Positions 1 to 34,934 of a stretch of DNA of 34,934 nt are shown piece by piece; positions within the stretch are counted from its first letter, which is position 1, and the number at the start of each line of letters is the position of its first letter. Both the position numbers and the translations under genes were made by a program. Below the pieces are notes generated by a model. The model was given only the letters and a program-made list of their open reading frames with translations, did not search any database and had not been told where the DNA came from. Source of the DNA: a virus; IMG/VR virus record IMGVR_UViG_3300011257_000067, positions 1 to 34,934 of that record; one strand, given 5' to 3'.

Positions 1-1185
1 TTATATTGCCGGGATTGCGTTTGCGGCTTTGGCTTGCGATACCTTCCTGGTGTTTAGGTATAACAGGGTGGTTTGTACTGAGTCGTGATCTGCTAATTGT
101 TGCACGCAGTATGGATCCTCACCGCGGAGCAATAATTCAGTAATCATTGTTGCTCTGAAACCGTGGTGAAACGGTTTAATATTGTCCAATCCGTTTGCTA
201 TATATACCGCTTTCATCGCAGTAGACAGGCTGTTTATATTCTTATACCAGGGCTGGCCAAGGCCATTATCTAAAAAGTATTTATGGCTGGCTGGGCGCTG
301 TGCTAAATCCTCTTTCAAGAACTCATACAGCGCATCATTAATGGGCTTGTTAGGCCATTTATTTTTCTTATTTTTCCAGTTCAGTTCGTCATTGTTCCGG
401 ATGCGGATAATTCGGTTTTTCAGGTCGATATGATCGAGGCGCAGCGACCAGATTGCACCCAGTCTTAACAGGCTGTTGGTTGCCAGTTTAAAGGCTCTGA
501 TTAAGTTCAGGGTGTGGCGTTTTTCTTTGTTGGTTTCTGCTGATTCGATGCGCTGGTCCAGGTATTCTCTGATTTTTATCAGGGCTGACAGGTCCAGTGT
601 GTCCATATCTTTGCGGGGCGCTGCGGCCCGTTTTAAATTGAATTGCCGCTCTATTAATTCGTTATCGTGGGCCCAGTTCAGAAACGCCTGCAGGTGGCGC
701 ATGTGTTTATTCTGGGTTGCCTTAGCGACTATCTGGCCGTTTTTACCAGGTCGCTCTGACAAGGCATTAAAAAACCGCATATTATATTCACGGTCAAAGT
801 CCATCAGCAGGTGATTGCCAACTGCGTCAAAGTATAAATTCAGACTCTGCGCGTAGGATTTATGGGTTTCGAGGCTGGATGATCGTTCAATTTCTGACAG
901 CCATAATTTAACCCCCTGTCTGACTGTCATTTTCAGCCGATCGCGGCGCTTTTGTTTTTTTAGTTCTTTCTGTTTTGCTGTGGCATTTCTTATCTCGTAT
1001 TCCTTCGCGTGATACAGCCTGACCAGGCGACCTGCTTGTTGATCCTTTGGTATTAGCTCCAGGGCTTCAATGCTGATCAGCTTGCGGCGGATGCCGCGGC
1101 GATCGCGTACAAACCCCGTTTCGTGATCGTGAGGAAACTCGCCGACCCAGTTTTTTCCAACCTTGAAAAACAGCCGTCTGGACAT
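1..1185 (-). CDS. int: Tyrosine-family phage integrase
   Basis: Site-specific recombinase that would integrate and excise the prophage DNA. The 394-residue protein has the tyrosine recombinase layout: a basic N-terminal arm-binding part (about 1-85, with a Lys/Arg-rich stretch at 66-84), a SAM-like core-binding domain (about 86-185) and a C-terminal catalytic domain. Catalytic residues visible are Arg241 (in LLRLGAIWSL), the His341-x-x-Arg344 box (HHGFRAT), His367 (LADHDS) and the nucleophile Tyr376 (LLYLNT). The stop codon occupies bases 1-3, so the gene is complete but touches the window edge. The attachment site, normally next to int, is outside the window. It lies just downstream of the repressor gene, 3 bases apart, suggesting one leftward transcript. 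Confidence 0.95.
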   Translation of the reverse strand: MSRRLFFKVGKNWVGEFPHDHETGFVRDRRGIRRKLISIEALELIPKDQQAGRLVRLYHAKEYEIRNATAKQKELKKQKRRDRLKMTVRQGVKLWLSEIERSSSLETHKSYAQSLNLYFDAVGNHLLMDFDREYNMRFFNALSERPGKNGQIVAKATQNKHMRHLQAFLNWAHDNELIERQFNLKRAAAPRKDMDTLDLSALIKIREYLDQRIESAETNKEKRHTLNLIRAFKLATNSLLRLGAIWSLRLDHIDLKNRIIRIRNNDELNWKNKKNKWPNKPINDALYEFLKEDLAQRPASHKYFLDNGLGQPWYKNINSLSTAMKAVYIANGLDNIKPFHHGFRATMITELLLRGEDPYCVQQLADHDSVQTTLLYLNTRKVSQAKAANAIPAI

Positions 1186-1188
1186 TGT

Positions 1189-1800
1189 TTAGAAACTCCC
1201 GTGCCAGACTCTGCGCCCGATGATATCCAGCTGCTGATAATCATCGTTTGATAAAACGTAGTCTTCATAATCCGGGCTTTCACTGCTGACTTTCACCTCT
1301 CCCGATAGCATGAATTGAACCCGTCTGATTAGTATTTGGCCGTTGATACGGATGGCATAAATACCGTCACCGGTTCGCCTGCTTTTATCGATCAGCAGAT
1401 CTGAATTGAGCGGCAATTTATCGCCCATCGAGTCATCGTTTATGGTGATAAAGCAGCAGCTTTCAGGATTTATCCCTTTAGATTTAAGTAGTTGGCTATT
1501 AAATAAAACCGGTGCCGGATGGTTTGTCTCGCCGGATATACGAGAGTATGTATCTTTGCTTGTTGTCGAACCATCGGCGTGCACATCACCTTCACCAGTG
1601 GCAAGCCATAGCAGACTTACTCCCCCAGCCCTTGCCATTGAGACTAACGGTTTAACTGTGGGTTGTGAGTCTGATTTTATATATCTGTTTATTTGAGAGG
1701 TTGTAACACCTGCTGCGGCAGCTAAAGCGCCACTTCCAATTTTTTGTTTTAAATACCCGACTCGGTCACCAAAACTCTTTGGTTCAAAAGCGTTACTCAT
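1189..1800 (-). CDS. CI-like prophage repressor (HTH plus S24 peptidase-like)
   Basis: Predicted lysogeny repressor of 203 residues. An XRE-type helix-turn-helix spans about residues 11-65 (AAAAGVTTSQINRYIKSDSQ followed by WLATGEG), and a LexA/CI-like S24 domain spans about 95-203. The nucleophile Ser124 is clear (DDSMGDKLP). The position of the usual catalytic lysine reads ILIRRVQ, giving Arg159, and no Ala-Gly or Cys-Gly cleavage pair is seen in the linker, so RecA-stimulated self-cleavage is uncertain. I chose the start at 1800 because a GGTGGA-like ribosome site precedes it and the HTH begins there. The open frame continues to 1890, but that extension overlaps the early promoter and operator. 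The gene diverges from the early operon. Confidence 0.88.
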   Translation of the reverse strand: MSNAFEPKSFGDRVGYLKQKIGSGALAAAAGVTTSQINRYIKSDSQPTVKPLVSMARAGGVSLLWLATGEGDVHADGSTTSKDTYSRISGETNHPAPVLFNSQLLKSKGINPESCCFITINDDSMGDKLPLNSDLLIDKSRRTGDGIYAIRINGQILIRRVQFMLSGEVKVSSESPDYEDYVLSNDDYQQLDIIGRRVWHGSF

Positions 1801-1838
1801 GAAGGTTCCACCCATTGATGAGAATCGCGCATTAATGC

Positions 1839-1866
1839 TTGACAAAGTACTAAATTCCCATATCAT
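1839..1866 (+). promoter_or_regulatory. Predicted early rightward promoter (PR-like)
   Basis: A perfect -35 box TTGACA (1839-1844) and a five-of-six -10 box TATCAT (1861-1866) are separated by 16 bases. The promoter points toward the HTH gene at 1997 and the primase-helicase, and lies just upstream of the leftward repressor start at 1800, as expected for a repressor-controlled lytic promoter. The boxes are seen directly; activity is inferred. Confidence 0.7.
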
Positions 1867-1876
1867 GCATATATGC
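1867..1876. promoter_or_regulatory. Candidate repressor operator
   Basis: The 10-base perfect palindrome GCATATATGC sits immediately after the -10 box of the early promoter, over the expected transcription start. A related TGATGCAT word follows at 1883-1890. Placement between two divergent regulator genes makes it a plausible operator for the S24-type repressor or the small HTH protein. AT-rich palindromes of this length can also arise by chance. Confidence 0.4.
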
Positions 1877-1996
1877 GCTAAATGATGCATTTATTTACAC
1901 TTAGTTACATATATTACCGTTACCGTGGTTCATATTAGCAATGTGTATGCGTCTGTCTAGCCTCCTGTGAATCAAAGTCACTTATAGGTGCTAAAA

Positions 1997-2242
1997 ATGT
2001 TCGATATCACTAAAGACAAGCTATACACCCTCGAAGAAGCCGCAGAGTTGGCCTGCATGACGCGGCAAAAGTTTGCTCAACTTCGCCGCGATGGCCTTGG
2101 CCCTCAAATCACCCTATTGGGTGGAAAAAAATTGATCTCCTCTACTGACTTCAATTATTGGGTAATCCAACTGAACCCGCACTTAACCTCCCGCGATTCG
2201 GTGGGCGAACATGCGCAGCAGGCTATTGCAGCAAACAGCTAA
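1997..2242 (+). CDS. Small helix-turn-helix DNA-binding protein (AlpA/excisionase-like)
   Basis: An 81-residue protein, first gene of the early rightward operon. Residues about 10-45 (YTLEEAAELACMTRQKFAQL, then RRDGLGPQ) look like the winged HTH found in AlpA, MerR-like and excisionase proteins, followed by a short beta-like wing (LLGGKKLIS). The start at 1997 has an AGGTG ribosome site 6 bases upstream; a GTG at 1988 is in frame but overlaps that site. By position opposite the repressor it could be a Cro or Cox/Xis equivalent (lytic switch or excision), but sequence alone does not decide which. Confidence 0.72.
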   Translation: MFDITKDKLYTLEEAAELACMTRQKFAQLRRDGLGPQITLLGGKKLISSTDFNYWVIQLNPHLTSRDSVGEHAQQAIAANS

Positions 2243-2262
2243 TTCAGTCAGGGATTACGACA

Positions 2263-4938
2263 ATGCAAAACCATGCGGTCAGCGATAGCGATATTGTTCA
2301 GGCATTACTGAACAACCCGCTGCTGAAGTTTCAAGACAAGGGCGAATACCTGCGAAAAGGTGAGTGCCCTGAATGTGGTCGAAATGAGCTCTATCTCAGA
2401 AAATCACAACCCTACCAGGTGGCGTGTTCACGTGAAGGTAATTGCGGTTATACCGAATCAACCCGCAACTTGGTGCCAGAGCTATTCAGCCAATATACCG
2501 AGCGTTTCCCAAAAACAGAGAGTGACCCTAATGCCACGGCCGATGCCTATCTGTCCCATAACAGGGGCTTTCCGATTATTAAGATGCGTGGCTGGTATGA
2601 GCAACATACCGAACGCTGGGAGATAGAGCCCGGAAAATATGAATACTGTGAAGGCATCCGTTTTTATCTCGATGCAGAGCGCACCCGGTACTGGTCACGC
2701 CTGATTGATCGAACAGGAAAAGAAGGCCATAAAGCGCACTTTGCGGGCAAGCGTAAGGCTGATAAAACCCTGTTTCGTGGGGATGCCTGGGCACCGCCGG
2801 GAATGGAGATCAACGACGGCGATAAAGTGTATATCGTCGAAGGCATCTTTCATGCGATCGCCTTCTGGGCTGCAGGCTTTAAAGCGATCGCCGCTTTCAG
2901 CTGCAACAACTTCCCGATCAATTTTATCAGTCAGTACAAAGGTAAACGGATTACCTGGTGTATCGCGCTGGATGAAGGTGAAGCCGGCCGTAAATACGCC
3001 CTTAAATTCACTGAACTGATGGCAGAGGCCAAAGAAAAATCACAGGTTTACTTGCCGCCGAATGCAGAAACCGACTGGGACGATCTATACCGTGCCGGCC
3101 AGTTGGTTCAAACAGAACTAAATGATTGTGAATATCGCGGAAAACTATTTTTAGCGAAGGATATTGCCAGTAAAGCATATCACTGGCACCTAAAAACTAA
3201 GCGCCGTTACGGCATCCTTGACCACAACAACCGTCTGTATGAAGTAAAGATCTCAAAAGATCTGGAATCAGCCCTGCAGGATAAAAACTGCGAACTGGAG
3301 TCAGGCGAAGGCCGCGAGGTTTTCCAACACAACATATTCACCGGCCTGATCAGCAACTGCCTTCCAACGTTTCTCTACATGGAACGCGACGAAGTGATGG
3401 ATGAACAGCGGTTTGTTTTTCGCTTTGATTACAGCAACGGCGCGGCCTCTGAGATTATCGCGCTGGATGGTAACAATATTGAAAGCCCTGCAGCCTTCAA
3501 TAAAGCGCTGCTAAACCGCACCCGTGGTGGCACCTTCGATGGTGGCGCCCAGGAATTCAAAAACCTGCGGGATAGCTGGTTAAACCGAAAAATGCTGATC
3601 GTCCAATCTAACCCGTTCATAGGATATGACGCTGACCTTAAAGCCTACATTTTTCCTAAGTTTGCGTTTTATCGTGGAAGAGATGTGGCATTAAACCCCC
3701 AGGGATATTTCCAGCTTGATGCAAAGCGCCTGGTAAAAGTCAGCAGCCCGGGTTTCAACCTGGTGAAGGGCGAACCCTTCAACCCCTCATGGTTTAACGA
3801 CTATCTGAAAGTATTTAACTGGCATGGCTTCGCTGCGCTGGCGTGGTGGACGGGTTCATATTTCTGCGAACAGATCCGCCGTAAGCAGAGCAGCTGGTGT
3901 TTCTTTGAGCTGACAGGGGAGCAGGGCGCGGGTAAGTCGACCATCCTGGAATTTCTCTGGAAGTTAACCGGCCGTGATGGCCACGAAGGATTCAACCCGG
4001 GTAAATCATCACAAGCCGGTCGCCGTCGGGCATTTAACCAGGGCGCGGGGCTGCCGGTGTGTCTGATTGAAGGCGATCGGGAAGAAACCGGCGATGCCAA
4101 AAAGGGCGGTTTTAACTTTGATGAACTGAAAGACCTCTACAACGGCCGTGCAACTGGCACGCTGGGGATCGCTAAGCGGGGCTATCAGACCGATGAGCCA
4201 TTATTCAAAGGATCTGTACTGTTTGCCCAGAACGCGACCGTAGACGCCTCTCAGGCGATGCTGGCGCGAATCGTACACAGCCATGTCACCAAAGAACATC
4301 ACACCCCGGGGATGCTGCCGCTGGCGCGAAAGTTTGAGCAATTCACTGCCAAAGAAGTCGGTGGCTATCTGTCTGCAGCGCTGACACAGGAAAAAGCCTG
4401 GATGGAAACCTACCTGGCAGAGTTTCAACGGGCAGAACAGGATCTCATCCACTGGGGCGAAGTTAAAGATCTGCGGATTATCAAATGTCATGCCCAGGTG
4501 TATGCCTCTGCTGTGGCGCTGTCGCTGTTGTTCCCTCAGATAAAACCTGAATTGCTGATCAGGTTTAAAGATTATCTCTGGGGGCGGGCAAAGAGCCGAC
4601 AGGGGCGCATGAGCAGCGATCATCCATTGGTTGAGCAGTTCTGGGATACCTACTTATATCTGAATGAACAACCGGTTAAGTCAGGCTTTTCATCCGGTGA
4701 CGAGTTTGACGACAGCGGAGAGCTGCTGAACCACTCAAATCAGCGATCAGAGGTGGCAGTAAACCTTAACCACTATCAGGAGATCTGTCGCAAGTTTGGC
4801 CAGGAATTCCCAGATCTGAAGATGCTGAAGAAGGTTTTACCCGGCAGCACACGTTTTAAGTTCCTTAGAACAGACAAAGTGAAGTCATCACGGGCCGGAA
4901 AGACGCTTCATTGCTGGGTTTTTAGTAAGCCAATTTGA
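2263..4938 (+). CDS. Phage primase-helicase (zinc ribbon, Toprim, P-loop NTPase)
   Basis: Replication protein of 891 residues. An N-terminal zinc ribbon has Cys35, Cys38, Cys55 and Cys61. A Toprim-like primase core follows, with the acidic VEG (Glu193) and ALDEGEAG (Asp237) motifs. The helicase part has a Walker A loop GEQGAGKST at 552-560 and a Walker B-like strand CLIEGDREE about 70 residues later. The C-terminal ~100 residues are basic and may bind DNA. The architecture is like phage primase-helicases of the P4 alpha type, which prime, unwind and bind origin iterons. Start at 2263 is preceded by AGGGA; the upstream in-frame extension overlaps the HTH gene. The repeat block immediately downstream is a natural candidate origin for it. 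Confidence 0.9.
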   Translation: MQNHAVSDSDIVQALLNNPLLKFQDKGEYLRKGECPECGRNELYLRKSQPYQVACSREGNCGYTESTRNLVPELFSQYTERFPKTESDPNATADAYLSHNRGFPIIKMRGWYEQHTERWEIEPGKYEYCEGIRFYLDAERTRYWSRLIDRTGKEGHKAHFAGKRKADKTLFRGDAWAPPGMEINDGDKVYIVEGIFHAIAFWAAGFKAIAAFSCNNFPINFISQYKGKRITWCIALDEGEAGRKYALKFTELMAEAKEKSQVYLPPNAETDWDDLYRAGQLVQTELNDCEYRGKLFLAKDIASKAYHWHLKTKRRYGILDHNNRLYEVKISKDLESALQDKNCELESGEGREVFQHNIFTGLISNCLPTFLYMERDEVMDEQRFVFRFDYSNGAASEIIALDGNNIESPAAFNKALLNRTRGGTFDGGAQEFKNLRDSWLNRKMLIVQSNPFIGYDADLKAYIFPKFAFYRGRDVALNPQGYFQLDAKRLVKVSSPGFNLVKGEPFNPSWFNDYLKVFNWHGFAALAWWTGSYFCEQIRRKQSSWCFFELTGEQGAGKSTILEFLWKLTGRDGHEGFNPGKSSQAGRRRAFNQGAGLPVCLIEGDREETGDAKKGGFNFDELKDLYNGRATGTLGIAKRGYQTDEPLFKGSVLFAQNATVDASQAMLARIVHSHVTKEHHTPGMLPLARKFEQFTAKEVGGYLSAALTQEKAWMETYLAEFQRAEQDLIHWGEVKDLRIIKCHAQVYASAVALSLLFPQIKPELLIRFKDYLWGRAKSRQGRMSSDHPLVEQFWDTYLYLNEQPVKSGFSSGDEFDDSGELLNHSNQRSEVAVNLNHYQEICRKFGQEFPDLKMLKKVLPGSTRFKFLRTDKVKSSRAGKTLHCWVFSKPI

Positions 4939-4997
4939 GTTTTTATAGAAATTTCAGCCACAAGGTCAGGGCTGAAACTGATGATTTTTTGAAATAA

Positions 4998-5035
4998 GAC
5001 AGGGGGGTGCGCAGAGAGGTAACTTTTGTAACCTT
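4998..5035 (+). repeat. Left arm of long inverted repeat
   Basis: Bases 5009-5035 are an exact reverse complement of 5278-5304 (27 of 27). The match continues outward through a G-run and a GACAG end to 4998, with small length differences in the G/C tract. The arm contains GGTAAC and GTAACC boxes. The segment is non-coding, starting 60 bases after the primase-helicase stop. Confidence 0.9.
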
Positions 5036-5295
5036 TGCTAATAAATAGGTTGATTCTTATTTAAATACAAAGAGTTATAAGAAATTCAGAAAGGTAACTT
5101 TGAGGTAACTTTTAAGTAACCTCGGTTACCTCAAAAAGTAACTTTTTAGGAAATCAAAAATTCCTTATAAATCAATCAGGTAACTTTTCAGGTTACCTCT
5201 GGTTACCTAAAAGTTACCTTTTGTCTGTTTTTCTCTATCCCTTGTAATCCGTGGCTTGTAGGCACCATCGCGGTGGCAAGGTTACAAAAGTTACC
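5018..5295. other. Iteron-like cluster, candidate replication origin
   Basis: The 405-base gap 4939-5344 has no gene. It carries 13 copies of the word GTAAC or its complement GTTAC: forward at 5019, 5028, 5094, 5105, 5116, 5138 and 5180; reverse at 5125, 5192, 5202, 5212, 5281 and 5290. Most extend to GGTAACTTTT or its complement. Local palindromes include GTAACC-TC-GGTTAC at 5116-5129 and AAAAAGT-A-ACTTTTT at 5133-5147. The spacer is AT-rich. Dense iterons beside a primase-helicase resemble ori or crr of phage P4, where the alpha protein binds repeated motifs. Origin function is inferred; an autoregulatory site or a small mobile element is possible. Confidence 0.65.
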
Positions 5296-5318
5296 TCTCT
5301 GCGCCCCCCCCCTCTGTC
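5278..5318 (-). repeat. Right arm of long inverted repeat
   Basis: Reverse-complement partner of the left arm at 4998-5035: 5278-5304 match exactly and the outer end finishes in a nine-base C run and TCTGTC. Together the arms bracket a 321-base element. No obvious target-site duplication flanks it, which argues against a recently inserted miniature transposon. It ends 26 bases before the next gene. Confidence 0.9.
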
Positions 5319-5344
5319 AACATTGAAAGAGCGGAGGTTATCAA

Positions 5345-5644
5345 ATGTCAGATTCCAGCCCTAAGTTTCGCCAGGAATGCTTAGCCCGGCATCTGTTAAG
5401 CAGCACCCAGAGCCGCCGGGATTATTTTGAAAAGAACCCTAAACAGGTTGATCTGATGGTTGATCTGATGCGTCAGGAACAAGCCAGAAGACTGGCAAAA
5501 ATGACACATGATGAACGTGAAGAATGGTACAGCCGCCAACACTTGGCGGCGCGTGACAATAAAAATCGACAGCGCTATCTGGTCGACATAACCCAGCGCT
5601 TAGAGTCGCTAACACAAGAAGGAAAAACCAATGAGCAGAAATAA
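5345..5644 (+). CDS. Small phage protein of unknown function
   Basis: A 99-residue, strongly charged and helical protein with a GGAGG ribosome site at 5333-5337. The N-terminal FRQECLARHLLSS and later RRDYFEKNP recall small phage proteins that begin with an E-C-x-A-R-x-L motif (DUF7696-like), but I am not sure of that match. It is the first gene after the origin-like repeats and starts a tightly packed operon; its 3' end overlaps the next gene by 14 bases. No catalytic residues are evident. Confidence 0.7.
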   Translation: MSDSSPKFRQECLARHLLSSTQSRRDYFEKNPKQVDLMVDLMRQEQARRLAKMTHDEREEWYSRQHLAARDNKNRQRYLVDITQRLESLTQEGKTNEQK

Positions 5645-5825
5645 AAGTCAGGTCACCGAACGGGTAAACGCCCTTCAGGCGAGGGTTGAGGATTTAACGC
5701 CAGAACAGCAGCAGGACTTTCTTAAAATATTGTTCAGCCATGCCCGTGCCACGGTGGTTTATCACCCGCAGCACATCTGGAACACCTGCAATTTGATGGA
5801 AATGACACTCGATGTCGTGAAGTAA
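5631..5825 (+). CDS. Small phage protein of unknown function
   Basis: A 64-residue protein with an AAGGA ribosome site and a 14-base overlap with the upstream gene, suggesting translational coupling. The first half (ERVNALQARVEDLTPEQQQD) is predicted to be helical; the rest has single His, Trp and Cys residues with no recognised motif. Not recognised. Confidence 0.65.
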   Translation: MSRNKSQVTERVNALQARVEDLTPEQQQDFLKILFSHARATVVYHPQHIWNTCNLMEMTLDVVK

Positions 5826-5892
5826 AAACGAAGGTGCTGACCGCTACCACCGCCAAGTACCAGCGGCCAGCCATTCACTAAGGAGAAAGGAA

Positions 5893-6063
5893 ATGTCGAT
5901 ACATACCGTTACACACATAGCAAATATTGAACAGAGCAATAGTACCGAGATCGGTACCGTTCTGGCAATCGCCTTGCTACAGACAATCCCCGCTGAAAAA
6001 TGGCAGCGCCTGGAACGTCGCATCAAAAACCGTCAGCAGCAAACTGCAATCAAAGGACAGTAA
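5893..6063 (+). CDS. Very small phage protein of unknown function
   Basis: A 56-residue frame (beginning MSIHTVTHIANIEQ, ending TAIKGQ) preceded by a strong AGGAGAAAGG ribosome site at 5881-5890 and followed by the next start after 2 bases. The middle reads like a short amphipathic helix (GTVLAIALLQTIPAEKWQRL) with a basic C-terminus RRIKNRQQQ. Its spacing within the operon and its ribosome site support it as real. Function unknown. Confidence 0.6.
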   Translation: MSIHTVTHIANIEQSNSTEIGTVLAIALLQTIPAEKWQRLERRIKNRQQQTAIKGQ

Positions 6064-6065
6064 TC

Positions 6066-6986
6066 ATGCAAACTCACACTATTCGCATGGCCCCCAATGG
6101 CGCCGCCGTATTCGCTGGCGGTGTCAGCCTGGCAGAACAGATAGAACGTCTGGAACTATTTGAAAACCTGCATCGCCAGATTCACACCCTGAATCAGCAG
6201 GTTAGTTCTTTAAACAGTTCGCATCAGCAGCAGCTGGACGCGCTTAAAACCATGACAGATGAGCAGCTGCAGGCGCAACGCACTAAATTTGCCATGGCTC
6301 TGGAAGCTGTTGAGGTCAATAGCGCCCGGGATGATGACCGCCTGAACACCCTGCAGCACTACGCCGATCAGTTGGCGGCAGCGGGTGACCAGCTGGCGAA
6401 TGATAAAGATCGCCTGCAGGCAGAACTGAACGCGCTGCAGGTGCAACTGAAAACCAGCCTCCGCACCACGGATAACGCCCAACAGCAGCAGCGCGAACTG
6501 GACGCCGAGGTTAAACAGCTTCGGGCACTCAACCCCGAACGACTGGCAAAACAGGTGAAAGAGCTGCAGAAGGCCAACAAAGAGAAAACCGCTGCGGCGA
6601 CACTGCTGCGTAAACAGTGCCGGCAGCTGCAGAAAGAGAACCAGGACAAATCACTAACCATTCTGAAACTCGACACAGCGCTGGAAAAAGCCTGCAAAGA
6701 CTTCAACGAGAAACACCGCATCGAACCACTGGAAATACTAGATCTGGGCAATGCCGGTGTGTGGGAGATCTACGGGCATGACAAGGTAAACCGCTATGAC
6801 GTTCTGGACCAGAAAAACAACGTCAGCCTGGGACTGGAAGTGGCTGAAGGTCGGTTGATCATCCCGGAAGTGCGAACCGTGCCCGCCGCAGTAACGAAAA
6901 ACATTATCGACCGCGCCGGCCGCTACGAAAAAACTATGGCCGAGATCGCCCGCGGCAAACAATCCACTACAAGCAAGGAGGCATAA
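6066..6986 (+). CDS. Long coiled-coil protein of unknown function
   Basis: A 306-residue protein. Residues about 15-225 are an almost unbroken heptad-rich coiled coil, very rich in Gln, Leu, Ala and Lys, with a globular C-terminus of about 80 residues (beginning EPLEILDLGNAGVWEIYG). I chose ATG 6066 because the preceding small gene stops 3 bases upstream and an AAGGA site lies nearby; the open frame extends to 6000 inside that gene. It is followed after 3 bases by csrA. Coiled-coil length suggests a scaffold or DNA/membrane-organising role, but nothing identifies it. Confidence 0.78.
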   Translation: MQTHTIRMAPNGAAVFAGGVSLAEQIERLELFENLHRQIHTLNQQVSSLNSSHQQQLDALKTMTDEQLQAQRTKFAMALEAVEVNSARDDDRLNTLQHYADQLAAAGDQLANDKDRLQAELNALQVQLKTSLRTTDNAQQQQRELDAEVKQLRALNPERLAKQVKELQKANKEKTAAATLLRKQCRQLQKENQDKSLTILKLDTALEKACKDFNEKHRIEPLEILDLGNAGVWEIYGHDKVNRYDVLDQKNNVSLGLEVAEGRLIIPEVRTVPAAVTKNIIDRAGRYEKTMAEIARGKQSTTSKEA

Positions 6987-6989
6987 GCC

Positions 6990-7277
6990 ATGTTGATATT
7001 AACTCGTCGAGTAAGTGAAACCCTGATCATCGGTAGTGAAGAGGTCACCGTCACCGTGTTGGGCGTCAAGGGCAACCAGGTACGCATCGGTATCGATGCC
7101 CCTAAAGATGTGCAGGTGCACCGTAAGGAGATCTGGCAGCGCATTCAGGATGAGAAGAAAAAACCGCTCAACATCGGTATTGATATGGCAAAGCCCGGCA
7201 GCGATAAGTCCGTCCGTTTTGTACTCACTGAGGCCGGTTCTGCAGCGCTGGATAACGGAAATGAGGTGCAATCATGA
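6990..7277 (+). CDS. csrA: Phage-encoded CsrA-like RNA-binding regulator
   Basis: Homologue of the post-transcriptional regulator CsrA, which binds GGA in mRNA leader loops and controls translation. Residues 1-57 keep the canonical sequence: [15 protein letters not shown], then [19 protein letters not shown] and VHRKEI, including Leu4, Thr5, Arg6, Arg7 and the RNA-contacting Arg45. Cellular CsrA has about 61 residues; this one has 95, with a 35-residue tail ([14 protein letters not shown]). A very good AAGGAGG ribosome site is present and the gene sits inside the early operon, sharing an ATGA with the next gene. It could reprogramme host carbon or motility mRNAs or time phage genes; target is unknown. 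Confidence 0.93.
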
Positions 7278-7663
7278 GTCAGCAAATTTACGCCACCATC
7301 CGCCCGGGCACCAAGTACGAAAATCAGTGCACCGGTAAGGCTTTTCCTGTTGCGTTTGTGCCCTCTCATGATGCCTTTTCTTGGAAAGGTGGCCCCGGAG
7401 GACAGTACCGGCACAGCGATCTTCAGCTGTGGTTTAAGGGTGAGAATGGACAGATGTCACCTATCCCTCTGATGCATGTCACAGAGGGTATACAGCTGAT
7501 CGATATTATCCTGAAAGGCTGGGAAGACAGCGCCATCACCGGGAACATCTACCCTGAATGGATGGCAACCTACGGCGATGAACTCATCGATCGCATTAAG
7601 AAGCTGCAGACAAAATCTGCGGAGACTTACCCTGATGAAGATGAAGAGGAGACCTGGGGATGA
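7274..7663 (+). CDS. Phage protein of unknown function
   Basis: A 129-residue acidic protein that overlaps csrA by 4 bases (ATGA) and the next gene by 4 bases. The N-terminal half is beta-rich with many Gly and Pro ([20 protein letters not shown]); the C-terminus ends in an acidic run DEDEEETWG. No known motif. Coupling to csrA could mean a functional link, but coupling is general in this operon. Confidence 0.7.
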
Positions 7664-7938
7664 CACTGAAAAAAGACGACGCGATTATCCGCGCTCTGGA
7701 TGCTCTGACATTTGATGCCGGCGACTGGGAACCCGAACACGTCGAGCGCCACCTGAAAGAGCAGATCGCGCTGGCCAAAAAAGTGCTAACCCAAGCCGGT
7801 GCTACAGAATCCATTGCTGCAATCCACGGGAAACTTCTAGACCTTCAGTGTCTGTGTAATTTCGTTGAATGCGGCTTTGATATACATGATCGGGTTGTTG
7901 AGCTGATCAATCTGACAGATGAAGAGGAGGCCCGCTGA
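7660..7938 (+). CDS. Small phage protein of unknown function
   Basis: A 92-residue, mainly helical acidic protein. A GAGGAGAC ribosome site lies within the upstream gene and start/stop codons overlap on both sides. It has two closely spaced cysteines (LQCLCNFVECGF) but not in a full zinc-binding pattern. Not recognised. Confidence 0.68.
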   Translation: MTLKKDDAIIRALDALTFDAGDWEPEHVERHLKEQIALAKKVLTQAGATESIAAIHGKLLDLQCLCNFVECGFDIHDRVVELINLTDEEEAR

Positions 7939-8327
7939 TGTGCGCTACCTGCAATGAAGGCATCTGCACAAATCGCTGTGCCTCAAAAACCATCAGCATC
8001 ACCCCGCACCCGATCCCGGGTGCGGTGGGGGATGAAAACGACTACAAGCCGCAACCCGGCTTTGAAGCGATGTTCCAGGAAGTGTTTGCCGATAAACCGT
8101 TCACCCCTGAACGGTTTCAAGAGGAATATATGCAACGCTTCATCCCCTCGCAACGGGAAGTCGATATCCGCATAAAACTGGAACAATACTACCTACGCAC
8201 CGGCGATAGCGTGAGCAACAAAGAGGCACAGTATCACTGGAGAGGGTTCACCTGGTGGTGTAACAAAAACGGCTATACCGCCGACGATATCAACAGGGCT
8301 AAAAAAGCAGTGAGGGACGAGGGATGA
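7938..8327 (+). CDS. Phage protein with Cys-rich N-terminus, unknown function
   Basis: A 129-residue protein beginning MCATCNEGICTNRCASK, with cysteines at 2, 5, 10 and 14 that could bind zinc. The C-terminal half (YHWRGFTWWCNKNGYTADDINRAKK) looks like a compact helical domain. It overlaps the upstream gene by one base and the methylase gene by four. Not recognised as a family member; a small nucleic-acid-associated protein is possible. Confidence 0.68.
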   Translation: MCATCNEGICTNRCASKTISITPHPIPGAVGDENDYKPQPGFEAMFQEVFADKPFTPERFQEEYMQRFIPSQREVDIRIKLEQYYLRTGDSVSNKEAQYHWRGFTWWCNKNGYTADDINRAKKAVRDEG

Positions 8328-9166
8328 AACCTATCATGCGATATCACGGCGCTAAATTCAGACTGGCGAACTGGGTAATCTCATTTTTCCCTGAACACTC
8401 AACCTATGTAGAACCGTTTGGGGGAGCAGCTGGAGTTCTATTGCAAAAACCGCGATCGCTAAGCGAAGTGTATAACGACCTCGATGAAGACATCGTTAAC
8501 GTTTTTCGTGTAATGCAAGACCAGTCGATGGCACATGAACTCAGACGCCGGGTCGAGTTGACCCCCTATTCTCGGTCTGAATTTGAACTCAGTTACGAGC
8601 CAACCTCCTGTACTATTGAGAGAGCGCGCCGCACTCTCATCAGGGCACATATGGGGTTCGGTTCTGCTGGGGCCACAAAGCATAAAACAGGATTCCGCAT
8701 CGATAGTGCAAGGCTTTATGGAACAGCCGCGCATCTGTGGGCTAAATACCCAGTAAATATCGATGAATTTACCCAGCGCCTGCAGTCCGTTGTTCTTGAA
8801 AATAAAGATGCGGTTGACGTTATCGATAATCACGATCGGGAAGACACGCTTTTTTATGTGGATCCTCCTTATCTTCACTCAACCAGGAAGATGAGAACCG
8901 GTGGGTATTACGCACACGAAATGAGTGATGACGATCATCTCCGCCTGTTAGATAAATTAGTAAAGATTAAAGGAATGGTTGTTTTGTCCGGATACGCCAG
9001 CAATCTATATCGAAGCTGTCTGATCGGGTGGGAGGAACATCAGATCTCAGCCCGCATTAGCGCCGGACGAGGAACCGATACCAGGGTTGAAAGCCTCTGG
9101 TTAAATGCAGTCTGTGCCGATCGCAAAAAACAAACCAACTTATTCAACACAAAGGTGGCTTTATGA
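8324..9166 (+). CDS. D12-class DNA adenine N6-methyltransferase (Dam-like)
   Basis: Transfers methyl from S-adenosylmethionine to adenine in DNA. The 280-residue protein starts with the typical KPIMRYHGAKFRLANWV, has the AdoMet-binding motif VEPFGGAAGVLL (29-40), the ND-LDEDIVNVFR region (51-62) and the catalytic DPPY box at 180-183. This is the alpha-type D12 order found in Dam. Many D12 enzymes methylate GATC, but the target here is not proven. No cognate restriction gene is nearby, so it is an orphan enzyme, probably protecting phage DNA or tuning expression. Its codon usage looks more AT-rich than its neighbours. It overlaps both flanking genes by 4 bases. Confidence 0.92.
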   Translation: MKPIMRYHGAKFRLANWVISFFPEHSTYVEPFGGAAGVLLQKPRSLSEVYNDLDEDIVNVFRVMQDQSMAHELRRRVELTPYSRSEFELSYEPTSCTIERARRTLIRAHMGFGSAGATKHKTGFRIDSARLYGTAAHLWAKYPVNIDEFTQRLQSVVLENKDAVDVIDNHDREDTLFYVDPPYLHSTRKMRTGGYYAHEMSDDDHLRLLDKLVKIKGMVVLSGYASNLYRSCLIGWEEHQISARISAGRGTDTRVESLWLNAVCADRKKQTNLFNTKVAL

Positions 9167-9660
9167 ACGAAGCAGATATGTACCAGGTAACCGTTGCCTG
9201 TGATACCGACGGCTGCGACCACTCATTTGATATGCCCTGGGATGCCACCCTGATGGGTATCGGCCCCGGCGGCTGCATGTACTGCGGTCAGTGCGGTTTA
9301 AATAACGGCTTTACTGTCACTCAAGACCCCGCCCCCGGTGTGCTGGAATTGATGAACGCGAAACCCTATTTCTGCCCGTTGATGAAAACCTACTGGCTGA
9401 AGTTTAAAGAGGGTGAACAGGATCTGGAGATCAGACCCAACGGCCACCGCGGGTGGAACACTAAAAACATTTACCCTGGGCGAAAAATCACCCTGTCAAA
9501 CGGTTATCAGGTGCCTGGGCGCATTACCCGGGTAATCAGTCAGACAGAGGTTGCTAGCCACTTACAGAAAGCTGGTGTCGCCCAGTGGCATATCGATGCG
9601 GTTATCTCAATTTATGGGCCCCGTGATCGCTGGCTGATCGCAAAGACCCGGGAGGTTTGA
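9163..9660 (+). CDS. Zinc-ribbon plus ASCH-like protein
   Basis: A 165-residue protein. Cys14 and Cys19, then Cys38, Cys41 and Cys44 (CMYCGQC) suggest a zinc-binding N-terminus. Residues about 80-150 (KEGEQDLEIRPNGHRGWN, then YPGRKITLSNG and GRITRVI) read like an ASCH/PUA-type fold, a family linked to RNA or modified-nucleotide binding. Start overlaps the methylase stop with a good AAAGGTGG site. The ASCH assignment is by pattern only. Confidence 0.62.
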   Translation: MNEADMYQVTVACDTDGCDHSFDMPWDATLMGIGPGGCMYCGQCGLNNGFTVTQDPAPGVLELMNAKPYFCPLMKTYWLKFKEGEQDLEIRPNGHRGWNTKNIYPGRKITLSNGYQVPGRITRVISQTEVASHLQKAGVAQWHIDAVISIYGPRDRWLIAKTREV

Positions 9661-9662
9661 TG

Positions 9663-9839
9663 ATGAAAACTCTTTCAATACTCTTGTTGATACTGGCCCT
9701 GCAGGGCTGCAATACACAGCAAATGGTCACCCAGTTTCAGAGTGATCTGGTGGTTGCGCAGTCACAGATTAACCAGCTGGTGAACGAGGTCGGCGTTGTT
9801 AAAACCCGGCTGGATTCGATTAATGATCATCAGGAATAA
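9663..9839 (+). CDS. Small predicted lipoprotein
   Basis: A 58-residue protein with a type II signal: charged MK, a hydrophobic run LSILLLILAL and a lipobox LQGC with Cys16. After lipidation the mature chain is a short Gln/Val-rich coil (QSDLVVAQSQINQLVNEVGV). The start at 9663 has GGAGG at 7 bases; an ATG at 9660 is directly adjacent. Position in an early operon, not with the lysis genes, argues against a simple Rz1 spanin role. An envelope-acting function, for example superinfection exclusion, is a reasonable guess. Confidence 0.72.
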   Translation: MKTLSILLLILALQGCNTQQMVTQFQSDLVVAQSQINQLVNEVGVVKTRLDSINDHQE

Positions 9840-9844
9840 CCCAC

Positions 9845-9868
9845 CATCACCGGCCCAGGCCGGTGATG
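9845..9868 (+). promoter_or_regulatory. Strong 11-bp hairpin between genes
   Basis: A perfect 11-base stem (CATCACCGGCC with its complement) encloses only two unpaired bases (9856-9857), just after the lipoprotein stop and 24 bases before the next ATG. No T-run follows, so it is not a standard intrinsic terminator. It may protect or punctuate the mRNA. Confidence 0.5.
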
Positions 9869-9891
9869 TCCGTTTAACGATCGGAGGCATC

Positions 9892-10095
9892 ATGACAAAG
9901 AAAGCAAAATTACAGCCCACCGCTAAAATTGCCCAGTCGGTGGTTGAGGGGGTGGCCGGTATACGGGATCCGGTTGCGGCGGTTCTGTGGGCTGAAAAGA
10001 AAGGGTATAAATCGGGCCATAAATTCACCTTTCGGGGTAAAAAGTGTCGGGTGTGGCAGGCGGGGCACTATGCGGCGTACTTCAATGATGAGTGA
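9892..10095 (+). CDS. Small basic phage protein of unknown function
   Basis: A 67-residue basic protein starting MTKKAKLQPTAKIAQS, with a good GGAGG site (9882-9886). The last half (KSGHKFTFRGKKCRVWQAGHYAAYF) looks like a small beta domain. It closes the early operon: a terminator follows at 10115. Not recognised. Confidence 0.65.
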   Translation: MTKKAKLQPTAKIAQSVVEGVAGIRDPVAAVLWAEKKGYKSGHKFTFRGKKCRVWQAGHYAAYFNDE

Positions 10096-10114
10096 CCGCG
10101 AGGGGGAAATGAAC

Positions 10115-10140
10115 AAGGGTGCTGCTGCACCCTTTTTTAT
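10115..10140 (+). terminator. Intrinsic terminator of the early operon
   Basis: An 8-base stem AAGGGTGC / GCACCCTT with a TGCT loop (10123-10126) is followed by a T-run TTTTTTATTTT. It stands 20 bases after the last early gene. Confidence 0.85.
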
Positions 10141-10198
10141 TTTGCGGTAAAGTGGCGGCGGTGTTAACCGATGAAGTCTATTAGATAAGGAAAATTCG

Positions 10199-10690
10199 AT
10201 GACTAAACAATCAAAACATGTCGTAAAGTTTAAGGAACGTCACGCCTTAAGAGATGAAACCATTATTGCCTGGTCTGATGGATATATAGGAGAGGCGATG
10301 GGCTCAGGGTCTAAGGCACAGAAGAATGGCGCTTTAATCGTGACAGAATCAAGAGTTATTTTTTATCGGAAAGGGCTATTTGGTGAAGTTCTTGAAACAA
10401 TACCGCTTAAAAGTCTTACATCGGTAGAGCGTAAATCGACAATGGGTTTTCGTGTTATTCGACTGCATGCCAGCCATGATGATTTGGAATTTAAAACATT
10501 TTCTAAAGATGGTGAGGCAGAAGTTATTGCCGCGATCGAATCAGGTCGATCTGAACAACCTATTTCTGCGCCCGTTAACAAAGAAGACAGTTTGGATAAA
10601 TTGAAAAAGCTGGCTGAACTTAAAGAAATGGGCGCTATCACTCAGGAAGAGTTTGATTTAAAGAAAACGCAGCTGTTAGCGGATGCGTAG
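10199..10690 (+). CDS. PH-like domain protein with C-terminal SHOCT domain (cargo gene)
   Basis: A 163-residue protein. Residues about 18-115 form a beta-rich unit ending in a helix (ALIVTESRVIFYRKGLFG, IPLKSLTSVERK, VIRLHASHDDLEF) typical of bacterial PH-like domains. Residues 131-161 (LDKLKKLAELKEMGAITQEE, then FDLKKTQLL) match the SHOCT short helical module. No signal peptide or membrane segment. An AAGGA site precedes the start. The gene is isolated between two intrinsic terminators, looks more AT-rich than its surroundings and lies between early and late regions, all features of a moron expressed from the prophage. Related proteins occur in many bacteria and phages without a settled function. 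Confidence 0.82.
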   Translation: MTKQSKHVVKFKERHALRDETIIAWSDGYIGEAMGSGSKAQKNGALIVTESRVIFYRKGLFGEVLETIPLKSLTSVERKSTMGFRVIRLHASHDDLEFKTFSKDGEAEVIAAIESGRSEQPISAPVNKEDSLDKLKKLAELKEMGAITQEEFDLKKTQLLADA

Positions 10691-10710
10691 TGTTTATATT
10701 AAATAAATCT

Positions 10711-10732
10711 GGGCGCATTAAGCGCCTTTTTT
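10711..10732 (+). terminator. Intrinsic terminator after the PH/SHOCT gene
   Basis: Stem GGCGC / GCGCC (10712-10716 with 10722-10726), loop ATTAA, then six T. It overlaps the stop codon of the convergent regulator gene, so it separates two converging transcripts. Confidence 0.75.
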
Positions 10733-11023
10733 CATGGCTGCAATAAAGATCAGCAGCGCTTTTCTCTGCACCTCTGTGAGTTCGGCTATCTCTTGTTCCA
10801 GCTCATCGCCGGGCGGGTTGTCCAGCAGCAGCTGATTGGGGGTTATATCCAGTTCTTCACACACCGCTAATATTTGACGTTCCTTCATCTCTTTACCTGT
10901 GCGCCAGCCACTAATTGAACTAATTGAGAACCCTCGCCGGCGTGACAGCTCTCTAACTCCGATATTCTTTTTTGCCATGATCCTGACCAGTCGTGCTCCC
11001 CTTTTTTTATGGAGTGTCTGCAT
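10718..11023 (-). CDS. XRE-family helix-turn-helix regulator
   Basis: A 101-residue regulator. The HTH spans about residues 10-66: RLVRIMAKKNIGVRELSRRR, then the recognition helix region FSISSISGWRTGKE and a closing helix ILAVCEELDITPNQLL. The C-terminus (ELEQEIAELTEVQRKALL) likely mediates dimerisation. No peptidase domain. I kept the start at 11023 because the first HTH helix needs it, although the ribosome site there is poor; an ATG at 10978 has AGGA very close by. It would control the divergent gap 11024-11251 and may repress the small gene beyond it. It is distinct from the S24 repressor at 1189. Confidence 0.82.
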   Translation of the reverse strand: MQTLHKKRGARLVRIMAKKNIGVRELSRRRGFSISSISGWRTGKEMKERQILAVCEELDITPNQLLLDNPPGDELEQEIAELTEVQRKALLIFIAAMKKGA

Positions 11024-11251
11024 ATTTTGTTGCTATCTCGATACGGCTGAGTGTGAGCGCAGTATACAGTGCTTGATTTTAGTCGATGTTTTTTAACTCA
11101 TAAGTCGCGACAGTGTTAGCTGTGCAATAACAGTTTTGTTTTTTTGTTCAGTATAAGTTAGCAAAATCAATTAAAACAAACGTTTACATACGATAACGTT
11201 TTATAGTTTTCAGGCTGCAACAGCAAAGGGAATTACGAAACTGGAGACGAG
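11024..11251. promoter_or_regulatory. Divergent control region with inverted repeat
   Basis: A 228-base AT-rich gap between the XRE gene (leftward) and a small rightward ORF. It contains the inverted repeat AAACGTT (11178-11184) / AACGTTT (11195-11201) with a 10-base spacer, a plausible operator. A TATACT word on the minus strand near 11062-11067 could be a -10 box for the XRE gene, with no clear -35. In phage P2 the cos site lies beyond the portal gene, so cos might also be in this stretch, but I cannot recognise it. Confidence 0.4.
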
Positions 11252-11422
11252 ATGGATCATATTAAAAAGGACTTAATCAATAACAGTTATGCGCTGATGG
11301 ATTTTTTAGAAGGCTATTTTAGTCAGCCAGGCGAACGGGTGATGTCAGCCTCAGAGCAGACCGGTATTGTGCTGGTATTGCGACAAGTGCGTGAAAACAT
11401 GGAGGGTGCCGTGGTGGATTAA
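11252..11422 (+). CDS. Very small phage protein of unknown function
   Basis: A 56-residue frame beginning MDHIKKDLINNSYALMDFLE and ending in ENMEGAVVD, preceded by a GGAGA ribosome site. It is probably all helical and acidic. Its stop codon abuts the stop of the convergent Ogr-like gene. The divergent XRE gene suggests regulated expression. Not recognised. Confidence 0.55.
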   Translation: MDHIKKDLINNSYALMDFLEGYFSQPGERVMSASEQTGIVLVLRQVRENMEGAVVD

Positions 11423-11692
11423 TCAGAGACTTAAGGCTTTTGACGCCTCATCAAACAGGCGTTGCTGTTCTGCCGGGGGTAATCTCCGCAGACGTTGTAG
11501 TAACATCTGTTCATGTGACTGCGCGGGCGGGTTGATGGTGTGAGAAAATGCCAGCTTCATCACAAATGTGTGGCCGCATTCTACATCCATACACTGGCAA
11601 TACAGATCACGGATATCACCCGGGTTTTCACCCATTGGCACGCTGTGAGATATTCTGGCTTTATAGCCGCAATCTTTGCACTGAATACGCAT
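11423..11692 (-). CDS. ogr: Ogr/Delta-family zinc-finger late activator
   Basis: Homologue of P2 Ogr, which activates late promoters together with the host RNA polymerase alpha subunit. From ATG 11692 the 89-residue protein begins MRIQCKDCGYKARISHS and continues YCQCMDVECGHTFV, giving the zinc quartet Cys5, Cys8, Cys34 and Cys39, in the family spacing. A GGGGGA ribosome site precedes it. The frame is open to an ATG at 11746, which would add 18 residues with another C-C-x-x-C; that start has no ribosome site. The C-terminal 30 residues (RLRRLPPAEQQRLFDE) are an extra helix. It lies downstream of the portal gene on the same strand, so it may feed back on its own late transcript. Confidence 0.85.
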   Translation of the reverse strand: MRIQCKDCGYKARISHSVPMGENPGDIRDLYCQCMDVECGHTFVMKLAFSHTINPPAQSHEQMLLQRLRRLPPAEQQRLFDEASKALSL

Positions 11693-11759
11693 GTGTTCCC
11701 CCGAAAACATAACGGATTCAGAATAACATATTTCACAGCAAACCATTATTAATTAAGGC

Positions 11760-12788
11760 TTAATCGGGGATGTCAAAGTTTATTTTCTTGCCGTTTTTAA
11801 GGTGTTCATTTACGGAGTGCATAAACACCATCGCCTTCGGCCCTATTTCGTTTCTGATGTATACATCACTGATCTTTTGAATATCACCAAACCCGGCTGT
11901 ATTCTCCGGTTTTACCCCGGCCAGACTGGGTTGCATTCGGTGTGCGACTAATACTTCATCAGCTGATATTCGTTTAATCCGCTCAAACTCATCTTTCTGA
12001 CTAATATCGCCGATCGGGATTATCTGCACCGCTTTTTCGCCGCCGTTGGGGATATTTATAAACATTGATTTAAAATTACCAACCCCTTTGCCCGCTCGGA
12101 TATCATTTATTATTTTGCTTTCGACTTCTTCAGGCATGTTCGGGTCGTTGGTGTAGAAGATATACCCCATGTGACTGCCGTTTTTAAAATACCGTCGCCG
12201 AAACAGCGTGGCATCTTCACCCAGTAATGCAGCTTGCAGCCCGCCCATAAATTGCGGTAACCCATAAATGGTTTGTAGTGGGTCATACTCTTTTATGTGA
12301 ATGACCTCCCCAGGATCAAACCAGATCTTGTCACCGTTGCGCTTTAGCATGCAGTACGCTTTGCCCCCATAGGGGTGATTGCCATAGCGCATATTAACGC
12401 CCGGCAGGTGCCCCAGTCGCAGCTGCTGGCCAAAGGCGTTGGTAAATATCTGTAGGTAAGCATTACCGGTGGCTTCAAAGTCCAGCGCGGCTTTATACAG
12501 GTCCATCAATGACAACAGTGGTGAGGGGATATACCGCTGAACCAGCAGGTTGCGTTTGAAGTAGATACAGCTGCCGTGGTGGGCGTTGGCCGACATCGTT
12601 TGTATCAGCCCGCGCTGGCTGACAGGCGGCACGTAGAAGTCCTGTATATCATCCAGAAAGGTGCCCAGATAATCGGTCAGGCTGTTATCCAGCACGCTTT
12701 CAGGGTCGCCAAAGGTAAACGCCATCGGCTTGCCGTTGGCACTGCTTGGGCGTGTCTCATCCATAACGGCTTTTTCGTCTGTTTTCAT
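11760..12788 (-). CDS. Q: Portal protein (P2 gpQ-like)
   Basis: Forms the dodecameric portal ring at the capsid vertex through which DNA is packaged. The 342-residue length is close to P2 gpQ (344), and the sequence carries the family hallmarks: FTFGDPESVLD near the start, DFYVPPVSQRGL, FEATGNAYLQIF, the LLGEDATLFRRRYFKNGSHM block and the conserved VLVAHRMQPSLAGVKPENT near the C-terminus. It starts inside the terminase gene (32-base overlap), so both are translated from one leftward late transcript. Confidence 0.95.
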   Translation of the reverse strand: MKTDEKAVMDETRPSSANGKPMAFTFGDPESVLDNSLTDYLGTFLDDIQDFYVPPVSQRGLIQTMSANAHHGSCIYFKRNLLVQRYIPSPLLSLMDLYKAALDFEATGNAYLQIFTNAFGQQLRLGHLPGVNMRYGNHPYGGKAYCMLKRNGDKIWFDPGEVIHIKEYDPLQTIYGLPQFMGGLQAALLGEDATLFRRRYFKNGSHMGYIFYTNDPNMPEEVESKIINDIRAGKGVGNFKSMFINIPNGGEKAVQIIPIGDISQKDEFERIKRISADEVLVAHRMQPSLAGVKPENTAGFGDIQKISDVYIRNEIGPKAMVFMHSVNEHLKNGKKINFDIPD

Positions 12789-14535
12789 AGTTCAACGGCT
12801 CTTTTATCAGTGCGTGCATAATCGCCCAGGCAGAATCAGCATGGCCCGTGGCTTCGGTACGTCCGGCGGCATAGGTGATGGTGCCGCCGCGGGTTGAGGT
12901 TTGGCGAATAGTCATAAAGCCGGCGGCGATATCTGACCAGGACTGGTCCCAGATGATGCGCCCCGCGCCGATCACCGATATCGCTTTCATGACGAGCTCT
13001 ATTTTCACATCGACGCTGTAATGTATAGCCTGCGCTCTGGGGTAAAACGCCTGCACCATATCAAACACGCCATAACCGATGCCGGTGGTATCGATGCCGA
13101 TATGTTGCACGTTATAGCGCTTGGTGATGGCCTCTATCTGTTTCGCCTGGAACTGAAAGTTAACCCCGCGCCAGCTGTGTTTTTCTAACACGATAAAGTG
13201 GGGGAACTGTTCAGAGGGGGGCGCCAGCACCACACAGGTGGCGTTGTCGGTGGTGCGGCTGGGGTCATACCCCACCCACACTGGCCGGTCATCCCAGGGG
13301 CGTGGGCTGTTAGGCTTAAACGATTTGATCTGTTCGTGAATATCCGTGAGGCATTTTTCCAGCTGTTTCAGCTTAAACACGCTCTTTTTGTCATCGATGA
13401 ACATGCAGCGGAACAGCTGATTGAACTCATCTTCGCTGTATTCCAGTTCAAGTTCTGCGAGGTCAAACAGATCGCAGCCACCGGCTACGGCGTCATCTAT
13501 TGTGACGATGTTACGCCACTGGCCATCCCCGCATTTAACCCCCTCGCTCAGCTCTTTAGGGCTGGGGAATGACACCACCGGTTTATTGCGTTTACGCATC
13601 CGCTCATTAAAGGTGTCCATATTCCAAAACGGGTAGGCATCATGGCTTTTGGCTGAAGGGGTTGAAAAGTAGGTTTTGCGCCATTTTTTATGTGTGGCCA
13701 CGGCGGAGGCGACCTTATTCAACACATTAAAATCGCGGATCCAGAAATATTCATCCACATACACATGGCCGTGATAACCCTGTGATGTTGCGCTGTTGGT
13801 GCTGAGAAAGTGCAGCTCTGCGCCGTTATCCAACACAATGGGGTTGCCGACTAACTTAATGCCGAACCATTCCCGGGCAAAACCGACAATATAGGCCCGG
13901 AATATCTCTGCCTGGGCCCGGCTGGCCGATAGAAATATCTGGTTATCGCCGCTTAAACAGGCATCTTCAAACGCTTCACCCGAAAAATACCAGGTGGCCC
14001 CGGTCTGGCGGCTTTTGAGAATGTCACGTATACGCCGGGTTAATGGGTTTTCTTTGGCTTCAAGCCATTTCACCTGGTAGTCATACAACAGGCCGCGGAA
14101 CTTCTCTTTAAAGTCATCCGCGGTTAAATGGCTGACCTGATTCTGTTTACGCTGTTTGCCTTTCTTACTGCGCCCCTCGCCACCGCTGGGCTGCTCGCTG
14201 GCTTCACCGCTGCCGATCGCTTTTGCTTTTGCCTGGGCGGCTATAAACCGTTCTTCCTGTTTCTGCAGGTTATCCAGCACGCCGGTTAGCCGTTCAATCT
14301 CCCCCAGCTGCTCGTTGCGATCGCCGGGAACTTCGCCACTGACAAGCAGCGTGATGCGCCGCCGAATAGCGTTTGTCGGCGCTTCATGTTTTAGGGCGGC
14401 ATCCCATTTCCCTTGCTGAATCCAGTAATACAGTGTTCGGGTTGGCACGTTTAACTGTTGTGCTATTTCCGGCACTTCATACTGTTTCAGATAGAGCTTA
14501 TGGGCCGCGTCTTTTATCTCAGGGGCATATTTCAT
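12757..14535 (-). CDS. P: Terminase large subunit, ATPase/nuclease (P2 gpP-like)
   Basis: Motor that cuts and pumps phage DNA into the prohead. The 592-residue protein (P2 gpP has 590) has an N-terminal HTH (about 1-45, PEIAQQLNVPTRTLYYWIQQ), a charged linker, the deviant Walker A SRQTGATW (175-182), Walker B VYVDE (258-262) and a C-terminal RNase H-like nuclease with Asp424 (VGYDPSRTTD). I chose the start at 14535 because it matches family length; the frame is open to 14991 but that would run through the divergent promoter gap into gene O. Its ribosome site is weak. Confidence 0.95.
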   Translation of the reverse strand: MKYAPEIKDAAHKLYLKQYEVPEIAQQLNVPTRTLYYWIQQGKWDAALKHEAPTNAIRRRITLLVSGEVPGDRNEQLGEIERLTGVLDNLQKQEERFIAAQAKAKAIGSGEASEQPSGGEGRSKKGKQRKQNQVSHLTADDFKEKFRGLLYDYQVKWLEAKENPLTRRIRDILKSRQTGATWYFSGEAFEDACLSGDNQIFLSASRAQAEIFRAYIVGFAREWFGIKLVGNPIVLDNGAELHFLSTNSATSQGYHGHVYVDEYFWIRDFNVLNKVASAVATHKKWRKTYFSTPSAKSHDAYPFWNMDTFNERMRKRNKPVVSFPSPKELSEGVKCGDGQWRNIVTIDDAVAGGCDLFDLAELELEYSEDEFNQLFRCMFIDDKKSVFKLKQLEKCLTDIHEQIKSFKPNSPRPWDDRPVWVGYDPSRTTDNATCVVLAPPSEQFPHFIVLEKHSWRGVNFQFQAKQIEAITKRYNVQHIGIDTTGIGYGVFDMVQAFYPRAQAIHYSVDVKIELVMKAISVIGAGRIIWDQSWSDIAAGFMTIRQTSTRGGTITYAAGRTEATGHADSAWAIMHALIKEPLNYENRRKSRYG

Positions 14536-14709
14536 GCTGGCAGTGTACGGCTGAAAAACCGAACAACCACGGGGTTTATATGTGCGTTCTTGTGCTGTGC
14601 TGAAGGGCACAATTTTGCACATTGAAAGCGCTTTAAACGGGGTGTTTTCGGGCCTAGTGTTGGGGCATCGATTGAATGCGAACCACACAAGACTGAACAG
14701 GTTTTTACT
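14536..14709. promoter_or_regulatory. Divergent late promoter region, P-Q versus O onward
   Basis: In P2 the corresponding gap carries two Ogr-dependent late promoters. The classical TGT-N12-ACA site is not found here. Instead TTGTGC (14590-14595) and GCACAA (14607-14612) form an inverted repeat with an 11-base spacer, lying between a leftward TATAAA (14580-14575) and a rightward TTTAAA (14632-14637). This is the best candidate for the activator site, but it is a proposal only. Confidence 0.45.
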
Positions 14710-15633
14710 ATGGCAGCGGTACTGGATTGGAAAAAAGTAGCAACAGCAGGCCCCACGGCAGACGGTCGGGAGATCCCCGAACAGGATCTGATCGATATCG
14801 CTGACACCTACGACACCGAAGAGTACACCGCCGTTATCTGGGGCAGCGATCCGATGGGACACAGCCAGTGGTATGGCAACTTTGGCCTGGTGCATGAAGT
14901 GAAGCTGGACAAAGACAAGAAAGGCCGTACCTGTCTGTTTGCCAAAATGGCTCCCAACACCCGATTGATGAACCTGCACGACCAGGGCCAAAAGCTGTTT
15001 ACCAGTATCGAGATCTGGCCGAACTTTGCCGACAGCGGCAAAGCTTATCTGACCGGGATCGCGGTAACTGACTTTCCTGCATCACTGGGCACCGAGGCGC
15101 TGCGTAAGTATTGCAAAAACACCGGCACCACTGTCTTACAAACCAATGAAAAATTCACGCTGGATACTCAAAGCCCGCAGGGCAATAGCAGCAAGGATGA
15201 CCAGGACACTGCCGGCACGGATGCCGACCTAACCCTATTTAAGCGTTTTATGTCACTGCTGAAAGGCGATGACCCCCTGAAAAATACCCCCCTGAATGAC
15301 GATTCCAACGAGGACGACGAGATGACCCCGGAACAGTTCCAACAGCTGCTGGAAGCGCAGCAAAACACCAATCAGCTGCTGGGAACACTGGCTGAAAAAT
15401 TCACCCCACTTCCCGCGAGTGCGGATGGCGCTGCTGCCGGTACCTATGGTGCAGATAACGGCGCTGCTGGTGCTAACGCTGCCCCGGTAGTGACCGCAGA
15501 ACAGTTTCAGCAGCTGCTGGATGGCCAGAAAGATCTGCAGACGAAGTTTGCCGCGCTGGCGGGTGAACAGCCTGGCACGAATGCAGGAGAGCATGACGGG
15601 GCGTCTGATCAATCACAGGGCGTTGTGGGGTAA
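14710..15633 (+). CDS. O: Capsid scaffolding protein/protease (P2 gpO-like)
   Basis: Internal scaffold that also cleaves itself and the capsid protein during head maturation. The 307-residue protein has a serine-protease-like N-terminal domain with candidate triad residues Asp18 (PTADGRE), His51 (DPMGHSQW) and Ser99 (LFTSIEI), and a C-terminal scaffold part made of two EQFQQLL-type helices (residues about 205-220 and 260-272) joined by an Ala/Gly-rich linker. P2 gpO has 284 residues. First gene of the rightward late operon, directly upstream of the capsid gene. Confidence 0.93.
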   Translation: MAAVLDWKKVATAGPTADGREIPEQDLIDIADTYDTEEYTAVIWGSDPMGHSQWYGNFGLVHEVKLDKDKKGRTCLFAKMAPNTRLMNLHDQGQKLFTSIEIWPNFADSGKAYLTGIAVTDFPASLGTEALRKYCKNTGTTVLQTNEKFTLDTQSPQGNSSKDDQDTAGTDADLTLFKRFMSLLKGDDPLKNTPLNDDSNEDDEMTPEQFQQLLEAQQNTNQLLGTLAEKFTPLPASADGAAAGTYGADNGAAGANAAPVVTAEQFQQLLDGQKDLQTKFAALAGEQPGTNAGEHDGASDQSQGVVG

Positions 15634-15690
15634 CCCCCCCGCTTTAAACGGGGCAAGCCCCATCAAACGGACAAAACAGGAATTTATCCT

Positions 15691-16695
15691 ATGAATATGA
15701 ATCAACGGACGGTCGCAGCGTTTGCGGCGCTACAGGCTAATCTGGCGGCGGGTTTCGGCGTTCCTTCGGTAGCTGAAACGTTTGCTGTCACCCCGAGTGT
15801 CGAACAGACACTGATGGATAAGATTGTCGAGCCTTCTGATTTTCTGAAGCGTATCAACGTTGTCGGTGTGCGCGATAAATCTGGCGATCGCCTGATGGGC
15901 GGCGTGTCTGGCACGATTGCGGGCCGCACCAACACCAGTGCAGCTGATCGTGTACCCCGCGATGTGTCTGATCTGACAGACTTTCAATATATCTGTGAAA
16001 AGACTGAATACGATATCGCCATCCCTTACCTGTTGCTGGACAACTGGTCTAAGTTTCCCGACTTTCAGACCCGTCTGTTGAAGTGGGTTGCTCATCAGAA
16101 AGCGATGGACCATATCATGATCGGCTGGAACGGTACGAGTGTGGCCGCTTCAACTGATCGTGTTGCAAACCCGCTGCTGCAGGATGTGAACAAAGGCTGG
16201 CTGCAGCACATGCGCGAAAACAAAGCGGGCAACATTCTGGTTGATGGCGGGACTGTAGGTTCAATCAAGCTGGGCGATGCGGGTGACTTTAAAACCCTGG
16301 ATGCGCTGGTCGGTGATATTAAAACCGCGATTCCTCTGCATCTGCGCGATGGCCTGATCTCGATTGTGGGTGAAGACCTGCTGGCCTGGGATGAAGGCAA
16401 GCTGTATTCCAGCCTGGGCGGCACCCCGACTGAGAAAGCCGGCATTCAGCAGGCAACCAAAACCTATGGCGGTTTGCCAGCCTTCACTGTGCCGCACTTT
16501 CCGGCACTGGGCGCCACGGTGACAACCTGGGAAAACCTGTCTATTTACTGGCAGGAAGAGTCCAACCGCCGCAGCCTGAAAGACAAGCCTGAACGCGATC
16601 GCACTGAAGATTTTCACAGCGTGAATGAAGCCTACGTGGTTGAAAACTTCGATAAGTTCGCAGCAGTGGAAGCGGCTAACGTCACGATTCTGTAA
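15691..16695 (+). CDS. N: Major capsid protein (P2 gpN-like)
   Basis: Builds the icosahedral head. The 334 residues match P2 gpN in order and length (357). Hallmarks include FAVTPSVEQTLMDKIVEPSD followed by FLKRINVVGV in the N-arm, GGVSGTIAGRTNTS, and the C-terminal NEAYVVENFDKFAAVEAANV. An AGGA ribosome site precedes it. The 57-base gap before it has overlapping short GC hairpins (for example CCCCG/CGGGG at 15637-15653) of uncertain meaning. Confidence 0.95.
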   Translation: MNMNQRTVAAFAALQANLAAGFGVPSVAETFAVTPSVEQTLMDKIVEPSDFLKRINVVGVRDKSGDRLMGGVSGTIAGRTNTSAADRVPRDVSDLTDFQYICEKTEYDIAIPYLLLDNWSKFPDFQTRLLKWVAHQKAMDHIMIGWNGTSVAASTDRVANPLLQDVNKGWLQHMRENKAGNILVDGGTVGSIKLGDAGDFKTLDALVGDIKTAIPLHLRDGLISIVGEDLLAWDEGKLYSSLGGTPTEKAGIQQATKTYGGLPAFTVPHFPALGATVTTWENLSIYWQEESNRRSLKDKPERDRTEDFHSVNEAYVVENFDKFAAVEAANVTIL

Positions 16696-16710
16696 ACCGT
16701 GACACCTGAG

Positions 16711-16734
16711 CAGGCCAGCTGAATGGCTGGCCTG
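16711..16734 (+). promoter_or_regulatory. Hairpin after the capsid gene
   Basis: A 9-base perfect stem CAGGCCAGC / GCTGGCCTG with a 6-base loop begins 16 bases after the capsid stop. Only a weak T-rich tail (TTGTTAG) follows, so it is likely a partial terminator or mRNA-stabilising stem that raises capsid transcript relative to downstream genes. Confidence 0.55.
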
Positions 16735-16772
16735 TTGTTAGATCAGTTAAATCCTGTGGGAGGAAAAAAACA

Positions 16773-17486
16773 ATGTCTCTGATGAAAAAAAACCAGGCAC
16801 GGCACGCGGCAAAACCCGCTGTGGTGGTGATTGAATCAACCCAGACCAGGCGGAAGAAAAACAGCGGTTCTGAAACCGCGAACCCGCCTGGCAAACTGGG
16901 TTGGCAGAGCCGCCATGCGCTGATGGTGTCTGCTCTGGCTAACGCTCTGGCAGAGCTGTCATCACATAACAGTGTTGAAGTCCGGGCGCAGATTAAACGC
17001 GATCGCCTGATCCCTGATTTTGCTGAATATCTGCAGGACTATCGCGCCGCTGGGCAAAGTTTTCCGAATGAACCACTGATTTACTTTGTTATCTGGCAAT
17101 TCGATATCGGCGATGTAGAACAGGCGCTGGAGTGGGGTTTCTTTGCTCTGGAGCAAGGCCAGTCGATGCCTGAGCGGTTTAAGCGTGATCTGGCTACGTA
17201 TATCGCGGATGAAACGATCGGCTGGGCTGAACAGCAGTTCAAAGCCGGCAACAGTATTGAACCCTACTTCGGCCAGGTGTTGGCCAAGGTGGAGGACGAA
17301 TGGAAGCTGTTTGAGAAGATTACCGCTAACTATTTCAAGTTGGCCGGGCTGTCTCTTCTGACCGGAGAGCCGACGGAAGAACAGCAGAAAGCAGCGCTTG
17401 AGTATTTCAGAAAAGCGCATGAGAAATACAGCAAAGTGGGGGTAAAAACCCGCATGAACGAGCTGGAAAAAGTGTTAGGTATTTAA
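16773..17486 (+). CDS. M: Terminase small subunit (P2 gpM-like)
   Basis: DNA-recognition subunit of the packaging terminase, acting with gpP at cos. The 237-residue protein (P2 gpM 247) has a basic N-terminal tail followed by a helical body; NEPLIYFVIWQFDIGDVEQA followed by LEWGFFALEQ and the later AEQQFKAGNSIEPYF are typical of the family. A strong GGGAGGA ribosome site is present. The following 120 bases contain no gene, only an imperfect hairpin (CTGGCT near 17518 pairing with AGCCAG near 17552). Confidence 0.92.
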   Translation: MSLMKKNQARHAAKPAVVVIESTQTRRKKNSGSETANPPGKLGWQSRHALMVSALANALAELSSHNSVEVRAQIKRDRLIPDFAEYLQDYRAAGQSFPNEPLIYFVIWQFDIGDVEQALEWGFFALEQGQSMPERFKRDLATYIADETIGWAEQQFKAGNSIEPYFGQVLAKVEDEWKLFEKITANYFKLAGLSLLTGEPTEEQQKAALEYFRKAHEKYSKVGVKTRMNELEKVLGI

Positions 17487-17606
17487 ACGATTTTAAAGGT
17501 TCCACCCACCGACAGCGCCTGGCTGCTCTGTTTAATCGCTGTAGCGAATTAGCCAGCAGTCAGACCGCTGTCACCCAATTTATAAACACTGCCGTGTGGT
17601 GATGTG

Positions 17607-18071
17607 ATGAGCTTTAGCGGAATAACCCGACAGGATGTGCAAGCAACAACGCTGGCAAACGCTGCGTTTTTCCCTGATGTCGAGCTGAAAGAGTTTGTCG
17701 ATACCTATCGCATCCCCTCTGATTATCACACCAGCATGGTGACCGAACAGCTCTATCTGGCGATGTCTGATATCAACCTGCAGCTGAATAACTGGCGCAA
17801 AGATCAGATCGCCCTGGGCGTGACCGCCCTGGAAGATGCTGAAGCGGAAGCGATCGGCAATGTCAGCCCTCTGGTGCGGCTGTATAAACAGGCGGTGTTT
17901 TGCCTGGCAAAAGCCAAACTGCTGACCGACTTCGCCACGGTGTTTCGTAAAGCCGAAGCCGAGAATCTGGGCAAAGAAGCGCCCGAACGTGAAGAAAAAC
18001 TGATGGAACAGAGCAACCAGGCGGTGCGGGGCATTATCGGTAAACCGCGCATCACGTCGGAGCTGATCTGA
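17607..18071 (+). CDS. L: Head completion protein (P2 gpL-like)
   Basis: Head-tail connector protein that plugs filled heads. The 154-residue protein carries the family features: FFPDVELKEFVDTYRIPSDY, then QLYLAMSDINLQLNNWR and LYKQAVFCLAKAKLLTDF. P2 gpL has 169 residues. I chose ATG 17607 over the in-frame GTG at 17604; the ribosome site is weak in either case. The stop overlaps the next start by one base. Confidence 0.9.
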   Translation: MSFSGITRQDVQATTLANAAFFPDVELKEFVDTYRIPSDYHTSMVTEQLYLAMSDINLQLNNWRKDQIALGVTALEDAEAEAIGNVSPLVRLYKQAVFCLAKAKLLTDFATVFRKAEAENLGKEAPEREEKLMEQSNQAVRGIIGKPRITSELI

Positions 18072-18520
18072 TGATTAAGCTGCAGAGCCTGACCCAGCAC
18101 ATGCTGAACCTGAATCTGTTTGATCCGGAACAGATGGACAGCTGGGCCGAAGAGGGCACGCTGATTCCCGCCCGTAAAGACACCGATGCGGGCATGATGA
18201 TTGGCCGCTGGCGGTACCGGGGTGTGATCAGCCTGGAACGGTATAGCAAAGACGCCGGGTTGCTGATGGCCGCTGTGCTGGCCTGGCTGACTACCGATGA
18301 TGATCGCGTGGGGCTTGATGACCCCACCCTGGACCCAGACCCGGCCGAGGATGGCTCTTTCTTTGTTGATATCACGGTGTCATTTCAGGAAACGATCTAC
18401 CTGGTGCCGGATGAAACAGGCCCCTATCTGATTGATGGGCAGAAATTTGGTTTAGGCGCGTTTGATCTCTGGGTTGCTGAAAACAGCACCACGCACCATG
18501 CGGCGGCAGAACCGGCGTGA
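18071..18520 (+). CDS. R: Tail completion protein (P2 gpR-like)
   Basis: Needed to complete tail tubes for head joining. A 149-residue protein close in size to P2 gpR (155), with the family N-terminus MIKLQSLTQHMLN and a later SFQETIYLVPDETGPYLIDG. Overlaps both neighbours, in the P2 gene order L-R-S. Confidence 0.85.
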   Translation: MIKLQSLTQHMLNLNLFDPEQMDSWAEEGTLIPARKDTDAGMMIGRWRYRGVISLERYSKDAGLLMAAVLAWLTTDDDRVGLDDPTLDPDPAEDGSFFVDITVSFQETIYLVPDETGPYLIDGQKFGLGAFDLWVAENSTTHHAAAEPA

Positions 18521-19179
18521 TAACCGTTGGTGTCAGCGGTGATCTGACACTGCGGCAGCAGCTGCGCTATTTATCGCTACCCAGGGCAAAACGCCGAAAG
18601 ATGAACCGGCGACTGGGGCGGCAAGTTATCACGCTAAGCCGTAAGCGTGTTACGGCACAAAAAGGGGTCGATGGTCAGCCCTGGGAACGGCGTAAAAACG
18701 GCCGTGGGAAGATGCTGAAACGGCTGATGAAAGGCCAGAATGTACGCCTGTATGTGAACGACCAGAACGGCAAAATCACCTGGCCGAACGCGATGATGGG
18801 CAAGATTGCCCGGCGTCACCAGGAGGGCATCCCGGAAACGGTAACGGCGTCGGATATGGCGAAACGCTACGGCGAACCGGATTACACCGGCGCTGCAACC
18901 CCAGAGCAGGCTAAATCCCTGGTGAAAGAGGGGTTCAGGGTGTACGCCGGCAAGCGTAAAAACGGCCGGGTAAAAACCCGTAAGGCCAGCCAGAAATGGA
19001 TACGCGAGAACATGACATTAGGGCAGGCCGGTTTGGTGCTTCGTTTGTTACGAGAAGCCCAGCGGAAAACCCAGTGGGAGATCCCGGTACCGGAACGGTC
19101 GTTTTTAGGGGTTTCAGCAACAGATAAACAGCAGCTGGCAGATGATTTTTTCCAGCAGCTGATGAGTGACATTAGATAA
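18517..19179 (+). CDS. S: Tail completion/virion morphogenesis protein (P2 gpS-like)
   Basis: A 220-residue basic protein with the phage virion morphogenesis signature: RRLGRQVITLSRKRVTAQKG, DGQPWERRKNGRGKML, and PERSFLGVSATDKQQLADDF near the C-terminus. It is longer than P2 gpS (150) because of a middle basic insert (about residues 90-170). It starts with GTG at 18517, overlapping the gpR stop; no ATG fits the conserved N-terminus. Confidence 0.86.
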   Translation: MITVGVSGDLTLRQQLRYLSLPRAKRRKMNRRLGRQVITLSRKRVTAQKGVDGQPWERRKNGRGKMLKRLMKGQNVRLYVNDQNGKITWPNAMMGKIARRHQEGIPETVTASDMAKRYGEPDYTGAATPEQAKSLVKEGFRVYAGKRKNGRVKTRKASQKWIRENMTLGQAGLVLRLLREAQRKTQWEIPVPERSFLGVSATDKQQLADDFFQQLMSDIR

Positions 19180-19200
19180 CGCAGACGAAAGGACAGAGCT

Positions 19201-20322
19201 ATGTCAGTAGGTCAGGTACAAGTTAACCACGTTAACCTCGTGCAGGGTGGTTTTGATGAGATTGAACGCCAGGTGCTGTTTATCGGTACTGCGGCCATCA
19301 CTGATAACGATGGCACCATCATTCCTGTTAGCAACGAATCGGATCTGGATGTGCTGCTGGGCGCAGCAGACAGCGATCTGAAAACCCAGGTGGTTGCTGC
19401 CCGTGACAATGCCGGGCAGAACTGGCAGGCCAGCATTGCCCCCATTGTTGAGGGTACCGACTGGAGGCTGGCGCTTGATATGGCGATGCAGCAGAACGCT
19501 AAAGTTGAAATGGTGGCAGTCTGCACCCCGGTGGTCGATCAGGCGGCAGTGGATGCGGCGTATGCCAAAACCATGGAGATTCTGGGCACCTATCAGCGTT
19601 TTCTGATAATCGGCCTGGCAGTATCAGGCATCGATGCCACCCCCGTCACCGGTGAGACCTGGGCGGAATATATTGCCCGCATTAACCCGGTCACCAGTGG
19701 CGCAGCGGCAAACCGGGTGTTTGTGGTGCCGCAGTTGCATGGCAACAATCTGGGCGTGCTGATGGGCCGTTTGTGCAACCGTGCGGCCAGCATTGCCGAC
19801 ACCCCGATGCGGGTGATCACCGGAGCGCTGGTTGGCCTGGGAGATGAACCGACCGACATCGATGGCGTGCCACTGGATATGGCACACCTGAAGGCGCTGG
19901 ACCAGGCGCGTTTTTCTGTGCCGCAGTGGTATCCGGATTACCCTGGCACCTACTGGGCCGACTGCAACCTGCTGGACATTCCCGCCGGTGACTTCCAGGT
20001 GATCGAACACATGCGCGTGCTGGATTATCTGGCCCGCCGGGTGCGTGTATTAGCGATCGCCCGGGTAGCTGATCGCAAACTGAACCGCACCGCTGCGAGT
20101 ATTGAATTTAACAAAACCTATTTTCAGCGGCCGCTACGTGAGGCCAGTAAATCAACAAAGTTTAAGGGCGTGCCATTCCCGGCCATGATTTTGCCGCCCT
20201 TACCTGACGACATTGCCATTGTGTGGACCAACTCAACCGATGTGCAGGTGTATATCTCCGCGCAGCCTTACAACTGTCCGAAGAAGATCACCGTCAATCT
20301 GATGCTGGATCTCACTAACTGA
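19201..20322 (+). CDS. Tail sheath protein (DUF2586-like)
   Basis: Contractile sheath subunit. The 373-residue protein starts MSVGQVQVNHVNLVQGGFDE, has QVLFIGTAAI, and ends with a segment (DIAIVWTNSTDVQVYISAQP, then CPKKITVNLMLDL) typical of the DUF2586 sheath-like family used by Vibrio K139-type P2 relatives in place of P2 FI. Its position directly before a tube gene supports this. An AAAGGACAGAG ribosome site precedes the start. Confidence 0.85.
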   Translation: MSVGQVQVNHVNLVQGGFDEIERQVLFIGTAAITDNDGTIIPVSNESDLDVLLGAADSDLKTQVVAARDNAGQNWQASIAPIVEGTDWRLALDMAMQQNAKVEMVAVCTPVVDQAAVDAAYAKTMEILGTYQRFLIIGLAVSGIDATPVTGETWAEYIARINPVTSGAAANRVFVVPQLHGNNLGVLMGRLCNRAASIADTPMRVITGALVGLGDEPTDIDGVPLDMAHLKALDQARFSVPQWYPDYPGTYWADCNLLDIPAGDFQVIEHMRVLDYLARRVRVLAIARVADRKLNRTAASIEFNKTYFQRPLREASKSTKFKGVPFPAMILPPLPDDIAIVWTNSTDVQVYISAQPYNCPKKITVNLMLDLTN

Positions 20323-20348
20323 TCTTCCTAACCAGGAGCTAAAACGCC

Positions 20349-20798
20349 ATGAGTAAAATTTCAGGAATGTCATTCGATTTTGATCTGTCGGGCACGCAGA
20401 TTCATGCGGATAAAATGACGCTCGATATCACCGATAACACCACTGTTGCGAAAACCAAAGGGGTGCCAAACGGTCATACCGATGGCGATGTGGAAGCCGC
20501 CGGCGAAATGGAGCTGGACAGCACTAACTATCTGTTAGTGATGGAACAAGCCAAAGCTGCCGGGTCGTTTCGGGCTTTGAAGCCCTTTGATATCACTTCA
20601 TACGCGAAAGCCGGTGACGATGAACTGAAGGTGGAAGCCTTCGGCTGCAAACTCACGATTTCAAGTCTGTTAGATGTGGATAACAACAGCGCTGATAAAA
20701 CCGTGCATAAGCTGCCGTTCATCGTCACTGATCCGGATTTTGTGAAGATCAACGGTGTGCCGTATCTCACCAGTGAAGAAACTGCCGGGCTGCTGTAA
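20349..20798 (+). CDS. Tail tube protein (DUF2597-like)
   Basis: A 149-residue protein expected to form the inner tube inside the sheath. The family features are SGMSFDFDLSGTQIHADKM, a GVPNGHTDGDVEAAGEME turn and a final FVKINGVPYLTSEE. This is the P2 FII position and length. An AGGAGCTAAAACGCC ribosome region precedes it. Confidence 0.85.
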   Translation: MSKISGMSFDFDLSGTQIHADKMTLDITDNTTVAKTKGVPNGHTDGDVEAAGEMELDSTNYLLVMEQAKAAGSFRALKPFDITSYAKAGDDELKVEAFGCKLTISSLLDVDNNSADKTVHKLPFIVTDPDFVKINGVPYLTSEETAGLL

Positions 20799-20820
20799 CC
20801 GGCAGCGGTAGGGGGAATGT

Positions 20821-21234
20821 ATGAACCAGGAAAAACTGATCGCCCAGCTGAAGATTGACGAAGGGTTTCGCGGCAAACCATACCGCTGCACCGCGGGGAA
20901 GCTGACCATCGGCTTTGGGCGCAACCTGGACGATGTAGGGGTGAGTGTTGCTGAAGCTGAAATGATGCTAAGCGAAGACCTCAAAGAAGCGGTGCCACAG
21001 CTGGAGGCTCTGCCCCATTACCGCATGTTAAACGATGTGCGGCAGAACGTGCTGTGCAATATGGCGTTTAATCTGGGCATTCCCCGTTTGATGATGTTTA
21101 AAAACATGTGGTCTGCCCTGGCACATCGAAACTATGAAACCGCAGCGGCTGAAATGTTGAATTCTCGCTGGGCCCGGCAAGTTGGAGAACGTGCCGAACG
21201 TCTGGCTAAAGAGATGAGAACCGGGGAGTTCTGA
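20821..21234 (+). CDS. GH24 lysozyme endolysin
   Basis: Cleaves the glycan strand of murein for host lysis. The 137-residue protein has the phage lysozyme active-site run: Glu14 (IDEGFRGKPY), Cys23 and Thr29 (RCTAGKLTIGFG), an E-x8-C-x5-T triad; in T4 lysozyme the second position is Asp20, and the Cys version is found in a well-known subgroup. No signal peptide, so release needs the holin encoded next. It stands between the tube and the tail chaperone genes, while P2 has its lysis genes before R. Confidence 0.93.
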   Translation: MNQEKLIAQLKIDEGFRGKPYRCTAGKLTIGFGRNLDDVGVSVAEAEMMLSEDLKEAVPQLEALPHYRMLNDVRQNVLCNMAFNLGIPRLMMFKNMWSALAHRNYETAAAEMLNSRWARQVGERAERLAKEMRTGEF

Positions 21235-21716
21235 TGAGCATTCTTGACAGTGTGGTGAATATCGCCACCGGTGGACTGGCTAAAACAGCTCTTTCTATCG
21301 CTGAAAAATGGTTTCCGCCATCGATGAGCGAGGCTGATAAACAGCAGGCAGCGCTGGCGTTTGAATCGCTGGAACTGGAGCGACAGAAAGCTACAAATCA
21401 GGCGATCAGTCAGGCCACACAAGACCTGACAGACCGCATTGCGCAGCTGGAGGGCACCGCGTCAGATCTGAAGTCACTGCCCATTGTTGGCCGTATTGTG
21501 TTGTTTGCCCGGGGGGCACAGCGCCCGGTGTGGGGTTTTGCAACCCTCTGGATGGATTACCAATGGTTTAGCGGCAACTGGCACACGCTGACAGCCAATC
21601 AGGAAACTGCGCTGATCGTGATTAACGCCCTGGTGCTTGGGTTTCTGTTTGGTGAACGCGCAGTGAAAAACCTGATGCCGCTGATTCTCAGAGTGCTGGG
21701 CCCAAAAATCAGCTAA
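21234..21716 (+). CDS. Holin-like membrane protein (3TM/GTA type)
   Basis: A 160-residue protein overlapping the lysozyme gene by one base. It has an amphipathic N-terminus, a helical coil (ALAFESLELERQKATNQAIS) and two hydrophobic segments near the C-terminus (about 98-115 and 125-143, ALIVINALVLGFLFGERAV). The RPVWGFATLWM motif is typical of the three-transmembrane holin family of gene transfer agents. It would permeabilise the inner membrane to release the lysozyme. Confidence 0.78.
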   Translation: MSILDSVVNIATGGLAKTALSIAEKWFPPSMSEADKQQAALAFESLELERQKATNQAISQATQDLTDRIAQLEGTASDLKSLPIVGRIVLFARGAQRPVWGFATLWMDYQWFSGNWHTLTANQETALIVINALVLGFLFGERAVKNLMPLILRVLGPKIS

Positions 21717-21731
21717 TGGAGACCGGGGAAT

Positions 21732-21983
21732 ATGGACGATTCAATTATTAACCAGGCATGGTTTCCGATTGCATTGATGTTAAGCGAATTTGCCCTGGGC
21801 GGTGTGGTTGCGTTTCAGATTGCAGTGTTTAAGCAGATCGCTAAGAACAAGGTTGATCTGCTGAATTACAAACTTGAAGTGTCTCAGACATACGCGAAAG
21901 ACAGTGAAATAAAAGAGATGTTTAAACGGCTGGACGACAAATTAGACAGAGTTCTAAGTGACGTTCATCACAACAATAACTAA
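21732..21983 (+). CDS. Small membrane protein with coiled coil, lysis-associated
   Basis: An 83-residue protein with one N-terminal membrane segment (WFPIALMLSEFALGGVVAFQ) and a charged helical tail (EIKEMFKRLDDKLDRVLSDV). It could be a second holin, an antiholin or an inner-membrane spanin; no outer-membrane lipoprotein partner is encoded within or next to it. GGGGAA ribosome site. Confidence 0.65.
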   Translation: MDDSIINQAWFPIALMLSEFALGGVVAFQIAVFKQIAKNKVDLLNYKLEVSQTYAKDSEIKEMFKRLDDKLDRVLSDVHHNNN

Positions 21984-21998
21984 TCGAGGTGATTAGAG

Positions 21999-22271
21999 AT
22001 GGCACAGAAAACAGGCAAGGCGATCACGCTGACCGTCGGTGAAGATGATCTGAATTTTAACGTTGGGTTGGCGGATTACGAACGCTATCAAAACGAACTG
22101 GCAATGGATAACAAGGTTGCGCCGGCGAAAAACTTTTTAAAGCGCTGCGCCGCGGATGATGACACCACCGCCGCCCTTGAGGTGCGTTTTGCCCAGGGGC
22201 TGGCTGTAGAGATCTCCGGCGCTGTGGTGAGCGCCTACCGGCCAGATGTGGAGATAAAAATAAAGGAATAG
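21999..22271 (+). CDS. Putative tail assembly chaperone, upstream frame
   Basis: A 90-residue acidic protein (MAQKTGKAITLTVGEDDLNF, DYERYQNELAMDNKVAPAKN, LKRCAADDD) of the kind annotated as phage tail assembly chaperone. It lies directly before the tape measure gene, where P2 has E and E' and lambda has G and GT. Its end overlaps a second frame that seems reachable only by a -1 shift. A GAGGTGATTAG ribosome site precedes the start. Confidence 0.75.
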   Translation: MAQKTGKAITLTVGEDDLNFNVGLADYERYQNELAMDNKVAPAKNFLKRCAADDDTTAALEVRFAQGLAVEISGAVVSAYRPDVEIKIKE

Positions 22272-22459
22272 AACGCCGCAGCCAGCGACTGAACGACGAT
22301 GGTCTGGGCCAGATGCGGGTGTTATCCCTGCGCTGGTTTCCGACCATCGAACCCACTGAAGACAGTATGGCAGAGGCGATCTGGCTGGAAAACTCATACT
22401 GGGAACGCCATTCGGTGGCTGTGGCGAACGGCATAGCTAAAGCGTTTAAAGGCAAATAA
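22265..22459 (+). CDS. Tail assembly chaperone extension, probably made by -1 frameshift
   Basis: In the -1 frame relative to the chaperone, an uninterrupted stretch continues for about 64 residues (IERRSQRLNDDGLGQMRVLS, then LRWFPTIEPTEDS and AEAIWLENSYWERHS, with VAVANGIAKAFKGK at the end) and stops at 22457. It resembles DUF6890-type small phage proteins. It has no usable start codon or ribosome site of its own until an internal ATG. An A-AAG slip site at 22262-22265 (ATA AAG GAA TAG in the zero frame) would fuse it to the chaperone to give about 153 residues. The frameshift is inferred. Confidence 0.65.
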   Translation, partial: GIERRSQRLNDDGLGQMRVLSLRWFPTIEPTEDSMAEAIWLENSYWERHSVAVANGIAKAFKGK

Positions 22460-22479
22460 TCACTTAACCCGGGGGCATC

Positions 22480-24240
22480 ATGCAGGCACTTGAAAAGCTA
22501 ATGTTTGCGATCGGCATTGTCGACCAGGTTAGCAAGCCGCTGGCAAAGATCGATAAGCAGATCAGCTCTGTTGCGGTTCATTCACGCCAGGGCTTTATGA
22601 ATGCCGGTATCGGGGCTGCGGGCCTGGCTGCATCGGGTTATCTGTTGCAACGAACGCTGGGGCCTGCTCTGGAAATGCAAAAAGCCCTGGGAGAGGTTGA
22701 AAGTCTGGGTGTGCATGGCAAGGCGTTAAGCCAGCTTAACCGGAAGGCGTTTATGTTTTCGGTGAAATACGGTGAAAGTGCCACTGATTTTGTATCGTCG
22801 TCTTATGATATTCAAAGCGCCATTGCCGGTCTGACCGGCAATGAGCTGTCAGAATTTACCAATGCCAGCGGTGTGCTGGCGAAAGCCACCAAAGCCGATG
22901 CCGGCACCATCACCGATTATATGGGCACCATGTACGGCATTTTTAAAAATGACGCGGCAGCGATGGGCAAGGCTGACTGGGTAAATATGGTCGCAGGCCG
23001 GACCGCTGCTGCAGTGCAGATGTTTAAAACCACCGGTGCTGAGATGTCTGGTGCGTTTACCAGTTTGGGCGCGAATGCTAATGCGGCAGGCATTCAGCTA
23101 GAAGAACAGATGGCCATTCTTGGCACGCTGCAGGCAACGATGAGCGGATCTGAAGCAGGCACAAAGTATAAAGCGTTTCTGGCCGGTGTGGGCAAGGCCC
23201 AATCTTCGCTGGGTTTGCAGTTTACTGACAGCGAAGGGCGACTGCTGCCCATGCTGAATGTGCTGGAACAGATTAAGGGGAAGTTTGGCGACACATTGAA
23301 CGTGAGCGAGTCAGACGCTCTGAAATCAGCGTTTGGCTCTGATGAAGCCGTGAGCATGATTAAACTGCTAATGGCTGATACGGACGGTCTGGCTGGCTCT
23401 ATCGATAGCCTGGGCAATGTAAAGGGGCTGAGCAAAGCGGAACAGATGGCAAAAGCCATGGTTGACCCCTGGGACCGCTGGAGCGCGGGTATAACCGCGG
23501 TGCAGATCGGGATCGGGCAGTCATTGCTGCCGGTATTGAATCCGTTAATTGAGATGCTTTCAGACACGCTGGCAGAGATGGCCGGCTGGACACAAATGTA
23601 TCCCAACCTGACCCGCTGGATTGGCTATGCCGTGTTAACCATTATCGGGATGACTGCTGCCGTTGCGGCATTCAATCTGGCCATCGGGGTTAGCCAGATA
23701 GCGATCGCTGCCTGGGGGGTTGCGGGGCTCGCCCTCACGGGCATCATGAAAACCCTTGAAATGGTTATGCTGCTGGGTAAAGCCGCCGTATGGCTGTTTA
23801 ACGCCGCCCTGTGGGCGAATCCCATCACCTGGATTGTTGCGGCTGTCATTCTGTTAATCGCCGCGGTTGGGGCGCTGATCTACTACTGGGATGACCTGGT
23901 GTCTGCGATCGCCAGCACCGATGCGTTTCAGTTCCTGTTATCAATTGTCGAATCAATAGTGACCTGGTTTAAAAGCCTGGGCGGCATTGTCGACTGGGTG
24001 CTGGATAAGCTGGACGCTATCCCCGGTATTGAGCTGGGGCGCAGCAGTCTTGATGTCAAACAAGCGGCGCCCTCTCTGTCAGCCCCACAGCAGCTGAAAA
24101 CAACACCTGGCGGGATTAGCCAGCAAATCAGTAATGCAATCAGCAACCAGGGCGGCAACACCTATCATGTCGGCATTGAATCAAAAACCGCACCCGGCCC
24201 CGCTGAACTCAGCGAGTGGCTGGCGATGGAGGGCGCGTGA
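22480..24240 (+). CDS. Tail tape measure protein
   Basis: Sets tail length and is ejected with the DNA. The 586-residue protein has the TP901-type minor tail region (residues about 60-340; YGESATDFVSSSYDIQSAIA, AVQMFKTTGAEMSGAFTSLG) and long hydrophobic helices at about 380-480 (TRWIGYAVLTIIGMTAAVAA, ITWIVAAVILLIAAVGALIY) that may insert in the host membrane. It is shorter than P2 gpT (815), so a shorter tail is implied. Confidence 0.92.
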   Translation: MQALEKLMFAIGIVDQVSKPLAKIDKQISSVAVHSRQGFMNAGIGAAGLAASGYLLQRTLGPALEMQKALGEVESLGVHGKALSQLNRKAFMFSVKYGESATDFVSSSYDIQSAIAGLTGNELSEFTNASGVLAKATKADAGTITDYMGTMYGIFKNDAAAMGKADWVNMVAGRTAAAVQMFKTTGAEMSGAFTSLGANANAAGIQLEEQMAILGTLQATMSGSEAGTKYKAFLAGVGKAQSSLGLQFTDSEGRLLPMLNVLEQIKGKFGDTLNVSESDALKSAFGSDEAVSMIKLLMADTDGLAGSIDSLGNVKGLSKAEQMAKAMVDPWDRWSAGITAVQIGIGQSLLPVLNPLIEMLSDTLAEMAGWTQMYPNLTRWIGYAVLTIIGMTAAVAAFNLAIGVSQIAIAAWGVAGLALTGIMKTLEMVMLLGKAAVWLFNAALWANPITWIVAAVILLIAAVGALIYYWDDLVSAIASTDAFQFLLSIVESIVTWFKSLGGIVDWVLDKLDAIPGIELGRSSLDVKQAAPSLSAPQQLKTTPGGISQQISNAISNQGGNTYHVGIESKTAPGPAELSEWLAMEGA

Positions 24241-24581
24241 TGGCCGAAATCCACCATGTTGATATTCTGATAACCGATGACGATATCACCCTCGACGCGG
24301 CGGGAATCCCGGTGTTTACCGAGCGGGAACAGAGCATCGCCCAGGACATTAAACACATGATTCGCGAATCCGGACTGCTGACGCAGATGATCGCAGAGCG
24401 TGACCCGGAAAAACGCGAGATGCTGGAAACACAGATCATATTGCTGGTTGAGGACGACCGCCGGCTGATCCCTGGCACTATCAATTTTGAACTCGAAACA
24501 ACCGACTATCAAAACGGTGAGGGCCGCTGGTTTCTCACTGCAGATACATACCAATATGGAACGCTACAGGTGACCCCATGA
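24240..24581 (+). CDS. Baseplate protein (DUF2590-like)
   Basis: A 113-residue acidic protein with the DUF2590 features ILITDDDITLDAAGIPVFTE, REQSIAQDIKHMIRESGLL and RRLIPGTINFE. This family occupies the position of P2 gpW/gp25-like wedge proteins and likely serves in the baseplate. I start at 24240, where ATG overlaps the tape measure stop; the in-frame start at 24216 lies inside that gene. Confidence 0.78.
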   Translation: MAEIHHVDILITDDDITLDAAGIPVFTEREQSIAQDIKHMIRESGLLTQMIAERDPEKREMLETQIILLVEDDRRLIPGTINFELETTDYQNGEGRWFLTADTYQYGTLQVTP

Positions 24582-27500
24582 CCATGACGCTGCGATCACA
24601 AAAAGGCGCACCGCTAACCTTCAATGAACTGGATGAAAACTTTAACCAGGTTGAGCTGAAAGCCGCTTCAGCTGCAGCCGACGCCAACCGCGCCGAACTC
24701 GCCCGCGATGCAGCGTTGCTAAGTGATGTCATTTATGTTGATACCGCATCAGGACTGGCCGCAGTGGCAGAAGGTAGTTATTTCAGTGTGCCCAGTGCGT
24801 CTGATGATGAGTATTTGATTCTGTACCGGCATGATGCTGGAGCGGTTGCGACAGAGATTAAGCGGTATCCCACAGTTAATGCGTTGGATGCAGGAACCGC
24901 CGCGGCGTTAACATCAGAACAAAATGCCCTGCTACACGCCACCGCCGCCGCGCTATCAGAGACGAACGCCACTGATAAAGCCGCTGCAGCGGAAGCAAAT
25001 CAGGTCGCCACTGCCGCAGATCGTGTGCTGGCTGAACAAGCCGCAGCGGCTGCGCAGCTGGCCGAGGGTAATGCCGTGGCTGTCGTCACCGGCGGCACTG
25101 CCAGCCTGCCCGCAGCGGCGGGGATGATCCCGATTGCTGATGCGATCGGCCATATCGATGACAGCTGGCTGTCTTACACCATCCCGGCGCTGACTGCGCA
25201 GTACCCCGGCCTTAACGTTGTTGCCTCGTGCTTCTATGACACCAGTAAAGATAGCGATGGTGGGGCTTGGATTCATCGTACAGCTGAGCTGAGCTATGGG
25301 AAGGAGGCTGTACCGAGTGGTCGCTATATTGGGAAATTTCCCGAAGCCAGCGCGGCTACAGCTGCAGGGGGGCTGCCTGGTGATTGGTTTTATCATGAGA
25401 CAGGGAAAAGCTTTAATGTGCTAACGGGCGTGAATATAGGCGTTCCAATTTATCGCGCAGGTTCAGCAACGTTTCCGGCCCAAGCGTTGATTGTTGCTGA
25501 AGCGGGTAGATCAATCATCTTTGATGCGTCAGGGCCTGAGTTAACAATGTGGGCAAATGGAGCTGAAGCGTCGGGAAATTATTTATTCGGTTCGGCTGGT
25601 AATTTATCCAGCGTGGCCGCTTCAAACGGCATTATTGCTGTCGGTTCATCTGTCACCACCGGTGTTGTTTTTATGAATATGGCATCAGGGCAATGCTGGG
25701 GTCGTCGGAACGATAACACGCGCTATAACGCTGTAGACTTCACAGACAGAAACAGCCCTGCAGGCATTACAACACCTTCATTTTTCTCAGATGGAGGTAT
25801 TGCTCATTCTTCTGTCAATCATGTAGCCATGACCACCCAGCCAACCGCGCCTATTGACCCTGCCACTGGGTTAAAAATACCGACGATTGCTGTAGCCACC
25901 AATGGCGGTGTGAGTGTTATCCGAGATGACGGGGCAGTGGTCGACAGTAATCGTACTGATTCAATGTCAGGCGTTTCATTCGGTAAAGATGGGAATCTTT
26001 ACTACAGCAGAAATGATGCAGCTACTGTATTTGTCTCTGATGTATATGACGCCGATAATTTTGGTTTTACAGCGTACTCAACGACAACCATTCCTAAGAT
26101 ATTGCCAGGCTCGACAATTGACGTTGTATCTGCTGGTGAGATAGTAACAGCGAGTATAAATGGTGTTTCTTTAATCAGTAAAAACCCCTCTACCCCCTCA
26201 GAAGGCATGGTCGCCCATATCACCGATAGGTATAACACCGGCTGGATGGTCGGCGACTGCCAGCTGGCGGCGCTGTGTGAGACTGAGACAGGGGCGATTG
26301 TAGAAACAGAACGGGTGACTAACGGCACGTTTGATGTTGATACTAATGGGTGGGCAGCGTCCAATGCCACGCTGTCTGTTGTTGGTGGAAAACTCAGAGT
26401 TACCTGTGACGGAGCTGGCTTAGCTAAAGCATTCACGGTGGTGGGAGATTTGACCGCCGGGTTTACGTATAAGGTGGTAGGCGGCGCGACCCTTGGTACT
26501 TCTTCTGCTGCCCGAGTCTCTGTAACCAGTTTAATCAACAACCAGGTGTTTGACCCAGATGGATTGTATTTCGTAGCAACGGGCCCTACAGCCGAGCTGA
26601 ACCTGCATCTCAATGACTCCACCCTGGGTGTCTACTCGGACTTTGACAATATCTCCGTCAAACAAGTAGTCGCAGACCACTCCGGCAATGACAACCACCT
26701 AGACCTTCACGGCACTCTGAGCCGTGCGCCCATCGGCAACGGTGAGATTGCCGCATGGAGCGGGTTCAGCGCTGCGAATTATTTAGAGATTCCCTACAGT
26801 TCTGATTTTGATTTTGGGACTGGGGATTTCTATATCCCCTTATGGAGCTATATAGCGACATCTGATGCTGCTGGCCGGCTATTCAGTAGAACTGATAAGA
26901 CAGGCACGGCATACGGTAGCGCGGGGTCTTTTGGTGTTTTGTCGGTGAGTGGTGATCTATACATACAAGGCTTGGGGGCATCATACGCCTCGGGACGTTC
27001 TTTGGTTGGGCTACACAAGGTAGATCTGAAGCGCGTATCAGGCACTCTCTATATATATTTAGACGGTTTTTTAATTCATACACAAGCTGCGGCTACTGAT
27101 ATAAGCAGCGTAAATTCACCAGTCATCTTGATTGGCGCGGGGTATTTCAATGGCGTTGGAGCAGATCCGTGGGAGGGATCTATCATGCTGCTCAAAGCTG
27201 GCTCTACTCCGCCATCAGATGAGCAAATCGCAAAAGCATACCGAGATGAACTTGCCATGATCCAAGGCAATGCTGTGTTGTCTGGAAACGACCCTGATAT
27301 CAAAGCGCTGGCGTATGACAAAGAACGCGACCTACTGCACGCGGCCAGCGCCAGCACTGTATCGTCATTCAGAGGGCTGGAGCGTGTTGATTCAACAACC
27401 CCATCAGTAGGAACTATTTCTGCACTTGATGCACAGGATGGCTCTTTAATCATCTCTGGTAGTACAGGTGTTGATGTAGACATACCTGCTGTATCAATCC

Positions 27501-27757
27501 GTGAGCGACTAGCCCAGGCACTGCCGAAACCTACCGGCCAGACCGAAGATTTTTACTTTACCGGTGATGGGACTAATCCTGATTTCTCATTACCTAAAGG
27601 CTGGAAGCCTAAGCGAGTCTGGATCGATGGTGGCAAGGTTCGCAAGGGGGTCGCAGAGGATTACACGATCAAATCTGATGGCTTTGTTTACTCTATCAGT
27701 TTCGGTACAGCACCCGCCCTGAATGCCGAGATTGATGTGGAGGCGGTAAGCGTATGA
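24578..27757 (+). CDS. Large tail fibre/adhesin with LamG-like domain
   Basis: A 1059-residue protein likely to bind the host surface. Order seen: an N-terminal attachment and Ala-rich coiled-coil part (about 1-170), an S-K-D-S-D-G-G-A-W motif at about 215-225 typical of fibre domains, a beta-propeller-like middle with Gly/Asp turns (about 310-520), a carbohydrate-binding-like segment (VTNGTFDVDTNGWAASNATL, about 580-680), a LamG/concanavalin-like domain (about 700-890) and a C-terminal conserved tail. The middle looks more AT-rich and mosaic. It overlaps the upstream gene. It sits between wedge and J genes rather than after I, where P2 puts its fibre. Confidence 0.82.
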   Translation: MTMTLRSQKGAPLTFNELDENFNQVELKAASAAADANRAELARDAALLSDVIYVDTASGLAAVAEGSYFSVPSASDDEYLILYRHDAGAVATEIKRYPTVNALDAGTAAALTSEQNALLHATAAALSETNATDKAAAAEANQVATAADRVLAEQAAAAAQLAEGNAVAVVTGGTASLPAAAGMIPIADAIGHIDDSWLSYTIPALTAQYPGLNVVASCFYDTSKDSDGGAWIHRTAELSYGKEAVPSGRYIGKFPEASAATAAGGLPGDWFYHETGKSFNVLTGVNIGVPIYRAGSATFPAQALIVAEAGRSIIFDASGPELTMWANGAEASGNYLFGSAGNLSSVAASNGIIAVGSSVTTGVVFMNMASGQCWGRRNDNTRYNAVDFTDRNSPAGITTPSFFSDGGIAHSSVNHVAMTTQPTAPIDPATGLKIPTIAVATNGGVSVIRDDGAVVDSNRTDSMSGVSFGKDGNLYYSRNDAATVFVSDVYDADNFGFTAYSTTTIPKILPGSTIDVVSAGEIVTASINGVSLISKNPSTPSEGMVAHITDRYNTGWMVGDCQLAALCETETGAIVETERVTNGTFDVDTNGWAASNATLSVVGGKLRVTCDGAGLAKAFTVVGDLTAGFTYKVVGGATLGTSSAARVSVTSLINNQVFDPDGLYFVATGPTAELNLHLNDSTLGVYSDFDNISVKQVVADHSGNDNHLDLHGTLSRAPIGNGEIAAWSGFSAANYLEIPYSSDFDFGTGDFYIPLWSYIATSDAAGRLFSRTDKTGTAYGSAGSFGVLSVSGDLYIQGLGASYASGRSLVGLHKVDLKRVSGTLYIYLDGFLIHTQAAATDISSVNSPVILIGAGYFNGVGADPWEGSIMLLKAGSTPPSDEQIAKAYRDELAMIQGNAVLSGNDPDIKALAYDKERDLLHAASASTVSSFRGLERVDSTTPSVGTISALDAQDGSLIISGSTGVDVDIPAVSIRERLAQALPKPTGQTEDFYFTGDGTNPDFSLPKGWKPKRVWIDGGKVRKGVAEDYTIKSDGFVYSISFGTAPALNAEIDVEAVSV

Positions 27758-28341
27758 GCATGATAAACCTACTGACTGAAACCACCGTATGGGAGCAACG
27801 TCAGATTGCTAAACGGGCAGAATCTGCGGTGCGGCGCTATTTCTCCCGTGATGCTGAACTGATACTCAACCGTAAGATAACCGGCGTGGCGCAGGGGGTG
27901 TATACACTACTTCCAGAAGAACAGGGAATGGCTGATCTGTTTCAGCAGTGTGCGTTTCAGGCCCAGACCGATGCACGGGAAGCTGAAGCCGACAACATAC
28001 GCCTGGCGGCAGTGCTGGACTATGAACAAGCGCTACGAGATATCGCCCGTCTGACGTTGCTGATTGATGGCCGTGCCGAGGTTACAGCAGTGGAAGAGGT
28101 ACCAGAAGAGATCGACCCGGACACCGGAGAAATACTGGTCGCCTATGTTGCCCCAGCACCGGCGATACCGGCCATTGCCCCGCTGGCGTTAACGATTGAT
28201 AGCATCGACGAAACCGGAGATCCGGTGATTATCGACAATCCCGCCTATATAGCGGCCGTGGCCGAGCGTGATACCGCGCAGGCAGTGATCGATGCGGCCA
28301 GCCCGGAAACGCTGGATCTGTGGGGGTTGCGTCATGCGTAA
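27754..28341 (+). CDS. Fibre-associated protein of unknown function
   Basis: A 195-residue acidic protein overlapping the fibre gene by 4 bases. The first two thirds are helical (WEQRQIAKRAESAVRRYFSR, AEADNIRLAAVLDYEQALRD); a Pro/Ala-rich stretch (YVAPAPAIPAIAPLALTIDS) precedes a helical end. Position suggests a fibre chaperone or a collar piece; no family recognised. Confidence 0.65.
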   Translation: MSMINLLTETTVWEQRQIAKRAESAVRRYFSRDAELILNRKITGVAQGVYTLLPEEQGMADLFQQCAFQAQTDAREAEADNIRLAAVLDYEQALRDIARLTLLIDGRAEVTAVEEVPEEIDPDTGEILVAYVAPAPAIPAIAPLALTIDSIDETGDPVIIDNPAYIAAVAERDTAQAVIDAASPETLDLWGLRHA

Positions 28342-28474
28342 ACTAACCACTGCGCTGGCCGTTCTGCTGCTGACTGCCTGCACCACTACACCACCTAACC
28401 CCATCCCTCTGGGCGCTGAAGTTGCCCCCCCATATGGTTGTGTCGAACTCAGGAGGCGCGGCGGTGACTGCTGA
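28334..28474 (+). CDS. Small Rz1-like lipoprotein
   Basis: A 46-residue product with a type II signal: MRK, hydrophobic LTTALAVLLL, lipobox LTAC (Cys16). The mature 31 residues are Pro-rich and end YGCVELRRRGGDC, an ending seen in other small phage lipoproteins. It overlaps both neighbours by a few bases. It looks like an outer-membrane spanin subunit, but is 7 kb from the lysozyme; a link with the adjacent transglutaminase-like protein is also possible. Confidence 0.6.
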   Translation: MRKLTTALAVLLLTACTTTPPNPIPLGAEVAPPYGCVELRRRGGDC

Positions 28475-28850
28475 TCTGAAAGCGATACTCGATGAAGTGT
28501 TGGAAGCAACGCACCAGCGCTTCACCTATCGCTCTGATGCTGACGTTTGGGCAATGGCAGAACATTGGGAGACTTACGAACAGATCCCTTCTGAGGGGCC
28601 ATTCAGTGGCGACTGTGATGCGTTTGCTATGGCATGCCGGAAAGCTGTGATGGCAAAGGGCATAAAGTCGCGCCTGGTGTTGTGTGGTGTGAATGATGCC
28701 CGTGGTGATCATCTGATTTTAGAGTGCCAGGGCTGGCTGCTGGACAACCGGTCATTTCACGTAACGAGCTGGGAGGACTCTGAGTACACCTTGATCAGCA
28801 TCAGCGGCGAGAACCCCGGCGATGCCTGGCATCAGATAGTGAAAACTTAA
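28464..28850 (+). CDS. Transglutaminase-like cysteine peptidase
   Basis: A 128-residue papain-fold protein with a candidate triad: Cys51 in FSGDCDAFAMAC, His83 in RGDHLILE and Asp94 in WLLDNRS. This is the pattern of bacterial transglutaminase-like cysteine proteinases. I start at GTG 28464 because AGGAGG lies 7 bases upstream; the frame is open to 28422 but that would deepen the overlap with the lipoprotein gene. No signal peptide, so export would need the virion or lysis. It may process fibre or cell-wall peptides. Confidence 0.8.
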   Translation: MTADLKAILDEVLEATHQRFTYRSDADVWAMAEHWETYEQIPSEGPFSGDCDAFAMACRKAVMAKGIKSRLVLCGVNDARGDHLILECQGWLLDNRSFHVTSWEDSEYTLISISGENPGDAWHQIVKT

Positions 28851-28864
28851 CAGGAAGGAATCCC

Positions 28865-30046
28865 ATGGCAGATCCTATTTTTAAACAAGTCCTAACCGAT
28901 TCAGGCATCCCGACGGACAGCGACAGCATGAAGCAGGCGTTTCAGCAGATCGCCACGGAAGAGGGTGTAACGCTGAACAATGACAGTGCGTATTCACCGT
29001 TCTGGCGGTTAATACTGTCTATCGCCAGCACACCCGTTGTCTGGTTGCTGGGGTTGCTGGTTGATTCGGTGCTGCCGAATAGCTTTGTAAAGTATGCAAC
29101 CGGGGCGTTTCTGGATCTGCTGGGCTGGGCGGTTGATTTAGACCGAAAGCTGGGTGGAAAAACCCAGGGCCAGATTATTTTCGAGCGTTCCACTGTTGGC
29201 CAGGTGTTGGTTATCAAAGCGGGGACCGTGGTTCAAACGGTGCCGATTAACGGCACGATATATAAAGTGATTGTCGACCAGGACACCACGTTTGCAACCG
29301 CAGATAGCAGCCTGGTTGTGAATGTGACAGCCGAGAACCCCGGGGCAGCCTATAACCTGGCCGCAGGGTATTTTAACACCCTGACAGAGCCGGTTGCCGG
29401 GGTGTCTTCAGTGTCAAATCTGGCTGGTTGGATCACAACACCCGGTGAAGATGTTGAATCTGACGATGATTTCCGACTGCGGATTAAAAACCAGTTTTCG
29501 GCAGTGAATCAATACCACACCGACGCCGTGTACCGTTCAATGATTGCCGGCCAGACCGGTTTTGCAGCCGATCGCATCTATTTTGAACACAACGCCCCAC
29601 GGGGGCCGGGCTCTGCCAATGCGTTTGTGTTGTTTGATGCAGGGGTGCCTGGTGCCGATTATCTGGCCCAGGTTAACGCGTATATCGCTGACCAGGGCAA
29701 CCACGGTCACGGGGATGACCTGCTGGTGATGGCGCTTCCGGAAACCCAGCACACCATCGATGTCACGCTGTATATCCCCGACTGGTTAACCGATGCCGAA
29801 AGCACCACCCTGCAAACCAATGTTGATCAGTTTATCCGCCAGGCATTCAGGGAAAGCAGCACGGCGGGGTGGAGCCCGACACAGACGCGCCCCTGGGCCA
29901 GGTTTAGCTTTTCACGGCTGGGCGAGGAGCTGCACGCGCAGTTTAGCAATATTCAGTCGATCGCCTGGGGACAGACCGATATCGTTAGTCAGATGAATAT
30001 CCCGCGACTGCAGGCACTGAATATCACGCTGGAGGTGATCACGTGA
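28865..30046 (+). CDS. J: Baseplate J-like protein
   Basis: Baseplate wedge protein of contractile tails. 393 residues (P2 gpJ 302) with the family motifs PNSFVKYATGAFLDLLGWAV, PGAAYNLAAGYFNTL, a GEDVESDDDFRLRIKNQF core, and the C-terminal RQAFRESSTAG region. Strong AGGAATCCC ribosome site. It overlaps gene I by 4 bases, as in P2 W-J-I. Confidence 0.92.
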   Translation: MADPIFKQVLTDSGIPTDSDSMKQAFQQIATEEGVTLNNDSAYSPFWRLILSIASTPVVWLLGLLVDSVLPNSFVKYATGAFLDLLGWAVDLDRKLGGKTQGQIIFERSTVGQVLVIKAGTVVQTVPINGTIYKVIVDQDTTFATADSSLVVNVTAENPGAAYNLAAGYFNTLTEPVAGVSSVSNLAGWITTPGEDVESDDDFRLRIKNQFSAVNQYHTDAVYRSMIAGQTGFAADRIYFEHNAPRGPGSANAFVLFDAGVPGADYLAQVNAYIADQGNHGHGDDLLVMALPETQHTIDVTLYIPDWLTDAESTTLQTNVDQFIRQAFRESSTAGWSPTQTRPWARFSFSRLGEELHAQFSNIQSIAWGQTDIVSQMNIPRLQALNITLEVIT

Positions 30047-30639
30047 TTAAAATCGACCTGACGTTTTGGGAAGCCGGGGCAAAATTAACCGCGCTGCAGC
30101 GAACATTTCAACAGTGGTGGGAACGGGTTGAAGGCTGGATAAGTCTACCGTTTGACCTGCAGGATGTTGATAACTGCCCCGTCAGCGTGCTGGATATTAT
30201 CGCCTGGCAGCGGGACATCACACGGTTATCGGTTGAGCCTGAATGGCTGTATCGGCGGCGGGTTAAATACGCCTATGTTAACGCCCGGGATGCCGGCAGT
30301 GTGGCCGGCTTTAAGCGCATCATGGAGCGGCTGGGGGTTGGGTATGTCGAGATAGATGAACGCCAGCCAGACCGTGACTGGGATGTGATCACGCTGCGCC
30401 TGTCCGATGACCAGCTATCAACAAACCCGCAGTTAATGCCGGTGATTATCCAGATGTATGGCCGCACGTGCAGGCGCTATGAATTCGAGGTGATCACCCC
30501 GATATCACTGGCCGCAGATGTTGGACATTTTGCCTGGGAACAGGAAACAAAGGTGGGGTCATTAATCCCCGCTAAAACCGTTATCGACACTGATCTGTAC
30601 TTTGTACCCGGTTATGTTGATCCAGATTACGTGCAGTAG
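30043..30639 (+). CDS. I: Tail protein I (P2 gpI-like)
   Basis: Baseplate periphery protein linking wedge and fibre. A 198-residue protein with VEGWISLPFDLQDVDNCPVS, LDIIAWQRDITR and EPEWLYRRRVKYAYVNARDA followed by GSVAGFKRIMERLGVG, the usual gpI pattern. It starts with GTG at 30043 with GGAGG at 30031-30035. Confidence 0.9.
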   Translation: MIKIDLTFWEAGAKLTALQRTFQQWWERVEGWISLPFDLQDVDNCPVSVLDIIAWQRDITRLSVEPEWLYRRRVKYAYVNARDAGSVAGFKRIMERLGVGYVEIDERQPDRDWDVITLRLSDDQLSTNPQLMPVIIQMYGRTCRRYEFEVITPISLAADVGHFAWEQETKVGSLIPAKTVIDTDLYFVPGYVDPDYVQ

Positions 30640-30650
30640 GAGAACAGCAG

Positions 30651-32081
30651 ATGTCAGCTATTACACTCGCCGGCGAAGCGCTGATCGCCGAGAAACTTTT
30701 AAACGCTTCAACGCTATCCGTTGATACGTTCATTCTGGCGAATATTGCCGGGCTGGATCATACGGTCGCAGTTGATCGCAGCGAAGCGGTGCCCGCTGCC
30801 GGCGATATCGTCTGGCAGGGGGCTGTCACACAGAGCGGCTATATCAACCCCAATCTGATTGTTTACTCTCTGATGCTGGGCACCGACCTGGGCGACTTTG
30901 ATTTTAACTGGCTGGGCCTTTACTCATCGACTGATGATGTACTGGTCGCCGTGGCGTATATCCCGGTTCAGCAGAAACGTAAAACCAGCGGCGTGCTGAC
31001 CGGTAATAACCTGACCCGCAACTTTATGCTTGAGTTTACCGCGGCGCAGGAGATTACCGGCATAAACATCAGCGCCGACACATGGCAGATTGATTTTACC
31101 GCCCGGCTGAACGGCATCGATGAGCGCGAACGCTTGAGCAACCTTGATTTATTCGGAGCGGCTGTATTTTTTAATAGCGGCTTCAGGGTGGACCCGGATG
31201 TCACTAGTTTTCAGGTGATGCCGGGCACAGGTTATGTCGGCGGGATCAGGGTAACCACCGGGCTGTATCTGTTTGATGAAAACACACTGCCGACCAGCGT
31301 CTGGCTGGATGTTTCCCGCACCGGAGGGCCCAGCAGCGATCTGGCGCTGGATATTCAAGTAGTCACCGCTGAAACGCTAACCGATTACACCGATGTCGAT
31401 GGAATAAACCACTATGTTGCCTTGCTGGCCGATATTGATGCCGGCGGGGTGATCACTGACCGGCGGCATGTGCTTAACGGTCCGATGGATACAATCATCA
31501 GTGATCTGATCGCCGCTCATATCGCCGAGACAGACCCGCACACCCAGTACTTACAGAATGCTGTCTACAAATCACGCGGCCTTGGCCGGCCCTTTTGGCA
31601 TATGGGCGAAACGTCACCGGTCGGGGCGATGGCGTACAACAGCCAGATTCTGGCCCGGGCTGATTATCCTGAGCTTTGGGCAGCGCTGACTGATCCGGAC
31701 AATAATTTCACGCTAATCGATCAGGCTGACGCGCTAACTCGCCCAGGCTGCTGGCATACCGGGGATGGTGTAACCACGTTCGGCGCCCCTGCTGTTCTGG
31801 GGGATGTCATCCGGGTATGGGATAGCAGCGGCGTTATTGACCCCGCCCGGGTGCTGGGTAGTCATCAGGACGATCAGAGCCTGCATGTTGATCAGTTTTA
31901 CACCGCCGGGGGCGGTACCGGTACCGGTACCGGAACAATACCGGAAGATGGCAGCTGGTCACCATTTCTAAAATCTGGCCGTAGTGTTGATGGCACCGAT
32001 ACGGCGATAAAATTCAAAATGAATGCCGCTGAAACACGAATGAAGAACACCGCATGGATGCTGTGTTTCTGGTATGAGTGA
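30651..32081 (+). CDS. H: Tail-collar fibre protein (P2 gpH-like)
   Basis: Receptor-binding fibre of 476 residues. The N-terminal ~140 residues (AITLAGEALIAEKLLNASTL, LGDFDFNWLGLYSSTDDVLV) match the phage tail-collar fibre N-domain that docks on gpI. The C-terminal part has a collar-type tip (AETDPHTQYLQ near 292-302; HMGETSPVGAMAYNSQ; MKNTAWMLCFWYE end). A short run of three GGTACC copies at 31914-31931 encodes a Gly-Thr repeat. A GTAGGAGAACAG ribosome site precedes it. The phage thus has two distinct fibres. Confidence 0.88.
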   Translation: MSAITLAGEALIAEKLLNASTLSVDTFILANIAGLDHTVAVDRSEAVPAAGDIVWQGAVTQSGYINPNLIVYSLMLGTDLGDFDFNWLGLYSSTDDVLVAVAYIPVQQKRKTSGVLTGNNLTRNFMLEFTAAQEITGINISADTWQIDFTARLNGIDERERLSNLDLFGAAVFFNSGFRVDPDVTSFQVMPGTGYVGGIRVTTGLYLFDENTLPTSVWLDVSRTGGPSSDLALDIQVVTAETLTDYTDVDGINHYVALLADIDAGGVITDRRHVLNGPMDTIISDLIAAHIAETDPHTQYLQNAVYKSRGLGRPFWHMGETSPVGAMAYNSQILARADYPELWAALTDPDNNFTLIDQADALTRPGCWHTGDGVTTFGAPAVLGDVIRVWDSSGVIDPARVLGSHQDDQSLHVDQFYTAGGGTGTGTGTIPEDGSWSPFLKSGRSVDGTDTAIKFKMNAAETRMKNTAWMLCFWYE

Positions 32082-32092
32082 GGAGTAACCGT

Positions 32093-32770
32093 ATGGAATA
32101 TCAATGCCATTTCGACCCGTATAACCGAGTGTTTACGCACATATCTGAACGGGTAATCAATCCACGCAAGCCGGGGGAATTTCTGCCGGTGATGTTTGCT
32201 ACTCCCGACCCATTGCCTGAGCTGGGTGAAAACCAAACCGCACGCCGCAAAGATGATGACAGCGGCTGGGAGTTGATCGAAGACTTCAGAGGCGCTGTGT
32301 ACTGGCTGGCTGATGGTAGTCAGCATCAGATTACCGATTTTGGGGTTTCGTTGCCTGTGGGGGCTCTGAGTGAGCCGCCAGAAGCCCCTGCAGCTGATCG
32401 CCGACTAACGGCTAAAAATAATATTGATAGCGCGGCGGGTGAAGCCCGATATCGGTTTGTCAGCAGTGGGCAGCTGATAGAGGAAGAATACCGCCTGACC
32501 TTGCAACAAACTAAAGAGTGGCGTGCCGCCGGTAGCCCTGCTGATGCGGTCCCGTTTGGAATGCAAAGCTGGATGGATGCTGCGGGCATTACTGCAGAAG
32601 ATGCTGCACTGGACATCGAACAAACAGCGAATGGCTGGGAGGCGGCTTTACTGTCAATTCGTCAGCTGCGCCTGGCAGGTAAAGCGTCTGTTGATGCGTC
32701 GGGTGACACGGCTGATTTTGATGCAGTGGCCCAGGTGTATATCGATCAACTTAAGACGATTAAGCCCTAA
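32093..32770 (+). CDS. Tail fibre assembly-like protein
   Basis: A 225-residue protein directly after the fibre gene. The N-terminal part with PLPELGENQTARRKDDDSGW and ELIEDFRGAVYWLADG is the pattern of tail fibre assembly proteins, and the mid helix YRLTLQQTKEWRAAG fits. The C-terminus is helical. Start ATG 32093 has GAGGAG about 8 bases upstream; a GTG at 32078 overlaps the fibre end. Confidence 0.75.
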   Translation: MEYQCHFDPYNRVFTHISERVINPRKPGEFLPVMFATPDPLPELGENQTARRKDDDSGWELIEDFRGAVYWLADGSQHQITDFGVSLPVGALSEPPEAPAADRRLTAKNNIDSAAGEARYRFVSSGQLIEEEYRLTLQQTKEWRAAGSPADAVPFGMQSWMDAAGITAEDAALDIEQTANGWEAALLSIRQLRLAGKASVDASGDTADFDAVAQVYIDQLKTIKP

Positions 32771-32785
32771 TCGGAGTACGCAGCA

Positions 32786-33682
32786 ATGTGGCAAGCGTTG
32801 GCACCATCCGTTTCCAGCAGTTTAGACGATATCCGGCAGCAACAGGCCGGTGTTATTACTGCGATTTCCGGGCAAATAACCGCCGCGAATACCGCCCTGG
32901 CTAACGCCGATTCAAAAACAACATTCAGTGTCAACAGCCAGGCATCTGCCGCGGGCAGTTTAAATGCGCTGCGCGATCAGATAGGCCAGTTAATAAACAC
33001 GGCCGGCAATTGCCTGGTGGTTCACCCTTGGCAGCAGGATGTCGGCACCGGGGACGGGATATACCGCTGGTTATCCCCGCAAACGGCGAACACGCGCATG
33101 GTTGAAAAGTTGCGCGGCGTTCTGGATGAGCGACAACCGAAGGATGTTTCAGAAGCGATCGCTATTATGGTGTTTGCGACAGGTATCGCTGAGTTTTCAG
33201 AACAGCTGCAGCTGTTGAATGCGGTTTTTCCAGTACCTGAGCTGCAAATGATTCAGCGCCGCTGCAGCGCATCGATTAATCATGAATCCAGCAAAATGCA
33301 GCAGGTTAATGCGCCACTCAATCCACACTGGGAAAACCAGCAGTACAACGACCTTCAGACCGTTAAACAGCTGGATAGCGGTATCGGCACGCTAATGGCA
33401 CAAGTAGAAAGCTGCAGCGCAGATATTAACCCCATTACCGAGCTGCAGGCGCTGGCAACGAAGAAAACCAACCAGGTAAGCCAATATCAGCAAGCCTGGG
33501 CAGATCTGGCGGCAGGCATTACCGGCGGCGCTGGTGTCGGGGCATTCATTCAAGGCAGTGTGACGACGATCGCCGATCTGTTGGAACAAAATTCCCCCGC
33601 GGGCTATGAATACCCCCTGGCCGCGGGCGTCCTGTGGTTAGGTAATGACCTGACACTGCTGAAAGAGGTGCTATTGCCATGA
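32786..33682 (+). CDS. Phage tail-region protein of unknown function
   Basis: A 298-residue, mainly helical Ala/Gln-rich protein, with a conserved-looking NCLVVHPWQQDVGTGDGIYR and a hydrophobic segment near residues 240-262. GGAG ribosome site; stop overlaps the U-like gene by 4 bases. It lies between fibre assembly and U/D-like genes, so a baseplate or tail-tip role is likely. Family not recognised. Confidence 0.65.
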   Translation: MWQALAPSVSSSLDDIRQQQAGVITAISGQITAANTALANADSKTTFSVNSQASAAGSLNALRDQIGQLINTAGNCLVVHPWQQDVGTGDGIYRWLSPQTANTRMVEKLRGVLDERQPKDVSEAIAIMVFATGIAEFSEQLQLLNAVFPVPELQMIQRRCSASINHESSKMQQVNAPLNPHWENQQYNDLQTVKQLDSGIGTLMAQVESCSADINPITELQALATKKTNQVSQYQQAWADLAAGITGGAGVGAFIQGSVTTIADLLEQNSPAGYEYPLAAGVLWLGNDLTLLKEVLLP

Positions 33683-34203
33683 GGTTAAATACTTACAAAG
33701 TGCCCGATCAAAACCGGAAAGTCTCACTGTCTACCCCCATGGTCAGCAAAGATATATCTGGACAAACGGCAAGTACATCGAAAGTCGACGAGGGCCAGAA
33801 ATCGCAAAAGATGACCATCTCACTGACGATTAACTTTAAAGACGTTGACAAGCTGGCAGAGCTTCAGAGTGTCGCGAAAGCGAAAGACGAAGCAGACAAA
33901 CCCGTGATTTATACGATTGTCGACCCGCTGGCGAAAGCGATGAAAATACGCCAGGTAGTGTTCGTCGATACATTCAGAGCGACAGAGGGCGAGGGGCAAT
34001 ACTGGCAGATCAGCTTTACGCTATCAGAACATAAATCGGTCGCAGAGAAGAAAGAACAGCGAGTTACCGAAACGACGACCACCCAGCAACAAGCCGATAC
34101 TGCAACGGTAACGGTTGGAGAAACGGGCGCAACGACTGCCGATTCAGACGCCCTGACATCGACAGAAGGCTTTCTGGCAAGACTGGACCGGTGGTTATCA
34201 TGA
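33679..34203 (+). CDS. Baseplate complex protein (P2 gpU-like)
   Basis: A 174-residue protein. The N-terminal 120 residues are beta-rich (NRKVSLSTPMVSKDISGQTA, TISLTINFKDVDKLAELQSV, YWQISFTLSEHKSVAEKKEQ), as in tail-tube-initiator proteins of the gpU/LysM-less type; the rest is a Thr/Ala linker. It overlaps the next gene as U and D do in P2-like phages. Assignment is by position and shape. Confidence 0.6.
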   Translation: MRLNTYKVPDQNRKVSLSTPMVSKDISGQTASTSKVDEGQKSQKMTISLTINFKDVDKLAELQSVAKAKDEADKPVIYTIVDPLAKAMKIRQVVFVDTFRATEGEGQYWQISFTLSEHKSVAEKKEQRVTETTTTQQQADTATVTVGETGATTADSDALTSTEGFLARLDRWLS

Positions 34204-34934
34204 AACCGATCTACAGAATATCGATCGCCGGTGAAGAATACCCACTGGAAAAGCACGATATTAAATTAGAACTGTACAGCCCGGGGCGGGCTCTTTTCAT
34301 TGTTGAGTCTGATCACTCATTGTCTGGCATCGTCATATTCAGAGCAGGGTATTCACCCAACACCGTGAACTATTTTTATGGCTATGTAGAGAGCTGCAAC
34401 CAGGTAAACAATAAACAGCAGAAACTGTTCTGTAGAGAGCTTACGGCCGTGTTAAACCGTCATATCCCCGTAGGCTTACGCCATCCAACATTGAAAAACG
34501 TATTAACTGAAATAGCCAGTCAGACCGGGCTGTTGTTTCAGACTCCGGACACAGAATATAGTCGCACCCCGGTGGCTCACTTTTACCACTCAGGTGGCGG
34601 GTATTATGCGATGGACTGCATCGCAGCCGCGTTCAATGTCAAAAAGCCTATCTGGCAACAGCAGGGCGATGGCCGGGTGTTTGTCGGCTCATGGAGTGAC
34701 AGTGACTGGGCCAGCAAGCCATCGCTGCAGATCCCCGCTAAACAGCTGATAAAACAAGCCAGCAACAGCAATGGACAGTTGCCCATGGTGCCACGCTTGC
34801 GACCCGGTGCGGCAGCTGATATAGCCGGCCAGCCTGTCATCATCACTGCGGTAAACCTGAATGGCGATCAAATGATGATTACCTGGGATAAAGACCCGTG
34901 GTCAGAGCGATTAAAGCGTAAAGGGGCAGCATGA
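34200..34934 (+). CDS. Baseplate hub protein (P2 gpD-like)
   Basis: Predicted hub of the baseplate, in the family that in P2 includes late control protein D. The 244-residue protein has the hub-type N-domain (YRISIAGEEYPLEKHDIKLE, VNYFYGYVESCNQVNNKQQK), then TLKNVLTEIASQTGLLFQ and a C-terminal domain ending TWDKDPWSERLKRKGAA. Start 34200 overlaps the upstream stop. The stop codon is the last three bases of the window, so the gene is complete. It is shorter than P2 gpD (387), and the spike gene is not in the window. Confidence 0.7.
   Translation: MKPIYRISIAGEEYPLEKHDIKLELYSPGRALFIVESDHSLSGIVIFRAGYSPNTVNYFYGYVESCNQVNNKQQKLFCRELTAVLNRHIPVGLRHPTLKNVLTEIASQTGLLFQTPDTEYSRTPVAHFYHSGGGYYAMDCIAAAFNVKKPIWQQQGDGRVFVGSWSDSDWASKPSLQIPAKQLIKQASNSNGQLPMVPRLRPGAAADIAGQPVIITAVNLNGDQMMITWDKDPWSERLKRKGAA

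Follow-up and report, generated by a model that had tools for sequence, protein, structure and literature searches.

The window analysed here is the whole stretch of 34,934 nucleotides of IMG/VR virus record IMGVR_UViG_3300011257_000067, and the question that it raises is what purpose is served by one short word repeated between long inverted arms immediately behind a primase-helicase gene. Judged by its gene content, the window is a P2-like temperate phage. An integrase, an S24 repressor, an HTH protein, the primase-helicase, the element itself, small genes, a CsrA homologue and a Dam-type methylase follow in that order, and portal, terminase, P2-type capsid, scaffold and tail genes lie downstream of this early region. 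The CsrA homologue (6990–7277; NCBIfam E 2e-30) is phage-encoded and belongs to the early region. Direct adjacency to the primase-helicase, claimed in an earlier reading of the letters alone (the sequence-only reading), was borne out, the element beginning 63 b after the stop at 4938. Just past the element begins a 99-aa protein with a weak DUF7696 match (5345–5644). Similar small ORFs were present at this place in relatives L005 and L008, and the element therefore sits between two genes that are kept together.

Words were counted directly and against shuffled sequences. GTAAC starts at 5019, 5028, 5094, 5105, 5116, 5138 and 5180, and GTTAC at 5125, 5192, 5202, 5213, 5281 and 5290; as GTTAC is the reverse complement of GTAAC, these represent a single word on both strands. 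The earlier count of seven GTAAC and six GTTAC in less than 280 bases was reproduced at 5019–5294. About one word had been thought likely by chance. Across the whole window the two words numbered 44, compared with 43.4 ± 5.8 in shuffles (no overall enrichment), and because this count matches chance the expectation for a 276-b stretch is nearer 0.34, against 13 observed; the clustering is far above chance, as had been said. The fuller box in the window is AGGTAACT/AGTTACCT, i.e. (A)GGTAAC(T). A weight-matrix scan found 14 strong sites in the element, at most one per 300 b outside it, and no second cluster in the whole window, which may not be a complete genome.

The arms form a 34-nt inverted repeat that is complementary at 33 of 34 positions (97%), with 242 nt between them. 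Within it lies an exact stretch of 27 nt, GCGCAGAGAGGTAACTTTTGTAACCTT, which agrees with the exact 27-base repeat and longer near match described earlier. The arms consist in part of the outer box pairs, together with a G-run/GCGCAGAG flank. The bounds first given, 4998–5318, had the place right and are better drawn at 5002–5311. The outer pairs have a 10-bp period, and as the word is near-palindromic the orientation of the boxes is ambiguous. GC skew had no inflection at the element. Coordinates are collected in Table 1.

Table 1. Features of the primase-helicase gene and of the origin-like element behind it (window positions).
Feature	Position	Strand	Evidence
Primase-helicase (putative initiator)	2263..4938	+	Pfam, PHROG, AlphaFold2 model, PDB fold matches
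C-terminal winged helix, residues 827-885, proposed box reader	4750..4926	+	AlphaFold2 secondary structure, covariation
Whole origin-like element (box array)	5002..5311		Word counts, inverted repeat, weight matrix, conserved place in relatives
Left terminal arm: G-run/GCGCAGAG flank and outer box pair 5017-5024, 5027-5034	5002..5035	+	34-nt inverted repeat, 97%
AT-rich gap, outer to inner boxes; proposed unwinding region	5035..5091		AT 0.73-0.80, 30-b windows 5030-5089
Inner left box group: 5092, 5103, 5115, 5124, 5136	5092..5143		Weight-matrix scan
AT-rich centre bearing CCTTATAAATCAATC; common to several related elements	5144..5177		Sequence
Inner right box group: 5178, 5191, 5201, 5212	5178..5219		Weight-matrix scan
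Right terminal arm: outer box pair 5279-5286, 5289-5296 and CTCTGCGCCCCCCCC flank	5278..5311	-	Inverted repeat, weight-matrix scan

The primase-helicase was assigned to PHROG 1139 (DNA primase, E 1e-206). Residues are numbered from codon 2272; the ATG is at 2263, and 3 is added to obtain Met-based numbers. The domain order is Zn-ribbon cysteines, a Toprim/DnaG-type primase, a D5/Cch-type AAA+ helicase and a C-terminal winged helix. Pfam matches were to Toprim_2 and Toprim_3 (Toprim_3 E 3e-7). The window primase gave no Zn-ribbon match in Pfam; cysteines 32, 35, 52 and 58 are invariant or nearly so in the alignments. A PDB sequence search returned only DnaG as significant. In the AlphaFold2 model (pLDDT 90), residues 79–295 matched DnaG 5guj (Z 15.4), and residues 313–888 matched SCCmec Cch 5dgk (Z 24.8) and SaPIbov1 Rep 8tch (Z 22.3, 438 residues aligned). 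The last 60 residues were predicted as strand-helix-helix-strand-strand (E827–830, H832–841, H849–858, E863–871, E878–885), which is the order of a winged helix. Residues 871 (K, codon 4882–4884) and 876 (G, codon 4897–4899) lie at the ends of the predicted wing loop and vary with the box. When the C-terminal model was searched alone, the best Foldseek match (SCCmec Cch, E 0.11) was not significant and the VIA rows were background (Z ≤6); the full-length model was the informative one. The solved P4 alpha C-terminal domain was not among the structure matches listed, which says nothing on its absence.

Relatives of the primase were gathered from viral contigs, species genomes and phage records. 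In the 600 bp that follow the primase stop, the best k-mer cluster scored at least 48 in 53% of 178 loci, compared with 0.6% of 1,945 control stretches from the same loci. A de novo motif beat all 120 controls in 50 of the 60 non-redundant relatives with primase identity of at least 36%. Among more distant relatives (identity up to 35%) this was so in 6 of 39 only; distant primases are mostly without an adjacent cluster, and the coupling is therefore clade-specific. The clusters lie in the first 450 bp past the stop, typically at +75 to +395, and three further relatives have theirs displaced 700–1,260 bp downstream. No strong cluster was found in the regions searched for about seven non-redundant clade relatives, and L021, L133, L180, L117 and other clade members had no convincing array near the primase gene. 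Two findings had been named beforehand as telling against an origin, namely relatives with the same primase and no repeats, and copies of the element scattered away from phages; in the event the close relatives carry the repeats, and the related arrays that were found sit 3' of a primase.

The box word is GGTAAC in the window and GGAACA, GGAAGG, GGAATG, CCTAAC or others in relatives. Clusters behind the primase were of GGTAAC in L005 (64% identity), CCTTCCA in phage PaBSM-2607-JFK (40%) and GGAACA in phage phi3 (38%), and L006 and L007 (48%) carry CACACC and GGTTCA clusters beyond one extra gene. The complete phi3 genome has 44 copies of GGAACA, 16 of them inside its element and at most two per 300 b elsewhere. 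The layout is shared: inverted paired outer boxes, an AT-rich gap and then inner boxes, the first box typically 77 bp past the stop and the whole spanning about 300 bp. Among the 43 elements with both outer pairs, 41 have direct pairs that are mutually inverted, usually with a 9-bp period. The gap after the left pair is about 56 bp (quartiles 54–58 bp) and has a median AT content of 0.74, the figure for the loci being 0.47. Outside the outer boxes the flanks are complementary at 0.56, compared with 0.43 when shuffled (maximum of 200 shuffles, 0.46), an example being GGGGGGTCCGGAAAAG...CTTTTCCGGACCCCCC in L048. Since complementary flanks recur in relatives, the long arms of the window are a good example of a common feature. 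The motif and long arms that the sequence-only reading took as distinctive are both present, and are variable details of a family-wide layout.

Several further observations were made in these loci. The sequence CCTTATAAATCAATC recurs centrally, independent of the word, in GGTAAC- and CCTAAC-type elements (the window, L099, L124, L101 and L052), and GGAACA-type elements have GCTGCAGCC...GGCCTCCAGC-like repeats in its place. Among distant relatives, phage UFJF_PfPro has a CTGACA cluster about 3.4 kb downstream of the primase (L018:10047–10321), L191 has a GTCACA cluster 230 bp downstream (5391–5658), and phage ESSI2_ev239 has a GTCCACA cluster adjoining the integrase (L010:846–1069), which may represent integrase arm sites. 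A reverse transcriptase gene adjoins the integrase of phi3 (L009:386–2071) and is possibly a prophage-borne defence gene. The extra gene of L006 and L007 (L006:5727–6326, L007:5769–6368) is a separate reading frame of 199 aa, in the order primase, this gene, box array. It encodes an extra copy of the primase C-terminal winged helix, about 28–42% identical to the C-termini of relatives, and might act on the origin as a factor in copy number or interference. L006, L007 and L144 were considered as split primases and this was rejected, the primases being intact and accompanied by a separate copy of the C-terminal domain. Such stand-alone domains may make up PHROG 20645, a family matching the winged helix of the window primase. 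In Marinospirillum (L117, L119 and L120) the primase is followed by a 325-aa protein that by eye looks like a ParM-type actin homologue and by a protein of about 100 aa, an arrangement reminiscent of partition systems on plasmids, and a phage-plasmid way of life is possible for these elements. Box arrays near their primases are weak or absent.

A primase that reads the boxes would be expected to vary with the word in the part that contacts DNA. The word class switched at least 22 times on a tree from which the last 120 residues had been left out. Covariation was scanned along the primase in a 24-member Pseudomonas-type subclade with overall similarity removed. Local identity correlated with word similarity at residues 821–860 and 841–880 (r about 0.65–0.67), a level reached in 0 of 2,000 permutations both for these segments and for the maximum statistic over all segments; the relatives are not independent, and kinship, not fully removed, inflates these permutation statistics. 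No segment before residue 821 was significant after correction in this subclade. Pairs matched for core identity differed by 0.09–0.11 at the C-terminus and little elsewhere. A second peak at residues 581–640, obtained by partial correlation over the whole family, was not significant in the Pseudomonas-type subclade and was therefore treated as phylogeny. The tree-based paired test had 5 independent pairs only and is underpowered; three to four agreed and none opposed. By these comparisons it is the C-terminal winged helix that tracks the box word, and the rest of the primase does not.

Two residues are conspicuous in this correspondence. R871 with K or R876 pairs with GGAACA, H871 with GGAAGG, Y871/R876 with GGAATG, and K871/G876, in the window and L005, with GGTAAC. 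Taken as a rule, residues 871 and 876 give the right word for all 73 callable Pseudomonas-type loci, several of which have arrays too weak for rule-finding; callable loci are non-identical, carry at least three copies of one of the four core words and fall within a 43%-identity cut. L006, L007 and L144 fall outside this cut and the covariation analyses, and their tabulated residues 871 and 876 are those of the extra domain copy. Because L028, L111 and L117 have the same residues yet none of the words, the code does not hold for every member of the family. Two separate supported clades show the Y/R-GGAATG pairing, and the H-GGAAGG pairing is found in two or three places on the tree; such recurrence could stem from transfer of the gene end along with the array.

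A natural pair of loci illustrates the switch. The primases of L040 and L050 are 98% identical, differing at 15 of 885 positions, 9 of which are in the last 110 residues. Residue 871 changes from Y to W as the array changes from CATTCCAG to CATACCAG. Full boxes of the two kinds (CATTCCAG/CATACCAG) number 9/2 in L040, 10/1 in L160, 11/0 in L044 and 0/8 in L050. DNA identity between L040 and L050 is about 0.97 in the primase, 0.76–0.87 over the gene end and element, and about 0.91 beyond; the dip points to joint change, or to import of a cassette made up of gene end and origin.

The element is very probably the replication origin of this P2-like phage, of the P4 crr/SaPI-ori kind, and would be bound by the winged helix of the phage's own primase-helicase. 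The likeness to an origin of the P4 alpha-ori-crr type, already proposed, is strongly supported by comparison, now that place and layout prove to be conserved and the box word to be coupled to the C-terminus of the primase. What the sequences show is the array and its layout, its constant position, the changes of word and a coupling confined to the C-terminal domain; physical binding, melting and initiation we infer, and the mechanism proposed is modelled on the one reported for SaPI Rep, of which part is demonstrated for Cch2. The winged helix at the C-terminus of the primase-helicase encoded upstream would bind the GGTAAC boxes, and the sequence preferred would depend in large part on the wing loop (871–876). 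The symmetric inner groups and inverted outer pairs would hold several copies of the protein, which by homology to SaPI Rep and Cch may assemble into rings. The rings would melt the AT-rich gap beside the outer pair, the melted single strands would be loaded with primase-helicase, and the Toprim domain would prime synthesis for the host polymerase.

The main rival to an origin is a crr-like accessory or control array (copy control, looping), bound by the primase while synthesis begins elsewhere in the genome. P4 needs two loci, ori and crr, so that a lone array behind the gene might play the part of crr, and in P4 it is crr, not ori, that holds this position relative to alpha. The element has its own AT-rich gap between box groups, however, and a second box cluster is present neither in the window nor in complete phi3; one cluster in each favours a single-locus origin, and the crr-like role is considered unlikely. 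An operator or regulatory array for another phage protein (the repressor, a Cox-like HTH protein or the small downstream protein) is much less probable again. Operators are abundant in phage early regions and the array lies between operon genes, but 10–16 symmetric boxes over 300 bp exceed the usual operator, and the word follows two C-terminal residues of the primase and no other part of it (coupling was scanned in the primase only).

The 34-nt terminal inverted repeats around 242 nt might also suggest a mobile repeat (MITE- or REP-like) inserted behind the primase. BLAST with the element gave no match in 50,697 phage, 72,556 plasmid and 20,395 E. coli records, and in dozens of relatives an array of different words and conserved layout lies equally far behind the primase; with no copies and a place fixed behind the primase, this explanation was rejected as scarcely credible. 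Equally far-fetched are an RNA structure or transcription terminator closing the operon and a site for packaging or partition, despite the large inverted repeats, the intergenic place and the ParM-like protein further downstream in the Marinospirillum relatives, since arms 242 nt apart make a poor terminator, the terminase genes are 7–10 kb off, no partition genes were recognised in the window, and the coupling to the primase is left unexplained.

Beyond the origin itself, a fuller account is offered tentatively, as one that may well prove wrong. The element could combine ori and crr at a single locus, its word having been replaced at least 22 times, with specificity residing mostly in the two residues at the ends of the wing loop, so that words are predictable from the protein, and with arrays of about 10 boxes switching in concert between near-identical phages (L040/L050), probably in escape from incompatibility or interference by related replicons. 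An origin comprises many sites and its initiator has one reading domain, and the two must change together, which makes the switch of a whole array a puzzle. The family supplies many natural switches, including initiators 98% identical with differently spelled arrays. Residues 871 and 876 are two candidate specificity residues, and the correspondence between wing and box makes initiator specificity testable. It may also predict which related prophages cross-initiate or exclude each other. The fixed place also serves as a rule for finding the origin in P2-like prophages of this large group, which includes those of Pseudomonas, Hahella and Microbulbifer among others; the literature searched offered no described origin for them.

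The suggestion of an undescribed replicon type was not sustained: the mechanism class, a primase-helicase initiator with a box array 3' of its gene, is already known from P4, SaPI Rep and SCCmec Cch2. New, as far as the literature searched shows, are the description for a large P2-like phage group, the number of words and the two-residue correspondence. A literature search with partial journal coverage turned up no account of an origin for phi3-like phages or for other P2-like phages with a Toprim primase.

Phage P4 resembles the window in that one protein joins a Toprim primase, a helicase and a C-terminal DNA-binding domain, the last predicted in the case of the window. Some 10 boxes of eight bases, in either orientation, make up its crr (4291–4590; alpha stop 4636), an array of about 300 bp that lies 45 bp 3' of alpha. 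The crr boxes are paired at a 9-bp period. The P4 type 1 box is GGTGAACA, whereas that of the window is (A)GGTAAC(T); crr consists of two 120-bp direct repeats, whereas the element is a quasi-palindrome with terminal inverted arms; and the ori of P4 is a second locus some 4.5 kb away from crr, whereas the window and phi3 show a single cluster. With hhalign only the Toprim region of the window primase aligned with P4 alpha (E 1e-7), and the helicase and C-terminal profile gave no alignment. The Pfam domains D5_N, DUF5906 and Pox_D5 are all found in P4 alpha and none in the window primase, whose modelled helicase fold is nevertheless Cch/SaPI-Rep/D5-like. The window system was not filed as a P4 member because the Pfam helicase and C-terminal domains of alpha were undetected, the box differs and there is no second ori.

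For SaPI Rep it is reported, and for Cch2 partly shown, that the origin lies just downstream of the gene, that the C-terminal domain binds it, and that the boxes are needed for unwinding (PMC7581432). SaPI Rep and SCCmec Cch and Cch2 share with the modelled window protein an AAA+ initiator helicase fold of the hexameric kind and a C-terminal DNA-binding domain, with short boxes directly downstream, and SCCmec Cch (5dgk) and SaPIbov1 Rep (8tch) are the closest solved structures to the predicted helicase and C-terminus. The SaPIbov1 Rep and Cch chains are of about 480–520 residues and lack a Toprim, whereas the window primase has a DnaG-type Toprim fused in. SaPI is a satellite and SCCmec a cassette, whereas the window, as a P2-like phage, carries virion genes for capsid, scaffold, portal, terminase and tail. 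In V. cholerae PLE, modular covariation links the origin to the DNA-binding domain of the RepA_N initiator, the remainder of which is conserved (PMC8263062). That initiator is unrelated, has neither primase nor helicase, and has two origin types, compared with the many words of the present family. Plasmid pRN1 ORF904 and Bordetella phage BIP-1/BPP-1 combine a primase, an SF3 helicase and a winged helix with a proposed origin just 3' (PMC4234260); their primase is of the archaeo-eukaryotic type and the origin a single large stem-loop, whereas that of the window is a box array.
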